From: Persicimonas caeni
Lineage (GTDB): Bacteria; Myxococcota_A; Bradymonadia; Bradymonadales; Bradymonadaceae
Assembly: GCF_006517175.1 (NCBI RefSeq)
Contig: NZ_CP041186.1
Location: forward strand, 4,739,074 to 4,803,073
Reading direction: 5' to 3'
DNA: 64,000 bases
Part shown: piece by piece, positions 1 through 64,000 of the stretch
How positions within the stretch are numbered: position 1 is the first letter of the stretch
Layout: every line of letters begins with the position of its first letter
Notes under the pieces: model-generated
Databases searched by the model: none
The model's input: the letters and a program-made list of their open reading frames with translations, nothing else
Told to the model about the DNA's origin: nothing
Program-made: the position numbers and the translations under genes

Positions 1-125
1 TACCCGAGCGGTGAACCCGGGCCGACCAGCAGGCAACAACCTGAAGGCCGCTTGCGAGGAGTATAACAGAAGGAGCGACGAAAACAATTCCACGAGATGT
101 CAGAAAATTCGAGAAAAGTGGAGCT

Positions 126-461
126 TTACCCCACTTTGACGAACACCGACTCGTCGATCACTTCGACCGAATAGGTCATCACCGGCGCGCACTTACGCCG
201 GTTGCATCGGCCGGTGGCCAACTCGAAATCATACTGGTGGTGGGGACACGTGATCTTGCCGTGATGGACGACTCCATAGGCCATCGACTTGTCTTTGTGC
301 GGGCAGATCTCGTCGACTGCGTAGACCTCACCTTTGTCCTTGCACAGCAGCACGCTGCGCCCACCGGTCTGGACCTTGCGCGGCATCATCTGTGGGATCT
401 CGTCGAGCCGGCACACCTCTTCAAAGCCGGCCTCTAGCAACTCGTCGCGCGTGCTTGACAT
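126..461 (-). CDS. Rieske [2Fe-2S] ferredoxin-like protein
   Basis: A small soluble Rieske protein of 111 residues that would bind a [2Fe-2S] cluster and pass electrons to an oxygenase or reductase partner. The two cluster motifs are visible: CPHK (Cys53, His55) and CPHHQYDF (Cys72, His75), in the usual CxH / CxxH arrangement. There is no signal peptide or membrane segment, so it is of the cytoplasmic NirD/ferredoxin kind rather than the bc1 subunit. The start is preceded by AGGA about 6 nt upstream. It lies 43 nt downstream of the erythromycin-esterase-like gene on the same strand, so the two are probably co-transcribed. The actual electron partner cannot be told from the window. Confidence 0.88.
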   Translation of the reverse strand: MSSTRDELLEAGFEEVCRLDEIPQMMPRKVQTGGRSVLLCKDKGEVYAVDEICPHKDKSMAYGVVHHGKITCPHHQYDFELATGRCNRRKCAPVMTYSVEVIDESVFVKVG

Positions 462-504
462 CGATACTTCCTAAGAAAGAGTCGCGATTAAAGTCCAAAG
501 GGGA

Positions 505-1878
505 TCACAGTCCAAAGGGGTACGTCTCGGGCATGTCGACTCCTCCGCGCGCGGCGTCTTGCCACAGCGTGGACGGGTCGAGCGGCACGACGGCGCTGGT
601 CACGTCCATGTGAATCACCCAGTCGAACTGCTCGGAGAGGCGAGCGTCGAAGTAATGGCTGACTCGCTCGGTCTCCGGGCGGTAGATGACCCCGATGGCG
701 CGCTCCAGGCGCGGCTCGGCCAGCGCCTCGTCTAGCTCGGCGTCGGCGTGCAGGTCGAGCAGAAAATAGCTCGGACCGGCCCTGTGGAACAAGGCTTCGA
801 AGCTTTCGGCGAGCCCGGGGCGCACGCGCTTGTACTCGGCGTGGCTGCCCCAGTTCGACGAGGCGGTCACCGCGCCCTCGTAGGTGGTAAAGCCGACGTT
901 GAGCACCTGGTCGCCGAAGCGCTGGCGCAGCAGCTGACCCACGTTGTGCTCGCCTCGCCGCGACATCGCCGTAGCCCGCGCGTCGCCCAGGTGCGAGTTG
1001 TGCGCCCAGATAATGGCCTTGCTGGTGCTTCCCTGCTTCTGCAGGTGATCGAGCAGGGACGACGCCGTCTCGGCCATGTGCTGGTCGCGCAGGTTCCAGG
1101 TCGACGCGCGTCCGTAGTACATCGAGCGGTAATACTCTTCGGCGTTTTTGGCCACGCGGGCGTTCTGCTCGGCGAAGAAGAACTCCTCCTCGGCCGTCGT
1201 GCCGTCGTGAGCGCGCATCTTGTCGGCCAGGAGCTGGGCGCGGTTTTGCTCGAGCTCGACGAGTTGCTCGACAACCTCGTCTTCGCACGTCTCGGCGCCG
1301 CGGCGACCGGCCGTATAGCCGTAGGCCTGGGCGTCGGGTCCGAAGTGGTCGAAGCAGGCGTAGCGTTCGCGCGCACGCCGGGCTGCGTCGGGATTGTGCT
1401 CGTCGAGGTAGTCAATGACCGCGTTCATCGACCGGTGCAGGCTGTACAAGTCGAAGCCGTAGAAGCCGGCGCGGTCGGCCGGGGCGTGGTCGCGATTGCG
1501 CACGCGCATCCATTCGACGAGCTCGACGACGTCCTCGTTACGCCACATCCAGCGCGGGTAACGCTCGAAGTCGCCGAGCGCCTCGGAGGCGTCGGGCTCT
1601 TGGCGGGCGTGCTGCACGTAGCGGTTGACTCGGTAAGCGTCGGGCCAGTCGGCTTCGACCAGCACCGCCGAAAATCCGTGCTCTTCGATCAGGCGTTTGG
1701 TGAGCTCGGCGCGCACCCGATAGAACTCGTGGGTGCCGTGGCTGGCTTCGCCCAACAAGACGAAGCGTCGGTCGGCCGCTTGCTCGACCAACGGGTCCAG
1801 GTTGCGCGGCGAGCCGCGAAAGGGGTGGGCGGTCTGGGTGATGAGGTGTTCGAGCGGGTCGCTGAGTGTCATGGCCAA
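505..1878 (-). CDS. Erythromycin esterase family hydrolase
   Basis: A 457-residue protein of the erythromycin-esterase/EreA-like fold. The motif LLGEASHGTHEFY (Glu44, His47), a second acidic motif LVEADW (Glu75) and AHNSHLGD (around residue 285) match the Glu/His catalytic set described for Ere enzymes. There is no signal peptide. In soil and marine bacteria most members are not known resistance enzymes and their substrates are unknown, so a role in macrolide resistance should not be assumed. The 3' end is unusual: the 12-mer AGTCCAAAGGGG occurs at 492-503 and again at 509-520, with the stop codon between the copies, so a short tandem duplication has shaped the end of the gene. Confidence 0.88.
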   Translation of the reverse strand: MAMTLSDPLEHLITQTAHPFRGSPRNLDPLVEQAADRRFVLLGEASHGTHEFYRVRAELTKRLIEEHGFSAVLVEADWPDAYRVNRYVQHARQEPDASEALGDFERYPRWMWRNEDVVELVEWMRVRNRDHAPADRAGFYGFDLYSLHRSMNAVIDYLDEHNPDAARRARERYACFDHFGPDAQAYGYTAGRRGAETCEDEVVEQLVELEQNRAQLLADKMRAHDGTTAEEEFFFAEQNARVAKNAEEYYRSMYYGRASTWNLRDQHMAETASSLLDHLQKQGSTSKAIIWAHNSHLGDARATAMSRRGEHNVGQLLRQRFGDQVLNVGFTTYEGAVTASSNWGSHAEYKRVRPGLAESFEALFHRAGPSYFLLDLHADAELDEALAEPRLERAIGVIYRPETERVSHYFDARLSEQFDWVIHMDVTSAVVPLDPSTLWQDAARGGVDMPETYPFGL

Positions 1879-2002
1879 AGCTGCCTGATTCGTTGGAAAA
1901 CGAAACCTTCGGGCGCGTGCTCTCGTGTTAAGAGATAAGCACGCGCCCAGAGGCTGTCAGGCAGACGAGGCCTTGCAGAGATCGAGGCGCTTTCAACATG
2001 GG

Positions 2003-2093
2003 CAATTAAGGACTTAGGGGCAGCGAATCGGAACCATGTCACAACTCGCAACCCCAAAATCCTTAATTGCTCGAGTAGAAGGGGCTGCTACTT
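2003..2093. repeat. R1 hairpin repeat, copy 1
   Basis: An imperfect inverted repeat. The left arm contains GCAATTAAGGACTTAGGGGC (2003-2021 region) and the right arm CCCCAAAATCCTTAATTGC (2052-2070), followed by GGGGCTGCTACTTCGCAAGG. The same words recur in the better preserved copy at 16331-16456. It sits just downstream of the stop of the Rho-like gene. It has no coding capacity. Confidence 0.75.
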
Positions 2094-2100
2094 CGCAAGG

Positions 2101-2144
2101 CCTTCGCCTCTCACAAACTCAGCCTTCGCCTCTAACAAACTCAG
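2101..2144. repeat. 22-nt tandem duplication at the 3' end of the Rho-like gene
   Basis: Two adjacent 22-nt units (2101-2122 and 2123-2144) differ at one base. The gene-proximal unit contains the TGA stop of the Rho-like gene (2141-2143), so the stop codon and its flank are duplicated. Similar stop-codon duplications occur at 14231-14270 and 16474-16508. Confidence 0.85.
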
Positions 2145-3064
2145 ATAGAGCCGAGCAGCTCGAGGTTGTTATGGGTGCGATCGAGGCGCTCGAGCAACCA
2201 TTTGAGCGAGTCCTGCTTGCCCATGTCGGCGATGCGCCGGCGCAGGTGGGGGACGCGGTGGCCTTCGACCTCGCTCAGAAGCTTGAGCTCGCGTCGGGTG
2301 CCCGAGGCGCCCAGGTCGACCGCCGGGTACAGGCGTCGGTTGGCCAGCTCCCGGTCGAGGACGAGCTCGGAGTTACCGGTGCCCTTGAACTCGTGGAAGA
2401 TCACGTCGTCCATGCGGCTGCCGGTGTCGATCAGCGCGGTGGCCACGATCGTCAGGCTTCCGCCTTCCTCCAGGTTGCGCGCCGCGCCAAACAACTGGCG
2501 GGGTCGATCGAGCGCGCCGGCGGTGATTCCGCCCGACAGGGTGCGCCCCGAGCCGCTGGCCGTATGGTTGTAGGCGCGCGCCAGCCGCGTGATCGAATCG
2601 AGCAGCAGCAGCACGTCTTGGCCGTCCAAAAGCTTCTGCAGCGCGCGGCGGAACACCTTCTCGGCCAGCTTGATATGGTCGCGCGGCGAGCGGTCGGTGG
2701 TGCTCGCCTCGACCTTGGCCGGGATATTGCGCCGAAAGTCGGTCGCTTCCTCGGGCCGCTCGTCGATCAGCAGCGCTACCTGGTGGATATCCGGGTAGTT
2801 CTCGCGCACCGATTGCGAGATCTTCTGCAAGATCGTCGTCTTACCGGCTTTGGGGGGGCTGGTTACCAACACACGTTGGCCTTTGCCCAGCGGCGCGATC
2901 AGATCGATGAGCCGGCCGGTGATTTCATCGGGGCCGGTCTCGAGCTTGATGCGCTCGTCGGGCTGGATCGGCGTGTAATCCGACAACCGATCAGCCAATC
3001 GTTGCAGTTTGTCTCGTCCACGTCCGCGTGAGCGTCCGCGCCTGCGCTTTCCTCGTCTTCCCAT
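2141..3064 (-). CDS. Rho-like ATPase lacking the N-terminal RNA-binding domain
   Basis: Residues 45-307 align by eye with the ATPase half of transcription terminator Rho: Walker A PPKAGKT, IDERPEEATDF, Walker B region LLLLDSITRLARAYN, the loop SGSGRTLSGG, FGAARNLEEGGSLTI and EFKGTGNSELVLDR. Rho is a hexameric RNA helicase that ends transcription. The protein is only 307 residues against about 420 for Rho. The oligonucleotide-binding cold-shock domain that loads RNA is replaced by about 25 Arg/Gly/Lys-rich residues (GRRGKRRRGRSRGRGRDK). The frame upstream of the ATG runs into a TGA within about 70 nt with no other ATG or GTG, so this is not a mis-called start. It could be a paralogue with an altered RNA-loading mode, or the organism's only Rho. 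A Rho-type catalytic core is near certain; function is inferred. Confidence 0.85.
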   Translation of the reverse strand: MGRRGKRRRGRSRGRGRDKLQRLADRLSDYTPIQPDERIKLETGPDEITGRLIDLIAPLGKGQRVLVTSPPKAGKTTILQKISQSVRENYPDIHQVALLIDERPEEATDFRRNIPAKVEASTTDRSPRDHIKLAEKVFRRALQKLLDGQDVLLLLDSITRLARAYNHTASGSGRTLSGGITAGALDRPRQLFGAARNLEEGGSLTIVATALIDTGSRMDDVIFHEFKGTGNSELVLDRELANRRLYPAVDLGASGTRRELKLLSEVEGHRVPHLRRRIADMGKQDSLKWLLERLDRTHNNLELLGSI

Positions 3065-3360
3065 ACGACTCGCGTCTTGTGAGGTGAAACCGCTCTGAAT
3101 GCTTCTCTCAGAGCATTGTTGCCTTGAATAAGGATTTCACGGGGGGGAGCAATCCTGACGGATAACACCTAAAGGCGGGGGCGAGGGCCCTTCTTGGGCC
3201 GGGCTAAACGCCCCAACACGGTGTAGTTTGACACAGGTTGGAATTCTTTTCCACCCTTTCTTGTTCTTATCCGGGATGTTCTTTTCACGCGTATTGAATT
3301 CCTTGCCTCGGTAAGGTAGCCTTACGCGACAATTATTTGGGCTTTACGAGGAGGCGCACT

Positions 3361-3798
3361 TTGGACACTCTCGACGTACTCGAAAAAGCAGAACGAAAAG
3401 GCGGCCCGGAACGCCGCCAGGCGATGACCGACGTCATCATGGCCGCCCGTGACTTGGGCTGCGACTTCAACGTCGGTGGTGGTAAGGCAGGCGGTTTCAA
3501 CGTCCGCTACGGCTCGCTGCGCTACGCAGTGATGGATTTGAACACCCGCGGTGAGGTGTTCCTGCACATCAAACATCACCCGAGCAAAGACATCACCGAC
3601 GAGCAGCGCGACGAGGCCAACAAGTTTGTCGAGAGCCTCGAAGGCTTCACCATCAAGAACGGCCCGATCAACAACTACGGTCAGATCGAAGAGCCGATCG
3701 AAGAGGTGCCGGTCGACGCGCTTCGCAAATTCCTCGAGCGCACCGTCGAGGTGATCCGCGAGGTCTACTATCGACCCCACATCGAGCTGGCTGGCTGA
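3361..3798 (+). CDS. Conserved-looking hypothetical protein, 145 residues
   Basis: No family recognised. The start is TTG at 3361, placed 5 nt after a strong GAGGAGG at 3349-3355; the upstream in-frame TTG at 3337 has no ribosome site. The protein is hydrophilic, with no signal peptide or membrane span. It has a Gly-rich turn (NVGGGKAGGFNVRYG) followed by alternating strands and helices (LRYAVMDLNTRGEVFLHIK), suggesting a small alpha/beta domain, and a C-terminal helix (LRKFLERTVEVIREVYY). It is divergent from the Rho-like gene across a 296-nt gap (3065-3360) in which no other gene is evident. Codon use matches its neighbours, so it is probably a real gene. Confidence 0.7.
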   Translation: MDTLDVLEKAERKGGPERRQAMTDVIMAARDLGCDFNVGGGKAGGFNVRYGSLRYAVMDLNTRGEVFLHIKHHPSKDITDEQRDEANKFVESLEGFTIKNGPINNYGQIEEPIEEVPVDALRKFLERTVEVIREVYYRPHIELAG

Positions 3799-3980
3799 CT
3801 CGGCCAACACAATTCGGTGAGTAGAACCATCGGGCCCGCCACGGCGTTTACGTGGCGGGCTCGTTGCGTTTGCCTTGAGCGAGACGCCTCGTGGTTATCT
3901 TCCAACCCGCGCCCGCACTTTCTATCCGCGTTTGTCGATGCGGAGCGTGCGATGAGGCGACGCTGTCAAAGGAGGAAGAT

Positions 3981-4253
3981 ATGGAGACCACCAGAAATTT
4001 CCCGTATCTTCGCAAGATACCGGGTTTGGAGCGCATGGACGTGAGTACGCGTGACTTCGAGTCGCGTAACCGTCCGCTGTTGCTGACCTGGGCGTTGATC
4101 TTTTTCGGCTTGGCCGCCGCGAGCCTCGTGGCTCGCCTGACGATCTTTACCGAAGGGCCCAGTGCTTTGTTATTTACCCTCTTTCTGGTTCTTTTCGGCA
4201 TCCTCGGGCTGATCTCGTGGCTCGCCCGGATCGTCAACACGCCGGTGGGTTGA
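3981..4253 (+). CDS. Small two-span membrane protein
   Basis: A 90-residue protein starting at ATG 3981 behind a very strong AAAGGAGG (3968-3975). A longer in-frame reading from 3891 lacks a ribosome site. Residues 1-30 are polar and charged. Two hydrophobic segments follow: LLLTWALIFFGLAAASLVARL and LLFTLFLVLFGILGLISWLA, separated by a short TIFTEGPSA loop, giving a hairpin in the inner membrane. No family is recognised and the function is unknown. It is convergent with the oxidase gene that ends at 4326. Confidence 0.65.
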   Translation: METTRNFPYLRKIPGLERMDVSTRDFESRNRPLLLTWALIFFGLAAASLVARLTIFTEGPSALLFTLFLVLFGILGLISWLARIVNTPVG

Positions 4254-4325
4254 GCGCCAAGAAGCGCGGGGCGCGAGGCCGCCAAGATACGGGCCCCTCG
4301 CCCCACGCCACTCGTCTTACTGCTC

Positions 4326-5219
4326 TTATTGCGCCGGGGCCGGCTCGCCCAAAATGTCTTCGAGCGACTGCTCGCGCGCCTTCATAATGCGCGCGTATCG
4401 CTTCTGGAACTGATTGGTGGCGTAGTCGACGAAGAGTTGCTGTTCGAGGCCAAACGGCAGCTCGTCGTACGGCGCAAACGTATCTTCAATCATGCCCAAC
4501 GCCAGCGGGAGCATCATCGTCATGCGGCTCTCGATGGTCTGCCAGACCCCTTCGCCGTGTTCGGCGACCAACCGCGACAAAAAGTAGACCCCGAAGGCCA
4601 GGTGGCGCGACTCGTCCTGCTTGAGCAGGCCGGCGACCTCGCGCATGCCGGGCATCAGGTCGTTCTCTTCGAGCATGTGGTGAAACGCGTAGTAGCCCGT
4701 CTCGGCGAGCACCCCTTCGACGATCATGTTGTAGGTGACCGACGCTTCGGCCTGCGCCTCCGGCGAGTTGTCCTCGTAGAGTCGGTTGAGCGCGCTGGGG
4801 AGCGCCTGCTCGAAGATCGCTTTGTAGTTGCCGCCGTGGAACCGGCTCAAGTCGGTGCGCTCTTCGGCGACCTCGTCGAGAAAACGACGGAAGACCTCGA
4901 CGTGCTTCGCCTCCTCGAACAGAAAGGAGGTCAGGTACATCTCCTCTTCGAGCCGTCCCTCCTTGGCCACGGTCATGATCAGCGGCAGCAGGTCGAGGGT
5001 GACCGACTCCTCTCCGGCCAGAAACTGCGCGGTCAGGTGCAAGATGACCTCGCGCTCGAGGTCGTTCATCTGCTTCCAATCCTCGATGTCTTGGCTGAAG
5101 TCGATGTCCTGCGGGTCCCACGTACCCAGCTTCTTGGCCTTCGCCCACAGCCTCATCGGCGGCAGGTTGTGGTTGAGGCCAGCGGGGCTCGTCGTCTGGA
5201 AGTTACGCTCGGTGCTCAT
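4326..5219 (-). CDS. R2-like ligand-binding oxidase (R2lox)
   Basis: A ferritin-fold protein of 297 residues with a two-metal centre of the Mn/Fe R2lox type, related to ribonucleotide reductase beta but not part of a reductase. All six metal ligands of the M. tuberculosis protein can be matched: Glu70 (FLAGEESV), Glu103 and His106 (FEEAKH), Glu168 (YNMIVEG), Glu203 and His206 (DESRH). The Val73-Tyr163 pair that forms the family's ether crosslink is also present. The start is ATG 5219 behind GGAG; longer readings to 5444 have no support. It stands alone, next to the class II reductase region but without a partner alpha subunit. The substrate is unknown; members bind a fatty acid-like ligand. 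Confidence 0.87.
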   Translation of the reverse strand: MSTERNFQTTSPAGLNHNLPPMRLWAKAKKLGTWDPQDIDFSQDIEDWKQMNDLEREVILHLTAQFLAGEESVTLDLLPLIMTVAKEGRLEEEMYLTSFLFEEAKHVEVFRRFLDEVAEERTDLSRFHGGNYKAIFEQALPSALNRLYEDNSPEAQAEASVTYNMIVEGVLAETGYYAFHHMLEENDLMPGMREVAGLLKQDESRHLAFGVYFLSRLVAEHGEGVWQTIESRMTMMLPLALGMIEDTFAPYDELPFGLEQQLFVDYATNQFQKRYARIMKAREQSLEDILGEPAPAQ

Positions 5220-5285
5220 GAGTCTGCTCCATATTGAGGAGGAGTGAATGAGGTTCGACGGCTTCGATTTGTTGCGACTGGGTAC

Positions 5286-5328
5286 GTTATGCCACAGATT
5301 CTTGGCTATTCCAACACGCGTTGGAATA
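5286..5328 (-). promoter_or_regulatory. Promoter of the R2lox gene overlapped by an operator-like palindrome
   Basis: On the minus strand TTGGAA (5314-5309) and CATAAC (5291-5286) are 17 nt apart, a plausible sigma70-type promoter about 65 nt before the start. The -35 hexamer lies inside a palindrome at 5307-5328 with 9-bp arms TATTCCAAC / GTTGGAATA and a 4-nt centre. This is the geometry of a dimeric repressor site (TetR/FadR type), so regulation by a ligand-sensing repressor is inferred. Confidence 0.5.
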
Positions 5329-5715
5329 AGTTCGGGGTGAGCGCCTTGCAGTTGAGTCACGCCAGCTATTCCTATGTGTATGATCAAGTCCCCTGATTGG
5401 CAAAATCGGTCGAATTGATCTCCTTGCAGCTTGCGGATTCGCAATCGATTTGGTGGCGGCTCGCGGTTAGCGAGGACATGCTCTCTTTCCTATACGTGGT
5501 CGTCGCAATGGACGCCTAGCACCCTGTGTCTTTTACGGTATGTGGGACGCCGCCATTTGAGGGCGTGAGTCCTGTGGCTGCACGAATAGCAGGCCGCGGT
5601 CGTCCCTCGCGAGCATGGCCAATGCCCGCTACCTCAAAGCTGCCATTTCTGTCGTTTGGTTCATCTACAAGTGCTTGTTCAAACGGTTGATCTACTCAGC
5701 AGATGGTGATTCTCT
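5329..5715. other. Gap between R2lox and IS110-type transposase
   Basis: About 390 nt without a credible gene on either strand. It must contain the 3'-side terminus of the IS110-type element, which has no inverted repeats and so cannot be placed by eye. GCCGCCATTTGAGGGCG at 5551-5567 faintly resembles a word of repeat R5, but not enough to call a copy. Confidence 0.5.
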
Positions 5716-6795
5716 TTAGGCTGTTATCGGGTTGTACTCGTACTTTTTTTGGTCTCGAAGCATTGCACGTATCGCCAGCGCGAGCCTTCGCGCCACCGCC
5801 ACGATCGCCACACCGGCGCCACTCTTGGCTTTGATGCGCTCATAGACTGCCCGCATCCCGGCGTCTTTGCCGATCAGCGTCCAGCTCGACTCGACCAGGG
5901 CTGAGCGCGCTCGTTTATTGCCCGCTCGCGTGATTGAGCCCTTGTTTTGCCCATCTCCACTGGACCACTCGCCTGGCACAAGCCCAAGCCAGCTCGAAAA
6001 CTCCTCGCAGCGATCGAAACGACTCACGTCACCGAGCTCGAGCAAAAGGAGCATCGTGGTCAGCGCGCCAATCCCCGGCACGCTGCGCAACAACTCGGCT
6101 TCATCGGCCCATTTTTGGCTCTCTTCCATCTGGCGAAGTCGCCCCTCGAGCCGTTTAATCTGCTTGTCGAAGCTGTAGATGACGCCCACCAGCGCCTCAA
6201 TCGCCAGGTCGAGATTCTCGTCACCGGTCGGCCCCTCCTCGAGCCAGCGCATGAATCGCTTCGACCAGTTGGCCTTCAAATCGTCCGGCGCCGAGACGCC
6301 GTGAAACAGCAGCAGCGACTTGAGCTGAGCCTTGAGCTGGCTGCGGTGTTCGACCAGCTGGCCCCGGGTACGCACTACCTGCCGCTCGCAGTACGTATCC
6401 TCGTCGAGCGCGTGAACGGCCGGAAGCATGCCAGCACGAGCCTGCTCGGCCAAATCGTAGCTGTCGCGCTCGTCGGTCTTGATCTTCTTTCCGCCCTTCT
6501 TCTGGCGCACATGTGTCGGCGGAACCATAAACGCATCACAGCCGAGCTCTTCGAGCCATTTCAAGAGCTTGTAGCCAGTGGGGCCTGCTTCATACACAGC
6601 AACGATATCGGCGTCTTCGAGACGACGAACCAGCCCGACCACATGCTCCTTGGCGTGGGGCAGCGACTCCGAGAGCACCATCTCACCGTCATCGTCGATG
6701 ACTGTCACATGCAGCGTGCGCTTGTGGGCGTCGATTCCCATCCACAGTTTGCGCGTCGTTGCAATCACATCGTTGTCGATCTTATAGTTTCGCAT
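5716..6795 (-). mobile_element. IS110-family transposase (DEDD recombinase)
   Basis: A complete 359-residue IS110-type recombinase. The N-terminal RuvC-like DEDD domain shows MGIDAHKRTLHVTV (first Asp), VAVYEAGPTGY (Glu) and KTDERDSYDLAE (last Asp pair). The C-terminal Tnp domain carries the helix-hairpin-helix segment SVPGIGALTT and the RAGNKRARSALVES motif with the serine nucleophile region. Members of this family insert without target duplication, guided by a bridge RNA encoded in a non-coding end, usually upstream of the recombinase. Here the upstream end is 6796-6929. No frameshift or internal stop is seen, so the element may be active. It lies immediately beside the palindromic repeat R5, and IS110 elements are known to favour REP-like targets. 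Confidence 0.9.
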
Positions 6796-6929
6796 GGGTC
6801 ATCCTCCTGGAGTGAAATCTGGTGGCCGCCTCGTGCGGACCACGTTCCAACTTCAATTTCAGGGGATGACCCACTTTCATTTCAAGTCGCGCTCGCTGCT
6901 GTCGTCTCTCGTCAGTGCACAGCATGACA
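6796..6929 (-). ncRNA. Non-coding end of the IS110-type element, candidate bridge-RNA region
   Basis: This is the 134-nt stretch upstream of the recombinase start. It contains an inverted repeat GGGTCATCC (6796-6804) / GGATGACCC (6864-6872) enclosing a GC-rich stem-forming segment. In IS110 elements such as IS621 the bridge RNA is transcribed from this position. That an RNA is made here is inference; no bridge-RNA loops were verified. Confidence 0.35.
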
Positions 6930-7076
6930 TTTGGGGCGCCTATTTGAGGCGCCTGAACTGCGGCGCGGAACTACAATTTGAGGGTAGCTTCGATGCACCA
7001 CATGAGCCGCATTGAAACGACCCCCAAATTGTAGTTCCGCGAGGGCACTTTCCAGCCCTCGCCCCAAATAGCAGTC
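6930..7076. repeat. R5 palindromic element, copy 1
   Basis: An element of about 147 nt that is largely self-complementary: GCGGAACTACAATTTGAGGG (6966-6984) faces CCCCCAAATTGTAGTTCCGC (7021-7040). Each arm carries its own small hairpin: GGCGCCTATTTGAGGCGCC on the left and GCGAGGGCACTTTCCAGCCCTCGC on the right, given here by ends. The reverse complement matches copy 2 at 10162-10299 over nearly its whole length. It lies downstream of the ribonucleotide reductase gene. Confidence 0.85.
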
Positions 7077-7161
7077 CTCCAGCAACCGAGGGGCCTCAAA
7101 CCAAAAAAGCCCCGGCTGCGTTCGCAACCGGGACTCTTAAAGCTTCAGCAATCAGTCGAGC

Positions 7162-9189
7162 TTAGAAGTCGACCGAGCAAGCCTCACCGTCGCAGAACTT
7201 GTCTTCCTGGTCGTGGTGCAGGGTGTTGCCGTTGTGCTGCTTGAGGGGAGTGATGCCCTTCATCATCTCGTGGTACTCCTCCTCGGTGATCGCCTCGTAC
7301 GGAGGCTGCTTGTAGCCGTGGTCACGCATCGGCAGGAAGCTGATGCCTTTGAGCCGCGTCTCGTAGGCCGCCAGGATGCGAGGGATCTCTTCGGCCTCGG
7401 TGTCCGGATCGAACTCGGCGGTGCAGCTGACCTGGTTGTCGGCCCAGTAGTGCTGGACCTGGGCGGCCAGGTCGACCTTCTCACGCAGGCTGACCTCGTT
7501 CTTGCGTCGGTCGAGCGAGTTGACCTTGATCGGGAAGGAGATGACCATCGTGTTGTCCGAGTAATGGTCCTCCTCGATGTGGTAGCCGGCCTTCTCGCAC
7601 ATGTCGAGAAGCTCGTGGCCCTCTTGGACGCGGATGCGTCGGATATAATAGGGCGCGTGATCCCAGTGCACGCCCGGGGTCGAGCCGGCGAGCAGGCTGA
7701 CGGTGCCGGACGGCTTGACCGAGGTCGTCTTGATGGAGCGCGGGATGCACAGCCAGTCGGAGTACTTCTTGTCGAGGTACTGGATGTACTGATAGCCCTC
7801 GTCGCACCAGTTGAAGAACTCACGGTAGCCGTGCTTGTTGATCGCCTGGACGATGCCGGTCATCGAACATCCGATGCGTCGGTTGCGCAGCATGACGGCG
7901 TTGGTGCCCGGATCGTGAGTCTGAATCAGGGTGACCGTCTTGGCGTACTGGTAGGCCACGCGCAGCGTCTCTTTGTAGTCGTCGATGCTGTCGTGGTGCG
8001 TCGGGTAGGTCTCGACCAGGCAGCAAAGCTCTTTGTCCCAAAGCGTCTGCTCGACACAGGGGTTGGAGCCCTCGGCGTGCTCGTCCTTCCAGTTCGCCTC
8101 GTCCTTCATGCGGCCGAAGGCGCGTGCGTTCTCCAGCCAAAGGTAGCCCGGCTCGCCGTTTTTGCCGGTACGCTTGGCCACTTCGGAGTAGTCCATGCCG
8201 ACTTCGGCGGCGATGGAGTTGTTCGACGCCCAACGCCACGCGGACACCTTCTCGGGATCCATTTTCAGGTCGAGGAATTCGGTGTCGTCGGGGGCGCCGA
8301 AGGCGATTTGCGCGGTGCGGCGCACACCACCCGAGACCACGCAGCGGCCGGTGATATTCATCGTGTCGACGATGAGCTTCGAGTCGACCTTCTTGCCGAC
8401 ATAGCCGTCGAACAGATTCTCGAGGGTTTCGAGCATCTTCTCGAGGGGAGCCGGGCCGCTGGCCACGCCGCCAAACGACTTGATCGGCGCGCCCTTGGGA
8501 CGGATCTGCGAGAAGTCCCACTCACGCGGCAAGGTGTCTTCGCCCACGTAGGCGTTGAGGAGCTTGGTCAGCGCCGCCGCCCAGCCTTCACGGCTGTCGG
8601 GGATGACGAAGTTCTCGTTGCTCACCTCGGGCTTGACGATCTCGCGCTTGCCGGCGCCCTTGGTGTCGAAGCCCACGCCCACCCCGAGCATCGACATGCC
8701 GAACATCCACGAGAAGGGGCGCGCGAAGTTGCGGTCGATCTCCTTGGTGGAGATGAAACCGCAGTTGTTCAGTGCCGCGCCGCCGCGCTCGTACACGTAG
8801 TCCGAGCCCATCATCCACAGGCCGCGGCCGGGCGGGGTCCATTTAAAGTGAAACAGGCGATCGTATGCCTTGCAGGCAAACCGGTGCGCCTTCTCTTCGT
8901 CCCAGGGGAGGCCGCGCTCCATGCAATGAACGCGCTGGACGGTAAACATTCCCTCGATGACGCGCTGGCAAGTTTGCCACCAGTCTTCGCCGTCACGGCT
9001 GTAGGTGCGTTTGTAGGTCGCCCACGAAAGGTCACCAAACCCCCACTTGACCGGACGCTCCCGGTATTCGTCTAGGAAGCGCTCGTCGAGTGAAAAAGTC
9101 CCCCATTTTTCAACATCAATGATCATGTTCGCATCCTTGCGTTGCGAAGGGTTCCCCTCCGGAACTAACCGGTCGGAAGAAGACTCCAT
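7162..9189 (-). CDS. nrdJ: Adenosylcobalamin-dependent (class II) ribonucleotide reductase
   Basis: A monomeric class II reductase of 675 residues that converts ribonucleotides to deoxyribonucleotides using coenzyme B12, in the cytoplasm and independent of oxygen. Visible signatures are ALNNCGFISTK (N-terminal active-site Cys), NPCVEQTLWDKELC (radical Cys and Glu region), the phosphate-binding segment TSVKPSGTVSLLAGSTPG, and a C-terminal redox pair CDGEAC in the CX4C spacing of the Lactobacillus triphosphate reductase. The first ATG (9189) has a good AAGGAAGG. An internal ATG (9126, MIIDVEKWG) with AAGGA is an alternative start. The promoter carries two NrdR-box-like sites. A cobalamin-type binding protein is encoded at 14261-15061. 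No other reductase subunit or activator is in the window. Confidence 0.93.
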   Translation of the reverse strand: MESSSDRLVPEGNPSQRKDANMIIDVEKWGTFSLDERFLDEYRERPVKWGFGDLSWATYKRTYSRDGEDWWQTCQRVIEGMFTVQRVHCMERGLPWDEEKAHRFACKAYDRLFHFKWTPPGRGLWMMGSDYVYERGGAALNNCGFISTKEIDRNFARPFSWMFGMSMLGVGVGFDTKGAGKREIVKPEVSNENFVIPDSREGWAAALTKLLNAYVGEDTLPREWDFSQIRPKGAPIKSFGGVASGPAPLEKMLETLENLFDGYVGKKVDSKLIVDTMNITGRCVVSGGVRRTAQIAFGAPDDTEFLDLKMDPEKVSAWRWASNNSIAAEVGMDYSEVAKRTGKNGEPGYLWLENARAFGRMKDEANWKDEHAEGSNPCVEQTLWDKELCCLVETYPTHHDSIDDYKETLRVAYQYAKTVTLIQTHDPGTNAVMLRNRRIGCSMTGIVQAINKHGYREFFNWCDEGYQYIQYLDKKYSDWLCIPRSIKTTSVKPSGTVSLLAGSTPGVHWDHAPYYIRRIRVQEGHELLDMCEKAGYHIEEDHYSDNTMVISFPIKVNSLDRRKNEVSLREKVDLAAQVQHYWADNQVSCTAEFDPDTEAEEIPRILAAYETRLKGISFLPMRDHGYKQPPYEAITEEEYHEMMKGITPLKQHNGNTLHHDQEDKFCDGEACSVDF

Positions 9190-9374
9190 CTAGCCTTCCT
9201 TGGTCTCCGTCCGCGGTCGGCGTGCGACCGTCGAGATTGAGACGAGCGAAGACCCAAGGCAGGCCTAGATCGACTCCCGCCGGACTGCGGTTATTTCCCG
9301 TCGAGAAACCGAATTAACAATTAACAAAAGAGACGGATCGGCCCCGGTCTGAGCTCGAGAAGTGCAACCCAGAA

Positions 9375-9437
9375 CCACAACATGTTGGGGTGTTTGCGAT
9401 CCGCGACCCACTATATCTAGTGTGTCTGATTTGTAAA
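9375..9437 (-). promoter_or_regulatory. nrdJ promoter with two NrdR boxes
   Basis: Two 16-nt sites fit the NrdR consensus core CwAnATnTwG: CCACTATATCTAGTGT at 9408-9423 and CCACAACATGTTGGGG at 9375-9390. Their centres are 33 bp apart, about three helical turns. On the minus strand a promoter TTTACA (9437-9432), 16-nt spacer, TATAGT (9415-9410) is overlapped by the first box, so bound NrdR would block RNA polymerase. NrdR represses nrd genes when dATP is high. The leader of about 210 nt contains one small hairpin (9214-9230) and no cobalamin riboswitch that I can recognise. Confidence 0.75.
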
Positions 9438-9593
9438 CTAATTTTTTCGCATCCGAGGTCAAGAACAACGAAAACCGAATAATTGCGGAGGTTTAGAAAG
9501 GCCAGATTTTCGAGTGTCGTTTTTGAACGTATGTTCAGTATCGCGTGGGCGCCGAAAATGCAACACCGCGCACAGCCGCATCATAGCTGGATC

Positions 9594-9634
9594 AGAGAAA
9601 ACCCGCCCCCTCAGAGAGCCGAGCTCGAGGGGGC
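9594..9634 (-). terminator. Rho-independent terminator of the 9699-10106 gene
   Basis: Read on the minus strand, an 8-bp perfect stem GCCCCCTC / GAGGGGGC (9634-9605) with a 14-nt loop is followed by GGGTTTTCTCT. The position, 65 nt past the stop of the small gene, fits a terminator separating it from nrdJ. Confidence 0.6.
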
Positions 9635-9638
9635 AGAG

Positions 9639-9668
9639 CGCTCGGGCGATCACGTGATCGCCCGAGCG
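9639..9668. repeat. 30-nt perfect palindrome
   Basis: A 30-nt sequence fully identical to its reverse complement, centred on CACGTG at 9653/9654, directly beside the terminator hairpin. On the plus strand it is followed by TTAATTTTGTG, so it could also terminate plus-strand transcripts, or bind a dimeric protein. No second copy is seen in the window. Confidence 0.8.
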
Positions 9669-9698
9669 TTAATTTTGTGAAATTTTAGATTTGTGGTG

Positions 9699-10106
9699 TT
9701 AGCGACGCCGGCGTGTTTTTTGTTGTGCGCGACCCTCGTCGCCTTCCTCTTTGAGCACGTACACTTCGCCGCGCTCACGGTGGTAGACCCAGCCCTCGAA
9801 ATTCTCGTCGAGATAGCGGGTGAAGTCCTCTTGAGGCTCGCCGGAGACGCGCTCGACCTCGGGGAGCTCCTCGACGTCTTCCGGGTGCTCGTCGAGCCAG
9901 TCGACGCTGTAGACGACGTACTCCTGGGGCACGCTCGGGTCGGCAGCGCCGCCGTAGACGGCGTCGAGCATGATGTCTTCGTTGACGTTGCCGCTGTTAG
10001 GAGGCGGCCACTCGTAATCACGCCCGGCCATGCGGCTCAGGCGAGCAAATCCTTCGTTGGTCGAGATGTCGTAATTCGACTTGAGTCGGTGGTATGCTCC
10101 GGGCAT
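9699..10106 (-). CDS. Hypothetical protein, 135 residues
   Basis: No family recognised. The start is ATG 10106 behind GAGAGG with 7-nt spacing; a longer reading from TTG 10133 is less likely. The protein is soluble and very polar. The N-terminus (MPGAYHRLKSNYDISTNEGF) is followed by aromatic- and acid-rich segments (EYVVYSVDWLDEHPEDVEEL, GWVYHRERGEVYVLKEEG) and ends in a basic tail KTRRRR. It is transcribed towards nrdJ, with a terminator in between, and its upstream region is occupied by R5 copy 2. Codon bias at third positions supports a real gene. Function unknown. Confidence 0.65.
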   Translation of the reverse strand: MPGAYHRLKSNYDISTNEGFARLSRMAGRDYEWPPPNSGNVNEDIMLDAVYGGAADPSVPQEYVVYSVDWLDEHPEDVEELPEVERVSGEPQEDFTRYLDENFEGWVYHRERGEVYVLKEEGDEGRAQQKTRRRR

Positions 10107-10161
10107 GGCTGTACCTCTCGTTTTAGTATTCAAATGAGATGGCCATGCAGGTGTCGTGGCG

Positions 10162-10299
10162 CCAGCTATTAGGGGCGAGGGCGAACGACGCCCTCGCGGA
10201 ACTGCAATTTGGGGGTCATGTCAATGCGGCTGATGTGGTGCATGTACGCGACCCACAAATTGTAGTTTGCGCCGCCGTTCAGGCGCCCCTAATAGCTGG
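10162..10299. repeat. R5 palindromic element, copy 2 (reversed relative to copy 1)
   Basis: The ends form a perfect terminal inverted repeat CCAGCTATTAGGGGCG / CGCCCCTAATAGCTGG. Inside, GCGGAACTGCAATTTGGGGG (10197-10215) faces CCCACAAATTGTAGTTTGCG (10252-10271). The centre (AATGCGGCTGATGTGGTGCAT) is the reverse complement of the centre of copy 1. It lies between the start of the small gene (10106) and the end of the nucleotidyltransferase gene. Confidence 0.85.
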
Positions 10300-10358
10300 A
10301 GCTCGTCTGCTGCAAGGCCCCCAAATCTCATCTGAAACATAAGCCGCATAGGCCAAAA

Positions 10359-11108
10359 TCAACCGGCCCACTCGTCTCGCACCCGGTGCAGGTCCTCAAC
10401 AGTGTCGATCTCGCGCCATCCGCCGTCGATGGGCACCCACCCGACGTCGACGCCGCGGTCGATGAGCTCGCAGAAGAGATCGGTCAGGTAGGCCTTGCGA
10501 AACTTGGCCGCCGCCTGGAAGGGCTCGTCATCGCCATACTTGGCGCGCACGTCGGCGTAGACTTCGCGGAGTTGGCGCGCGCCCTCGGCGGTGTAGCGTG
10601 CCAGTCCGATAAACTCGCCGACGGCGTTCTCGGGGCCGACCTGCTTGCCCACGCGCAGAACGCGCTCGCCGTCGACCTCGGCCAACTCGGCCTGCTCGGG
10701 CGGGTGATCTTCGCGTCCCTCGTAGGCCAAGTGCCATTGGCGGTCGACCACCAGCGCGATGTCGTGAGGGCTGTGGACCGCCTGCTCGACGACCTGAGGC
10801 GTGTAGACGATGTCCGAGTAAGTCGACACGAACGGCCCGTCCATCGCCGAAGCCGCACAGAAGAGCGACAACAAGATATTGTTCGACTGGTAGTCGCTGT
10901 TCTCGTGGTAGGTCGCCCCGTCGACGACGAGCTTGTCGGCTAGGTAGCCGCGCACGATGTGGATGTCGTCGATGTCGTTCTTGGCGAACGCCTCGAGCTG
11001 GTAGCTCAAGATGGAGCGTCCGCCGATGTCGACCATGCACTTGGGGCGCTCGTCGGTGTAGTGCTCGAGGCGGCTGCCGAGGCCGGCGGCGATGATGATG
11101 GCTTTCAT
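10359..11108 (-). CDS. Sugar/alcohol-phosphate nucleotidyltransferase (LicC-like)
   Basis: A 249-residue NTP-transferase of the GT-A-like fold, which activates a phosphorylated sugar or alcohol by transfer from CTP or another NTP. The signature MKAIIIAAGLGSRLEHYTDERPKCMVDIGG (residues 1-30; key words AAGLGSRL and PKCMV) is typical, with the metal-binding YSDIVYT near residue 100 and DGGWREIDTVEDLHRV at the C-terminus, as in phosphocholine and inositol-phosphate cytidylyltransferases. The start has AAAGGA upstream. The next gene upstream on the same strand is a CDP-alcohol phosphatidyltransferase, so the pair probably makes a CDP-activated head group and then transfers it to a lipid or second alcohol. 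The substrate cannot be read from sequence. Confidence 0.85.
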   Translation of the reverse strand: MKAIIIAAGLGSRLEHYTDERPKCMVDIGGRSILSYQLEAFAKNDIDDIHIVRGYLADKLVVDGATYHENSDYQSNNILLSLFCAASAMDGPFVSTYSDIVYTPQVVEQAVHSPHDIALVVDRQWHLAYEGREDHPPEQAELAEVDGERVLRVGKQVGPENAVGEFIGLARYTAEGARQLREVYADVRAKYGDDEPFQAAAKFRKAYLTDLFCELIDRGVDVGWVPIDGGWREIDTVEDLHRVRDEWAG

Positions 11109-11159
11109 GGGTAGTTCGTCCTTTCGGGTGCTTCAATCTTGCAATGTCTTGCTTTCTGG

Positions 11160-11411
11160 CGCCCCCCATCCGCCCTTCGCTCCGCTACGGGCACCTTCCC
11201 CCGGGGGAAGGGCTGCCTTAGCGCGCCTGAATCACGTAGCTTCTCGCAAGAGCATCCCTTCCCCTTGGGGAAGGTGCCGAGCGCGCAGTTTAGCGCGAGG
11301 CGGATGGGGGGCCCCGAGAAGCTACGCTTCGCCAACTCGCAACAGCATCCCTTCCCCTTGGGGAAGGTGCCGAGCGCGCAGTTTAGCGCGAGGCGGATGG
11401 GGGGGCGCCAA
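11160..11411. repeat. R2 element, copy 1, with an extra right arm
   Basis: The left terminus GCGCCCCCCATCCGCC and right terminus GGCGGATGGGGGGC are inverted. Inside, two hairpins (CCTTCCCCCGGGGGAAGG and CCTTCCCCTTGGGGAAGG) flank a core of 43 nt (CTGCCTTAGCGCGCCTGAAT... to ...AGAGCAT). A second right arm is repeated at about 11309-11411. Other copies are at 31215, 44200 and (partial) 61838. It fills the gap between the nucleotidyltransferase and the CDP-alcohol transferase. Confidence 0.85.
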
Positions 11412-11426
11412 AAAGCAACCACGTTG

Positions 11427-12224
11427 CTACTTATAAAACCCCGGCCTCCCCAACTTAACCAACACCCCCAACCCCGTCTTGCCCGCGTACAGCGCGTACA
11501 CGCCCAAAAACAGGTACATGAACCAGGCCGATCCATCGAACCCGTCGAGCCCGTCGAGCAAAGCCAGGTACACAAACCACGACGGGTAGTGGACCAGCCA
11601 CGAGGCGAAGCTTTGCACCAGCCACAACGCTTTGGGCATCAAACCTTTGGGCGCCCCCGACTTTCGGCGCGCCGACTCGCCCGGTTTGATGTCGCGGCCG
11701 GCGTACTCGGGACGGCGCACGAAGTTGGTCAGCGAGGTGGCGATGGACACCAGCGCCATGCCACCCAGTCCGACCAGCAGCCAGACCAGCTCGTCGTGGA
11801 CGAGCCACAGGCGCACGCTGAACGCGCCCACCAAAATGAGGGCTTTGACCTCGTCGATCAGAAAGTCGAGGTAGGCGCCCACCTCGCTGGTCATCGACTT
11901 GAGCCGGGCGAGTTGGCCGTCGGCGCAGTCGAGGATGTAGGCGAACTGCAGGATGGCAGCGGCGACGAGCATGCCCGTCCAGTCGCGCATCAAGATGAGT
12001 GCGGCAGCGACCCCCAAGAAGGCCACCGCGCCCAGAAAGGTCACCTGATTGGGTGTCAGGGCGGTGCGTCGCAAGAAGTAGAGCAGCACGGCCGCCAAGG
12101 GGCGGGCGACGTAGACATTCCAGAAGATGTCCTGCTCTTTGCGCGAGTCGCGGTAGATACGCGCGATCTCGCCGAGCATTCCGCGCGGCTCGTCTCGGGT
12201 GGTGTCGGATTCGGTCGTGGTCAT
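11427..12224 (-). CDS. CDP-alcohol phosphatidyltransferase family protein
   Basis: An integral membrane enzyme of 265 residues that moves a phospho-alcohol from a CDP-activated donor to an acceptor alcohol. The family motif DG..AR..G...D...D is complete in DCADGQLARLKSMTSEVGAYLDFLID (residues about 110-135; only the key residues matter). Six or so hydrophobic segments surround it. The start at ATG 12224 (MTTTESD) is the first good choice although its ribosome site is weak; a TTG at 12296 would extend it. It is transcribed ahead of the nucleotidyltransferase that would supply its CDP-linked substrate, with repeat R2 between them. The lipid product is unknown; unlike PgsA or PssA, no housekeeping context is present. 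Confidence 0.85.
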   Translation of the reverse strand: MTTTESDTTRDEPRGMLGEIARIYRDSRKEQDIFWNVYVARPLAAVLLYFLRRTALTPNQVTFLGAVAFLGVAAALILMRDWTGMLVAAAILQFAYILDCADGQLARLKSMTSEVGAYLDFLIDEVKALILVGAFSVRLWLVHDELVWLLVGLGGMALVSIATSLTNFVRRPEYAGRDIKPGESARRKSGAPKGLMPKALWLVQSFASWLVHYPSWFVYLALLDGLDGFDGSAWFMYLFLGVYALYAGKTGLGVLVKLGRPGFYK

Positions 12225-12442
12225 GAACGGATAGTTGGAGTCGTGACGGCGTAAGTCCCCGTTGTTCGCCGCGAAGATAGCATTGCCCGGGCGCAATTGG
12301 AAACTTGTGGCGCGTCGTATTTAGCCGTGCGCGCCGCGACGGGGCCTGTGGGCGGCGCAGCCGGGCCCTTCGAACAAAAGGAATACACAGTCGGAGCGCG
12401 CGTCTTATATTTGTAGTGGCGGATCAAACAGCGGAGGCGGCC

Positions 12443-13429
12443 ATGGCGATCACTCCTCGCACAGTTCTTTCAGAACCCATCAACCTTCTGGTCTTTGCGT
12501 TCGGCGTCTTTGCCGTGGGCGGACTGATCGGCGTGATCTGGAGCGCCGACGGGGGCGACGAACGCTCCCGGTGCCCGGCGCTGCAGGCTCATGCGCAGCG
12601 TGCGGCCGATGTCGGCGCGGTGAGCCACGGCTTCGAGGAGGACAATGGGCCGCCCGAACTCGCCGAGGCCAGCCAGGCCGATGCCAGCCATCGCGCTGCG
12701 CTCGACTATACCTGTCGCCTCGACACGCCGGCTCACGATTGGAACGAAGCGCATTGGCTGCGCCATCTCGACTGCATGGAAGCGCGCGGTGAGCCCACCG
12801 AGGTCATCCTCGCCGAGACGAGCGCCGCCATCGAGTCCGTCGGGCTGACCCCGGAGCTGGCGGTCAAAAAGGCCGACGCTCTCGAGGCGGTAGCCGGTCC
12901 CGACGAGCACATCGCCTTTCTGGAGCAGGCGGTCGATCGGCTGGGCGTCGTCGACGGCCAACTTGTCCACCGCTTGGCCCGCGCGCTGACCTGGCGCGGT
13001 CATCAAAACGACATCGAGCAGATCCGCCACCTGCAGCTCCTGTCGCGCATGCTCATGCCCGACTCGTGTGAGGTCCAACAGACCGACATCTGGGTGCGCT
13101 ATCACTTGGCCCAGCAGATGGCCCAGGGGCCCTCGCCGGTCGCCTGGGATGGCGTGCAACGCGCGGTTCGCCACTACGTCGACCGCGGCTGTCACGAGCG
13201 GCTCCACGAAGGGCGTTGGGAGACGCTCGCCGAGATCGTGGGCGTAGGCGTGGCGGCCGAGGCGACCAACGGCCACTCCGGCCACTCGAGCCTGCTTCGT
13301 GAAGTCGCCGGCTCGTTCGAGGTGCGCCAGGTGCCCACCTTCTGTCGCGAGGCGGTCCCCGAAGGCACCGGACTGCGCAGCTATTGTGAGAAGCGCATGG
13401 GCGACGAGTTGTTTTTGTCGCGCCGCTAA
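12443..13429 (+). CDS. Hypothetical membrane-anchored protein, 328 residues
   Basis: No family recognised. The start is ATG 12443 with GGAGG nearby. Residues 13-33 (INLLVFAFGVFAVGGLIGVIW) form one N-terminal membrane span or uncleaved signal, and the rest is predicted outside the cytoplasm. The body is helical, Ala/Glu/Leu-rich, with a TPR-like feel (LEAVAGPDEHIAFLEQAVDRLG, LVHRLARALTWRGHQNDIEQI) and paired cysteines (CRLDTP, LDCME, DSCEV, GCHERL, FCREAV, SYCEKR), which may form disulfides in the periplasm. It is divergent from the CDP-alcohol transferase. Reading frame and codon bias are good. Confidence 0.7.
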   Translation: MAITPRTVLSEPINLLVFAFGVFAVGGLIGVIWSADGGDERSRCPALQAHAQRAADVGAVSHGFEEDNGPPELAEASQADASHRAALDYTCRLDTPAHDWNEAHWLRHLDCMEARGEPTEVILAETSAAIESVGLTPELAVKKADALEAVAGPDEHIAFLEQAVDRLGVVDGQLVHRLARALTWRGHQNDIEQIRHLQLLSRMLMPDSCEVQQTDIWVRYHLAQQMAQGPSPVAWDGVQRAVRHYVDRGCHERLHEGRWETLAEIVGVGVAAEATNGHSGHSSLLREVAGSFEVRQVPTFCREAVPEGTGLRSYCEKRMGDELFLSRR

Positions 13430-13512
13430 ACTCGCACTCTCAGCGTTGACGCCCGCGGCGGTCGGCGACTACACAGGCGTCTGACATTGGTTTTGTGCGA
13501 CGGTGTGACACC

Positions 13513-14091
13513 ATGGAAGACGCTATCATCTGGCTCAAAGAGCTTCGCAAATTCGCCCTCGAACATCGCGGGGATCTCGAGATCCCCAACGGCCACGACC
13601 TCGACGCGCTGGATAACTGGAAGCGGCGCGTCTCCGGGGGCGTGCTGCTCCAATTCCTCGACTTCGTCCAGAGCGGCGATGTGTTCGAGCACTTCGAGCC
13701 CGCCCTCGAGGAGCGCCCGCTCCACGAGCGTGTCTTCTTGTTCATCACCGACCTCGCCGGCGCCGTCGCCGGCCAAGAGCTGCTCCAGCAGGACACCGAG
13801 CACGTCTTCTGCATCCTCAACAGCGAGTGGCGCGCCTGGCTGAGCGACCCGGACAAAGCCCACGACGACGACTTCGACAGGCACTACGAGTTTTGGAGTG
13901 TCTGGCACCAGGACCTGCACTCGGAGTGGGAGCTCGACGAGCTCGAGGGCGCCGAGTACTGGGTGCACGAAGAGGGCTTTGCGCTGGCCGACGGCGCCGG
14001 ACGCGGCGCCCAGCACCTGTGGAAGTGGGACGGCCAAGAGATGCACAAGGTCGAAGAGGCGATCACCTCGTGGAGCTCCATGCCCACCTGA
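13513..14091 (+). CDS. Hypothetical protein, 192 residues
   Basis: No family recognised. ATG 13513 (MEDAIIWLKELRKFALEHRG) is chosen; GTG 13495 in frame is an alternative, and neither has a clear ribosome site. The protein is soluble, strongly acidic and rich in Trp (EWRAWLSD, EFWSVWHQD, WELDELEGAEYW, LWKWDG), with repeated amphipathic helices. It ends 83 nt after the previous gene begins its own intergenic spacer and could share a transcript with it. Downstream is a purine-rich inverted repeat that probably ends transcription from both sides, because the next gene is convergent. Confidence 0.65.
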   Translation: MEDAIIWLKELRKFALEHRGDLEIPNGHDLDALDNWKRRVSGGVLLQFLDFVQSGDVFEHFEPALEERPLHERVFLFITDLAGAVAGQELLQQDTEHVFCILNSEWRAWLSDPDKAHDDDFDRHYEFWSVWHQDLHSEWELDELEGAEYWVHEEGFALADGAGRGAQHLWKWDGQEMHKVEEAITSWSSMPT

Positions 14092-14103
14092 ACTGCGGTG
14101 GGG

Positions 14104-14235
14104 CGAGCAAAGAAGCAAAAGAGCAAAGAAGTAAAAGAGCAAAGAAGTAAAAGAGCGAAAGAGTAAAAAGCAAAAGGCGAAAGAGCGCGTTCTTGGGGAC
14201 GTCGCTCTTTTGCTTTTTCGCTTTTTAACTTTTTC
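14104..14235. repeat. R6 purine-rich inverted repeat, copy 1
   Basis: A run of AGCAAAAG / AAGTAAAAG words on the left (14104-14185) is mirrored by a T/C-rich arm (GCTCTTTTGCTTTTTCGC, 14203-14220 region). The two arms can pair into a long A:T-rich hairpin between two convergent genes and may act as a two-way terminator. A similar structure is at 30172-30275. Confidence 0.75.
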
Positions 14236-14270
14236 GCTGCTCATTCGGATTTTTCGCTGCTCATTCGGCC
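14231..14270. repeat. 20-nt tandem duplication carrying a stop codon
   Basis: TTTTTCGCTGCTCATTCGG occurs twice in a row with a 1-nt linker. The gene-proximal copy contains the TGA stop (14261-14263) of the binding-protein gene. It joins that gene to the R6 inverted repeat. Confidence 0.85.
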
Positions 14271-15061
14271 AACGGCCGGATGATCGCCTCCAGCGCGTCG
14301 AGGCCGTCGGTCAGCGCGGCCGGGCCCGGCTGCAGGATGATCGACGGGTCGAGCTCGTAGATCTCGTCGTTTTGGACCGCGGGCACTGTCTCGTACCCCT
14401 CCCGATTGCGAATCGAATCACAATCGACCGGCTTGCCGCACCACGAGGCGATGATCGCCTCCGGGGCGTGCTCGATGACCCCGGCGTGGTCGACGTAGCG
14501 CTCCTTGGCGCCCTTGCCGTGTGACTTCTCCGAGAAGATGTCGCGCCCGCCGGCCAGCTCGACGAGCTGGCTGACCCATCGAATGGCCGAGATCTGCGGG
14601 TCGGGCCACTCCTCGAAGTACACCGGCGGGCGGTGCGCCTGGGCGTCAGTGCGCGCCTTGGCCGCCTCGAGCCGCTCGATATAGCCGCGCGCGAGCTCCT
14701 TGGCGCGCTCTTCCTTCCCCACAATCCGGCCGATGGAGACGATCACGTCGAGGATGTCCTGGATGGTGCGCTGGTTGAAGATGAGCACCTGCTGGTTCGC
14801 TTCGATGAGCTTCTTGGCCAGCTCTCCCTGGATATCCGAAAACCCGATGATCAGGTCGGGCTCGAGTGCGCAGATTTTGTCGACGCTGCCGCCGATAAAC
14901 GCCGAGACGACCGGTTTCTCGTCTTTGGCGCGCTCGGGGCGCACGGTGTAGGCGCTGATGCCCACGATGCGGTCTTCTTCGCCGAGCTCGTACAAGATCT
15001 CGGTGGGCTCTTCGACGAGGCAGACGATACGTTCGGGGAAGTCGCGAATATGCAGGTTCAT
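14261..15061 (-). CDS. BtuF-like cobalamin/iron-chelate binding protein without signal peptide
   Basis: A 266-residue periplasmic-binding-protein-like fold of the BtuF/FepB class. Typical segments are RIVCLVEEPTEILYELG, DRIVGISAYT, LEPDLIIGFSD, a long helix joining two lobes, and YELDPSIILQPGPAALTDGL at the C-terminus. The start is ATG 15061 with AGGGAA upstream; extending to 15127 still gives no signal peptide or lipobox. Transport-type members are exported, so either this copy works in the cytoplasm or export is unconventional. No ABC permease or ATPase for cobalamin is adjacent. Since the window's ribonucleotide reductase needs B12, a cobalamin-binding or salvage role is attractive but unproven. 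The end of the gene is duplicated (14231-14270). Confidence 0.78.
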   Translation of the reverse strand: MNLHIRDFPERIVCLVEEPTEILYELGEEDRIVGISAYTVRPERAKDEKPVVSAFIGGSVDKICALEPDLIIGFSDIQGELAKKLIEANQQVLIFNQRTIQDILDVIVSIGRIVGKEERAKELARGYIERLEAAKARTDAQAHRPPVYFEEWPDPQISAIRWVSQLVELAGGRDIFSEKSHGKGAKERYVDHAGVIEHAPEAIIASWCGKPVDCDSIRNREGYETVPAVQNDEIYELDPSIILQPGPAALTDGLDALEAIIRPLAE

Positions 15062-15231
15062 CGGTGTTCCCTGAGGCTCAGTTTTCTGAAAGTGCGTCGA
15101 CTTTTCGACAAAGCTCGGGGGCGACATGCGTCCTTAATGCCCGCTACGCCCGCTCGAAAAGTTGGCATGACTTGTGAAAATCGTACATAGTGTCTGCATT
15201 CGTGTGTGTAACCCGAGCGAGCTGGAAAGTC

Positions 15232-16296
15232 ATGCGACGAGCGATCTGGATCCCCATCTGTTTGGTGCTGCTATTCGTGAGCGGCTGTATCGATCTGAAC
15301 CAAGACTACGAGCGTGAGTGCTTGGCCGAGCGGCGCTGCGGGCCGAGTGAGGCGAGCGTGTGCGGCGTCGACGGGGTGGAGTACGAGTGTGCGGCGATGG
15401 CGCAGTGCTACGGCGTCGAGGTCGACGACTCCGGTCAGGCCTGCGACGGCCAGGCTCAGTGCGAGCCGGTGACCTGTGAGATCGCCTGTCCGAACGGCTT
15501 CAAGACTGACGAGAACGGGTGCGAGATCTGTGCGTGTAAAGAGGAAGAGCCGCCGCAGTGCGAGCCGGTGAGCTGCACGCTGTTCTGCGAGAACGGCTTC
15601 AAGACCGACCAGAACGGGTGTGAGATCTGTGAGTGCGAAGAAGAGGAGCCGCCGCAGTGCGAGCCGTTCCAGTGCGCTCTCGATTGCTTCAACGGGTACA
15701 AGACCGACGAGAACGGCTGTCAGATTTGCGAGTGTCGCGAGTCGGAGGGTGGCTCGTGTGGAGCAGATCCGTGCATCTCGTATCACTGCGGCAGTCGCGT
15801 GCCGAGTTGCATCAAAGAGAGCGAGCTGGCCACGATGGGCGCCTGTCCTTCGCCTCCGCCGGGCCGCTTTCAAGAGCCCGACCAACAGTGCATCTGTGAC
15901 CCCGACGGCGACTTTTGTCGGGCGCGCGACTGCTCGTTGGAAGAGGGGTGTCCGGGAGACGACGGCCTGTGCGTGACTTGGCCCGACTCGAACGAGTACG
16001 GCTACTGCGTGGAGGCGACCTGCGACGATATCGTGCTTCGGTTCGAAGAGATCGCTCAGAATTACAACACCTGCAGCTCGGACGACGACTGCTCGCTCTA
16101 CTCGCCGATTTACGATTGCTGTGGTGGTTTTGCGGTCAACGCCGAGGGCATCGGCGAGATGGGTATCGCGGACGCCTTCGCCGCGCGCACGCAGTGTGGG
16201 CGCGACTGGGCCGAGACCTGCACGATGGTCGACTGCGCCGAGCCGCCTACGAACGCCGTAGCGTGCGTGCAGGGGCGGTGTCAGGCGACGCGGTAA
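15232..16296 (+). CDS. Cys-rich lipoprotein with Kazal-like and antistasin-like repeats
   Basis: A 354-residue surface lipoprotein. The signal MRRAIWIPICLVLLFVSGC ends in lipobox VSGC. After it comes a Kazal-like segment (CGPSEASVCGVDGVEYEC... C) and three antistasin-like repeats with the pattern C-EP-V-C-x3-C-x-NG-K-T-D-x-NG-C-x-IC-x-C at about residues 85-110, 115-140 and 145-172. A second Cys-rich half (residues 180-354) is of no recognised family. Kazal and antistasin domains in animals inhibit serine proteases, so protection against proteases, its own or those of prey or competitors, is a reasonable inference. The start is ATG 15232 with GGAAAG; the longer reading from 15190 would bury the signal peptide. 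Confidence 0.8.
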   Translation: MRRAIWIPICLVLLFVSGCIDLNQDYERECLAERRCGPSEASVCGVDGVEYECAAMAQCYGVEVDDSGQACDGQAQCEPVTCEIACPNGFKTDENGCEICACKEEEPPQCEPVSCTLFCENGFKTDQNGCEICECEEEEPPQCEPFQCALDCFNGYKTDENGCQICECRESEGGSCGADPCISYHCGSRVPSCIKESELATMGACPSPPPGRFQEPDQQCICDPDGDFCRARDCSLEEGCPGDDGLCVTWPDSNEYGYCVEATCDDIVLRFEEIAQNYNTCSSDDDCSLYSPIYDCCGGFAVNAEGIGEMGIADAFAARTQCGRDWAETCTMVDCAEPPTNAVACVQGRCQATR

Positions 16297-16330
16297 GCCG
16301 CCGTTGCGAATCAGCACCATGTAAAATAAC

Positions 16331-16456
16331 GCAGCCCCTATGTCCTTAATTGCTTATGTAGAAGAGGGAGCAACCACCGAGGCGCGTCGAATGCGAAATG
16401 AACGCCTTCAGGGTTGCAACGCCCGCTACATAAGCATTTAAGGACATAGGGGCTGC
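16331..16456. repeat. R1 hairpin repeat, copy 2
   Basis: Arms of 30 nt at 16331-16360 and 16427-16456 are nearly perfect inverted repeats (words GCAGCCCCTATGTCCTTAAT and ATTTAAGGACATAGGGGCTG), with a 66-nt centre. It lies between the convergent Kazal/antistasin lipoprotein and dodecin genes. Copy 1 at 2003-2093 shares the words TCCTTAATTGC and GGGGCTGCTACTT. Confidence 0.85.
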
Positions 16457-16473
16457 TACTTTGCGACGCCCTT

Positions 16474-16508
16474 CAAGTCTGCAAGCTATTTCAAGTCTGC
16501 AGGCTATT
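16474..16508. repeat. 18-nt tandem duplication at the dodecin stop codon
   Basis: TCAAGTCTGCAAGCTATT and TCAAGTCTGCAGGCTATT are adjacent and differ at one base. The gene-proximal copy holds the TAG stop of dodecin (16504-16506), and the distal copy repeats it. Confidence 0.85.
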
Positions 16509-16716
16509 CCTCGATCGTAAAGCCGATGTCGACTTTGACCTGGTAGTGGGCGACCTCGCCGTTATCGATGTGGCCGCGGATCTCGTCGACCTCGAACCAG
16601 CGCAGGTGACGCACCGATTCGTTGGCCTGTTTGACGGCTTGTTTGATGGCGTCGTCGACGCTCTCTTGCGAGGAACCGACGAGGGTGACGACTTTATAAG
16701 TATGATCTTTCGTCAT
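16504..16716 (-). CDS. Dodecin (flavin-binding dodecamer)
   Basis: A 70-residue dodecin, the usual family length. It has a beta-alpha-beta-beta fold and assembles as a hollow dodecamer that stores or buffers riboflavin/FMN in the cytoplasm. The flavin-stacking tryptophan is Trp40 in HLRWFEVDEI, and the following RGHIDNGEVAHYQVKVDIGF is the canonical last hairpin. The start is ATG 16716. The reading from further upstream (16926) is non-coding extension. It is followed on the same strand by nothing close and is convergent with the lipoprotein at 15232. Its last codons lie in a tandem duplication next to repeat R1. Confidence 0.92.
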   Translation of the reverse strand: MTKDHTYKVVTLVGSSQESVDDAIKQAVKQANESVRHLRWFEVDEIRGHIDNGEVAHYQVKVDIGFTIEE

Positions 16717-16793
16717 GCTTTTCTCCCGCGTGTTGGCTGACGTTACCTTTTTTCGGTGGGGCACGCGGAAATCTAGTATCGCTTCGAGCGACA

Positions 16794-17693
16794 TCAACCG
16801 TTGTCGCTCAACCAAGCCTCCAGACGTGGGTGGGGCCGGTCTTGGTCGCGCCACTTTTGGGCCTGGCGCCCGAGCGCTGCGATGCGACGTTTGCGCGCGG
16901 CTTCGCGCCCGCCGCAGGCTTGCCACATCGCGTCGACCTCGGCGTCGCTCAGCCGCCGGTATTCGCCGGCCTCGAGCGGCTCGTCTTGCCGGTCCATGGT
17001 GACCGGCCCGATGCGTGGGCGGTGCAGGTGCTGCAGGCGAAACTCGGCGCGACGCGCCATGCGCCGCACCATGCGGTGGCGCCCCTCGTCGACGACCACC
17101 GACAACAAGCTCTGCTCGGCGCCGCTTTCGACCACCTCGGCGCGAAGCGCGGTGGCCGGCGGCTTGCGGTCGCCGATGTCGATCCCCGCTTCCAATCTGG
17201 CCAGGCGCTCATCGTCGTCGGCGACCGGGCCCTCGACGGTCAGGTGGTACTCCTTTTCGACCCCGAAGCGCTTGCGCAGCAGGCAAAAGCACAGGTCGCC
17301 GTCGTCGGTCATCAGCAAAAAGCCGGTGGTGGGCCGGTCGAGGCGGCCGACCGGGAAGACCGTGTCGGGCAACTCGTCGAGCCACGGCTCGAGGCACTCG
17401 CGCCCGTGCGGGTCGCTCGTGGTGGTCAAAATCCCCTCGGGCTTGTGCAGCGCAAAGTAGTGGCGCGCCGGGCTCGGCTCGACGACCTCGCCGTCGAGCA
17501 AGACGACGTCGTCGTCGAAGATCAGGCTCCACAATTCGTAGTCGTCGGGCCACGGCTCCCATGTTGCCGCGGACGAGTCGCCCAGGTCGGGGCGCACCTC
17601 GATGCGCCCGGCGTCCCACGCCGCGTTGATGTCGCTGCGCGACAGGCTCGTGGCGTCGGCGAGGTACTTATCGAGGCGCTTGGGTGCTGGCAT
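16794..17693 (-). CDS. RsuA/RluB-type pseudouridine synthase
   Basis: A 299-residue pseudouridine synthase that isomerises a uridine in rRNA. The N-terminal S4-type RNA-binding segment (KRLDKYLADATSLSRSDINAA) is followed by FALHKPEGILTTTSDPHGR, the catalytic motif GRLDRPTTGFLLMTDDGDL with its Asp, EKEYHLTVEGP, and the C-terminal block EGRHRMVRRMARRAEFRLQHLHRPRIGP. A C-terminal tail of about 50 residues is basic and extends past the usual end. The start is ATG 17693 (MPAPKRLDKYLA). The longer frame to 17978 overlaps the next gene and is not used. The target uridine cannot be assigned. Confidence 0.9.
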   Translation of the reverse strand: MPAPKRLDKYLADATSLSRSDINAAWDAGRIEVRPDLGDSSAATWEPWPDDYELWSLIFDDDVVLLDGEVVEPSPARHYFALHKPEGILTTTSDPHGRECLEPWLDELPDTVFPVGRLDRPTTGFLLMTDDGDLCFCLLRKRFGVEKEYHLTVEGPVADDDERLARLEAGIDIGDRKPPATALRAEVVESGAEQSLLSVVVDEGRHRMVRRMARRAEFRLQHLHRPRIGPVTMDRQDEPLEAGEYRRLSDAEVDAMWQACGGREAARKRRIAALGRQAQKWRDQDRPHPRLEAWLSDNG

Positions 17694-17712
17694 AGAGCGA
17701 GCTGCTGCGGGG

Positions 17713-19446
17713 TTAGGGCGTGACGAATTGAAACGAAGGGCACAACCGCTGCGGAATCGCGAAGCGGTGCGCGTGCTGTGACACCGGTCCGATGACCGAG
17801 TGCGACGGCCCGAAGGTACCGTCCCCGTTGCCCATGTAAAGGCGCGTCTGACCCGGGTCGCCGTAATTTTGGTGCTCGTAACCCACCAGCAAATCGACGT
17901 TTCCGTCGAAGTCGATGTCGAAGATGCGGCCCGAGCCGGTGCGCCCGAGGCTCTCGGAGCCATTGGTCTCGTCGGCATCGGTGGGGTTGAGGTCGACGGC
18001 CGTGATCGACGAGGTGTCGAATCCGCCGGTGCCGTCTCCGAAGTAGGTCCACGCCTCGCCGGGCTTGCCGTCGTCGTCGAAGCCGAGCACCACGTCTCCG
18101 GTGCCGTCGTTGTTGACGTCGGCGAAGAGCGTCGAGTTGGCCGGGGCTTGGCTGGCGCTCTGGTTGTGGGTGAACTGCACCTGCGGCTGGCCGAAGGTGC
18201 CGTCGCCGTTGCCGAACAGCGTGTAGACCTGGGTGGCGGCGTTTCCGCCCGACGAATACGTGATCAGCGTCAGGTCATCGTGGTCGTCGGTGTTCGGGTT
18301 CAAGTTGACCGCCTGGCCGGCCAAGCGCGCCACCCACTCTCCGTCGACCGTCGAGGTGATGTCGATCGGCGGCATGCGCACGAAGAAGCATCCGTCGTTG
18401 GGGTCGTCACCGACCACGCACGAACTGAAGGCGTTCCCGTCGTTGTTCAAGTACACGATGATGCGCCCGCCGCTGATGTAGTTGGGCTTGTCGTACTCGA
18501 AGCGCACCACGTCGAATTTGTGGTCGCCGTTGGCGTCCATGACCGTGCCGTAAATGGGCTCGTCGGTGGTGCCGATATGGGCCTGCTGGAACTCGTCGGC
18601 TTTGCTGTCGCGCCAGAAGAAGTAGAAGTTTCGCGTCGGGTTGCCGTCGGTGAGCCGGCTCGAGTGGGCGATGAAATCGATCTCGCCGTTGGCGTCGAAG
18701 TCGCCGATCGAGAAGAGCCCGTAGGCCAACGTGTTCCCCGCGTGGGTGATCGGCGCGCCGATCTGGGCGGGGGCTTGGAACGTGCCGTCGCGGTTGCTCA
18801 AAAAGAGGTCGATCGTCTGCTGGTCGTTCTGGCGCAGCACGAACTCCGGAAACGGCTCGAAGGGGTAGGGATCGTCGGGGTCGTCGACCCCGTCGCCGTC
18901 GGTGTCGGCCGCCAACGGGTTGCTGCGCAGGCAGTCGGTGCCCCAGTCGAGCTCCTCGGCGTCACTCAGGCCGTCGCCGTCGTCGTCGTCATCGGCGTTG
19001 TTGCCGGTGCCGTCGCCGTCGGTGTCGAGCTGCTCGCTCGGGTCATCGGGGAAGGCGTCCTCGGCGTCGCAGGTGCCGTCCGAATCCGAGTCGACCTGCC
19101 CGTTGGGGTTGGCCGGGCACGCATCGGAGTTGTCGCCGGTGCCGTCGCCGTCGGTGTCGGACCACTCGTTCGGATCCTCGGGGAAGGCATCCTGGTCGTC
19201 GGGATAGCCGTCGTTGTCCGAGTCGGCGCCGGTGTCGTCCTCGGTGTCGTCCTCGGCGTCGGTGACGTCGTCGCCGGTGTCTGAGGCGTCGACGCCGACG
19301 TCGGCTCCACCCGAGTCAGGCGCGACGTCGGCCAGGCTGTTGTTGGTGGTGTTATTGGCGCCGCCGGTCTCGTCGTCGCTGCACGCCGAGGTGGCCACCG
19401 AGAGGGACAACAAGAAGATCGAAAGGAGCTTGGCCGTCTGCCGCAT
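17713..19446 (-). CDS. Lipoprotein with thrombospondin-3-like Ca repeats and FG-GAP-like repeats
   Basis: A 577-residue surface lipoprotein. The signal MRQTAKLLSIFLLSLSVATSAC ends in a Cys acceptor. An acidic Asp/Thr/Ala linker follows (about residues 25-70), then thrombospondin type-3-like calcium loops (DSDNDGYPDDQDAFPEDP, DTDGDGTGDNSDACP and similar) to about residue 190. The rest holds VCBS/FG-GAP-like blades (IGDFDANGEIDFI, FADVNNDGTGDVVLGFDDDG, FDIDFDGNVDLLVGYE), which suggests an integrin-like beta-propeller. A calcium-dependent adhesin or surface sensor is inferred. It is transcribed just upstream of the pseudouridine synthase, but the products are unrelated. A start 11 codons further upstream is possible. 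Confidence 0.8.
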   Translation of the reverse strand: MRQTAKLLSIFLLSLSVATSACSDDETGGANNTTNNSLADVAPDSGGADVGVDASDTGDDVTDAEDDTEDDTGADSDNDGYPDDQDAFPEDPNEWSDTDGDGTGDNSDACPANPNGQVDSDSDGTCDAEDAFPDDPSEQLDTDGDGTGNNADDDDDGDGLSDAEELDWGTDCLRSNPLAADTDGDGVDDPDDPYPFEPFPEFVLRQNDQQTIDLFLSNRDGTFQAPAQIGAPITHAGNTLAYGLFSIGDFDANGEIDFIAHSSRLTDGNPTRNFYFFWRDSKADEFQQAHIGTTDEPIYGTVMDANGDHKFDVVRFEYDKPNYISGGRIIVYLNNDGNAFSSCVVGDDPNDGCFFVRMPPIDITSTVDGEWVARLAGQAVNLNPNTDDHDDLTLITYSSGGNAATQVYTLFGNGDGTFGQPQVQFTHNQSASQAPANSTLFADVNNDGTGDVVLGFDDDGKPGEAWTYFGDGTGGFDTSSITAVDLNPTDADETNGSESLGRTGSGRIFDIDFDGNVDLLVGYEHQNYGDPGQTRLYMGNGDGTFGPSHSVIGPVSQHAHRFAIPQRLCPSFQFVTP

Positions 19447-19598
19447 GATCCGTACCGCCTGGGGTGAATCGCCATTCATTTTGTGAAGAACGACTCGGAT
19501 TGTGGCAGATCGCCACACGCGCTGCAAGCAAACGGGGGCGCCGCTGGATGCGACGCCCCCGTTGCGGAGAGGCGGGTCAGGAGCTGGGGAGGGAGGGC

Positions 19599-22500
19599 CT
19601 ACTTGGTCTCGACGTCTTCGGTCTCGACCTTTGCCTCCTCCTCGCCCTCCAGAATGGTGAACGTCACGCGGCGGTTCTTCTCGCGGCCTTCGGCCGTGCC
19701 GTTGTCCGCGATCGGCTTCGTCTCACCGTAGCCCTTGGCCTCGAGGCGCGAGGCGTCGATGCCTTTTTCGACCAGGTAGCCCACCACAGCGTCGGCGCGC
19801 TTCTGCGACAACTCGAGGTTATGCGCGTCGCTGCCCTTGCTGTCGGTGTGACCCTCGACGCGCACCTTGGCGATCTCGGGATGGGTGCGAAGCACCGTCA
19901 CGATCTCGTCGAGGATGCGGTGGCTTCGCTCACGGATGGTGGCGCGGTTGGTGTCGAAGTAGATCTTCTCCATGATGTTGATCTTCTCTTCGGTCACCTT
20001 GACCTTCGACTCGCCCTCGTCGGGGCAGCCGTCCTCATCCTCGAAGCCGTTGACCACCTCGGCCTGGTTGGGGCACTGGTCGTCGGCGTCGGCGATGCGG
20101 TCGCCGTCGTTGTCGTTGTCGGGGCAGCCGTCGGCGTCTTCGAATTCGTCGACGTCTTCGGCTTCATTGGGACACTGGTCGTCGGCGTCGGCGAGCTTGT
20201 CGCCGTCGTTGTCGACGTCGGGGCAGCCGTCTTCGTCTTCGAATTCGTCGACGTCCTCGGCCTTGTTCGGGCACTGGTCGTCGGCGTTGGCGATGCCGTC
20301 TTCGTCACGGTCGGCGCCGGCGTCGGGGCAGCCATCCTTGTCGTCGATGTCGTTGTAGTCCTCGGCCTTGTTCGGGCACTGGTCATCGACGTCATCGATG
20401 CGGTCGCCGTCGTTGTCGCGGTCGGGGCAGCCGTCGGCATCTTGGAATCCGTCGATGTCTTCGGCGATATCCGAGCACTGATCGTCGGCGTCCTCGATGC
20501 CGTCGCTGTCGGCGTCACGATTGACGGGACGCCACCCGATGGCGGTGAACAACCGGTAGGCCGGCGAGCCGACCCCGGCGCTCAGGCCGGTGCCCGCGCC
20601 GAGCGAGACCGCCAGGTCCTGGGGCAGGGCGTAGGAGACGCCGGCGAGCAACTCGGCGGAGTTGGCGTTCTCGTTGTCGGTGCTGTCGCCGGCGTCGAAG
20701 GGGTTGCGCGCGTCGGCCAGGTTGATGTTGCCGAAGGCGCTGGCGCGCGCCTTCAGCCCGTCGAGGAAGGCCGGGCCTTCGATGCCCACGCCCCAGCGCA
20801 CGATGTCGCCGGCGGCGTAGCTGCCCGTGTAGGCCTCTTCGCGCGCCTGCCAGCCCACGTTGGCGCTGACGAGCATCCCCATGGCGTGCTTCCAGTCGAC
20901 CACGAGGCGCGGCTCGACGCGAAACTCGCCGTCGGAGTTGAAGCTGTCGGTGTCGCCCACGGGCAGGTAGACCGACGCCATCAGCGCCGCGCCGAACCCG
21001 TAGAAGCGTTTCGGAAAACGCAGCTTGGGCACCACGCGCATATCGGCGAGCGCGAAGCTGTCGACCCCGCTCAGCCCGTATTGGGCGACGTTGTCGTCGC
21101 TCTGGTAGGCGACCATCGGCACGACCAGGCCGATTTCACCCAGGTCGTACAGGCCGATGGCGCCGCTCAATTCGGCTTTGAGCTGCGAGTCGAGCAGCTT
21201 GGCGCGGGTCGTGCCCGACTCGGTGTCGAGCCGGATGGGGTCGTCGACGAAGTGCAGGAAGAATCCTGCCGACGGGCGCAGGTGACCGAGCACGTCGCTG
21301 GTGGCGACGTTGTAGATGCTGTGGGCCTGCACGGGCAGCGGCTCGAAGTGCTCGACCTGGTAGTCCGTGTCGAGGTTCGCGCCCATCTGCGCCTGGGCCG
21401 GGGCCACGTCGACCACCATCAGGGCCGCGCCGGCGCCCAACAGGACGCCGAGCTTCGAGCCGAGCTTACGGCCGCGGCGCCACAGCGCGCTCAGGCCGAA
21501 GAGCATCAGCAGGGCCAGTCCCATCGGCGCCGGGCCCGAAGGCGAGGCGCTCGAGCAGGCGAGGCTTCCGCCGCGCAGGGTGGTCTGCTCGTCGTCGATG
21601 TCGGACAGCGGGTCGGAGCGGCGGTCGATCTCCTCGCCGTCGGGCACGCCGCCGCCGTCGGTGTCGGCCACGGTCGGGTCGGTCTCGTGCTCGTTGACCT
21701 CGTCGGTGTCGATGAGGCCGTCACCGTCGGTGTCCGGGTTCTGCGGATCGGTGCCAAGCTCGTCCTCGTCGGCGTCGGTCAGCCCGTCGTTGTCGCTATC
21801 CTCGTCGATGTAGTCGGGCGTGCCGTCACCGTCGGTGTCGTTGCTGCCCTCGTTCTCGTCGTCGATGCCGTCGTTGTCGCTGTCGGAGTCGACGTAGTCG
21901 CTCTGTCCGTCGCCGTCGGTATCGACGGTGCCTTCGTCGGCGTCGATGACACCGTCGTTGTCACTGTCGACGTCTTGGAAGTCGCGGGTGCCGTCACCGT
22001 CGGTGTCGACGGTGCCCTCGGTCGAGTCGTCGATGCCGTCGTTGTCCGAGTCGTCGTCGAGGTAATCGGCGGTGCCGTCGCCGTCGGTGTCGACGTCGCC
22101 TTCGTCGGCGTCGCTGAGTCCGTCGCCGTCCGAGTCGTCGTCGAGGTAGTCGGGCGTGCCGTCACCATCGGTGTCGACGTCGCCTTCGGTCTCATCCGAG
22201 ATGCCGTCGCCGTCGCTGTCGTCGTCGAGGTAGTCGGGCGTGCCGTCACCGTCGGTGTCGACGTCGCCTTCGGTCTCGTCCGAGATACCGTCATTGTCGG
22301 AATCGCTATCGACGTAATCGGCCTCGCCGTCGCCATCAGAGTCGACGTCACCCTCGTCGGCGTCGGTCAAGCCGTCGTCGTCCGAGTCGGTGTCGAGGTA
22401 GTCGGGCGTGCCGTCACCGTCGGTGTCGACGTCGCCTTCGGTCTCGTCGGAGATGCCGTCGTCGTCGGAGTCGGCGTCGATATAGTCGGCGGTGCCGTCA

Positions 22501-25500
22501 CCATCGGAGTCGACGTCGCCTTCGACCGCATCCGAGATGCCGTCGTTGTCCGAGTCGTCGTCCAGATAGTCGGGCGTGCCGTCGCCGTCGGTGTCGACGT
22601 TGCCCTCGACCGAGTCGAGGATGCCGTCATCGTCCGAGTCGGGATCCCGGTAGTCGGGGATGCCGTCGCCGTCGGTATCGTCGCTCTCCTCGTCGGCGTC
22701 GGGCGTGCCGTCGCCGTCGGAGTCGGTGTCCAGATAGTCGGGCGTGCCGTCACCGTCGGTGTCGACGGTTCCCTCGCTGGAGTCGGGCAGCGTGTCGCCG
22801 TCGGAGTCGGTGTCGAGGTAGTCGGGCGTGCCGTCACCGTCGGTGTCGACGTCGCCTTCGACCGCATCCGAGATGCCGTCGTCGTCGCTGTCGGTATCCA
22901 GGTAGTCGGGCGTGCCGTCCGAGTCGCTGTCGACGTCACCTTCGGTCGCGTCGCTCAAACCATCGTCGTCCGAATCGGTGTCGACGTAGTCGGCCGCGCC
23001 GTCGCCATCGCTGTCGACGTCGCCTTCGTCGGCGTCGCTGAGTCCGTCGTCGTCGCTGTCGGTGTCGAGGTAATCGGGCGTGCCGTCACCATCGGTGTCG
23101 ACGTCGCCTTCGACCGCATCCGAGATGCCGTCGCCGTCGGAGTCGGTGTCGAGGTAGTCGGGCGTGCCGTCACCATCGGAGTCGACCGAACCTTCGACCG
23201 CATCCGAGATGCCGTCGCCGTCCGAGTCGGCGTCGAGGTAGTCGGGCGTACCGTCGCCATCGGAGTCGACCGAACCTTCGACCGCATCCGAGATGCCGTC
23301 GTCGTCGCTGTCGGCGTCGAGGTAGTCGGGCGTGCCGTCACCGTCCGAGTCGACGTTGCCTTCCGTCGCATCGTCGATGCCGTCGCCGTCCGAGTCGGCG
23401 TCCAGGTAGTCGGGCGTGCCGTCACCATCGGAGTCGACCGAACCTTCGACCGCGTCGTCGATGCCGTCATTGTCGCTGTCGGTGTCCAAGTAGTCCGGTG
23501 TGCCGTCCGAGTCGGAGTCGCTCGTGCCTTCATCGGCGTCGGCCAGGCCGTCATTGTCGCTGTCGGCGTCGAGGTAGTCGGGGGTGCCGTCACCATCCGA
23601 GTCGACCGAACCTTCGACCGCGTCGTCGATGCCGTCGTCGTCCGAGTCGGTGTCGAGGTAGTCGGGCGTGCCGTCCGAGTCGCTGTCGACGTTGCCTTCG
23701 ACCGCGTCGTCGATGCCGTCGTCGTCGCTGTCGGTATCTAAGTAGTCGGGAGTCGAATCGCCATCGGAGTCGACGTTGCCTTCGGTCGCATCGTCGATGC
23801 CGTCGTCGTCCGAGTCCGTGTCGAGATAATCTGGCGTCGAGTCGCCGTCGGAGTCGACGTTGCCTTCGACCGAATCGTCGATGCCGTCGTCGTCCGAGTC
23901 GGCGTCGAGGTAGTCGGGCGTCGAGTCTCCATCGGAGTCGACGTTGCCTTCGACCGAGTCGTCGATGCCGTCGCCGTCGCTGTCGGTGTCGAGGTAGTCG
24001 GGCGTCGAGTCGCCATCGGAGTCGACGTTGCCTTCGACCGAATCGTCAATGCCGTCGTTGTCCGAGTCGGCGTCGAGGTAGTCGGGGGTGGAGTCGCCGT
24101 CGGAGTCGACGTTGCCTTCGACCGAATCGTCGATGCCGTCGTTGTCCGAGTCGGCGTCGAGGTAGTCGGGGGTGGAGTCGCCGTCGCTGTCGACGTTGCC
24201 TTCGACCGCATCGTCGATGCCGTCGCCGTCCGAATCCGAATCCAGGTAGTCGGGCGTCGAATCACCGTCCGAATCGCCGTTGCCTTCGATCGCATCCGAG
24301 ATGCCGTCGTTGTCCGAATCGGCGTCGAGGTAATCGGGGGTCGAATCGCCGTCGCTGTCGACAGTGCCCTCGATGAAGTCGAGCAGGCCGTCGTCGTCGC
24401 TGTCGTCGTCCAGGTAGTCGGGCGTGCCGTCGCCGTCGGTGTCGACGTCGCCTTCGACCGCATCGTCGATGCCGTCGTCGTCGCTGTCGGTGTCGACGTA
24501 ATCGGCGCTGCCGTCGCCGTCGCTGTCGAAGCTCCCCTCGACCGCGTCGCTCAGGCCGTCATTGTCCGAGTCGCTGTCCAGGTAGTCGGGCGTCGTGTCC
24601 AGGTCGGTGTCGCCCGCGCCCTCGACCGAGTCGTCGATGCCGTCGTTGTCCGAATCGGTATCGAGGTAGTCGGGGGTCGAGTCGCCATCGGAGTCGACGG
24701 TGCCCTCGACCGAATCGGGCAGCGTGTCGCCGTCCGAGTCGGTGTCCAGATAGTTCGGTGCATTGTCGCCGTCGGTGTCGACGTCGCCTTCGATGGCGTC
24801 CGAGATCCCGTCGTCGTCCGAGTCGGTGTCCAGGTAGTCGGGCGTGCCGTCGCCGTCGAAGTCGACGTCGCCTTCGTCCACATCACCCAGGCCGTCGCCG
24901 TCGCTGTCGAAATCTCGCCAGTTGCCCGTCCCGTCGTTGTCCGGGTCGGCGGTGCCTTCGTCGGCGTCGAGGATGCCGTCGTTGTCCGAGTCGGTGTCCA
25001 GGTAGTCGGGGATGGAGTCGAGGTCGGTGTCGCCCGAGCCTTCGATGGCGTCCGAGATGCCGTCGTTATCCGAGTCGGCGTCGACGTAGTCGGCCGCGCC
25101 GTCGCCGTCGCTGTCGGTCGTGCCCTCGTTTTCGTCGGGCAGCGTGTCGTCATCGCTGTCCAGGTCGAGGTAGTCGGGCGTCGAGTCACCGTCGGTGTCG
25201 ACATTGCCCTCGGTCGCGTCCGGGATGCCGTCGCCGTCCGAGTCGGTGTCCAGGTAGTCGTAGGTCAGGTCGCCGTCGGAGTCGACGCGGCCTTCGGTCG
25301 CATCCGGGATGCCGTCGCCGTCGGCGTCGGTGTCTCGCCAGTTGCCCACCGAGTCGTTGTCCGAATCGTTCGAGCCTTCGTCGGCGTCGAGGATGCCGTC
25401 GCCGTCGGTGTCCGTGTCGCGCGCGTCGACGATGCCGTCCGAGTCGGTGTCGACCCAGCTGCCGCCGTCGGCCTCGACGAAGTCACTGATGCCGTCGCCG

Positions 25501-26894
25501 TCGGTGTCCGGGTTGTTCGGGTCGCTGTCGGTGGTGCATCGCTCGGCCAGGTCGCTCAGCCCGTCGCCGTCGGAGTCGACGCTGCTGTCGCCGGTCTCCA
25601 CCGAGATGGACGCGCTCGAGACCGACTCCACAAACGCGTAGGTGTCCAGCAGGGCGTTGTCGCCGCGGCCGGCACCCGAGAAGTCGCCCCAGGCGCGCGC
25701 GTTTCCGTTGGTCGTCTCCGTATGCGGCACCGCCGCGTCGGCGTAGGGGCCCGAGATGACCCCGTTGGGGCCCGCCGAGTAGGCGCCGATCTCGCCGTTG
25801 GGAAGCGCCACGGCGCTGGCCTGCAGCAACTCGTCGTTCCAGAACATCGTCAGCGGCGAGCGATTCAGCAAGCTGTCGAGCACGTACATGCGCATGCCCT
25901 CGTAGCTCGTCTCGATGTCGCGGCCCACGTAGTGGAACTCGCCGACGCCGATGCGGATGATGCAGTCGTAGGTGCCGTAGGGCACCGGGTTGCTCTCGTT
26001 GTCGGTGCCGTCCCAGGTCAGGGTGTTGGTCCCCGGCTGGACGGTGCCGGCCACGGTCACGTCGACGTTCGACGAGGGGTCGAAGGTCCCGTCGGCGTTG
26101 ATGTCGCAGATCATCTGCACGCCGCCCTCGACGTTGGTGTCGAAGGTGAACGTCCCCTCGGTCACCCCCGGATCGATGGCGTTGCACTGCGCCTGGCTGC
26201 CCGCGGTCGTGCCCGAAAACGACACGTTCGACACCGTCGGGGTCAGGGTGGCGTAGTCGGACACCGCCGGCGGGTTCAGGTACAGCGGGTACTCGGGAGT
26301 CACGCTGTTATTGCTCGACGGCACGCTGATGCCCGACTGGTCGCCGTCGACGCCGCTCGAGTTGGCCGTGATGTCGTAGACATAGCCGGCCAGGCCGTCG
26401 AGTTTGAGCTCGACCACCGCGGTCTTGCCGGGCTCGCCGCCCGGAACGATCGCATAGAAGCTCGCGTTGGTCGCCGCCGACGCCGAAAAGCTACCCGCGT
26501 CGAAGTTCCACCGGCTGGTGAACAGACGGCCCAGGTAGGTCGTCGTGCCGTCGGTCACGCCGATATCCCAGCTGCCGGTCTGCTGTTGAGACAGCGTCAA
26601 CGAGTAGACGCCGGCCGGGTGCCCGCTCAACGCGAGGCTTCCCCCGCTCGAAATCGTGCCCACGGTCGTGCCGTTGGGGTCGGTCACCGTCAACGTTCCC
26701 GAGCCCGACCAGGTCACCGATTCCGTCGTCGGATCGACGATGTCGAGCTGCAGCAACGTCGACCGCAGATTTTGCGAGCTGCCCAGCTCGGCCGAGCCTT
26801 CGGCGAACGCCGGCGAGGCGGGCAGCGTCAGGCACACGCCCGCCGCTAGCATTGCCCCGTAGGCCAGGGGGTGTTTCCAATTTCGGTACTGCAT
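19599..26894 (-). CDS. Giant repeat adhesin fused to an OmpA-family barrel protein
   Basis: A 2431-residue exported protein. In order: a signal peptide (about 1-31, cleavage near AFA-EG); a beta-rich region (32-430) with Ig-like segments; about 45 acidic 28-residue calcium-type repeats of the form DSDGDGTPDYLDTDSDDDGI (435-1770); a Cys, a hydrophobic span and an Arg cluster (LACSSASP, PMGLALLMLFGLSALWRRGR, 1780-1805) resembling a MYXO-CTERM/GlyGly-CTERM sorting tail; a second signal-like segment ending APAQAQ (1810-1833); a predicted outer-membrane barrel (1835-2120); five thrombospondin-3 loops (DADDQCPN..EDVDGCPD type, 2125-2298); and an OmpA domain (IYFDTNRATIR, VEGHTDSKGSDAHNLELSQKRA). 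The second half resembles the TraB architecture of myxobacteria. The start is ATG 26894; the upstream frame to 27254 is not supported. The internal sorting tail plus signal points to a fusion of two genes. Confidence 0.85.
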   Translation of the reverse strand: MQYRNWKHPLAYGAMLAAGVCLTLPASPAFAEGSAELGSSQNLRSTLLQLDIVDPTTESVTWSGSGTLTVTDPNGTTVGTISSGGSLALSGHPAGVYSLTLSQQQTGSWDIGVTDGTTTYLGRLFTSRWNFDAGSFSASAATNASFYAIVPGGEPGKTAVVELKLDGLAGYVYDITANSSGVDGDQSGISVPSSNNSVTPEYPLYLNPPAVSDYATLTPTVSNVSFSGTTAGSQAQCNAIDPGVTEGTFTFDTNVEGGVQMICDINADGTFDPSSNVDVTVAGTVQPGTNTLTWDGTDNESNPVPYGTYDCIIRIGVGEFHYVGRDIETSYEGMRMYVLDSLLNRSPLTMFWNDELLQASAVALPNGEIGAYSAGPNGVISGPYADAAVPHTETTNGNARAWGDFSGAGRGDNALLDTYAFVESVSSASISVETGDSSVDSDGDGLSDLAERCTTDSDPNNPDTDGDGISDFVEADGGSWVDTDSDGIVDARDTDTDGDGILDADEGSNDSDNDSVGNWRDTDADGDGIPDATEGRVDSDGDLTYDYLDTDSDGDGIPDATEGNVDTDGDSTPDYLDLDSDDDTLPDENEGTTDSDGDGAADYVDADSDNDGISDAIEGSGDTDLDSIPDYLDTDSDNDGILDADEGTADPDNDGTGNWRDFDSDGDGLGDVDEGDVDFDGDGTPDYLDTDSDDDGISDAIEGDVDTDGDNAPNYLDTDSDGDTLPDSVEGTVDSDGDSTPDYLDTDSDNDGIDDSVEGAGDTDLDTTPDYLDSDSDNDGLSDAVEGSFDSDGDGSADYVDTDSDDDGIDDAVEGDVDTDGDGTPDYLDDDSDDDGLLDFIEGTVDSDGDSTPDYLDADSDNDGISDAIEGNGDSDGDSTPDYLDSDSDGDGIDDAVEGNVDSDGDSTPDYLDADSDNDGIDDSVEGNVDSDGDSTPDYLDADSDNDGIDDSVEGNVDSDGDSTPDYLDTDSDGDGIDDSVEGNVDSDGDSTPDYLDADSDDDGIDDSVEGNVDSDGDSTPDYLDTDSDDDGIDDATEGNVDSDGDSTPDYLDTDSDDDGIDDAVEGNVDSDSDGTPDYLDTDSDDDGIDDAVEGSVDSDGDGTPDYLDADSDNDGLADADEGTSDSDSDGTPDYLDTDSDNDGIDDAVEGSVDSDGDGTPDYLDADSDGDGIDDATEGNVDSDGDGTPDYLDADSDDDGISDAVEGSVDSDGDGTPDYLDADSDGDGISDAVEGSVDSDGDGTPDYLDTDSDGDGISDAVEGDVDTDGDGTPDYLDTDSDDDGLSDADEGDVDSDGDGAADYVDTDSDDDGLSDATEGDVDSDSDGTPDYLDTDSDDDGISDAVEGDVDTDGDGTPDYLDTDSDGDTLPDSSEGTVDTDGDGTPDYLDTDSDGDGTPDADEESDDTDGDGIPDYRDPDSDDDGILDSVEGNVDTDGDGTPDYLDDDSDNDGISDAVEGDVDSDGDGTADYIDADSDDDGISDETEGDVDTDGDGTPDYLDTDSDDDGLTDADEGDVDSDGDGEADYVDSDSDNDGISDETEGDVDTDGDGTPDYLDDDSDGDGISDETEGDVDTDGDGTPDYLDDDSDGDGLSDADEGDVDTDGDGTADYLDDDSDNDGIDDSTEGTVDTDGDGTRDFQDVDSDNDGVIDADEGTVDTDGDGQSDYVDSDSDNDGIDDENEGSNDTDGDGTPDYIDEDSDNDGLTDADEDELGTDPQNPDTDGDGLIDTDEVNEHETDPTVADTDGGGVPDGEEIDRRSDPLSDIDDEQTTLRGGSLACSSASPSGPAPMGLALLMLFGLSALWRRGRKLGSKLGVLLGAGAALMVVDVAPAQAQMGANLDTDYQVEHFEPLPVQAHSIYNVATSDVLGHLRPSAGFFLHFVDDPIRLDTESGTTRAKLLDSQLKAELSGAIGLYDLGEIGLVVPMVAYQSDDNVAQYGLSGVDSFALADMRVVPKLRFPKRFYGFGAALMASVYLPVGDTDSFNSDGEFRVEPRLVVDWKHAMGMLVSANVGWQAREEAYTGSYAAGDIVRWGVGIEGPAFLDGLKARASAFGNINLADARNPFDAGDSTDNENANSAELLAGVSYALPQDLAVSLGAGTGLSAGVGSPAYRLFTAIGWRPVNRDADSDGIEDADDQCSDIAEDIDGFQDADGCPDRDNDGDRIDDVDDQCPNKAEDYNDIDDKDGCPDAGADRDEDGIANADDQCPNKAEDVDEFEDEDGCPDVDNDGDKLADADDQCPNEAEDVDEFEDADGCPDNDNDGDRIADADDQCPNQAEVVNGFEDEDGCPDEGESKVKVTEEKINIMEKIYFDTNRATIRERSHRILDEIVTVLRTHPEIAKVRVEGHTDSKGSDAHNLELSQKRADAVVGYLVEKGIDASRLEAKGYGETKPIADNGTAEGREKNRRVTFTILEGEEEAKVETEDVETK
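21780..25560 (-). repeat. About 45 tandem 84-nt coding repeats
   Basis: Within the giant gene an 84-nt unit (28 codons) of Asp/Gly-rich calcium-loop sequence is repeated about 45 times with small changes. Some neighbours are almost identical (for example around 23880-24180, four units). Because of the GAC/GTC-rich codons the opposite strand is open over more than 4 kb, which produces a false long frame (19464-23741) on the plus strand. Confidence 0.9.
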
Positions 26895-27188
26895 CGTTTG
26901 GCTTCTCCCAAATGAAGGGGGTACAAAAAAGTGGCGTGTCACTACCAAGCAAACGACGTGCCGTAAATAGTTTTGTTTTTGATATGATTTTTTCGCTTTA
27001 GGCGGGTTGGTTGCGAAAAATATGCGTTCCCCGAGCGCTGCAGATAGATCTTGCGCCGGCCGCGACGGTCGGCGCGCTGACAAAAGTCTCACCGGACCAC
27101 AGAAGTGGGCGGTTTTTGACGGAGGAGAAGGGCGCGTAGCGAGGCAGTTTTTGCCCGCGCAGCCTTCAGGTAGGTAAGATTTTCCGAG

Positions 27189-27294
27189 ATCGGCAAGACG
27201 ACCGCCACGCGCAAACGCGGCAGTTCGTCCGCCCTTCAATATTAACTCCTTCAATAGCCGGCGCTGCTATCCTGCAGGGCGTTCCAACTCACCC
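27189..27294 (+). repeat. Long repeat A (direct partner of C, inverted partner of B)
   Basis: A 106-nt sequence starting ATCGGCAAGACGACCGCCAC and ending GTTCCAACTCACCC. It recurs almost unchanged at 27903-28008 (C) and, inverted and more diverged, at 27795-27874 (B). A and B flank the phased palindrome array as terminal inverted repeats. Confidence 0.85.
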
Positions 27295-27449
27295 GAGCCG
27301 ACTCGTCCCTCGGAGCGAGAGGTTTTGTTTGGTGCCCTCGTAAGAGCTGGAGGTGAGATGCCGAGTGACGCCCGCATGGCCCACAAAAAATAGAACGCAG
27401 CGCCGCGAGCGAGGTTCGGCGGACTCGACAAACGGCCCTGAGGTGCGTT

Positions 27450-27768
27450 CGAAACGTCCGATGAACGGATCACCGTTCGATTCGACCCTCGAAATTTCGT
27501 CCACTGGACGTCTCGGCCGAGCCTCGCCCCTCGGTTTTTGGTCCATCGGACGTCACGCGCGTCTTCGAACCCTCGGCATTTTCGTCCATCGAACGTCGGG
27601 CGTCTGCTTTCGCACGGAATTTTTGGTCCCGTGGACGTCGAAAGTCGGATTTAGGGCCCACGATTTTGGTCCATCGGACGTTTCGAACGCACCTCAGGCC
27701 GAGGTTTTGGTCCGTTGGACGTTTTTTTGAGGGTGGAGGCTCCCTTTTTGGTCCATCGGACGCCACGA
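27450..27768. repeat. Phased array of eight palindromes (41-43 bp spacing)
   Basis: Eight copies of an 11-bp palindrome GTCCATCGGAC (variants GTCCACTGGAC, GTCCCGTGGAC, GTCCGTTGGAC, GTCCATCGAAC) have centres at 27461, 27504, 27546, 27589, 27631, 27674, 27715 and 27756. The spacings are 43, 42, 43, 42, 43, 41 and 41 bp, that is four helical turns. The conserved unit is about 20 nt (TTTTGGTCCATCGGACGTC), and the 20-24 nt between units are mostly unrelated. The first copy is inverted and, with its flank (27439-27463), is the exact reverse complement of 27672-27697. Reading frame changes from unit to unit, so the repeat is not a protein repeat. Confidence 0.85.
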
Positions 27769-27790
27769 CGAGGGTCGAGGCTCGTCGTGG
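27763..27790. repeat. 10-bp perfect hairpin at the end of the array
   Basis: CCACGACGAG and CTCGTCGTGG are separated by 8 nt, directly after the last palindrome of the array and before inverted repeat B. There is no T-run, so it is not a simple terminator. Confidence 0.75.
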
Positions 27791-27794
27791 CGGA

Positions 27795-27874
27795 CGCCCT
27801 GCAGGGTCTCACGGCTGCTATTGAGGTGAGATTATCATTGAAGGGCGGACGATTTGCGGCGTTTGCGCGTGGCG
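27795..27874 (-). repeat. Long repeat B (inverted copy of A/C)
   Basis: Read on the minus strand it gives CGCCACGCGCAAACGCCGCA, then GTCCGCCCTTCAAT and CCCTGCAGGGCG, the same order as A and C. It closes the array on its right side and forms a large inverted pair with adjacent copy C. Confidence 0.75.
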
Positions 27875-27902
27875 ACGCTCTCGGGCCATAGCCACGTGGC
27901 TA

Positions 27903-28008
27903 ATCGGCAAGACGACCGCCACGCGCAAACGCGGCAGCCCGTCCGCCCTTCAATCCTAACTCCTTCAATAGCCGGCGCTTCTATCCTGCAGGGCGTTCCA
28001 ACTCACCC
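27903..28008 (+). repeat. Long repeat C, containing the stop codon of the decarboxylase gene
   Basis: This 106-nt copy is nearly identical to A. Its last bases (CCAACTCACCC, to 28008) include the TGA stop (28003-28005, minus strand) of the 4-oxalocrotonate decarboxylase gene, so the repeat either arose from or has overwritten the 3' end of that gene. Confidence 0.85.
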
Positions 28009-28785
28009 AATAGACAACTCGACGCTGCCCAGCTCATCGACGTCGACCTGGACGTGGTCGCCCGAGTCGACGTGGATGGCGGCGGTGGCGCCGCCGGCCA
28101 TGACGATCTGGCCCGCTTTCAACGACTCGCCGCGCTCGGCGAGCATGTTGGCGAGCTCGGCCAGCGAGTTGGCCGGGTGCTCGTAGATCGCCGCGCTGCT
28201 GCCCGTTTTGACGACCTCGCCGTTGTGGCTCATCACCATGCCCAGGTTGCCCAGCTCGTCGAGGGCGTCGGGCGCCACGCGCTCGGTGCCCAGCACGATC
28301 TTCGACGACGAGGCGTTGTCGGCGACCACGTCGATGATGGTGAACTTGAAGTCGCGAAAGCGGCTGTCGATGACCTCGAGCGCCGCGCACACGCTCTCGA
28401 CGGCGTCGAGCGCCTCGGCCGGGGTGGTCGGGCCCTCGAGATCTTTGCCCAGGATGAAGGCGACCTCGGGCTCGACGCGCGGGTGGATGAACAGGTCGCG
28501 GTCGAGCTCGGCGCCGCTCCCCTCGACCATCGTGTCGGTCAGGTGGCCATAGATGGGGTTATGCACCCCCACCTGCTCCATCTTCGCCTTGCTCGTCAGG
28601 CCCATCTTCATGCCCACGAGCTGCTCGCCGCGCTCCAGACGCCGCGCGATGGAGGCGCGCTGGATGTCGTAGGCCTCCTCGAGGGTCATCTCGGGCGCCT
28701 CGGCGGTGAGCATCGTGATGGGGGTGACGGCGACAGCGGCGCTGTCGACGATGTCGGCGAAGTAGTTGATTTGGTCTTTTTTCAT
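28003..28785 (-). CDS. 4-oxalocrotonate decarboxylase-like (DmpH/XylI family)
   Basis: A 260-residue member of the hydratase/decarboxylase (FAH-like) family. In the lower meta-cleavage pathway DmpH decarboxylates 2-oxo-3-hexenedioate with Mg2+, working together with the hydratase. Visible family blocks are LVGMKMGLTSKAKMEQVGV, HPRVEPEVAFILGKDL with the metal-binding Glu pair, EVIDSRF and IIDVVADNASS, and GQIVMAGG. The start is ATG 28785 with AAGGAAG. It ends the cluster, after aldolase, dehydrogenase and hydratase. Which of the two paralogues here (this and 31394-32167) is decarboxylase and which hydratase is judged from resemblance only and could be reversed. Confidence 0.82.
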   Translation of the reverse strand: MKKDQINYFADIVDSAAVAVTPITMLTAEAPEMTLEEAYDIQRASIARRLERGEQLVGMKMGLTSKAKMEQVGVHNPIYGHLTDTMVEGSGAELDRDLFIHPRVEPEVAFILGKDLEGPTTPAEALDAVESVCAALEVIDSRFRDFKFTIIDVVADNASSSKIVLGTERVAPDALDELGNLGMVMSHNGEVVKTGSSAAIYEHPANSLAELANMLAERGESLKAGQIVMAGGATAAIHVDSGDHVQVDVDELGSVELSIG

Positions 28786-28837
28786 ATCAGCTTCTTCCTT
28801 CGTTTGTTTTTGTTTGTTCGGTTTGGGTTGTTGTGGC

Positions 28838-29091
28838 GGCCCCTCCGCCTCGCGCGTCGCCTGCGGCTTGCGCTCGGCACCTCCCCCAGCGCTTTTAAGC
28901 GCGCTGGGGAGGAGCCTCTTCGCGATCGAGCAGTGATTGTCACGCGAACCGGGAGGGTTGCCATCTCGCGACGAGTACTCACGCGAACCCGAGTCGTTGC
29001 TCTTCGCAAGGGGCTCCTCCCCGCGGCCTTCGCCGGGGGGAGGTGCCGAGCGCCAGCCGCCGCAGGCGGCGACGCGCGAGGCGGAGGGGCC
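28838..29091. repeat. R4 element with 24-bp perfect terminal inverted repeats
   Basis: The ends at 28838-28861 and 29068-29091 are perfect inverted repeats (GGCCCCTCCGCCTCGCGCGT outward). Subterminal words GCTCGGCACCTCCCC and GGGGAGGTGCCGAGC are also inverted. Inside are two GC-rich hairpins and the word CACGCGAACC twice. Its layout parallels R2 (GGCACCTTCCCC / GGGGAAGGTGCC). It fills the 328-nt gap between the aldolase and decarboxylase genes, which holds no other feature. Confidence 0.88.
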
Positions 29092-29113
29092 CCGCAAGAA
29101 GCAGAGGCACTGC

Positions 29114-30133
29114 TTACTCGTCACCCTCCGCAAGATCCAACGCCACATCCACAATCATATCCTCCTGCCCCCCGATCATCTTCCTCTTGCCCAACTCCAC
29201 CAAAATATCCCGCGAGTCGACCCCGTACAGCTCTTCAGCCTTCTCGGTGTGCAGCAAAAAGGACGAGTAGACCCCGGCGTACCCGAGCATCAGGGCGTTG
29301 CCGTCGGTCTGGACGGGGCGGGTTTGCAGGGGGCGTACCAGCTTGTCGGCGGCGTCGATGAGCGGGTACAGGTCGCAGCCGTGGTCGACGCCCATGCGGT
29401 CGAGCACGGCGACGAGCGCCTCCAGCGGGCAGTTGCCCGCGCCTGCGCCCATGCCGGCCAGCGAGGCGTCGGCGCGGTCGGCGCCGGCTTCGATGGCGAT
29501 GACCGTGTTGGCCACGCCCAGGCTCAGGTTGTTGTGGTTGTGGAAGCCCACCTCGCAGTCGAGCGCGTCTTTGAGCGCGGCGACGCGCTCGCGGGTCTCG
29601 TCCATCAAGAGCGCGCCGGCCGAGTCGGTCACGTACACGCAATGCGCGCCGTACGACTCCATGAGCTTGGCCTGCTCGACGAGCTCGGCGGTGGGGATCA
29701 TGTGGGCCATCATCAAAAAGCCGACCGTGTCCAAGCCCTTGTCGCGCGAGTACTCGATATGCTGGCGCGAGATGTCGGCCTCGGTGCAGTGGGTGGCGAT
29801 CCGAATCGTGTCGATACCCGCGTCGACCGCCATGTCGATATCCTCGACGGTGCCGATGCCCGGCAAGAGCAGGGCGGCGAGCTTGGCGTGGTCGAGCTCT
29901 TCGCGCACGGCCTCGAGGTACTCGCGCTCGGTATGCGCCGAGAACCCGTAGTTGAACGAGTTGCCGTTGAGCCCGTCGCCGTGGCTGACCTCGACGATGT
30001 CGACCTTGGCCTCGTCGAGCTTGCGCGCGATCTGGCGCATCTGCTCGACGGTATATTGGTGCGACAGCGCGTGCATGCCGTCGCGGAGGGTGACGTCGTT
30101 TACAATGAGCTTATTTGGCTTGCTGAGAGTCAT
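29114..30133 (-). CDS. 4-hydroxy-2-oxovalerate aldolase
   Basis: A 339-residue DRE-TIM metallolyase (DmpG/MhpE) that cleaves 4-hydroxy-2-oxovalerate to pyruvate and acetaldehyde, the step before the acylating dehydrogenase, to which it normally channels acetaldehyde in a complex. Motifs seen are [18 protein letters not shown] with the catalytic Arg-Asp, [27 protein letters not shown], and [15 protein letters not shown] carrying the metal-binding His pair. The length is as expected. The start is ATG 30133. It sits directly after the dehydrogenase on the same strand, with the R6 inverted repeat in the gap. Confidence 0.94.
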
Positions 30134-30171
30134 AGTTGCGCTGACCGTTCTTGACTGTTTGACGAGATTGC

Positions 30172-30275
30172 GCTCGGAGCAAAAGAGCAAAAAGTGAAGG
30201 AGCAAAAGGGCGCTGTTGCTAACCTCGTGCTCCTTTGCCTTTTACTCTTTTGCTTTTTTGTTTTTTCGCTGTGTT
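30172..30275. repeat. R6 purine-rich inverted repeat, copy 2
   Basis: The left arm GAGCAAAAGAGCAAAAAGTG (30177-30196) is mirrored by ACTCTTTTGCTTTTTTG (30244-30260). The repeat runs into the acetaldehyde dehydrogenase gene, whose last codons (QRKNKKAKE) and stop are made of repeat sequence. Confidence 0.78.
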
Positions 30276-31180
30276 GCCAGCAACTCCCCCATCCTCAACG
30301 CCGCCGACGTCATAATATCCAAGTTCCCCGCACACTTCGGCAGATAATCCCCCGCCCCCTCGACCTCCAAAAAGCAGGTCACCTTCGTGCCGTGAAGCTC
30401 GCCCTCGCCGGGCACGCGCAGCGGCTCGTCGAGGTAGTCTTCGAAGACCGGCGGTTTGACCAGCCGGTAGCCGGGCACGTACTCGGCGACCCGAGCGACG
30501 ACCTCCTCGATGGAGGCGCGGATGGCGTCGCGGTCGGCCTCGTCACAAAAGGCGTAGACCGTGTCGCGCATGATCAGCGGTGGATCGGCCGGGTTCAGGA
30601 TGATGATCGCCTTGCCGCGCCCCGCGCCGCCGACCTCCTCGATGCCCCGCGAGGTCGTCTGGGTGAACTCGTCGATATTCGCCCGCGTCCCCGGCCCCGC
30701 CGAGCGGCTCGAAATCGAGGCCACAATCTCGCCGTAGTGCACCGGGCTGACCTGGTTGATCGCCCAGATGATCGGGATCGTCGCCTGCCCACCGCAGGTC
30801 ACCATGTTGACGTTGGTGGCGTCTTGGTGCGCCTCGAGGTTGGCCACGGGCACCACGTACGGACCCACCGCCGCCGGCGTCAGGTCGACCGCGATCTTGC
30901 CGGCGTCCTCCAGGATGGGCGCATGGTGCAGGTGCGCCTTGGCGCTGGTGGCGTCGAAGACGACCTCGACCCGCTCCCAGCACTCGTGCTCCATCAACCC
31001 GGCGATCCCCTCGTGCGTGGTCGCCACCCCGAGCTTGCGCGCCCGGGCGAGCCCCTCCGACTCCGGGTCGATCCCCACGAGCATGTCGAGCTCGAGGGCG
31101 TCGGAGCGCTCCAGAATCTTGATCATCAGGTCGGTGCCGATATTGCCCGAGCCTAGGATTGCGACGTGAGTTTTGGTCAT
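30242..31180 (-). CDS. Acetaldehyde dehydrogenase (acylating)
   Basis: A 312-residue DmpF/MhpF enzyme that oxidises acetaldehyde to acetyl-CoA with NAD+ and CoA, coupled to the adjacent aldolase. The Rossmann start [18 protein letters not shown] and the catalytic Cys129 in [12 protein letters not shown] are present, and the length equals the family norm. The start is ATG 31180 with GAAGAG upstream; an in-frame ATG at 31195 has no ribosome site. The C-terminal tail QRKNKKAKE is encoded by the R6 repeat and is not a family feature, so the original 3' end has been altered. Repeat R2 lies upstream, between this gene and the hydratase. Confidence 0.94.
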
Positions 31181-31214
31181 TTTCGAACTCTTCATTGAGC
31201 GATTTTGGTTGTTG

Positions 31215-31372
31215 AGGCCCCCCATCCGCCCTTCGCTTCGCTACGGGCACCTTCCCCCGGGGGAAGGGCTGCCTTAGCTCACCTGAATCACGTAGCTTTT
31301 CGCAACAGCATCCCTTCCCCTCGGGGAAGGTGCCGAGCGCGTGGTTTAGCGCGAGGCGGATGGGGGGCGCCG
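31215..31372. repeat. R2 element, copy 2
   Basis: Same ends (CCCCCCATCCGCCCTTCGCT left, GCGAGGCGGATGGGGGGCGC right), same two CCTTCCCC/GGGGAAGG hairpins and same core orientation as copy 1 (CTGCCTTAGCTCACCTGAAT). It occupies most of the 213-nt gap between the dehydrogenase and hydratase genes. Confidence 0.88.
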
Positions 31373-31393
31373 CAAAGCTACGCCTTGCTCTCC

Positions 31394-32167
31394 TCAACGA
31401 AACGAGACCCGAACAGACCCAACACGAGCGATCGAAGCCTCGAGCCAGCAGCCCGGCTCGACGTCGGTCACCGGGCCCAAAGCCCCCGACAAAATGATCT
31501 GGCCCGGCTCGAGCGCCGTGTCGAACTCGCCGAGCTTGTTGGCCAGCCAGGCGACCGCGTGCAGCGGGTGGCCCAGGCAGGCGGCGCCGGCGCCGGTGGA
31601 GACGACGCGGCCGTTTTTGCGCAGCTTCATGCCCGCCAGGCGCAGGTCGCCGGCGTCTTCGAGTTTGACCGGCTGATTGCCCAGCACGAACAGCGCGCTC
31701 GAGGCGTTGTCGGCGATGGTGTCGGGGTACTCGATGTCCCAGTCGGTGATGCGCGAGTCGATGATCTCGATGGCCGGCACCACGAAGTCGGTCGCCTGGA
31801 TGACCTGGGCGGCGGTGATGCCCGGCCCGCACAGATCCTCTTTGAGGACGAAGGCGAGCTCGGCCTCGGCGCGCGGCTGCAGCAGCTTGGATGTGTCGAC
31901 CCGGGCGCCGTCGTCGACGATCATGTCGTCGAGCAGGCAGCCGAAGTCGGGCTCGTCGACGCCCAGCCACTCCTGGATGGCGTGGCTCGTCAGCCCGATC
32001 TTGCGGCCCACCAGCCGCGCGCCGCCCTCGAGGCGACGCCGGATATTCTCGTCTTGGACCGCGTAGGCCTCTTCGACGGTGATCTCGTTGTTGATCGCGG
32101 TGAGCGGCTCGCAGGGCGTGCGTTCGGCCTGCGCGGTGCGAAGCATCTGGGCAAAATCGGTCGTCAT
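31394..32167 (-). CDS. 2-keto-4-pentenoate hydratase-like (DmpE/MhpD family)
   Basis: A 257-residue FAH-like hydratase that adds water to 2-hydroxypenta-2,4-dienoate, giving the aldolase's substrate. Blocks seen are LVGRKIGLTSHAIQEWLGVDEPDFG, LQPRAEAELAFVLKEDL with the Mg2+-binding Glu residues, EIIDSRITDWDIEYPDTIADNASS and GQIILSGALGP. It is the first enzyme of a minus-strand cluster: hydratase, acylating dehydrogenase, aldolase, decarboxylase. The upper-pathway extradiol dioxygenase and semialdehyde dehydrogenase or hydrolase are not in the window, so the aromatic or other source compound is unknown. It is paralogous to 28003-28785. Confidence 0.85.
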   Translation of the reverse strand: MTTDFAQMLRTAQAERTPCEPLTAINNEITVEEAYAVQDENIRRRLEGGARLVGRKIGLTSHAIQEWLGVDEPDFGCLLDDMIVDDGARVDTSKLLQPRAEAELAFVLKEDLCGPGITAAQVIQATDFVVPAIEIIDSRITDWDIEYPDTIADNASSALFVLGNQPVKLEDAGDLRLAGMKLRKNGRVVSTGAGAACLGHPLHAVAWLANKLGEFDTALEPGQIILSGALGPVTDVEPGCWLEASIARVGSVRVSFR

Positions 32168-32207
32168 GGGTTTGTCCGGCGGGGGGAATTAGGCAGCCAA
32201 GATGTGG

Positions 32208-32504
32208 TTATGCGGCAAGCGCGAAGATGGTCCAATAGGCGAGGGCGAACACGAAGCCGGGCGCCGACCAAACCATGTTCGAGCGCGCCGTCAGCGCCGA
32301 CAACACGAGCGTGGCCAACCCGAGCGGCGCGCTCACGAACGCCACGCCCAGGCTGGCAGTCTGCGCCAGCGACTGATCCGTCCAAATCTCCACGCCGATG
32401 GAGCCGAGCGCGATGGCGCCGGTCCCGGCCGCCAACGTCGCCAGCAGCGCCGTCGGCTTCGACGACCACAATCCGGGCGGTTTCTCTTTGACTGCGTTGT
32501 TCAT
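32208..32504 (-). CDS. Small membrane protein, 98 residues
   Basis: No family recognised. The start is ATG 32504 with GGAG 8 nt upstream. Three hydrophobic segments are visible: ALLATLAAGTGAIALGSIGV, ASLGVAFVSAPLGLATLVLSAL and WSAPGFVFALAYWTIFALA. The N-terminus is polar (MNNAVKEKPPGLWSSK). It lies 40 nt upstream of the hydratase on the same strand and could be co-transcribed, but nothing ties its function to the pathway. The gap upstream of it (32505-32672) is GC-rich and ends in a run of AAACCCC/TAGACCCC words similar to those at 58980. Confidence 0.65.
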   Translation of the reverse strand: MNNAVKEKPPGLWSSKPTALLATLAAGTGAIALGSIGVEIWTDQSLAQTASLGVAFVSAPLGLATLVLSALTARSNMVWSAPGFVFALAYWTIFALAA

Positions 32505-32672
32505 GGCTGTGTCTCCGTGCGTATTGCGGTGCACGTGGTTGTTGTGGATCAAAACCCCGGGTCGAGCCCCGGGGCTGCACCGGCGAGGGCTCCGCTGGGG
32601 GCAAGCCCCCGCTCCGCGTCAATCCGCGTCATCCGCGTCCTAAACCCCCAAACTCCCAAACCCCTAGACCCC

Positions 32673-34214
32673 CTACACAAAAAACCGCTCACTGTAAAAC
32701 TTGCTGAACCGGTTAAAAGTCACCGCACCAAAAGCATTTACAGCGATCCCCACCAGCACCAATGCCTTGAACAATTTACTCAGCGGGCGTCGTCCGACGG
32801 CGAGCAAAACGATGAGGTACGGCATGTAGTCGAGGGCGAATCGGTAGCCGAATTGGGCGTAGCCGGTGTTCTGGTACATCAGGTGCGGGATGGCGACCAC
32901 GGCGACAGTGACCCACAGAAGGCGCCACCAGAACTTGTCGATGTCCGATTTTCGCTCTTCGGGCAGGAAGAGGTAGAAGAAGGCCGGCGTCGTCAAAAAC
33001 AGACTCATGCCGTGCTTGCTGATGACCACGAAGGGCGCGTCGGGCTGGAAGCGCGGGATGAGGGTGATCAGCGCGGACAGGTTCTTCGACAAGAAGTGCA
33101 CGTTGAACAGGCCGAAGCGCTGGATGCGCTCGAGGGAGCCTGCGGCCAAGTAGCGGTGGCCGAACTCGGTGAACGACTCGAAGCGAATATGGTTCATCCA
33201 CAAGAGGCTCAGGCCCACAATCAAACAAGGCGCGCAGAAGAGGGCGAGCTTTTTGATGGCGTCGCCCCAGTCCCCCTTGCGCAGCTTGCCGCCGGGGAAG
33301 AAGACGAAGGCGAAGAAGAAGATCGCCGTGAACACCAGCGGCGCGCGCGTGGCGAAGCCGAGCGCCAAGAAGATGCCCGCCAGCAGCGGATGGCGCGCGT
33401 CGATGGCGCACAGCATATACAGCAGGGTGAAGGTCACGCCCATGATCAGCGCGGTGAACCACACCTGGCCCATCACCGAGCACCACAGGTGCGCCGAGCC
33501 GAACGCAAACAGGAGCGTCAGCCACAGGTTGTCGTCGCGCCCGCGCCCGGTGCGCCCGCCGATGGAGAGGCGTTTGAGCAGCAAGTACATGAGCACCGCG
33601 TTGAGCGCGGCGAAGAAGATCGTCCAGACGACGTCGTTGACCTCGTAGCCCCAGATAGCCGCCAACGGCATCATCAAGAAGGAGGGCATCGGCGGAAACG
33701 ACACGAAGAAGCGCTGTTTTCGCTCCCGGTAGTCGATCTGGTTGCGCTCCAGGTAGACCACCCGGTTGTCGAGGGTCTTGAAGCGCCCCTGGCCCTGATC
33801 GTCGAGCCAGATGCCCCGAAAATGCTCCCCGTCCTTGGTCCTCAGATCCCACCAACTCGCCCAGTCGTTCCGGTGCGGCGGGCGCCGGTCGAGCTCGAAG
33901 GCGTACTTGCCCTCACGCTTCTTGACCGCCTCCTCGTCGCCCAACTCGGCGGCGACCATCGTATTGAGCGTATTCGCAAAATAGATGAAGTGCGGGTCGG
34001 TCGAGGTGTCTTTGACGCGCTCCCACGCAAATAGCGAGTAGACCGCCGCCGACACCACGAAGATGATCAGCGGCAAGACCCACGCTTTTTGGCCCATGCG
34101 GCGCCGAAAAAACGCAAAGAGCGACTCGTCGTCGCCGCGCTCGGAGACGACGGTCTGACCCTGCTCGAGCTCGCGCTCGGGGAGTTGATAGGATGAACCC
34201 GGTTCGTGAAGCAT
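32673..34214 (-). CDS. Polytopic membrane protein, probable lipid-linked-sugar glycosyltransferase
   Basis: A 513-residue integral membrane protein with about 10-12 hydrophobic segments, for example WVLPLIIFVVSAAVYSLFAW near residue 45, then a soluble loop with an acidic/aromatic character (residues 65-150), and VWTIFFAALNAVLMYLLLKR, LFAFGSAHLWCSVMGQVWFTAL, IFFFAFVFFPGG and others. The overall plan (short cytosolic start, first span, extracytoplasmic loop, many spans) is that of GT-C/PMT-like enzymes, but no decisive Asp-Glu motif was confirmed. The start is ATG 34214; a TTG further upstream is possible. It is alone, upstream of the repeat-rich toxin region. Confidence 0.6.
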   Translation of the reverse strand: MLHEPGSSYQLPERELEQGQTVVSERGDDESLFAFFRRRMGQKAWVLPLIIFVVSAAVYSLFAWERVKDTSTDPHFIYFANTLNTMVAAELGDEEAVKKREGKYAFELDRRPPHRNDWASWWDLRTKDGEHFRGIWLDDQGQGRFKTLDNRVVYLERNQIDYRERKQRFFVSFPPMPSFLMMPLAAIWGYEVNDVVWTIFFAALNAVLMYLLLKRLSIGGRTGRGRDDNLWLTLLFAFGSAHLWCSVMGQVWFTALIMGVTFTLLYMLCAIDARHPLLAGIFLALGFATRAPLVFTAIFFFAFVFFPGGKLRKGDWGDAIKKLALFCAPCLIVGLSLLWMNHIRFESFTEFGHRYLAAGSLERIQRFGLFNVHFLSKNLSALITLIPRFQPDAPFVVISKHGMSLFLTTPAFFYLFLPEERKSDIDKFWWRLLWVTVAVVAIPHLMYQNTGYAQFGYRFALDYMPYLIVLLAVGRRPLSKLFKALVLVGIAVNAFGAVTFNRFSKFYSERFFV

Positions 34215-34299
34215 GGAATGACGGACGTGGGTAAGGATCGAAACTCTGGGCAAAATCGGGCGGATTGTATGCAGCGCGGGGGTTAAAGTCTATAGCAGC

Positions 34300-34511
34300 G
34301 CCTTGCCGGTTCGCCACCTCAACCCCTCCGGCCTCGCAAACGGCGCTCGGCCGACTCCCCTTCGGCCTGAAAGGCGGCCGTGGGGAGTGAATGGTTGGCC
34401 TGTCGAAAGGGGTCGGTTCTCGGCGCTTCGCCTGTCGACCACTTTCGCCAGATCGACCGGCCGCCCATCGACCACCTATGCCAGGTCGACCATTCGCCCC
34501 CCAGCGCTTCG
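34300..34511 (+). repeat. R3 element, copy 1, left part (split by the insertion sequence)
   Basis: Begins GCCTTGCCGGTTCGCCACCT. The first 103 nt are identical by eye to 38097-38199. It contains an ACTCCCC / GGGGAGT hairpin. It is interrupted at 34511 by the insertion sequence and continues at 36862. The right end of the whole copy reads as an inverted version of the left end, so R3 has terminal inverted repeats of about 27 bp. Confidence 0.88.
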
Positions 34512-36856
34512 CCCACTCGATTCGGATCACCTATTCGCCTTGTTTTGAAAGGGGGGATCCGATGCGGGGGTATTTGCCTCCGGTAAAAGACGTGCGGCAG
34601 TTAAGGGGGCTCTGATGGCGATTGTTATGTTGGCCTGCTGGGGCAGGCTGTTCCACTGTAGCCGCTCGTCCCAGGTTTTCCGGCGTCGCTGGCGACGTGC
34701 GGCGGTCATCGCCAGATAGTCTACGTGGCGAGTTGAGGAATCCGGTGGAGATTTTGTCACCTCGACCTTGAGGCTTCGAGCAGCTTTTCGAAAGGCGTTG
34801 CGAAAGGTGCTTGCGACCAGTACCGGCTGACGCATGTGGAGGTCGCCGGGTTCGGGCAAGTCGTCAGGAATCGACAGTCTAAGCCCTAGCAGGGCCGTTG
34901 AGGGCGACGCCTTATCAGCGGGATCACTGCCATGCGTCGGCGCGTCAGCGGCCTTATCTTGGCCTTGGATCGCAGCTGGCTCGTCGTGCGCACCCAGCGT
35001 GGCTGGCGGCGGCATGTGAATCTCGATCTCTTTTCTGTAGGTCGGCGACGTCGACGAGGTGCATTCGCGGCGGAAGGGGCAGCCCTGGCAGGCTTGTGGG
35101 GAGCCGATGCGGAATCTGACGATCACACGGCCGCCGCGCTGGCGCATTCCGGACAGGCCCAGATAGGCGCCTTTCGCACAGCCGATCTGGCGGGTTTGAG
35201 CGTCATAGCTGAATCCATCGAGCCCACCGATGCGCTGCTCGACCTTTCGGGTGACACCCTGCCACCAGGCGTGCGATGCCTCGAAGCCGACGGCGAGCGA
35301 GGCCGGCTCCGGACGGCCTGCCGCTGGGGCTGCGTGGGGTGCGGGGGCACCGGTCGGCGCGAGCGGCAGCGTGTCGGCCGATTCGAGCTTGCGCGGCGCA
35401 GCCTCGACGTCGATAGGCTCGAGCTCGCCGAAGAGCTCGGCGCCCCTAATGGCCCTGAAATTGTGTAGCCAAACCCCCAGCGCCATCATGACCTGCTGGC
35501 CGGGCGCGCAATCCGAGTACATCTTCTCCAGATCCATGTGCCGATCGAGTCGGGCAAAGCCGTTTTCCTGGCGGCCGGCCCGGGCGTAGTAGGTGGTGAC
35601 GACTTCTGCGGCCGGATAGGCCGTCGGGTCGAGATCGCAGGCGTAGACCTCGTACTGAAGCCCGTCGACAAAGCATCCGGCGCCGCGCTTCTTGCCGTCG
35701 GTCGGCTCAAAGCAGCTGACCACCAGCCTGGCCCGAGCGTCACCAAGCCAGTAGTCGCCCATTTCGGTCGCCCAGCGCTGGGGGCCGCTTCGGGAATCGT
35801 CGACCTTCTGCCATGTCTGCTGGGCCAGCTGAGCGCGCACCGCAGGATCTTTGAGCGGCTCGTAGTAACGAAGCCGGGTCAAAAAGTGCACCGGCGAGCG
35901 AAGCGCCGCGCGCAGCTGGGCAAACCCTCCCTGGTGGCCGTCGATGGCCAGAAAACACCGGCCGGGCTCGAGCCCGCGGGCGTTGGCCCATCGCTCTATC
36001 AGTGCCAGGCCCTGCGCAAAGTCATCGCTGAGCTGGCCGTTTCCGGCCGCATAATTCATCGCCAGATAAAGCCCGCTTCCCAGATGCTCCAAGATCGACG
36101 TCTCCATCTGGACGTCGGCGCGCTTTCGGCCCGAATAGCCCGGTTTGGCGCCCAAGCTGTCGACCCGACGGCGGGCGGGCGGGTACTCCTCGCCCTCGCA
36201 CAGCGCCCGGCGTCGAAAAGGCTGCACGCGCCCATCGATGGCGAAGCCGTGCCAGGACTGCCCGGTGCAATCGCGCCACAGCACAGCCTCGTAGGCCGAA
36301 AAAGGCGCCGCCGGGGTCCATGCTCCGAGCAACTGCTCTTTGAATCGACACGCCATCTCCTCGGGAATGTCGCCCAAAACGCGCGACATCGATGCCTGGC
36401 TGCAAAGCCTGTCTCGCCCCCCTGCCGCTGCCAGGGCCTGCGACCACCCTCGGCCATTGACTTCGTCGAGCATCCCACGAAGCCCCGAGTACGTGGGCTG
36501 GGCGCTAAAAAAGGCCAGCCCCGCCAGCACCGCGTCGATAAACTGGTAGCCGCTTCGGTCGAGCCGAAACTGCTGCTCGATCTCGTCGAAAATGCCCTCA
36601 CCGCGCAGATGCTCGCAGGCTACGATATACTCGTTGAAGTGAGCGGGCACTGCTCGCTGCGGCTCGGAACGCTCGTGATTTTGGAGGCTGACATTGAGGC
36701 GAGTGTCTGGCATGATCGTCTCCGGATGTAATGATTTCCAGGCTTTGTGCCCGGTTTGTTTTTGGTCGAACAAAATCATTACATCCTTTTTGTTTTCTTG
36801 ACGATCCTCCCGATCGGTCGCCCCCCACGCCTCCTCGCTGATTCGGATCGAGTGGG
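34512..36856 (-). mobile_element. 2345-bp insertion sequence with 5-bp target duplication CTTCG
   Basis: The ends are read directly. The left end is CCCACTCGATTCGGATCACC (34512) and the right end, reversed, is CCCACTCGATCCGAATCAGC (36856): 17 of 20 match. CTTCG precedes the left end (34507-34511) and follows the right end (36857-36861). The uninterrupted R3 copy at 38097-38331 has a single CTTCG at the equivalent site (AGCGCTTCGCGCAGGG). The element carries one transposase, whose stop codon lies inside the left terminal repeat. I do not assign an IS family; 5-bp duplications occur for example in IS1634-like elements. Confidence 0.9.
34527..36713 (-). CDS. DDE-type transposase of the insertion sequence
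   Basis: A 728-residue transposase. Start ATG 36713 (MPDTRLNVSLQ) has GGAG 7 nt upstream; the frame remains open to 37367 but that part overlaps the toxin gene on the other strand and is not used. Possible catalytic acids are in VLWRDCTGQSW, CFLAIDGHQGG and YYARAGRQENGF, the last resembling the Y-R-E region of IS4-type enzymes. A Cys cluster CQGCPFRREC follows near residue 560, as in some IS1182-like enzymes. A C-terminal extension rich in Arg/Gln has no recognised domain. The gene is intact. Its termination codon is only 15 bp from the end of the element. Confidence 0.8.
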   Translation of the reverse strand: MPDTRLNVSLQNHERSEPQRAVPAHFNEYIVACEHLRGEGIFDEIEQQFRLDRSGYQFIDAVLAGLAFFSAQPTYSGLRGMLDEVNGRGWSQALAAAGGRDRLCSQASMSRVLGDIPEEMACRFKEQLLGAWTPAAPFSAYEAVLWRDCTGQSWHGFAIDGRVQPFRRRALCEGEEYPPARRRVDSLGAKPGYSGRKRADVQMETSILEHLGSGLYLAMNYAAGNGQLSDDFAQGLALIERWANARGLEPGRCFLAIDGHQGGFAQLRAALRSPVHFLTRLRYYEPLKDPAVRAQLAQQTWQKVDDSRSGPQRWATEMGDYWLGDARARLVVSCFEPTDGKKRGAGCFVDGLQYEVYACDLDPTAYPAAEVVTTYYARAGRQENGFARLDRHMDLEKMYSDCAPGQQVMMALGVWLHNFRAIRGAELFGELEPIDVEAAPRKLESADTLPLAPTGAPAPHAAPAAGRPEPASLAVGFEASHAWWQGVTRKVEQRIGGLDGFSYDAQTRQIGCAKGAYLGLSGMRQRGGRVIVRFRIGSPQACQGCPFRRECTSSTSPTYRKEIEIHMPPPATLGAHDEPAAIQGQDKAADAPTHGSDPADKASPSTALLGLRLSIPDDLPEPGDLHMRQPVLVASTFRNAFRKAARSLKVEVTKSPPDSSTRHVDYLAMTAARRQRRRKTWDERLQWNSLPQQANITIAIRAPLTAARLLPEANTPASDPPFQNKANR

Positions 36857-36861
36857 CTTCG

Positions 36862-36916
36862 CGCAGGGGGGCAGGCGCGAAGGCGCCGGGGGGTTGAGGT
36901 GACGGGGCGGCAAGGC
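36862..36916 (+). repeat. R3 element, copy 1, right part
   Basis: GCGCAGGGGGGCAGGCGCGA onward matches 38275-38331. It ends with GGCAAGGC (36909-36916), the inverse of the left end GCCTTGCC. The HINT-toxin frame begins inside this terminus. Confidence 0.85.
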
Positions 36917-37667
36917 CAACGCCCTCGCCGCATACACCCCCACGCGCACCTGCAGCTTCACAGCCAGCACCGTGGTATGGATGTGCGACGGCTCGAACAA
37001 GCCGATCGACGAGGTCGAAGAGGGCGAGTGGGTGCTGGCGCGCGACGAGAAGACAGGCGCGGTCGAGTGCCGCCAGGTCGTCGCCCCGTACGCCAACCCC
37101 GAGCGCGCCATCATCGAGCTCGAACTCGTCGACGAGCAGGGTCGCGTCGAGGTCATTGAGACGACCGACAACCATCCGTTCTTCGTCGAGGGCCAAGGCT
37201 TTACGCGCGTCGACGAGCTTTTGCTCGGCGATCGCATCCCCAGCGGCGACGGTTTGGTGCTCGAAGTCGAGCGCATCTATCTGACCGGGCGCATCGAGAC
37301 GGTCTGCAACTTTGGCGTCGACGACTTCCGCACGTATTTTGTGGGGCAGATCGGGGCGTGGGTTCATAACTGCTACGATGAGTTGCGTGACCTACTTGGC
37401 GATATGCCCAAAGAGGAATTCGAGCGTCTATCCAAGAATTGGAACAAAGGAAATCACGACACGCTGGCTGAAAGCCTCCGTTATCACGCAAACAAGCATG
37501 GAGGTGGGAATCTCAAAAAATACCTTCGACAAGCGAACGCGTTTAACAAAAGAGGCGCGAAGAGAACTAAGTTGCCGAATGGGGCCGTGAGGTACAACAA
37601 GGGCAATGGTGAGTTTCTCATCAAGCGCAATGGAGGCATCGTCTCGTACGGGAGGAATAATCAGTGA
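36903..37667 (+). pseudogene. 5'-truncated polymorphic toxin: HINT domain plus C-terminal toxin domain
   Basis: The open frame starts right after a TGA (36900-36902) in R3 and reads GKANALAAYTPTRTCSFTAS. The Cys opens a HINT self-cleaving domain: CSFTASTVVWMCDG, VEEGEWVLARDEKTG, TTDNHPFFVEG (block B Thr/His) and FVGQIGAWVHNC (terminal His-Asn-Cys). After it comes a toxin tip of about 98 residues (YDELRDLLGDMPKEEFERL to GGIVSYGRNNQ), with LRYHANKHGGGNLKKYLRQA and FLIKRNGGIVSYG recalling BECR-fold RNase tips of contact-dependent toxins (low confidence). No start codon has a ribosome site (GTG 36972 is the best), and the delivery N-terminus is missing. It is therefore an orphan C-terminal module, joined by a GTGA overlap to the next gene. 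Confidence 0.75.
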
Positions 37668-37996
37668 ATGACCGGGTATCTGACAGTTTAAACGCGCTTG
37701 TAGGGCCAATCGCCAATGCAGCGCGTCCGTTCTCGTCGGTTTTAGATGAGGAGGATTACCATGCGTTGGATTGGCTGGAGGACGTAGCCTTCGGTACGCT
37801 CAGTTATCTCGAGAAAGGGAAGGTGCCGGAAGATCGAGAGGAGCGAATCAGGACCTTGGAGGCGGGCGCTGAATTGACGTCCCGGTTGCTCGCGAATGTT
37901 CGGGAACCACTCGAGCTTCGCGCATCGGTTGCGTTTGTGGAGATGGTGCGGGTGTGGGTTTTGCGTGAGCTATTGGAACGTCGACCGGCTGAATGA
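37664..37996 (+). CDS. Putative immunity protein for the HINT-linked toxin
   Basis: A 110-residue soluble, all-helical, acidic protein (VSDSLNALVGPIANAARPF, YHALDWLEDVAFGTLSYLEK, LEAGAELTSRLLANVREPLE). Its GTG start overlaps the toxin stop (GTGA at 37664-37667) and has GGAGG 10 nt upstream, so the two are translationally coupled. Position directly after a toxin tip is the hallmark of immunity genes, which bind and block the cognate toxin in the producing cell. No sequence family is recognised, so the call rests on context. AT content in the toxin tip and here is higher than in neighbours, suggesting transfer. Confidence 0.65.
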   Translation: MNDRVSDSLNALVGPIANAARPFSSVLDEEDYHALDWLEDVAFGTLSYLEKGKVPEDREERIRTLEAGAELTSRLLANVREPLELRASVAFVEMVRVWVLRELLERRPAE

Positions 37997-38096
37997 GCGT
38001 GAGAAGGCATTCTGACAGTGATGCCAATGCGCATCATGGAAGCATGACGCCGCCAGTCATAGGTTTCAGTGGCCGTATTGCCCCTCGACGAACAGC

Positions 38097-38331
38097 GCCT
38101 TGCCGGTTCGCCACCTCAACCCCTCCGGCCTCGCAAACGGCGCTCGGCCGACTCCCCTTCGGCCTGAAAGGCGGCCGTGGGGAGTGAATGGTTGGCCTAA
38201 CGACACGCGTGGGTTTTCGACTCCTCGTCCATCGACCACCTGCGCCAAATCGACCATTGGCCCCCCCAGCGCTTCGCGCAGGGGGGGCAGGCGCGAAGGC
38301 GCCGGGGGGTTACGTGACTGACCGGCAAGGC
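38097..38331 (+). repeat. R3 element, copy 2 (uninterrupted)
   Basis: A 235-bp element from GCCTTGCCGGTTCGCCACCT to CCGGCAAGGC in the same orientation as copy 1. The toxin-immunity pair lies exactly between the two copies. The centre differs from copy 1 (some GACCA-rich words are lost), but the last 60 nt match again. It occupies most of the 463-nt gap before the RCC1 lipoprotein. Confidence 0.88.
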
Positions 38332-38341
38332 CGCCGAAACA

Positions 38342-38362
38342 GTGTCTGACACCTGCTATAAT
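38342..38362 (+). promoter_or_regulatory. Candidate promoter with palindrome GTGTCTGACAC
   Basis: TATAAT at 38357-38362 is a perfect -10 hexamer about 95 nt before the RCC1 lipoprotein. An 11-bp palindrome (38342-38352) sits 4 nt upstream, between the expected -35 and -10. The -35 itself is poor. A transcription-factor site is possible. The same palindrome inside coding DNA at 51557 and 51950 shows it can also arise by chance. Confidence 0.4.
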
Positions 38363-38456
38363 GCCCGCTATCCCACCTCAGCGATTGAATTGAGGCGCTC
38401 AATCGGCTAGTAATCGACCATATCAAGTGACGTTATAGTCGAACGCAGGTGAAGTC

Positions 38457-40175
38457 GTGGTGTCTCGTAACTCCCAAAATCTAATTAGTGCGCTCCGTTG
38501 CAGGACGATCGTTCTGCTGGTGTTCGTCGCGATGACGAGCGTCTTGGGAGCCTCGTGCGCCACCGGAGATCTCGACGATACGGAGGACTCCGGGCGCCTC
38601 GACGAAGACTTGCCCGACGCGCCCGGCGCCGATGCCGGTGATGTCGCCCCCGACACACCGGATCCGCAGGACGCGACGGACACCCCGCCGGAGATCGACG
38701 CGAGCGATGCGTCGGACGCGGTCGATATCGTCGAGGACGTCGAGGAAGACACCTCCGATGCCACCGACGCGACGGACGCGACCGACACGGCCGACGTCGA
38801 AGAAGACACCAACACCGAGCCGTGCGGCGGAAGCTGCCCTGCCACGCAGGTGTGCCGCAACGACAGTTGCGTCGACATCTGCACCGAGGCCGGCGTGCAG
38901 TGCGGCGAGGCGACCGTCGACGGAAAGACCGCCCAGTGCGGCGGGTGTGGCACGGGCGAGGCGTGCTCGGCCGGCCAGTGCGTCGACCTGTGCGTGCAGG
39001 CCGGCGCGGAGTGCGGCGAGGTCACTTGGTCGGGCGCGACCGCCGATTGTGGGCTGTGCCCGAGCACGAGCCAAGACTGCTTCTCCAACCGCTGCGCGCT
39101 CGACGGCTACCGTGAGATCACCGGCGGCTACTCGCACACCTGCGCCACGCGCTCCGACGGCAGCGTGCGCTGCTGGGGCGCCAAGCCCATCGTGGGCAGC
39201 TCGACCTACGGCCAACTCGGCGACGGCACTACGGACTACTCGCTCAACCCCGTCAGCGTCTCGAACCTGGGCAGCGCCCAGGGCGTGTCGGCGACGAACA
39301 ACCACACCTGCGCCTGGCTGTCGAGCCGCACCGCGTGGTGCTGGGGCATCAACACCAAGGGGCAGTTGGGCGACGGCACGTTCAACAACCGTTCGGCGCC
39401 GGTGCGCGCGGCGTCGAGCTACTCGGACGTCGTCGACATCGCCTCGGGCGGCGGCCACTCCTGCCTGGCGCGCTCCAACGGCACCGTGTGGTGCTGGGGA
39501 TCGAGCGGGCAGGGCCAACTCGGCGACGGCAACGTCTACTCGAATAACGTGCTCAACCCGGTGCGCGTCGAGACGGTCTCGTCGGCCGTCGAGGTCGAAC
39601 TCGGCGCCGCATTTAGCTGCGCGCGCCAGTCCGACGGCACCGTGTGGTGCTGGGGCGCAGGCGGCGACGGTCAGCTCGGCGCGGGCACCTTGTCGGGCTC
39701 GTCGAGCCCGCTGCAAGTGAGCAACCTGACCGACGTGGTCGATATCGCGGTGGGCTGGCACCACGCCTGCGCGGTGACCCAGGCCGGCGAAGTCTGGTGC
39801 TGGGGCAACGGCAGCAAGGGCCAGCTCGGCAACGGCGGCAACGGGAACCGCAGCCGCCCCGTCCGCGTCAGCGGTCTGAGCGGCGCGCGGAGCGTGGCCG
39901 CAGGCTACCGTCATAGCTGCGCGCTCGACGATGTCGGCGACGTCTACTGCTGGGGCGGCAACGGCAAGGGCCAGCTCGGCAACGGCACGAGCATCGACGT
40001 GAACACCCCGGTCGTGGTCAACTCGCTGTCCAACGCGCTGTCCATCGGCGCCGGCTACGAGTACTCGTGCGCCGTCAAGATCGACGGCAGCGCCGAATGC
40101 TGGGGCGATAACCAGTACGGCCAGCTCGGCAACGGCTCGACGACCAGCAGCGAGACTCCCGTTTCAGTGCAGTAA
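38457..40175 (+). CDS. RCC1-repeat surface lipoprotein
   Basis: A 572-residue secreted lipoprotein. The signal with hydrophobic core TIVLLVFVAMTSVLGASC ends in a lipobox Cys near residue 34. Then come an Asp/Thr/Ala linker (about 35-118), two Cys-rich modules (CGGSCPATQVCRNDSCVDIC type, 122-210), and seven RCC1-type blades with the signature GGYSHTCATRSDGSVRCWG...YGQLGDGT, enough for a seven-bladed propeller. Proteins of this type are abundant in myxobacteria-like genomes, and their ligands are unknown. The start is GTG 38457, or GTG 38460 next to it, with AGGTGA upstream. Likely co-transcribed with the next lipoprotein 25 nt downstream. Confidence 0.85.
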   Translation: MVSRNSQNLISALRCRTIVLLVFVAMTSVLGASCATGDLDDTEDSGRLDEDLPDAPGADAGDVAPDTPDPQDATDTPPEIDASDASDAVDIVEDVEEDTSDATDATDATDTADVEEDTNTEPCGGSCPATQVCRNDSCVDICTEAGVQCGEATVDGKTAQCGGCGTGEACSAGQCVDLCVQAGAECGEVTWSGATADCGLCPSTSQDCFSNRCALDGYREITGGYSHTCATRSDGSVRCWGAKPIVGSSTYGQLGDGTTDYSLNPVSVSNLGSAQGVSATNNHTCAWLSSRTAWCWGINTKGQLGDGTFNNRSAPVRAASSYSDVVDIASGGGHSCLARSNGTVWCWGSSGQGQLGDGNVYSNNVLNPVRVETVSSAVEVELGAAFSCARQSDGTVWCWGAGGDGQLGAGTLSGSSSPLQVSNLTDVVDIAVGWHHACAVTQAGEVWCWGNGSKGQLGNGGNGNRSRPVRVSGLSGARSVAAGYRHSCALDDVGDVYCWGGNGKGQLGNGTSIDVNTPVVVNSLSNALSIGAGYEYSCAVKIDGSAECWGDNQYGQLGNGSTTSSETPVSVQ

Positions 40176-40199
40176 TTGGCAGCAATCAGAGGTACCGCA

Positions 40200-41381
40200 G
40201 TGTTGAAGTACAACCGTGTTGTTTTGCTCGTCGCCCTGGCGCTCGTCGTCGGATGCAGCGACGATGACTCCCAAGTGGCTCCCCAAAAAGATGTCGGCGG
40301 CTCCGAAGACGCCGCCGTCGAGGCCGACACCGGCTCCGACGCCTCGGGCGACGCCGTCGACGACGTCGAAGAGGACGCCGCCGAACCGGCCGCGCTCCGC
40401 GTCACCCCCACCCAGCTCTTTTTCGAAGGCGTCGAGATCGGCCAGACCGCGACCGAGACGGTGCGCCTGGCCAACGTGGGCGGCAGCACACTGTATATCA
40501 ACAACGCCGAGCTGACCGAGGGCGACCCGGAGAACGACGCCGAGCTCAAGCCCGGCAGCACCTGGGTGGGCGACGACCCGCTGGCCATCGAGCCGGGCAC
40601 CCACGTCGACCTCGAGGTCGTCTACGAACCCCTCGACCACGTCACCGACCGCGGCGTGCTCAGCATCAGCGGCACCGACCCGGACAACCCGCAGGTCGAA
40701 GTCGCCATCGAAACGGTCAGCTCGTACCCCGACATCGATGTGCTGCGCACGCTTCGCTTCGGCACCGTGGCGGTGGGCTCGCCGGCCACCGAAGAGGTGG
40801 TCATCCACAACCGCGGCATCTCGCCGCTGACGGTCAACGAGATCTTGATGGCCGGCGACAGCGCCTTCTCGCTGGCGATGCAGGCGCCCTACGAGACCCC
40901 GGCGGTCATCGAAAAGGACGACTACATCATCTTCGAGGTCACCTACAATCCGTCGGACGCCGAGACCGACGAGGCCACGATCACCATCGACAGCAACGAC
41001 CCCGACGAGTCGAGCTACGAGATCGGCGTCATCGGCAACGAGCCCACCCCGTGCATCCGGGTGAGCTCGAAGAGCCTCGACTTCGGTGAGGTGAACACCG
41101 GCGCGCGCGGCACCGAGAGCCTGACCATCCTCAACTGCAGCGAGACGCGCCAGTTGCAAGTCTCCCAGATCGCGCTGTCGACCGACGGCGGCGGCGCCTT
41201 CACGATCAACCAGGCGCCCGACACGCCCGTGTCGATCCCGCCGCGCACCACCGAGCAGGTCCAGGTGGCCGCGTCGAGCGACGACGTTCGCGACGCCATC
41301 GGCGTGCTCGTCGTCGAGTCGAACGACCCGCAGCAGGGCGGCCTGGTGGTCGATCTGCGCGCCTCGTTCATCGACGAGTGA
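40200..41381 (+). CDS. Lipoprotein with three or more ASH/choice-of-anchor-D type Ig-like domains
   Basis: A 393-residue lipoprotein. The signal LKYNRVVLLVALALVVGC has lipobox VVGC, followed by an acidic linker to about residue 60. Three Ig-like modules then start with RVTPTQLFFEGVEIGQTATETVRLANVG, DVLRTLRFGTVAVGSPATEEVVIHNRG and RVSSKSLDFGEVNTGARGTESLTILNC (key pattern L-x-FG-x-V-x-x-G-x-x-x-x-x-x-V-x-I-x-N-x-G). This is the ASPM-SPD2-Hydin (choice-of-anchor D) type. The start is GTG 40200 with GAGGT. It directly follows the RCC1 lipoprotein, so both are probably surface-display components of one transcript. Confidence 0.82.
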   Translation: MLKYNRVVLLVALALVVGCSDDDSQVAPQKDVGGSEDAAVEADTGSDASGDAVDDVEEDAAEPAALRVTPTQLFFEGVEIGQTATETVRLANVGGSTLYINNAELTEGDPENDAELKPGSTWVGDDPLAIEPGTHVDLEVVYEPLDHVTDRGVLSISGTDPDNPQVEVAIETVSSYPDIDVLRTLRFGTVAVGSPATEEVVIHNRGISPLTVNEILMAGDSAFSLAMQAPYETPAVIEKDDYIIFEVTYNPSDAETDEATITIDSNDPDESSYEIGVIGNEPTPCIRVSSKSLDFGEVNTGARGTESLTILNCSETRQLQVSQIALSTDGGGAFTINQAPDTPVSIPPRTTEQVQVAASSDDVRDAIGVLVVESNDPQQGGLVVDLRASFIDE

Positions 41382-41516
41382 GCCGACGCGGCACCCATAA
41401 ACTTGTTCCTCGCCGCACGCCTCTCTATACTCGCTGCGAAAAGATGAAATGATCTAGCCGGCGAGCCCCGTGGTGAATGACACCACCGGCGGCTCGCCCT
41501 CGCAATGGAGCGTTGT

Positions 41517-42299
41517 ATGCGTGCATGGAATCGTGTGGTGATGTCTGCGGCCGTGACGGCCGTTCTCGCAGCGGTGATGGTGGCAACCCCCTCGGACGCC
41601 TCGGCGCAATACGTCGACCGCGACGACGAAGTGCGCTTCGACGAGGAGTTCGACAAGAACGAGTATCTGGTCGCCCCGCGCATGCGCGCCATCGTGGTGC
41701 CCGACTTCATGCTCGACATCTGGTACGACGAGCACGCCAGCCACTGGGACGGCCAGGCCAACATGGCCTACGGCCTCGAGTTCGTCTGGCGCAAGGTCGA
41801 CGCCTTCGAGATGAGCACCGCCATCGAGTACGCCGACCTGAGCATGCCCAGCGGCTTCTGGAAGGAATCGGGCGACAACCCCGCCGAAGCCGACTTCACC
41901 GAAGTCGACATGCAACTCCTGTCGGCGGTCGTCTCCGGCTACTGGTACTGGGACGTCCAAGAGTGGTTCGCCCCCTACGTCGGCGGCGGCGTGGGCGCGG
42001 GCATCGTGCTCGGCGACATCGTGCGCTACGACCCGGTCGACGGCTCGACCTGCCAGGGCGAACTCGGCGGCGCCAACGGCTACGCCCCCAACTCCTGTTT
42101 CGGGGACGACGGCCAGCCCGATCCTTCGCAGATCGACCAGAACAGCCGCAAAGTCGAAGACGACGTGCCCGCGGTCATTCCGATGATCAACCTGACCGGT
42201 GGCATGCGCTTCAATATCGGCAAGTACGGCGTGGCGAAGTTGGAGGTCGGGTTCTACGATTACTTCTTTGCTGGGGCGTCGCTCGGGGCGCAGTGGTGA
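41517..42299 (+). CDS. Predicted outer-membrane beta-barrel protein
   Basis: A 260-residue exported protein. The signal peptide MRAWNRVVMSAAVTAVLAAV continues to ...PSDASA with cleavage before QYVDRD. The mature part alternates aromatic strands (PRMRAIVVPDFMLDIWYDE, ANMAYGLEFVWRKVDAFEMSTAIEYADL, QLLSAVVSGYWYWDVQEWFAPYVGGGVGAGI, MINLTGGMRFNIGKYGVAKLEVGFYDYFFAGASLGAQW) and ends in an aromatic residue, as outer-membrane barrels do. There is one loop disulfide candidate (STCQGEL / PNSCFGD). The start is ATG 41517 with GGAG inside the preceding codons; ATG 41505 in frame is less likely. No specific porin family is recognised. Confidence 0.72.
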   Translation: MRAWNRVVMSAAVTAVLAAVMVATPSDASAQYVDRDDEVRFDEEFDKNEYLVAPRMRAIVVPDFMLDIWYDEHASHWDGQANMAYGLEFVWRKVDAFEMSTAIEYADLSMPSGFWKESGDNPAEADFTEVDMQLLSAVVSGYWYWDVQEWFAPYVGGGVGAGIVLGDIVRYDPVDGSTCQGELGGANGYAPNSCFGDDGQPDPSQIDQNSRKVEDDVPAVIPMINLTGGMRFNIGKYGVAKLEVGFYDYFFAGASLGAQW

Positions 42300-42704
42300 G
42301 AATGCGTGCGAGTCGTGGGGAGGCGAGTCGTGGGAAGGCGTACGAGTCTTGGGAAGGCGTGCAAAGGAGCTACGTTCCTCCCCGCTTTGCAGTTCAAAAG
42401 TGGGGAGGACCAAGGAGGGGACCCCTCCTCCGCGAGCAAAGCGAAGTGGAGGAGGATCGAGGAGGAGGAAACCAAGCCCGGGCAACCCGTTTCTACCTCT
42501 CCCTCAATCCCTCTCCATTTCGCTTCGCTACATGGAAAGGGAGTCCTCTCCTCAATCCTCTCCTTCCCTTCGCTGCGCTACGGGCGGAGAGGAGGCACGT
42601 CTTGTGCTCGATTGCTCCCCCCTTGCCAACCCACCCATCAATTTAGTATCCACTCACCAGCAGAACGAAAGTCGAACGAACCATAACCAAAGAAGGAGCG
42701 GTCG
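42300..42704. other. Gap with purine-rich direct repeats before the CoA-transferase genes
   Basis: No gene is supported in these 405 nt. It begins with near-direct repeats of GAGTCGTGGGAAGGCGT and continues as G/A-rich sequence with AGGAGG words and several CTCCTC-matching stretches that could fold. The segment has no ordered terminal repeats like R2-R4. The promoter for the next genes must be here, but none stands out. Confidence 0.5.
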
Positions 42705-43403
42705 ATGGACAAGGTATTTGAATCGGCGGCCGACGCCATCTTCGATCTCGAAGACGGCATGACGGTCATGAGCGGCGGGTTTGGCCTGTGCGGCAACCCC
42801 GAGAACCTGATTCGCGCCATTCGCGAGAAGGGCACCAAGGATCTGGAAGTCATCAGCAACAACTGCGGGACCGACGACTACGGCCTCGGCATCTTGCTGA
42901 ATAACAAGCAGATCCGAAAGATGGTCTCGAGCTACGTGGGCGAGAACAAGGAGTTCGAGCGCCAGTATCTGTCCGACGAGCTCGAGGTCGAGCTCAACCC
43001 GCAGGGCACGCTGGCCGAGCGTATCCGCGCCGGCGGCGCGGGCATCCCGGCCTTCTACACTCCGACCGGCTTCGGCACCGTGGTCGCCGACGGCAAAGAG
43101 ACCCGTGAGTTCGACGGGCGCATGTACGTCATGGAGACCGCGCTGCACGCCGACTTCGCGTTCGTCAAAGCGCAGAAGGGCGACAAGCACGGCAACCTGG
43201 TGTTCAACGCCACCGCCCGCAACTTCAACCCGCTGATGGCCAAGGCCGGCAAGATCACCATCGCCGAGGTCGAAGAGCTCGTCGAGCCGGGCGAGTTGGA
43301 TCCCGACGAGATCCACCTGCCGGGCATCTACGTCCAGCGCATCCTGCAGGGCGAAAACTACGAGAAGTGGATCGAGCAGCGCACCACGCGCCCGCGTGGG
43401 TAA
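42705..43403 (+). CDS. scoA: 3-oxoacid CoA-transferase subunit A
   Basis: A 232-residue alpha subunit of succinyl-CoA:3-ketoacid CoA-transferase (SCOT), which moves CoA from succinyl-CoA to acetoacetate so that ketone bodies or polyester breakdown products can be used. Visible blocks are IFDLEDGMTVMSGGFGLCGNPENLI (glycine-rich start), ISNNCGTDDYGLGILL, FYTPTGFGT and KGDKHGNLVFNATARNFNP. The start is ATG 42705 with AAGGAG 8 nt upstream. The B subunit follows 51 nt downstream on the same strand, as usual. Confidence 0.94.
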   Translation: MDKVFESAADAIFDLEDGMTVMSGGFGLCGNPENLIRAIREKGTKDLEVISNNCGTDDYGLGILLNNKQIRKMVSSYVGENKEFERQYLSDELEVELNPQGTLAERIRAGGAGIPAFYTPTGFGTVVADGKETREFDGRMYVMETALHADFAFVKAQKGDKHGNLVFNATARNFNPLMAKAGKITIAEVEELVEPGELDPDEIHLPGIYVQRILQGENYEKWIEQRTTRPRG

Positions 43404-43454
43404 TTTCGGACACTTTTCGCACGAATCGACTCAACGATATCGGAGATTGAGACC

Positions 43455-44111
43455 ATGGCTCTGACACGTGAACAGATTGCACAGCGAGCCTCCCAAGAGC
43501 TCGAAGACGGCTTTTACGTCAACCTCGGCATCGGCATCCCGACGCTGACCGCCAACTATATCCCTGAAGGCATGCACGTGACGCTGCACAGCGAGAACGG
43601 CCTTCTGGGCATCGGCCCCTTCCCCTACGAGGGCGAAGAGGACCCCGACCTGATCAACGCCGGCAAGCAGACGGTGACCACGCGTCCCGGCTCGGCGTTC
43701 TTCGACAGCGCCGAGAGCTTCGCGATGATCCGCGGCGCGCACATCGACCTGACCCTTCTGGGCGCCATGCAGGTCGCCCAGAACGGCGACCTGGCCAACT
43801 GGATGATCCCGGGCAAGATGGTCAAGGGCATGGGCGGCGCGATGGATCTGGTCGCCGGCGCCAAGCGCGTGGTCGTCTTGATGACCCACACCACCCGCAA
43901 GGGCAAGCCCAAGCTCCTCAAGGAGTGCACGCTGCCGCTGACCGGCACCGGCGTGGTCGACCGCATCATCACCGACCTGGCCAGCTTCGACGTCACCGGC
44001 GATCACCTGACGCTTCTGGAGACCGCTCCGGGCGTCAGCGTCGACGACGTGCGCGAAGTGACCGAGGCGGAGTTCGAGGTGGCGAGCGACGTTGCTGAAA
44101 TGAAGCTTTGA
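43455..44111 (+). CDS. scoB: 3-oxoacid CoA-transferase subunit B
   Basis: A 218-residue beta subunit carrying the catalytic glutamate that forms the CoA thioester: Glu47 in [10 protein letters not shown], the family's SENG motif. Other conserved blocks are [65 protein letters not shown] and [16 protein letters not shown]. The length is normal. It pairs with scoA upstream. A two-hairpin terminator follows 20-60 nt after the stop, so scoA-scoB is probably a complete two-gene unit. Confidence 0.95.
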
Positions 44112-44172
44112 TTCAGTCGGTTGACTGAATCGGAAGCCCGCGGGATGTTGTGTTCCGCGGGCTTTGTTTTGT
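44110..44172 (+). terminator. Terminator after scoAB (two hairpins)
   Basis: GATTCAGTC / GACTGAATC (44110-44131) forms a first stem. AGCCCGCGG / CCGCGGGCT (44135-44163) then forms a second GC-rich stem followed by TTGTTTTGTCG. This is a typical Rho-independent terminator on the plus strand. Confidence 0.85.
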
Positions 44173-44199
44173 CGTCATTTTGTCATCATAGCTAGGATG

Positions 44200-44355
44200 G
44201 CGCCCCCCATCCGCCCTTCGCTTCGCTACGGGCACCTTCCCCCAGGGGAAGGGATGCTGTTGCGAGAAGCTACGTGGTTCAGGCGCGCTAGGTCAGCCCT
44301 TCCCCTGGCGGAAGGTGCCGAGCGCGTAGTTTAGCGCGAGGCGGATGGGGGGCCT
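44200..44355. repeat. R2 element, copy 3, core inverted
   Basis: The outer arms are as in copies 1 and 2 (left CCCCCCATCCGCCCTTCGCT, right GCGAGGCGGATGGGGGGC). The 43-nt core between the two CCTTCCCC/GGGGAAGG hairpins reads ATGCTGTTGCGAGAAGCTAC onward, which is the reverse complement of the core in copies 1 and 2. An in-frame ATG at 44345 in its right arm would add a false N-terminus to the next gene. Confidence 0.88.
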
Positions 44356-44386
44356 CGAGAACCCACACTTTGCAAGTTTGAACCTC

Positions 44387-46507
44387 ATGAACCTAGGCGA
44401 AATCATCGAATTCAGCTCCGGCGACGACCACCGCATCGGCGTGATCGTCGGGGAGATCGGCAAGAAGAAACTCGAGGTGGTCACCTCCGAGGGCGACGAG
44501 ATGCGCGCGACGCGCAAGGAGGTCACCTTCGAGACCGGTGTGAGCGTGGCCGACTACTCGTCGACCTCGGTTGCCCAGAGCGGGGCGCGTCGCTTTGCGA
44601 AGAAGGTCGAGGAGTTCGCCGAGGAACTCGACCTGCCCATCTTGTGGCAATTCGTCAGTGACATGGGCGAGGCGATGGGCCCCGAGGGGATCGCAGAGCT
44701 CTTCTTCGCCACGACCGAGCCGGCGGCGAGGCTCGCCGTCTTGAGCGTGCTGCGCGACGATATCGTCTACTTCAAGCAGAAGAAGGGGCCGACCTTCGAG
44801 CCGCGCTCGGAGTCGCAGGTCGAAGAGCTCAAAAAGCAGGTCGAGGCCGAGCTCCAAAAAGAGCGCGAGCGCCAGAATTTCGTCGACGGCGTCGTCGAGA
44901 TCTTGAAAGCCGACGATGACGCGCGCGCCGAGGTCGCCGACGCCAAGATGGCCGACCCCGACTTTCGCAAATTCGCTCGCATCATCCAGAAATACGCCAT
45001 CTACGATCAGGACCACGACCGCGCCGACCAGGCCAAAGAGCTCCTGGACGAGATCGAGGACGGGTACGGCCGCCATCTCAAGGGCCGCTACGGCTCGAAG
45101 GCGTTCCACCTGATGGTCGACATGACCGTGTGGGACGAGCACGAAAACCTGCACCTGCTTCGCCACAATATCTCGCCGGATATCGCCGACGAGATCGTCG
45201 AGGCTGCCCAGGTGATCTGCGAGCGAAGCTGGGAGCCGGAGGGCTACCGGCGCGACCTGACCGACGTGCTCATGTTCAGCATCGACTCGGCGTCGACCAA
45301 GGACATCGACGATGCGATCTCGTGCGAGAAGCTGCCCGACGGAGGCTATCGCGTCGGCGTGCATATCGCCGACCCGTCGGCGCGTGTGGCGGCCGGCTGC
45401 AACGTCGACCTCGAGGCGCGCGGGCGCGGCACGAGCATCTACCTGCCCACGGGCATCTTCCCGATGTTTCCGCACAGCCTGAGCCACGAGAAGATGAGCT
45501 TGGTGGCAGGCGAGCTTCGCCCGGCGGTCTCGAGCCTGATGACCTTCAACGCCGACCTGGAACTGGTCGACACCGAGATCGTGCCGGCCATGGTCGAGGT
45601 CGACCACCGGCTGACCTACGACGGCGTCGACCAGATCCTCGCGAACCCATCGGAGGCAGACCTTCCCGGTCTGGATACCAGCGCCTCCGAGAATCTGGCG
45701 TCCTCCCTCCAATCCCTCCAAAAGATCGCCCGCGCGCTGCATGAAGAGCGCGTCTCGAACGGCGCGGTCAACATCGACCTGCCCGAGCTCAAGCTCAAAG
45801 TCGACTACACCCCCGGCGGCGAGCCCACCATCTCGACGCGCGTGCTCGACAGCAACTCGCCGTCGCGTCAGCTCGTCAGCGAGGTGATGGTGCTCAACAA
45901 CCGCGTGCTCGGCGAGTTCTGCCGTGACCACGAGCTGCCCACGATCTTTCGCGGCCAGGCGCCGCCCGAAGAGGAGCTCTACACCGACGATATTCTGAGC
46001 CTGCCCGAGGGGCTGGCCCGGGAGTTCGCCCTGGTGCGCAAGATGAAGCCGGGCGACGTCACCACCCAGCCGACCTCGCACTTCGGCCTCGGCCTGGCGG
46101 TCTACGTGCAGGCGTCGAGCCCGATTCGCCGCTACACCGACCTCGTCGCGCAGCGCCAGATCAAGGCGTTCCTGGCCGAAGAAGCGCTCCCCTACGGTGA
46201 GTCGGATATCATGGAGGTGTTGGGATCGGTCGAGAGCGCCGCGCGCGGCGCCTACTTGGCCGAGCGCGAGACGACGCGCTACTGGACGCTGTATCACCTG
46301 GGCACCACCCTCAAAGGCGAGCCGCTCGAGGCGACCGTCGTCGAGCACAAAGGCCACGATAAGGCGGCCGCAGCGGTGTTCGTGCACGACGTCGCCTTCA
46401 AGGCGAATTGCAAGTTCCGCGACCGTCCGCCCGTCGGTGCAAAGTGCGAGGTGATGGTCGTCAAAGCCGACCCGCGCAAAGACGTGCTTCAACTTCGCGG
46501 GGCGTGA
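44387..46507 (+). CDS. RNase II/R-family 3'-5' exoribonuclease
   Basis: A 706-residue processive exoribonuclease with the RNB catalytic domain at about residues 280-620. The Mg2+-binding signature is FSIDSASTKDIDDAISCE (Asp set D-x5-D-x-DD), followed by VGVHIADPSARV, YLPTGIFPMFPHSLSHEKMSLV and the C-terminal block QASSPIRRYTDLVAQRQI. The N-terminal part (residues 1-60) is a small beta domain like that of plastid/cyanobacterial RNase II, followed by a charged helical insert with a coiled-coil look (SQVEELKKQVEAELQKERERQ). The S1-type C-terminus is short. The start is ATG 44387 (MNLGEIIEF); the ATG at 44345 lies in repeat R2. Confidence 0.9.
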   Translation: MNLGEIIEFSSGDDHRIGVIVGEIGKKKLEVVTSEGDEMRATRKEVTFETGVSVADYSSTSVAQSGARRFAKKVEEFAEELDLPILWQFVSDMGEAMGPEGIAELFFATTEPAARLAVLSVLRDDIVYFKQKKGPTFEPRSESQVEELKKQVEAELQKERERQNFVDGVVEILKADDDARAEVADAKMADPDFRKFARIIQKYAIYDQDHDRADQAKELLDEIEDGYGRHLKGRYGSKAFHLMVDMTVWDEHENLHLLRHNISPDIADEIVEAAQVICERSWEPEGYRRDLTDVLMFSIDSASTKDIDDAISCEKLPDGGYRVGVHIADPSARVAAGCNVDLEARGRGTSIYLPTGIFPMFPHSLSHEKMSLVAGELRPAVSSLMTFNADLELVDTEIVPAMVEVDHRLTYDGVDQILANPSEADLPGLDTSASENLASSLQSLQKIARALHEERVSNGAVNIDLPELKLKVDYTPGGEPTISTRVLDSNSPSRQLVSEVMVLNNRVLGEFCRDHELPTIFRGQAPPEEELYTDDILSLPEGLAREFALVRKMKPGDVTTQPTSHFGLGLAVYVQASSPIRRYTDLVAQRQIKAFLAEEALPYGESDIMEVLGSVESAARGAYLAERETTRYWTLYHLGTTLKGEPLEATVVEHKGHDKAAAAVFVHDVAFKANCKFRDRPPVGAKCEVMVVKADPRKDVLQLRGA

Positions 46508-46514
46508 AGGTGAC

Positions 46515-48434
46515 TCAGCCCGTTCGTCTCTTGTCCGTCTTCTTGTCCATCTGGGACGGACTCCACAGCCACGCGATCGAGCCGAAGGTGATCGCGTTGG
46601 CCGCGGTGCTGGCGTAGACCTGCAGCTCGGGCACGAGCATGCCCACCACCGCGGCCGAGGCGAATCCTAGGGCCACCCAGCAAAGCCGCATATCCGAGAG
46701 CAACCCCGCCCCGACGATGGCGAAGGCCGCCATCATATAGTCGGAGGTGCGCGCGACTTGCAGGTTCCCGTCGACGTACCACACCGCCCAGCGGGTGAAC
46801 GCCAGCGCGCCGAATAGCGCCACCAGCAAGTAGATGACCCGCCGGTTGACGGCGTTGCGGAAGATGCGCTTGCGAAAGAGCGACACGCCCACGACGACCA
46901 GGACCAGGTTGCGAAAGCCCGAGATCATGTGGTTCTCGAGTTGCTCGGCGTAGCTGAAGTGGCCCTGGTCGATGCGGATCGCCGCATACAGGCTCGTCGC
47001 CGTCCAGACCACTCCGAACACAATCGCCAGCCGGCTGCGTGAGGTCGTCGCCGTGCGCAAGTCGAGGGCGCTCTCGAGGCGCTTGAGGCGCGCGAGATCT
47101 CGCCGGTCCTCTTCGCTGCGCTCGGCGAGCTCGGCGGCGCGCGCTTCGAGCCGCGGGTTCGGCTCGGGCAGCTCGGCGAGGCAGGCGCGCGCAGCCTCCA
47201 CGTTCGCCTGACTCAAGTAATGCTCCGTCATCGCCTCCAAACAGCGCTGCAGCCCCTCGGAGGCGAGCGCATTCTCCGGCCACAATCGAAGCGCCTGATA
47301 AAAGCCAAAGCGGCACTCGCCGTAGGTGTCGTGGATGGCGGCCAGGTCGGCTTCGTCGGCCTCCAAGAGCCGCTCGAGCTCCTCGCGCTTCTCGTCGGCC
47401 GACTGCGCCAGGTCGATGGAGTCGCGATGCTTCAAAAAGTCGTGCAGCGCGTCGCGAAACGCCTCCACCGACTCGTAGCGCTCCTCGCGTTTGGCGCGGC
47501 ACGCCCGGTTGGCGATCTCGGCGAGCTCGGTCGGGATATGCTCCCCATACTCGTAAGGCTGCGAGGTGTAGGCGTTGTACATCACCTCGAGCAGTCGATT
47601 GCCTCCGTGGCGCGGCTCGCCGGTCAACACGTGGTGCAGGGTGGCGCCGAGCAGGTAGACGTCGGCGCGCTCGTCGAGCCCCTCGGGGGAGTCGAAGGTC
47701 ATCTCGGGGGCCATGTACTGCGGCGTGCCGGCGACGCCCGAGGCCTCGGCGAGTTGGGGCAGCAGTTGCTTGTCCTCGTCGACGGCCAACGCGATGCCCC
47801 AGTCGAGCAGGTAGACCTCGTCGAAGTGGCCGATCATGACGTTTTCGGGCTTGATGTCGCGGTGCAGAATCCCGCGGCTATGCGCAAAACGCACCGCGCT
47901 GCACACCTGCAACAAGATCTCGATATGCTCGCCCAGCGCGTCCAGACGCCGCTCGTCGTCCAGCTCGGCGAGCATGCTCGTCCACGAGGTGCCCTCGACG
48001 CGCTTCATCACGATGAGCGGCGCGCCGTCGCGGTTCTTTCCGACCGTGTAGATGGGCAGGATATTGGGGTGCTCGAGATAGCCGGTGACGTAGGCCTCTT
48101 GGAGGAGCAGCCGCGCGGCGTCCTCGTCGGCCCCGGCGCGGCTCGTCTTGACGGCGACCTCGCGGTCGAGCGGCACCTGGTTGGCCAGGTGAACCACGCC
48201 CATGCCGCCCTCACCGAGGGTGCCGAGCATGCGCAGATCGGGTGGGGCGGCGAGCGGCTCGTCGGTGTCGAGGCGCATCTCGGGCAGGGTGTGCAGCCGC
48301 TGTCGGCTCGCCACCCGAACGGTGTCGCCGTCGGAGACGATCGTCTCGCCGCCGTCGCTTAGCAACGTGCGTGCGTCGAGGGTTAATGTGTCGAGATAGT
48401 TGTGGAAACTCTCGAGGTCGCGATACTCGCGCAT
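46515..48434 (-). CDS. Membrane-anchored Ser/Thr protein kinase
   Basis: A 639-residue Hanks-type kinase. Kinase domain at about residues 70-340: glycine loop LGTLGEGGMGVVHLANQ, AVKTSRA with the ATP-binding Lys, catalytic loop HSRGILHRDIKPENVM, a DWG in place of DFG (EVYLLDWGIAL), APE motif PQYMAPEMTF, and DVYLLGATLHHVLTG. Residues 345-460 are helical, with TPR-like character (CRFGFYQALRLWPENALASEGLQR). Five or six membrane spans form the C-terminus (RLAIVFGVVWTATSLYAAI and others). The start at ATG 48434 is uncertain; ATGs at 48485 and 48494 are in frame and no candidate has a strong ribosome site. It is convergent with the exoribonuclease gene, 7 nt apart. Its targets are unknown. Confidence 0.87.
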   Translation of the reverse strand: MREYRDLESFHNYLDTLTLDARTLLSDGGETIVSDGDTVRVASRQRLHTLPEMRLDTDEPLAAPPDLRMLGTLGEGGMGVVHLANQVPLDREVAVKTSRAGADEDAARLLLQEAYVTGYLEHPNILPIYTVGKNRDGAPLIVMKRVEGTSWTSMLAELDDERRLDALGEHIEILLQVCSAVRFAHSRGILHRDIKPENVMIGHFDEVYLLDWGIALAVDEDKQLLPQLAEASGVAGTPQYMAPEMTFDSPEGLDERADVYLLGATLHHVLTGEPRHGGNRLLEVMYNAYTSQPYEYGEHIPTELAEIANRACRAKREERYESVEAFRDALHDFLKHRDSIDLAQSADEKREELERLLEADEADLAAIHDTYGECRFGFYQALRLWPENALASEGLQRCLEAMTEHYLSQANVEAARACLAELPEPNPRLEARAAELAERSEEDRRDLARLKRLESALDLRTATTSRSRLAIVFGVVWTATSLYAAIRIDQGHFSYAEQLENHMISGFRNLVLVVVGVSLFRKRIFRNAVNRRVIYLLVALFGALAFTRWAVWYVDGNLQVARTSDYMMAAFAIVGAGLLSDMRLCWVALGFASAAVVGMLVPELQVYASTAANAITFGSIAWLWSPSQMDKKTDKRRTG

Positions 48435-48529
48435 GGGCTGATACGTCGGAGAGAGCAATTCGGCTGGCCGCCACGTTAGCAGCATGGCGACCACCCGAAA
48501 AGCCTCACCGAAAAGCCCTGGCGAACCGG

Positions 48530-50137
48530 TCAGCTCGCCTTGAAGATCTTGGCCGGGATATTCTGCTTGAGCGCTGCCGCCGCGGTGATCATGCTGGCGC
48601 TGAGCGCGCCGCCGATGCCGCAGGTGGCGATGTCCTGGCCGGTCAGATACAGGTCGCGAACCGGGGTGTGCGCGCGCAGAAAGCGCTTCTCGAAGCGCTC
48701 GGGCGTGTGCGCCAGCCCGTAGATCTCGCCGGTGTCGTAGTTGGCGAAATGCTTCGTCGACAGCGGCGTCGACAGCTCGCAGTGGTCGATCTCACCTTCG
48801 AGTTGCGGCTCGACGGCGTAGAGCTTGGCGAGCATGCGCTCCGAGAGCCGCGCTTTGAGGGCGTCGTACTCCTCGCCGCGCTTTTTCCAGCGCGTGCCCT
48901 CCCACTCCCGAAACCAGTCGTAGGGCGCCACGGTGATGATCTCGACGGTGGCCGTTCCCGGATAGCGTCGCTCCCAGTCGGGATCTTTGGCCGACGGAAA
49001 CGAGATATAGGTCACCGGAAGCTCGGTCTCCTCGGGGTTGGCGACAAAGCGCTCGACGTTCTGGTCGTGGTCGTAGTTGTCCGGGTAGAGCCAGTAGTTG
49101 GCCTTGGGGAGCTCGAGCTCCTCGGCGGTCTTCTGGAAGCCCAGGTACAGGCAGATATGCGAGGCCGACGGCTCGACCTGCTGCAGCTCGGAGAGCATGT
49201 CGTGGCGGCGGGCGACGTCCTCGGGGAGCAGGCTCGAGACGGTGTTCATGTACCCGGCGCCGCTGATGACCATGTCGGCGCGAATCTCGCGGTCGTCGGC
49301 CATGCGCACGCCCACGGCCCGGTCGTTCTCGATGAGGATCTCGTCGACCTCGGCGCTCACCGCGATGACCCCGCCGGCTTGCTCGATGACCGGCGCGATA
49401 TGCTCCAAGATCGCCCCCGAGCCGCCTACCGGATACGCCCCGCCGCTAAAGTAGTGGCGCGCGACCATCGCGTGCATCGCAAAGCTGCTCTTCGACGGCG
49501 GCAGGCCATAATCGCCCCACTGGCCGGTGAGCACGCCGATAAGGCGCTCGTTGGAGGTCAGCTCGCGCATCACCGACAGGGTAGAGCGGCCGGCGAGGTC
49601 CAAGAATTTCGAGCGCAGGAATCGGCCGGTGAGCTTGCCCAGAAGAGGCGGCATCGCCTTCTCCATGAAGTACTTCTGGCCCTGGCCGACCGCCTTGAAG
49701 ACGAGATCGACGTAGTCGTCGATCGCCTGCTGGTCCTCGGGCGCCTCGAAGTGGCGCTTGAGCTCGGCCTTGAAGTTGTCGGTCCCCTTTCGAAACGGGT
49801 AGACCTCGTCGCCAAAGCAGATCTGGTCGTAGACCTCGCCCATATCCGCCCACTCGAGCTTGCCGTCGGTCACGTAATCGAAGAGCCGACGAAGCGTCGA
49901 GTTGGGGCGGGTGACCTCGCCCACGTAGTGCAGCCCGACGTCCCACTCGTACTTCGGTCGGCGAAACACGTGGGTGAACCCACCGGCGGTGTAGTGGCGC
50001 TCGAGCACGAGCACGCGCTTGCCCTCTTTGGCCATGATCGCCGCGGTGGCGAGGCCGCCGATGCCGGAGCCGATGATCACCGCGTCCCAGTGACCCGAAA
50101 AGTCGTGACGTTTGTACGAGACGGTCGATTGCTTCAT
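48530..50137 (-). CDS. FAD-dependent phytoene desaturase/retinol saturase-like oxidoreductase
   Basis: A 535-residue flavoprotein. The dinucleotide-binding start DAVIIGSGIGGLATAAIMAKEGKRVLVLERH (key GSGIGG, then Glu) and the C-terminal FAD block LYLTGQDIATCGIGGALSASMITA are those of the CrtI/CrtISO/RetSat group, with TAGGFTHVF near residue 55 as in carotenoid isomerases and retinol saturases. These enzymes desaturate, isomerise or saturate polyene or similar hydrophobic chains. No other carotenoid gene is in the window, so the substrate is open. The start is ATG 50137. It is divergent from the 42-nt repeat locus. Confidence 0.88.
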   Translation of the reverse strand: MKQSTVSYKRHDFSGHWDAVIIGSGIGGLATAAIMAKEGKRVLVLERHYTAGGFTHVFRRPKYEWDVGLHYVGEVTRPNSTLRRLFDYVTDGKLEWADMGEVYDQICFGDEVYPFRKGTDNFKAELKRHFEAPEDQQAIDDYVDLVFKAVGQGQKYFMEKAMPPLLGKLTGRFLRSKFLDLAGRSTLSVMRELTSNERLIGVLTGQWGDYGLPPSKSSFAMHAMVARHYFSGGAYPVGGSGAILEHIAPVIEQAGGVIAVSAEVDEILIENDRAVGVRMADDREIRADMVISGAGYMNTVSSLLPEDVARRHDMLSELQQVEPSASHICLYLGFQKTAEELELPKANYWLYPDNYDHDQNVERFVANPEETELPVTYISFPSAKDPDWERRYPGTATVEIITVAPYDWFREWEGTRWKKRGEEYDALKARLSERMLAKLYAVEPQLEGEIDHCELSTPLSTKHFANYDTGEIYGLAHTPERFEKRFLRAHTPVRDLYLTGQDIATCGIGGALSASMITAAAALKQNIPAKIFKAS

Positions 50138-50197
50138 GAGATACCTGTCGGCGAGGAAAACATGTCAGCTTCGCAAATGATGGGGCCCGAATGACGT

Positions 50198-50644
50198 GTG
50201 GTCATACAGTATCGCCGCGACCCGGTTCGAGCAAAGCCCCCGCAGAGTCGCGCCGAGCACGCTCGACCAACTCGGGAAGACGTCGAGCGTCCGTTCGAGC
50301 ACGATAACCTGCTCCACGGAACCCTCGAGGGTACGATCGAGGACGCTGGAGTAAAATTGGAAGGTGTCGAGGGTGCGATCGAGGAGGCTAGAGTAAAATT
50401 CGAGACCCTCGAGGGTCGGATCGAGTACTCTGGAGTAAAAATCGGAACCATCGAGGGTCGGCTGGAGGAGGATGACGTACGCGAAGAAGGTGTCGAGGGT
50501 TCATCGAAGTACTCTGGAGTAAAAATCGGAACCATCGAGGGTCGGCTGGAGGAGGATGACGTACGCGAAGAAGGTGTCGAGGGTTCATCGAAGTACTCTG
50601 GAGTAAAAATCGGAACCATCGAGGGTCGGCTGGAGGTAAAGTAA
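50198..50644 (+). CDS. Possible 14-residue-repeat protein
   Basis: A frame of 148 residues from GTG 50198 to a TAA. From residue 43 it consists of eight 14-residue units of the form LEGRIEYSGVKIGT, alternating with EDDVREEGVEGSSK in the last part. Charged/hydrophobic alternation suggests a coiled or solenoid structure. No family is recognised, the start has no clear ribosome site, and all three reverse frames are also open, so coding is uncertain. In favour, the period is exactly 42 nt in all eight units, with no frameshifting indels, and the repeat ends with a stop just after the last partial unit. Confidence 0.42.
   Translation: MVIQYRRDPVRAKPPQSRAEHARPTREDVERPFEHDNLLHGTLEGTIEDAGVKLEGVEGAIEEARVKFETLEGRIEYSGVKIGTIEGRLEEDDVREEGVEGSSKYSGVKIGTIEGRLEEDDVREEGVEGSSKYSGVKIGTIEGRLEVK
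50325..50630 (+). repeat. Eight exact-period 42-nt tandem repeats
   Basis: TCGAGGGT recurs at 50325, 50367, 50409, 50451, 50493, 50535, 50577 and 50619, always 42 nt apart. The last units alternate as an 84-nt pair (50451-50534 and 50535-50618) that is identical in both copies, evidence of a recent duplication. TGGAGTAAAA is the second conserved word. Confidence 0.92.
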
Positions 50645-51379
50645 CTTGTGCCCAGCGCATGAAGAAGACGCACCGGTGCGTCGACCGGCGAATTTTGCCG
50701 GCTTGGAAGCTGCTGATTCCCATGTTGTCGACGAGTATGCGGGCAAGGCCCGCCTCGTTTTTGAAGCCTCCCCGGCCAGGTCGTACACCGCATACTTCGC
50801 ACGCCTGACCCGACGCCACCACCTACACCGACGCCGCTGCGGCAACTCCCATGGCACAGGCTCATCTTCACGCCAGGTCTCTTACTTCGACGCTTCCGCG
50901 AGCCCGCACCGGGCAAATCCGACCGTTTCGCCACAAGGACGAAACTGCCGGCTCGGCCTCCGCCGAGCGCGCCGAAGATGTACAGGCCGACATCCCATCG
51001 AAGATACGCTCGCTACGAAAGCTTTGTTTTGCGGAACGAGGAAACCGATTCCGCCGCAGACCGAGCCCACCGGCTCGACCACCGGCTGGTGAGCCAAGAC
51101 CAACTTCGACTCACCCGCCCATTTGAAGAGGAAACTCGTGCGCACGATACGTCTACCCCTCACTACTGTTTTCGGCAAAATGGACCGATTCGTTGCGCGA
51201 AAAATTCGAGATCCTGCTCTGACGGCAGCCTGGGCTCGTTTTTTCTGCAATTCTCTGATCGTGGATCTGTTCTCTTATGCCGAAGAGGCCGACGCCGAAC
51301 CCGGGTGGTTCGAACCACGCGAACTGTGTAAACTCCCGCGCAGCAGCACGTCTTCTTTCTCGACTGATTGGTAGTCACG
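50645..51379. other. 735-nt region without a convincing gene
   Basis: Short frames exist on both strands but none has a ribosome site plus typical codon use. The least unlikely is 51123-51374 (+), 83 residues, starting MKRKLVRTIRLPLTT and containing FFCNSLIVDLFSYAEEADAEPGWFEP; it could be a decayed gene. No tandem or inverted repeat stands out here. The last 100 nt should carry the promoter of the lipoprotein at 51380. Confidence 0.45.
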
Positions 51380-52285
51380 ATGTATCGAACTCTCTTCGCT
51401 CGCCTGCTCCTCGCCGCGTTGCTCGTCCTGAGCGCCTGCGGCGGCTCCGAGACCGACAACAACGCGGCCGACACCGGCGTCCAAGACGCCGCGACCGACG
51501 TCGCTCCCGATGCGGGTGACCCGTCAGATGCCGCCGACACGGTGTCCGCCGACACGGTGTCTGACACCATGTTGGACACCGCGCGGGACACCGCCGACAC
51601 GGTGTCTGATACCGTGTCGGACGCCGAGCAGGACACCGACCCAGATACTGAAGAAGACGCCGGCGAGCAGGTGCCGCGCGACGGGTTCGGCGCGATCTCC
51701 GGCTCGTGCGGGGTGCTCGACGACGAGCTGACCAGCGGGGAGTCGTTCTTCATCGAGAACACCATCGACTTCGGCACCGACCCGTACGACGACGCCGACG
51801 AGTCGCTCCTGACCGACGGCGGGCGTGAAATCATCGCCGACGGCAACGCCGGCGGAAGCTCGATTCTGTCGGAGGTCTTCGCCTATGAGGTGCTCGAGCG
51901 CTGCGAGCTCGCCACGCTGTTCAAGACCGAAAACGAGGTCAGCTACACGGTGTCTGACACCTCGATTACCGACCTTCTGGTCGAGATCGACGGCCTCAAG
52001 GTCGGCGTGAGCGTCACCCGCGCGGTGGGCTGGCCCCGCGAAGATCCCTACACCGTCGAGCAGGCGACCACCCTGCTGACCGACAAGCTGCAGGACGTCC
52101 AGGAGAGCAGCGCCAACGTCGCCGCCGAGGACGCGTGGACCAAGCAGATCTTGCACGTCATCGCCTACGAGCCGCAGCACGCCGACTCGCTCGAGACCGC
52201 CTACGGGCAGCTCGACGCCAGCGTGGTCGCCGACACGGTGGTGTTCGTGACCGTCAGCAGCGGCGACGACGCTTTTCTGTATTGA
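51380..52285 (+). CDS. Hypothetical lipoprotein with Asp/Thr-rich linker
   Basis: A 301-residue lipoprotein. The signal MYRTLFARLLLAALLVLSACG has lipobox LSAC. Residues 22-95 are a disordered linker with repeats of ADTVSDT and ATDVAPDAGD, encoded by DNA repeats of GACACGGTGTC type. The folded part (about 100-301) starts GFGAISGSCGVLDDEL and has alternating strands and helices (SEVFAYEVLERCELATLFKTEN, LLVEIDGLKVGVSVTRAVGWP, AEDAWTKQILHVIAYEPQH). No family is recognised. The segment with a conserved Cys, Glu and VSVTRA resembles nuclease-like folds only vaguely, so I do not call one. The start is ATG 51380. Confidence 0.7.
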   Translation: MYRTLFARLLLAALLVLSACGGSETDNNAADTGVQDAATDVAPDAGDPSDAADTVSADTVSDTMLDTARDTADTVSDTVSDAEQDTDPDTEEDAGEQVPRDGFGAISGSCGVLDDELTSGESFFIENTIDFGTDPYDDADESLLTDGGREIIADGNAGGSSILSEVFAYEVLERCELATLFKTENEVSYTVSDTSITDLLVEIDGLKVGVSVTRAVGWPREDPYTVEQATTLLTDKLQDVQESSANVAAEDAWTKQILHVIAYEPQHADSLETAYGQLDASVVADTVVFVTVSSGDDAFLY

Positions 52286-52413
52286 AGGTCTCTTTCTGAA
52301 TCTACCTGTTCGAAACCGACCTGCTCGCACCAGACGGGACTTTGCGCGGCTCGCGCCTATAATGGGGCCGAGCCGTTCAAAATTACCGAGAAAAGATTGA
52401 TTGAGGGAAGGTC

Positions 52414-53670
52414 ATGGAGCGCGACACAGAATCGCTGCGCAGCCGTTATGTTCAGGTGCGAACTTTCTCCGAGCAGCTGTGCGAGCCGCTCGAGACCGAG
52501 GATTACGTCGTCCAGTCGATGCCCGACGCGAGCCCCGCGAAGTGGCACCTGGCGCACACGACTTGGTTTTTCGACCAGTTCATCCTCCAGGAGCTGTGCG
52601 GCCGCGAGCCGTATAGTGAGCCGTTCAATTTCCTGTTCAACTCCTACTACAACGCCGCCGGCGACCAGTACACGCGCGCCCGACGAGGCATGATCACCCG
52701 GCCGACCGTCGAGCAGGTCTACGACTACCGCAACGCCATCGACGACGAACTCCAAAACGTGATCGCCAAGGGCGACCTGAGTGAGGAGTTCGTCCTGCGG
52801 CTCGAAGTCGGCCTCAACCACGAGCAGCAACACCAAGAGCTTCTGCTCACCGACCTCAAGCACCTGATGTGGCAAAACCCGCTGCGCCCGGCGCCCTATC
52901 CGCAGGAGCACGAGCCGTTCGCCGCCGAGCGCAAGCAGGAGCCGCGCGAGATGCGCCGCCACGCCTTCGACGGCGGGGTCTACGAGATCGGCTATGGCGG
53001 AGACGGCTTCTCCTACGACAACGAGAGCCCTCGCCACGAGGTGCTCTTGCAGCCCTTCGAACTCGCTCGCCGGCCGGTGACCTGCGGCGAGTACCTGCAG
53101 TTTATCGAAGACGGCGGCTACGAGCGCCCCGACCACTGGTTGTCGGACGGATGGGCGACGGTGCAGGAGCAGGGCTGGGACGGCCCGCTCTACTGGGAAA
53201 AGCGCGACGGCCAGTGGCACCACTACACCCTCAACGGCATGCGCCCCGTGCAGCCCAACGAGCCCGTCAGCCACGTCAGCTACTACGAAGCCGACGCCTT
53301 CGCCGACTGGGCCGGCGCGCGGCTGCCCTCCGAGCAAGAGTGGGAGGTCGCCACCCAGGGCCAATTCATCGAGGGCAACTTCGTCGAGTCGGGCAACTTC
53401 CACCCGCGCGCCGTCGAGACCGACCCGGAGGGCTTCACCCAGATGTTCGGCGATGTGTGGGAGTGGACCCGCAGCTCCTACGGCCCCTACCCGGGCTTCG
53501 AGCCCTTCGAAGGCGCGCTCGGCGAGTACAACGGCAAGTTCATGTGCGGCCAATACGTGCTGCGCGGCGGCTCCTGCGCCACCTCCAAGACCCACATCCG
53601 CGAGACCTACCGCAACTTCTTCTATCCCCATTCGCGCTGGCAATTCTCGGGGATTCGCCTCGCCTGGTGA
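52414..53670 (+). CDS. egtB: Ergothioneine biosynthesis protein EgtB
   Basis: A 418-residue iron-dependent sulfoxide synthase that joins hercynine (trimethyl-histidine) to a thiol donor with O2, the C-S bond step of ergothioneine synthesis. The N-terminal DinB-like domain carries the three iron-binding His: His48 in KWHLAHTTWF, and His136 and His140 in LNHEQQHQELLLTD. The C-terminal FGE-sulfatase/C-type-lectin-like domain shows RRPVTCGEYLQFIEDGGY, RLPSEQEWEVA, GDVWEWTRSSY and VLRGGSCATSKTHIRETYRNFF. The start is ATG 52414 with GGAAGG. A perfect TATAAT lies at 52358-52363. EgtD, which makes hercynine, is not adjacent in the window. Confidence 0.92.
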   Translation: MERDTESLRSRYVQVRTFSEQLCEPLETEDYVVQSMPDASPAKWHLAHTTWFFDQFILQELCGREPYSEPFNFLFNSYYNAAGDQYTRARRGMITRPTVEQVYDYRNAIDDELQNVIAKGDLSEEFVLRLEVGLNHEQQHQELLLTDLKHLMWQNPLRPAPYPQEHEPFAAERKQEPREMRRHAFDGGVYEIGYGGDGFSYDNESPRHEVLLQPFELARRPVTCGEYLQFIEDGGYERPDHWLSDGWATVQEQGWDGPLYWEKRDGQWHHYTLNGMRPVQPNEPVSHVSYYEADAFADWAGARLPSEQEWEVATQGQFIEGNFVESGNFHPRAVETDPEGFTQMFGDVWEWTRSSYGPYPGFEPFEGALGEYNGKFMCGQYVLRGGSCATSKTHIRETYRNFFYPHSRWQFSGIRLAW

Positions 53671-53758
53671 TGGCGGAATTTGGTTGTCTGGAGCTCGTAG
53701 AGCGGAATCCCCTTTTTCATAGCCCCATGCGAAGCGAAGCGGAGCTTGGGGTGACGTG

Positions 53759-55252
53759 TCACAGACTCCGCACAAACTCCACGAGCGTCGTCACCCCAAA
53801 GCCAGTCCCGCCGACGATGCGAAGGTCGTCGCCTTCGACCGAGTAGGCCGGTCCGGCCATGTCGATGTGGGCCCAGCGGTCGACGTCGACCCAGCGCTTC
53901 AAGAAGAGCGCGGCGCTGATCGCGCCGCCCCAACGGCTGCCGATATTCTTCATGTCGGCCACCGGCGAGTCGAGTTGCTTGTCGATGTCGGGGGGGAGCG
54001 GCATGCGCCACAGCCCCTCGCAGCCGCGCTTCGAGGCGTCGGTGAGCCCGGCGACGAGCTCGTCGTTGTCCGAGAAGAGCGCTGCGTGGTAGCCGCCTAG
54101 CGCCACGACGCTCGAACCGGTGAGCGTGGCGAGGTCGACGATGGTGTCGACGTCGTACTCCTGGGCGTAGGCGAGCGCGTCGGCCAGGACCAGGCGGCCT
54201 TCGGCGTCGGTGTTCAAGATTTGGACGGTCTTTCCGCCGTAGCCGCGCACGATGTCGGCCGGTCGGGTGGCCCGTCCGTTGACCGCGTTTTCGGCCGCGG
54301 GCACCAAGAAGTGGATCTCGATGCCTTCGGGCTTCAACTCGCCCAGCACGCGCGCCGCGCCGAGCACGGCGGCGCCGCCGGCCATGTCGCTGTGCATGAA
54401 CTTCATCCCTTCGGGACGCTTCATGCTGTAGCCGCCGGTGTCGAAGGTGATGCCTTTGCCCACCAGCGCGACCTTGCGGCGCACCTCGCCGTCGGGGCGG
54501 TAGATCAGGTGGATGAGGCTGGGCGGGTTGTCGCTGCCTTTGCCGACGGCCTCGATCAGGTTGAAGCCGCGCTGGACGAGCTCGGCGCTGTCGAGCGAGG
54601 CGCACTCCAGGCCGGCGCGGCCGGCGATGGCGCGGGCGCGGTCGGCGAACTCTTCGGGCGTGAGCGTGCCGGGCGGCTCGTTGACCATGTCGCGGGCCAG
54701 CGCCACGCCGTGGGCGATCAGGCCGACTTCGTCGAGCGAGACGTCGACGTCTCGGCCGTTTCGCACCAGCGTGAGCGTGTCGGGCCCCTCGTAGTCTTGA
54801 TCTTCGCGGCGCAGGTACTTGTCGAAGCGGTAGATCCCGTAGCTGACGCCCAGCGCGACCTCGGAGGCCGCTCGGGCCGCGCCCTTGCCGTCGTTTTGTC
54901 CGTCGGGAAGCGCCAGCGCGACGTGTTTGGCGCGCAGTTCGAAGGCGCGACGCCCGGCGCGAACGCCGCCACGCCACAGCGCGTCGCCCGCGCGCTCGTC
55001 CTCGCCGCCCAATCCCACCAGGAGCACGCGCTCGGCGCCGAGCTCGTTGAGCCGGCGAAACACGATCGTCTGGCCGGGCTTCGCCTCGAACTCCTCGCGC
55101 TCACACTCGACGAACAGGTCGAGCCGCGACTTCTCGCTGATCATGCGCAGCGCGTGACAACGCCGCTCCTCGAGCCCCTCGACCGACACGGGAACCACGA
55201 GCAGATCGGCCTCGATTTCAGTCGTGCCCTTGTCGCTAGTCCGATAGTCCAT
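53759..55252 (-). CDS. pepA: Leucyl aminopeptidase (M17 family)
   Basis: A 497-residue cytosolic two-metal aminopeptidase that removes N-terminal residues from peptides and normally forms a hexamer. The C-terminal catalytic domain shows LVGKGITFDTGGYSMK (metal Asp and Lys), HSDMAGGAAVLGAA, PAAENAVNGRATRPADI, the family signature NTDAEGRLVLADALAYA with metal-binding Asp/Glu, and VDLATLTGSSVVALG. The N-terminal domain (about 1-180) is the variable M17 N-domain. The start is ATG 55252 with GGAG. It is the last gene of a minus-strand unit, 41 nt after the second permease gene. Confidence 0.94.
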   Translation of the reverse strand: MDYRTSDKGTTEIEADLLVVPVSVEGLEERRCHALRMISEKSRLDLFVECEREEFEAKPGQTIVFRRLNELGAERVLLVGLGGEDERAGDALWRGGVRAGRRAFELRAKHVALALPDGQNDGKGAARAASEVALGVSYGIYRFDKYLRREDQDYEGPDTLTLVRNGRDVDVSLDEVGLIAHGVALARDMVNEPPGTLTPEEFADRARAIAGRAGLECASLDSAELVQRGFNLIEAVGKGSDNPPSLIHLIYRPDGEVRRKVALVGKGITFDTGGYSMKRPEGMKFMHSDMAGGAAVLGAARVLGELKPEGIEIHFLVPAAENAVNGRATRPADIVRGYGGKTVQILNTDAEGRLVLADALAYAQEYDVDTIVDLATLTGSSVVALGGYHAALFSDNDELVAGLTDASKRGCEGLWRMPLPPDIDKQLDSPVADMKNIGSRWGGAISAALFLKRWVDVDRWAHIDMAGPAYSVEGDDLRIVGGTGFGVTTLVEFVRSL

Positions 55253-55293
55253 TGTGGCTCCCTGGATTTGGTATGGATTGGATTCGGTATGGC

Positions 55294-56082
55294 TTAGATG
55301 TGGTATTGCTTGTTCGAAAAGATGACCGAGCCCGCCGCGACCGCAATGCCGCACATGATGGCGAGGATGATCGCGCCGAGCCACCAGTCGATCGTCAACG
55401 GTTGGTCGAAGACGAGCTGATCGAGCATGCCCAGTCGGCTCGAGGTGTTGAACTCGGCGGCGTTGCGCATGTGAAAGCGAACGCTGAGCAGTTCGAGCAC
55501 CGGCAGGAACGAGAAAATGAGTTCCACGACCACAAAGTAAAGGATGCCCGCGAAGAGGCTCTTGGCCACCAGGGCGCCGAGCGCGGCGAAGATGGCGGTG
55601 TAGGCCGCCGTGCCCAGCACGGTGGCCAACAGGATCTGCACGATGGTGGTCAACGACGTCCCCATCCCGCCCGAGGCGATCGCGACGATGGCGAGCAAGG
55701 AGATCACCGGGATGAGCACCAGGCCCACGGCCACCGTGGTGCCGGCGAGCCATTTGCCCAAGAAGAGCGCCGGCTTGGGGACGGGACGCAGCGTCAGGTA
55801 GGTCAGCGTGCGCCCCTCCATCTCGTCGACCAGCGCCGGACCACCGTAAAAGACGGCCGCCAGCGGGATCAGAAACGGGAACATCACCCCTTCGACGGTC
55901 TCCGAGAACATCGACAGGCCGTCGATATTCTCGAAGAAGACGTAGATCAGCGCGAAGACCACCGGCAGGAGCTGCACGCACAAGAGCACGAGCGTCTTCT
56001 TGGCGAACAAGAGCCTGCGCAGATCGGTCGTATAGATCGTCGCAATCTGGCTGCCGGGATTTACTGTACGGGCTGTGGTCAT
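55294..56082 (-). CDS. ABC-2 type transporter permease
   Basis: A 262-residue membrane subunit with six spans: LVLLCVQLLPVVFALIYVFF, VMFPFLIPLAAVFYGGPALV, LAGTTVAVGLVLIPVISLLAIV, IVQILLATVLGTAAYTAIFAAL, ILYFVVVELIFSFLPVLELL and WWLGAIILAIMCGIAVAAGSV. The cytoplasmic loop DEMEGRTLTYLTLRPVPKPALFLGKWL after span 2 is typical of ABC-2 exporters, where it contacts the ATPase. The start is ATG 56082 (MTTARTVN). It follows an ATPase gene by 78 nt. It probably pairs with that ATPase as a half of a two-module exporter; the substrate is unknown. Confidence 0.85.
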   Translation of the reverse strand: MTTARTVNPGSQIATIYTTDLRRLLFAKKTLVLLCVQLLPVVFALIYVFFENIDGLSMFSETVEGVMFPFLIPLAAVFYGGPALVDEMEGRTLTYLTLRPVPKPALFLGKWLAGTTVAVGLVLIPVISLLAIVAIASGGMGTSLTTIVQILLATVLGTAAYTAIFAALGALVAKSLFAGILYFVVVELIFSFLPVLELLSVRFHMRNAAEFNTSSRLGMLDQLVFDQPLTIDWWLGAIILAIMCGIAVAAGSVIFSNKQYHI

Positions 56083-56160
56083 GTTTTCGGTCAACTGCAG
56101 GTCTTGGATGGTTCGAACGCCAGGTTCCGAGGCGAGCCTCGGGGTTGCGCGGGCGCGCGA

Positions 56161-57177
56161 TCACTTCACGAGGTACTCGAACACCGACATCAGGTTATTG
56201 TCCGGCGACATGTAGCCGCGAAGCTCGATGCCGTGCTCGCGGGCCAGCCGCGGGATGCGCGGGTAGCAGCTGTCGGGGTCACGCGTGGCGACCTGGAAGC
56301 CCTTGTCGGTGAACTCGACGCGCACGATGTCGTCGTACTCGGTGAGCATGGCGGCGAATTTTCGCGGCGCGTCGCAGTCGATGAAGATCGTGTGCGGGTG
56401 CTCGTCGATGAGCTCGCGAATCTTGTAGATATTGCCCTCGGCGAGCACCCGGCCCTTGTTGATGAGCAGGATGTCGCGCGTCATTTGCTCGACCTCGTGG
56501 AGCACGTGGCTCGACACGAGCACCGTCTTGCCCTCGTCGCCGAGGTGATTGACGAGCTCGATCATCTTGTGGCGGCCCACCGGATCGGTGCCGGTGAGCG
56601 GCTCGTCCAGAAACAAGACGTCCGGGTCGTGTGAGATCGCCTGGGCGAGCTTGATGCGCTGGCGCATTCCCTTGGAGTACTCCTCGATGGGCCGGTCCTT
56701 GGACTCGGTCATCCCGACGAGCTCGATCGTCTCGTCGGCCATCTTGTCGGCTTCGGCCGGAGAGTATCCCTGCAGCCGCGTCAGGTAGGTGACGAACTCC
56801 TTGCCCGTCATCTCCTCGTAGAAGGCGTCTTGCTCGGGGACGAGCCCCACGCGCGAGAAGATCTTCGAGTTGTTCCAGATCGGCTCGCCGAACATGCGCG
56901 CGGCGCCCGTCGAGGGGCGAAGCTGGCCGCTCAGGATCTTCATCAGCGTCGACTTGCCGGCGCCGTTCGGGCCCAGAAGGCCGGTGACGCCCGGGCCGAT
57001 GTCGAGCGAGATGTCGTTGACGCCGATCACCTGGCCGTACCACAGCGACAGGCGGCGAGCCGAGATGACGACCGGATCTCCGCCCACACGGGCGATCGGG
57101 CGCTCGGCGCGCGTCTGCTGAGTCTTCTGAGCAGTCTGAGCAGTTGCGGCTCCATTGGCTGTTTCGGTGCTGCTCAT
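56161..57177 (-). CDS. ABC transporter ATP-binding protein
   Basis: A 338-residue nucleotide-binding subunit. An Ala/Thr/Gln-rich N-terminal tail of about 35 residues precedes the ABC domain: Walker A GPNGAGKST, Q-loop VGLVPEQDAFYEEMTG, signature EYSKGMRQRIKLAQA, Walker B DVLFLDEPLTGTDP and switch His in VLVSSHVLHEVE. A C-terminal extension (residues 245-338) has the ferredoxin-like look of export ATPases. Its ATG start overlaps the stop of the upstream permease (ATGA at 57174-57177), so the two are translationally coupled. It drives an ABC-2 exporter with the adjacent permeases. Confidence 0.92.
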   Translation of the reverse strand: MSSTETANGAATAQTAQKTQQTRAERPIARVGGDPVVISARRLSLWYGQVIGVNDISLDIGPGVTGLLGPNGAGKSTLMKILSGQLRPSTGAARMFGEPIWNNSKIFSRVGLVPEQDAFYEEMTGKEFVTYLTRLQGYSPAEADKMADETIELVGMTESKDRPIEEYSKGMRQRIKLAQAISHDPDVLFLDEPLTGTDPVGRHKMIELVNHLGDEGKTVLVSSHVLHEVEQMTRDILLINKGRVLAEGNIYKIRELIDEHPHTIFIDCDAPRKFAAMLTEYDDIVRVEFTDKGFQVATRDPDSCYPRIPRLAREHGIELRGYMSPDNNLMSVFEYLVK

Positions 57178-58040
57178 GCGATCCCCTCGAGTTTGTGGAC
57201 GCGCCAGCGGATGCCGAAGAGGGCGAGGCCGGAGACGGCTACCAAGATGAGCATGGGCGCGATGATCGGCACGTCGGGCGGCGACGGGTCGAGCAGGCCC
57301 TGGCTGAGCAGCCAGAAATTGCCTGCCAGGTGGGTCAGGTTGGCGGTATCCGCCCCCGAGCTGGCCACCCCGACGATGGCCGCGACGACCATCGGCACGA
57401 ATAAGACGCCGATCCACCCCAGCACCGCGTAGCCGGTGCGCCGCGTCAGGCTACTCAGCCCGAGCACCACGCTGCTGACCACCGCGGCGATGCAGGCCGA
57501 CAAGACGATCCCGACGAGCGTCTGCTTGATCATCGGGCCGGCGAGGTCGGTGCGGTAGAAATACGCCGCCCGAAGCCCGCCGATGAGCACCGCCGGAACG
57601 ACCGTGACCAGCGAGCAGAGCATGGAGATGCCCAGGAATTTGCCCAGGATATACTCCCAGCGCTCGACCGGGCGTGAGAAGTAGAGCTGGAAGGTGCGGT
57701 AGCGCAGATCTTCGGCGATCGCCCCGCAGCCGCTGGCCATCATCAGAAGGGCGGCCGAGAAGAACTGCATCTGCAGCACGAAGGTCACTGCCCCGGCGCC
57801 GAGGCCCTCTTCACCTTTGCCGGCCAGCGCCTGCAAGGAGGGCATATTCTCGCGCACGCCGTACTCGACGAAGACCAGGCCGAGGGTGATCAGCACCGGA
57901 ATCCAGAGCAAGAAGAGCAAAAGCTTGGTGCGCTTGAGGCTCCAAGCGAGCCCGAAGGTGGCGCGTGCGAAGATCCACCAGCCGCCGCCGTCATCGAGCG
58001 GGCCGTCGTAGCTGACGTAATTTTGTTCGTGTATTGCCAT
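57174..58040 (-). CDS. ABC-2 type transporter permease
   Basis: A 288-residue membrane subunit with six predicted spans, among them LLLFLLWIPVLITLGLVFVEYG, LQMQFFSAALLMMASGCGAI, ISMLCSLVTVVPAVLIGGLRA, LVGIVLSACIAAVVSSVVLGL, YAVLGWIGVLFVPMVVAAIVG and IIAPMLILVAVSGLALFGI. The loop AEDLRYRTFQLYFSRPVERWEYILGKFLG is the ABC-2 coupling segment. Its start ATG shares a base with the TAA stop of the upstream ATPase (TAATG at 58042-58038), and its stop overlaps the next ATPase, so the four ABC genes form one tightly coupled unit of order ATPase, permease, ATPase, permease. Confidence 0.88.
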   Translation of the reverse strand: MAIHEQNYVSYDGPLDDGGGWWIFARATFGLAWSLKRTKLLLFLLWIPVLITLGLVFVEYGVRENMPSLQALAGKGEEGLGAGAVTFVLQMQFFSAALLMMASGCGAIAEDLRYRTFQLYFSRPVERWEYILGKFLGISMLCSLVTVVPAVLIGGLRAAYFYRTDLAGPMIKQTLVGIVLSACIAAVVSSVVLGLSSLTRRTGYAVLGWIGVLFVPMVVAAIVGVASSGADTANLTHLAGNFWLLSQGLLDPSPPDVPIIAPMLILVAVSGLALFGIRWRVHKLEGIA

Positions 58041-58966
58041 TACGCTGTTGCTGCTTCGTTGTGTTCATCCAATAGCGTCAAGAATGCTTTTTCGAGCGTC
58101 AGCTCACCCGGCATGAAGTGGCGCACCTGGATGCCCTCCTCGAGGGCGACGTCCAAGATGGCGAGCGGATCGGCGTCGGCGCCAAGGCGCACGAGCAGGC
58201 GAAAGCCCTCGCGCTCGACGTCGAAGCCCCGCGAGATCAGCGCCTGGCGGAAGCGCTCGTCGTCCTCTTTGGTCTGAATCTCGATGACACGCTCGCCCTT
58301 GTCGGCCTTGAGCGCGTCGATGGGGCCGCAGTGGATCAACTCGCCTTGGTCGAGCATGATCACCGACTCGCAGACCCGCTCGACGTCGTAGAGGATGTGG
58401 CTCGACAACACGACGCTCACCCCGCGGGCTTTGACGTCGTTGATCAGGTCGAGCATCTCGTCGCGCCCCTGCGGGTCGAGGCCGTTGGTCGGCTCGTCCA
58501 AGAAGACGAGTCTGGGCCCGTGGACCAGCGCCTGGGCGAGCTTGACGCGCTGCTTCATGCCCGTCGAAAAGCCGCTCAGTTTGCGGTAGCGCGCCTCGCC
58601 CAGCCCCACGTAATACAGAGTCTCGTGGGCTCGGCTGAACGCCTCCGAGCGGGGCATGCCCGTCAATTCGCCCATCAGGCTGACATAGCGCACCGCCGTC
58701 ATATACGGCAGGTAGCAGTCGTTCTCGGGCATATAGCCGATGGCCTGACGGATCTTGTGGGCCTGCTCGGGCAGTCGGTGGCCGAGCACGCTGGCGCTGC
58801 CGCGGGTCATCTCCAGCAAACCGAGCAGGGTCTTGATCAGCGTCGACTTGCCGGCGCCGTTCGGCCCCAGCAGTCCCACGCTTCCCTCCTCGATTTGCAG
58901 GGTGATCCCCTTGAGCGCCTCGAAGTTTCCGTAACTCTTTTGGACGTTGTCGAGGTCGAACAGCAT
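58040..58966 (-). CDS. ABC transporter ATP-binding protein
   Basis: The first gene of the exporter unit, 308 residues. ABC domain: Walker A GPNGAGKSTLIK, Q-loop IGYMPENDCYLP, signature GFSTGMKQRVKLAQA, Walker B RLVFLDEPTNGLDP and switch VVLSSHILYDVE, with a C-terminal domain of about 90 residues ending in LEKAFLTLLDE as in CcmA/DrrA/NatA-type export ATPases. The start is ATG 58966. It is followed without spacing by its permease. Two ATPase/permease pairs in one operon could form one heteromeric exporter or two related ones. The substrate is unknown. Confidence 0.93.
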   Translation of the reverse strand: MLFDLDNVQKSYGNFEALKGITLQIEEGSVGLLGPNGAGKSTLIKTLLGLLEMTRGSASVLGHRLPEQAHKIRQAIGYMPENDCYLPYMTAVRYVSLMGELTGMPRSEAFSRAHETLYYVGLGEARYRKLSGFSTGMKQRVKLAQALVHGPRLVFLDEPTNGLDPQGRDEMLDLINDVKARGVSVVLSSHILYDVERVCESVIMLDQGELIHCGPIDALKADKGERVIEIQTKEDDERFRQALISRGFDVEREGFRLLVRLGADADPLAILDVALEEGIQVRHFMPGELTLEKAFLTLLDEHNEAATA

Positions 58967-58979
58967 GTACGGCTTGGGG

Positions 58980-59090
58980 TCTAGGGGTTTAGGGGTCTAG
59001 GGGTGTAGGGGTTTGGGGACGGCCGTGATCGTAGTCGTGATCGTGATCGTGATCGTGATCGTAGTCGTGATCGTGACCGCGATCGACTCG
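58980..59090. repeat. Low-complexity repeats: TAGGGGTCTAGGGG and GATCGT tracts
   Basis: First a 40-nt run of TCTAGGGG / TTTAGGGG / TGTAGGGG words (58980-59020), then about nine hexamers of GATCGT / AGTCGT type (59027-59081). The first run is the reverse-strand counterpart of the AAACCCCTAGACCCC words at 32643-32670. The tract fills the gap between the kinase and the ABC operon. Confidence 0.85.
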
Positions 59091-59101
59091 GCGTCCCACG
59101 C

Positions 59102-60604
59102 TCAGCCGTTCAACAACAGCACCGCAATGAAGCCGACGAGCACCAGCAAGATGAACACCAGCGCGACGATCGCGATGATGATGATCTTGCGGTTGGCGTT
59201 GCCGTCCTGCGGCTGTTGTTGGGGCGCGCCCATGGCCGGTTGGACCGGCTGGCTTTGCGCCTGCGGGTTGTGCGATTGCGGGGCAGCCATCGCCTGGCCG
59301 CCGTCGTTTTGAAACTGCGGCGCAGGGGTGGCGTTCGAGACCGCGTTGGTCTCCTTGGCGGCGTCGAGGTACTCGTGCAGCTTGCTGACCTGGTGCATGC
59401 CGGTGAGCTCGCTGCCCGGGAAATACGTCTCGCGCGCGTCGACCGAGCGCTCCGACAAGATCTCGCGCTCGCGGCCGACCAGCGCCTCGAACATCGCCAT
59501 GGCGTTCTCGTAGCGATCGTTGGGGTCCTTGGCGATCGCCTTCATGATGATCTTTTCCATCGTCGGCGCCACGCGCCCGGGAGCGACCTCGCTGGGCTTG
59601 GGCGGCTCTTCGAAGACGTGCTTGGTCAAGATCTGCACCGGGTTCTTGTCGGTGAACGGCACCCGGCCGGTGATCAGCTCGTAGAGGATGCAGCCGAGGC
59701 TGTAGATGTCGGTGCGCTGGTCCAGATCGAGGGCCTGAGCCTGCTCGGGCGACAGGTATTCGGGCGTGCCGTAGACGATGCCGGCCTGGGTTAGCTTCTG
59801 CTCGGGCTTGCCGTCGGGCTCTTTGAGCTTGGCGATCCCGAAGTCTAGAATTTTGACGAAGTTCTTTTCGCCCCGAAATTCGGTCAAAAGGATGTTATCG
59901 GGTTTGAGATCGCGGTGGATGATGCCCAGGTCGTGGGCTTCAGCCAGGGCGCTGCACGTCTGCTTCATGATCTTGATGGCCAGCAGCTCGTCGAGCGGGC
60001 CGGTTTCTTCGAGGCGGTCGCGCAGCTCGCGTCCCTGCACGTACTCCATGACCAGGTAGAGCAGATCGTCTTCGGTACGCCCGAAGATGAACACCCGAAC
60101 GATATTCGGGTGGGTGAGCATACTGATGACCTTCGCCTCGCGGTGGAAGCGCTGGACGATCTCGTCGCTCTCGGCCGCCCGGGCGTGCAGCACCTTGAGG
60201 GCCACGTTCTGGTCGATGGCGTTTTGGCGCGCCAGGTACACCGCGCCCATGCCGCCTTCGCCAAGCTTCTTGGTGATCGTGTATTCACCGAAGAAAACGC
60301 GACCCACCAGGTCGACGTTTTGGGGCTGAGAGATCGGCGAAGACTGGCGCCCTTGTTGAGATCGCTGTTGAGATCGCTGCTGAGACCGCTGCTGGGCGCG
60401 CGAGCCGCCACCTTGGGGCCGCTGTTGGGGCCGCGAGCCGCCGGTGTGGGGCCGTTGCTGAGGCCGCGAGCCGGTTCGGTTGGGCGCCGACGGGCGGCTC
60501 GCCTGGTTTTGTCCGGTGCGAGCAGCCACTAGCTGGGTGCCGTCATTGGGACAAACCGACGTGTTGTCGGGGAAGCGCTTGTGACACTGCGGACACACTT
60601 TCAT
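59102..60604 (-). CDS. Ser/Thr protein kinase with zinc-ribbon N-terminus and C-terminal membrane anchor
   Basis: A 500-residue Hanks-type kinase. Residues 1-25 form a zinc ribbon (KVCPQCHKRF, SVCPNDGT). Then comes a low-complexity linker rich in Gln/Arg/Ser/Pro (30-95), with RSQQRSQQRSQQ repeats. The kinase domain (105-375) has KKLGEGGMGAVYLARQ, VALKVLHAR, LGIIHRDLKPDNILL, VKILDFGIAKL, TPEYLSPEQA and DIYSLGCILYELITG. A polar Gln/Pro tail leads to a C-terminal span (IIIIAIVALVFILLVLVGFIAVLLL). All catalytic residues are present. The start is ATG 60604 with GGAG. It is transcribed toward the ABC operon across a 135-nt low-complexity gap. Its targets are unknown. Confidence 0.9.
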   Translation of the reverse strand: MKVCPQCHKRFPDNTSVCPNDGTQLVAARTGQNQASRPSAPNRTGSRPQQRPHTGGSRPQQRPQGGGSRAQQRSQQRSQQRSQQGRQSSPISQPQNVDLVGRVFFGEYTITKKLGEGGMGAVYLARQNAIDQNVALKVLHARAAESDEIVQRFHREAKVISMLTHPNIVRVFIFGRTEDDLLYLVMEYVQGRELRDRLEETGPLDELLAIKIMKQTCSALAEAHDLGIIHRDLKPDNILLTEFRGEKNFVKILDFGIAKLKEPDGKPEQKLTQAGIVYGTPEYLSPEQAQALDLDQRTDIYSLGCILYELITGRVPFTDKNPVQILTKHVFEEPPKPSEVAPGRVAPTMEKIIMKAIAKDPNDRYENAMAMFEALVGREREILSERSVDARETYFPGSELTGMHQVSKLHEYLDAAKETNAVSNATPAPQFQNDGGQAMAAPQSHNPQAQSQPVQPAMGAPQQQPQDGNANRKIIIIAIVALVFILLVLVGFIAVLLLNG

Positions 60605-60842
60605 CGCGGGATGCTCCGGGCAGACAAATCCGTTCGGCGACGTGTACTGAAAATAAGATCGCTTATTAGCACGCGCGCAACCCTCTCGCAATGAAGCAGA
60701 TACTCACACGGACCCCGGGTCGCGAGACCGGAGACGTCACGCGCCAAGACGCCAACAATCCTTGACTGCCGCCGTCCCGGTGCTAGTCTGGACAGCGGCA
60801 CCTGCTCCTCGAATGAATATGCTCATCGAAACAGGTGTCGAA

Positions 60843-61805
60843 ATGAAACACGCTGGATGGATGATGAAACTCGACGCACTGACATCGCGTACCGCAGCGG
60901 CCCTGACGGCCATCTTGCTGCTCGCGGGCTGCTCCACCGAGGAGAGCCTGCCGCAGCTCGATGTCGACGGCACCGCTGCGCCCGACGAGACCCGCGCGGG
61001 CACCTTGTTGGCCGAGTATTCTCACCCACGAGGCGCCGCAAGCGGTGGCGTCAGCGTGCACGCGCAGTTCTTGGACGTCCACGGAGTCAATTACGACACC
61101 GCCCTCGAGGCCCTCGAGGTGTGGAGCCCCGACTGGGAGCTCGACGTCGACGCCTGCAGCCTGCGATCGGATATGGCCGTCGGCCAGCAGCATCCCGCCG
61201 ATATTCGCCTGGAGTTGCTCGACGTCGGACCGATCACGGTGCGCGGACCCGGTGAGGCGATCCGCCTCGAAGCTCGCCGCCTTCCCGACCTTTTGAGCGC
61301 GTTTTCCGGTGTGATTTACGGCACCGAGCAGGGCTTCGGAGCTCAACCGCTGCGCATCGGCTACGAGCCGGGCGCCTGGTACTCCTTCGGCGCTCCCGGA
61401 CGCAGCCACACCGGCGGTTTCTACGTCTCGATGCGCGCTCCGCGCCCGATTCGCATCGCCGCCATCGGCGACCTGCCGGCCGACCAGGGACGCCAACTGG
61501 ACGCCGACTTCACCCAAGACCTGACCGTCGAGTGGCAACCTTCATTCGGCGAGGCCAGCGACGACACCGTCTTCCTTTACATCTCGAGTGGGTTCGGCCC
61601 CGATCGCCCCCGGCTGACCTGCCGGGTCGACGACGACGGCTCCTTCACGGTGCCCGACACCATCGTCCAGCAACTCTCCCAGGACAGCGCCGAGCTTGAG
61701 CTCACCCTGCGCCGCATCACCTCCGAGCGCGTCGACATCGACGAACTCGAAACCTCCGAGTTTATCTTCTCGACGGTCGACGAGATCACCCTCGTCGGTC
61801 AGTAG
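60843..61805 (+). CDS. Hypothetical lipoprotein, 320 residues
   Basis: No family recognised. The signal in LTSRTAAALTAILLLAGC ends with lipobox LAGC near residue 29. The mature part is beta-rich and has no Cys-rich or repeat modules: GGVSVHAQFLDVHGVNY, LEALEVWSPDWELDVDAC, IRLELLDVGPITVRGPG, GYEPGAWYSFGAPG, GGFYVSMRAPRPIRIAAIGDLP, LTCRVDDDGSFTVPDTIVQQL. The last segment resembles generic beta-sandwich lipoproteins of the same bacterial group. The start is ATG 60843 with AGGTG 6 nt upstream; ATGs at 60813/60819 are in frame. It is divergent from the kinase, with a 238-nt gap that should hold both promoters. Confidence 0.7.
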   Translation: MKHAGWMMKLDALTSRTAAALTAILLLAGCSTEESLPQLDVDGTAAPDETRAGTLLAEYSHPRGAASGGVSVHAQFLDVHGVNYDTALEALEVWSPDWELDVDACSLRSDMAVGQQHPADIRLELLDVGPITVRGPGEAIRLEARRLPDLLSAFSGVIYGTEQGFGAQPLRIGYEPGAWYSFGAPGRSHTGGFYVSMRAPRPIRIAAIGDLPADQGRQLDADFTQDLTVEWQPSFGEASDDTVFLYISSGFGPDRPRLTCRVDDDGSFTVPDTIVQQLSQDSAELELTLRRITSERVDIDELETSEFIFSTVDEITLVGQ

Positions 61806-61837
61806 GCACCACGTTGCTCTTCGCTGGGTAAGCCCTT

Positions 61838-61893
61838 CCCCCGGGGGAAGGTGTCTCGCGCGTCGTACAGCGCGAGACGGATGGGGGGCGCCA
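61838..61893. repeat. R2 element, copy 4 (right arm only)
   Basis: GCCCTTCCCCCGGGGGAAGG, then a GCGCGTCGTACAGCGCGAGA hairpin and CGGATGGGGGGCGCC. It corresponds to one inner hairpin plus the right terminus of R2, without the core or left arm. It lies between two convergent genes. Confidence 0.75.
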
Positions 61894-61909
61894 GAAAGCA
61901 AAGCGCCCA

Positions 61910-62113
61910 TCACGCCACGTCCTTCTCCCCAAGAAGCCTCTTCACCAAGTAGACCAGCCCGAACGTCACCAGCACGCCCACAGCGATCGCCACGATCTCG
62001 AACGGCACGACAAACCCGACATTTTCAGCAGGCGCATCCGGCGCGCCGTTGAGCTTTTGAGCCACGTCATTTGCGGCCTGCAACAAGACGATGGTGGCGG
62101 TGACGAATTTCAT
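61910..62113 (-). CDS. Small single-span protein, 67 residues
   Basis: No family recognised. A start ATG at 62113 gives MKFVTATIVLLQAANDVAQK, a short hydrophobic N-terminus, a polar segment (LNGAPDAPAENVGF), and one clear membrane span (IVAIAVGVLVTFGLVYLV) followed by KRLLGEKD, so the C-terminus should be cytoplasmic. The ribosome site is weak (AAGAACGAG). The stop lies right beside the R2 fragment, and codon bias is in line with the neighbourhood. It could be a real small membrane protein. Confidence 0.55.
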   Translation of the reverse strand: MKFVTATIVLLQAANDVAQKLNGAPDAPAENVGFVVPFEIVAIAVGVLVTFGLVYLVKRLLGEKDVA

Positions 62114-62199
62114 GAACTCGTTCTTGGTTCAGGTTCTGGAATTTCGATGGCTGATTCTCGGGCCACGACCGCAGAAATGCAACACATACCCCCGTGTCG

Positions 62200-62226
62200 T
62201 TGACACTGATTGAGCGGTGCGATACT
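62200..62226 (+). promoter_or_regulatory. Candidate promoter of proS
   Basis: TTGACA at 62200-62205 is a perfect -35 hexamer. The expected -10 region holds GATACT (62221-62226) at 15-nt spacing or TACTTC at 17 nt, both weak. It lies 45-70 nt before the start codon. Confidence 0.3.
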
Positions 62227-62269
62227 TCCCAGACGTTCGAAGCGTTCTGGTCAAACCCAAGGTAAAACG

Positions 62270-63994
62270 ATGCGTCTTTCCAAGATGTTCATGCCCACGC
62301 GCAAAGAAGACCCCGCCGATGCGGAGGTCGTCAGCCATAAGTTGCTGGTGCGTGGCGGCTATATTCGCATGCTCACCCGCGGCATCTACGACTTTTTGCC
62401 CCTCGGGTGGCGCTCCGTGCGCAAAATCGAGCAGATCATCCGCGAGGAGATGGACCGCGCGGGCGCCCAGGAAGTCCACCTTCCGGCCGTCCAGCCTGCC
62501 GAGTTGTGGAAGGAGTCGGGCCGTTGGGACGAGTATGGACCCGAGTTGTTGCGCTTCAAGGACCGCAAGGGCTCCGATTTCTGCCTCGGGCCGACCCACG
62601 AGGAGGTCATCACCGATCTGATCCGCGGCGACATCGCCAGCTACAAAGATCTGCCGGTGAACCTGTACCAGATCCAGACGAAGTTCCGTGACGAGCCCCG
62701 CCCCCGCTTCGGCCTGATGCGCGGGCGCGAGTTCATCATGAAGGACGCCTATTCGTTCGACATCGACGAGGAGGGCGCCAACAAGAGCTACGAGGAGATG
62801 TTCGAGACGTACAAGCGCATCTGCGAGCGGCTCGGCTTCGACTATGCGGCCGTGGAGGCCGACACCGGCAATATCGGCGGCTCGAAGTCCCACGAGTTCC
62901 AGGTCCTCGCCGACACCGGCGAAGACGAGATCGTCAGCTGCCCCGAGTGCGGCTACGCGGCCAACGTCGAGAAGGCCGAGATTCGCCTGCCCGAGTACGA
63001 CGGCGAGAAGTTCCCGCCCCAAGACCTCGAGTTGGTGGAGACGCCCGGCAAGAAGACCATCGACGAGGTGTCCGGCTTCCTGAACATCGCGCCGATGCGT
63101 TGCCTCAAGACGCTGATCTTCAACTGCGACGACACCGCCGTGGCGGTGCTCGTGCGCGGCGACCACGACGCCAACGAGATCAAGATTCGCGGCTTCTTGA
63201 AGGAGCACACCGACATCTCGTGCGAAGAGATCAACTTGGCCAGCGACGCGCAGGTCACCGAGATCACCGGCGCTCCGGTGGGCTTCGCCGGCCCGATCGA
63301 CTTGGACATCCCCGTCTTCGCCGACTTGGCCGTCGAGGAGATGACCAACTACACGGTGGGCGCCAACGACGCCGACAAGCACTACGTCAACGTCAATCAC
63401 GGGCGTGACTTTGAAGTCGAGGCGTTCGCCGACCTTCGCCGCGCTCAGAACGCCGACCTGTGCGGCCGCTGCGGCGCGCCCTTCGAGGGCCACCGCGGCA
63501 TCGAGATCGGCCACGTCTTCTACCTCGGCACCAAGTACTCCGAGGCGATGGACGCCAAGATCCAGGACGAGAACGGCCAGATGAAGCCCATGATCATGGG
63601 CTGCTACGGCATCGGCGTGACTCGCATTCTGGCAGCCGTCGTCGAGCAGAACCACGACGACAACGGCATCATCTGGCCCATGGCGATCGCGCCCTACCAG
63701 GTGACCGTGCTGCCGCTGCAGATGCGCAACGACGAGGTCGTCGAGACCGGCGAAAAGCTCTACGAGGAGCTTCGGGCCGCGGGCATCGAGGTGACCCTCG
63801 ACGACCGCGACGCCGGCGTCGGCCAGAAGTTCAAGGACGCCGACCTGGTCGGCATCCCCGTGCGCATCGCCATCGGCTCACGCGGTCTCAAGGACGGCAA
63901 CGTCGAGATCAAGCTTCGCAGCGAGTCCGACATTCAGGATATCTCGGTCGACGAGGCCGTGGAGTACGTCAAAGGGCTCGTACAGAAAGGTTGA
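62270..63994 (+). CDS. proS: Prolyl-tRNA synthetase
   Basis: A bacterial-type class II prolyl-tRNA synthetase of 574 residues that charges tRNA-Pro. Motif 2 is in YQIQTKFRDEPRPRFGLMRGREFIMKDAYSF, and motif 3 is CYGIGVTRILAAVVEQNHD. Between them lies the INS editing domain that hydrolyses Ala-tRNA-Pro (about residues 230-390), preceded by a CPECGYAANVEKAE zinc-ribbon-like strip. The C-terminal anticodon-binding domain starts at PMAIAPYQVTVLPLQ. The start is ATG 62270 with AAGG; the frame upstream to 62210 is not needed. The gene is complete and ends 6 nt before the window edge. Confidence 0.97.
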   Translation: MRLSKMFMPTRKEDPADAEVVSHKLLVRGGYIRMLTRGIYDFLPLGWRSVRKIEQIIREEMDRAGAQEVHLPAVQPAELWKESGRWDEYGPELLRFKDRKGSDFCLGPTHEEVITDLIRGDIASYKDLPVNLYQIQTKFRDEPRPRFGLMRGREFIMKDAYSFDIDEEGANKSYEEMFETYKRICERLGFDYAAVEADTGNIGGSKSHEFQVLADTGEDEIVSCPECGYAANVEKAEIRLPEYDGEKFPPQDLELVETPGKKTIDEVSGFLNIAPMRCLKTLIFNCDDTAVAVLVRGDHDANEIKIRGFLKEHTDISCEEINLASDAQVTEITGAPVGFAGPIDLDIPVFADLAVEEMTNYTVGANDADKHYVNVNHGRDFEVEAFADLRRAQNADLCGRCGAPFEGHRGIEIGHVFYLGTKYSEAMDAKIQDENGQMKPMIMGCYGIGVTRILAAVVEQNHDDNGIIWPMAIAPYQVTVLPLQMRNDEVVETGEKLYEELRAAGIEVTLDDRDAGVGQKFKDADLVGIPVRIAIGSRGLKDGNVEIKLRSESDIQDISVDEAVEYVKGLVQKG

Positions 63995-64000
63995 GACGCT

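Follow-up and report, generated by a model that had tools for sequence, protein, structure and literature searches.

An intergenic array of 42-bp palindromic units in the Persicimonas caeni chromosome and the class of 41–44 bp repeats to which it belongs

Bacterial minisatellites are usually regarded as unrelated products of local slippage, and among VNTR and MIRU-type minisatellites we know of no genome-wide preference for one period comparable to that reported here. Short directly repeated motifs also make up plasmid iterons and the centromere arrays of partition systems, in which the usual spacing is 10–22 bp. Among papers listed by literature searches on periodic intergenic arrays, no title or abstract opening describes a preference of this kind across a genome. 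The nearest concept is BrickBuilt, a MITE minisatellite of Porphyromonas gingivalis which, in the portions of its description drawn on here, is built from 23-bp units that all share a sequence and has a defined leader and tail (PMC4596501). The array described below lies in a 64 kb stretch (G000:C1:4739074-4803073; hereafter the window) of the single 8,047,206-bp contig of a predatory bacterium, Persicimonas caeni.

A preliminary description of the window reported eight evenly spaced palindromes, and their centres at 27461, 27504, 27546, 27589, 27631, 27674, 27715 and 27756 are all exact, with successive spacings of 43, 42, 43, 42, 43, 41 and 41 bp (mean 42.1 bp). Six of the eight sites match GTCC-N3-GGAC perfectly, and the two others, GTCCGATGAAC at 27461 and GTCCATCGAAC at 27589, each have one mismatched pair. 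The perfect GTCCnnnGGAC sites in the window number six, all inside the array, with 2.3 expected for the window as a whole; the motif TTTNGTCCNNNGNACG has exactly seven occurrences, likewise all within the array, against an expectation of 1.2 with one mismatch allowed. The repeat search recovers seven direct copies of 28 nt each. Units 2–8 share an almost invariant core, with eleven columns 100% identical across the seven units and variation in the 3-bp centre and the spacers. The core is degenerate and ~16–20 bp long, the spacers are 22–24 bp, and spacer identity among units 2–8 is ~31%, the level of chance; the contrast between invariant core and random spacers is sharp (p < 0.001). A palindrome with 4-bp arms is not unusual in a random 42-bp unit, and tandem duplication of one unit would thus by itself yield eight phased palindromes. 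The earlier picture requires two corrections, in that unit 1 is inverted and the spacers are homologous, index by index, to those of a second copy described below. Coordinates are collected in Table 1.

Table 1. Coordinates of the array, its parts and related repeats in the window.
Feature	Coordinates	Strand	Basis
Whole array element, with a homologous second copy at G000:C1:380633-380970	27409..27778	+	blastn and near-gapless global alignment; 3' end less certain
Unit 1, inverted	27437..27466	-	97% reverse complement of 27669-27698; unit 1 also in second copy
Units 2–8, seven direct copies with core TTTnGTCCnnnGGACG	27488..27767	+	Repeat search, per-column conservation
Strong hairpin with 12-bp stem, directly after unit 8	27761..27792		Inverted-repeat search
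Complete copy of dispersed palindromic MITE-like repeat	27832..27959 (extended repeat to 28008)		Repeat search; 34 blastn matches
Partial MITE-like copy, other side of the array	27189..27294		95% identical to 27903-28008
Other window array, 42/84 bp period, unrelated sequence, AACCCTCGAGGGT-type palindromes	50317..50636		TRF and sequence

The array sits between two leftwards-transcribed genes, a giant TSP3/OmpA gene (19599-26894, minus strand) and an FAA_hydrolase-family gene (28003-28785, minus strand) belonging to a meta-cleavage-type operon. It is flanked by inverted pieces of the MITE-like repeat (27203-27245, within the partial copy, is inverted relative to 27832-27874), whereas the second copy of the array (L051) and most other arrays are not. 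All 34 blastn matches of the MITE-like repeat are in its own genome, with none in 57 relatives; besides 27832-27959 the palindromic repeat occupies about 15 further genome loci, several of them near 41–43 bp arrays. Elsewhere in the window, a Pretoxin HINT domain (PF07591) at 36972-37667 overlaps, on the opposite strand, the start of a long ORF (34527-37367) without a match in Pfam, and 15190-16296 encodes a bacterial protein with three antistasin-type repeats.

Blastn finds a single further site in the genome, on this chromosome at 380.63–380.97 kb, which lies immediately upstream of the gene for an Nt_Gln_amidase (PF09764) and matches in two pieces that are 74% identical over 27409-27541 and 77% identical over 27665-27739. 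Global alignment shows the two arrays to be co-linear and near-gapless, with a unit 1 in each, and the unit spacings of the second copy (43, 42, 43, 43, 42 and 41 bp) are kept to within 1 bp. Between the copies, spacer identity is 0.60 at the same index and 0.46 at different indices, which indicates that the units had already diverged when the array was copied in its entirety, and that the spacers were inherited rather than acquired. The proposal that the spacers are mutually unrelated is thus correct within the array and fails between the copies, where spacers of the same index are homologous. In the second copy the core is hardly more conserved than the spacers, identity to the window array being 0.64 and 0.55 respectively.

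A search of related genomes for the same array, which the preliminary description had recommended, gave no copy in 57 relatives by blastn, and a two-copy profile (R1) run over 142 other genomes found none that scored convincingly beyond these two; of the best foreign hits, that in G031 is another kind of repeat and that in G053 lies in sequence lacking an array. The relatives covered by these searches include no second member of the genus. A scan of genome contigs with a very generic pattern matched nothing but isolated sites of the kind expected by chance. The 401-bp array, used as a query in its entirety rather than as single ~20-nt spacers, matched none of 72,556 plasmid and 50,697 phage records. 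Outside the arrays the core motif is not overrepresented in the genome, with 18 matches versus 29 for a reversed control, which argues against a dispersed regulon.

Arrays were surveyed in 1.26 Mb (16% of the genome) using TRF and a home-made codon-usage gene caller, on which the coding or non-coding call rests. The 54 non-coding arrays include periods of 41 (10 arrays), 42 (3), 43 (1), 44 (2) and 84–86 bp (4), and the periods of 144 coding arrays are mostly multiples of three. After arrays of one dispersed hairpin were dropped and neighbours merged there are 34 non-coding loci, of which 12 (17 with multiples) have a 40–44 bp period compared to 9 of the 144 coding arrays (Fisher 3e-5; 5e-8 under a log-uniform binomial null). 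Arrays with a period of 40–44 bp not divisible by three occur at 12.7 per Mb here and at 2.2 per Mb across 0.89 Mb from diverse genomes, and their share among all arrays with periods not divisible by three does not differ significantly from that in the diverse genomes (Fisher 0.19). The window array, being non-coding with a mean spacing of 42.1 bp, is a member of this class. Unit comparisons divide the class into about nine unrelated sequence families, one of which, other than that of the window array, has four co-linear copies, in its own genome only; cores are seen in a few further arrays as well, and differ from array to array. The second array in the window (50317-50636) belongs to the same class, though it may be coding, with one open frame whose translation is a 14-residue repeat. 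Of 18 array loci, three have the MITE-like repeat no more than 300 bp away, where 0.24 would be expected at random and none of 500 placements reached three. Beyond the 1.26 Mb sample, the sequence next to MITE copies contains two more array loci, with periods of 41 and 42–43 bp.

Other sampled genomes of the same taxonomic class contain arrays of 43, 85 and 86 bp (G031 and G051, from two other families), and 0.2 Mb sampled from each of the genomes G005 and G008 contained no such arrays. A class-level relative carries an alternating 42/43 bp array with core GGTCTTTCATGG (L261:838-1084, in G031:C415). At the phylum level, G228 has many apparently intergenic GTCCTGCGGACGCC-type arrays (L245, L247, L249, L252, L254 and L257) with units about 21–23 bp apart on both strands. 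A dispersed hairpin, GGGCAAGATGCCC, is present at 27 loci in the 1.26 Mb, including G000 209019, 210820, 2001228 and 6075885, and is often tandem, with periods of 28–74 bp.

Several traits were considered as common features of the class and rejected. Palindromy is significant in 3 of 24 units, no more than in other arrays, and RNA folding is at background (median z of -1.4 for arrays and -1.6 for random intergenic DNA). Helical phasing does not account for the shared period, given that with 10.5 bp/turn a 41.0 bp period slips by 1 bp at every unit and that the periods do not peak at 31 or 52 bp. BLAST gap counts first suggested a depletion of indels between paralogous arrays, as selection on spacing would produce, but re-alignment gives 0.076 gaps per mismatch versus 0.094–0.14 in other intergenic repeats of similar divergence.

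The block had been described as non-coding, and the array has stops in all six frames and a unit spacing that is not a multiple of three; the second copy has stops in all six frames too. Any activity of the array would lie at the level of DNA rather than protein. An origin as a coding sequence for a 14-residue repeat that has since lost its frame is extremely unlikely: a 42-bp unit corresponds to 14 codons, and the array at 50317-50636 provides an example with a readable frame, but these stops, the 41/42/43 spacing and the 41 bp period of most class arrays, with which no in-frame repeat is possible, all argue against it. An intact 14-residue repeat gene, the finding that the preliminary description said would overturn its reading, was found neither at the array or its second copy nor in relatives by blastn, profile or motif search. 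It is also improbable that the locus encodes a structured non-coding RNA with a long hairpin closed by units 1 and 6, whose 30-bp arms are 97% complementary. The plus strand of 27400-27800 does fold better than its shuffles (z -5.45), as does the second copy (z -2.5), but the z of the window array is due largely to these two arms, the repeat without unit 1 giving -0.5, and both strands fold equally well (about -5.4). The background folding of the class argues in the same direction. In the second copy the stem has ~4 more mismatches and at most one fully compensatory change, and wobble or compensatory changes are few in this hand comparison of two homologous sequences. No Rfam family is found at gathering score, the weak matches of eukaryotic miRNA models, far below gathering, being to the long MITE palindrome.

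A role as a protein-binding site is a stronger candidate, although one we still consider rather unlikely. A dimeric DNA-binding protein would read TTTnGTCCnnnGGACGT, and eight sites on one face of the DNA would support a cooperative or wrapped complex, which may act in cis (for example upstream of the giant TSP3/OmpA gene) or serve as an anchoring site. The invariance of the eleven core columns in seven units, next to a variable centre and variable spacers, favours such a protein, and each of the two copies lies upstream of the minus-strand gene at its left end. The same-face geometry that had been claimed is numerically true for the window array (phase resultant 0.87 at 10.5 bp/turn and 0.89 at 10.6), and the centres lie on one face in both copies (R 0.82–0.94 at 10.5–10.6 bp/turn). 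As a selected trait, however, helical phasing is weakened by the exact 41-bp period of most other class arrays, which is out of phase at 10.5 bp/turn, and these arrays also carry different cores. In addition, decay of the core in the second copy has nearly kept pace with that of the spacers, and the motif is not in excess elsewhere. The suggestion of an iteron or partition-site array is not supported: scanning 24 window proteins (~9.7–50 kb) with Pfam, of which 6 have no match, gave no rep or par (replication or partition) domain, and the plasmid and phage records gave no match.

On balance we lean towards the array being a degenerate intergenic minisatellite of the genome-wide 41–44 bp class, copied whole to a second site where it has decayed; the option of a degenerate short-repeat array, which the preliminary description had listed, is the one best borne out. 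One 42-bp unit, by chance containing a short palindrome, would have been tandemly duplicated, the first unit would have become inverted, and the entire ~340-bp array would later have been copied to a second chromosomal site and begun to decay there. The class as a whole would have formed arrays of unrelated sequence at a common 41–44 bp period, some duplicated whole and some beside the MITE-like repeat, the period probably reflecting how arrays are amplified and homogenised. Uniform neutral decay does not give the sharp contrast between invariant core and random spacers. Either the core may be under selection in one copy only, possibly as a protein site, or, as the minisatellite reading would have it, within-array conversion, re-copying the most identical stretch, may preserve it.

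That so many arrays of unrelated sequence have the same unit length suggests a shared process in which it is the length of the DNA, and not its sequence, that is gauged. We tentatively suggest, as a possibility that is less likely than the minisatellite origin itself, that a sequence-independent mechanism sets the intergenic repeat period in this bacterium, and perhaps in other members of its taxonomic class. Candidates would be a machinery that builds or copies arrays in fixed steps of ~41–43 bp, or a DNA-architectural protein that covers ~42 bp. The organism can be cultured, so the idea of a common process is testable there.

Like plasmid iterons and parC/parS centromere arrays, the array has a short motif in direct repeat, regularly spaced along the helix, but the spacing here is ~42 bp, the array is chromosomal with no initiator or partition gene found nearby, and the second copy has lost the motif. 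CRISPR arrays similarly combine a conserved short core with variable spacers, but the earlier judgment that this is not a CRISPR is supported: the core is ~16 bp rather than a near-identical repeat of at least 23 bp, the spacers are 55% identical to those that the second copy has inherited, and no cas gene was found among the scanned neighbours. The 401-bp query as a whole matches no phage or plasmid record. Bacterial VNTR and MIRU-type minisatellites are likewise intergenic, homogenised locally, and built of head-to-tail repeats of tens of bp; the seven 42-bp copies outside genes fall within their usual definition (at least three head-to-tail units of about 10–100 bp), and the difference lies in the genome-wide preference for one period. 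Like BrickBuilt, as far as the portions of its description used here go, the array is an intergenic tandem repeat associated with an inverted-repeat MITE-like sequence, and is species-specific with several dispersed copies (PMC4596501). Here, in contrast, inverted repeats of one element do not surround every copy, the period is 41–44 bp, the arrays are unrelated in sequence, and only some of them adjoin the MITE-like repeat.
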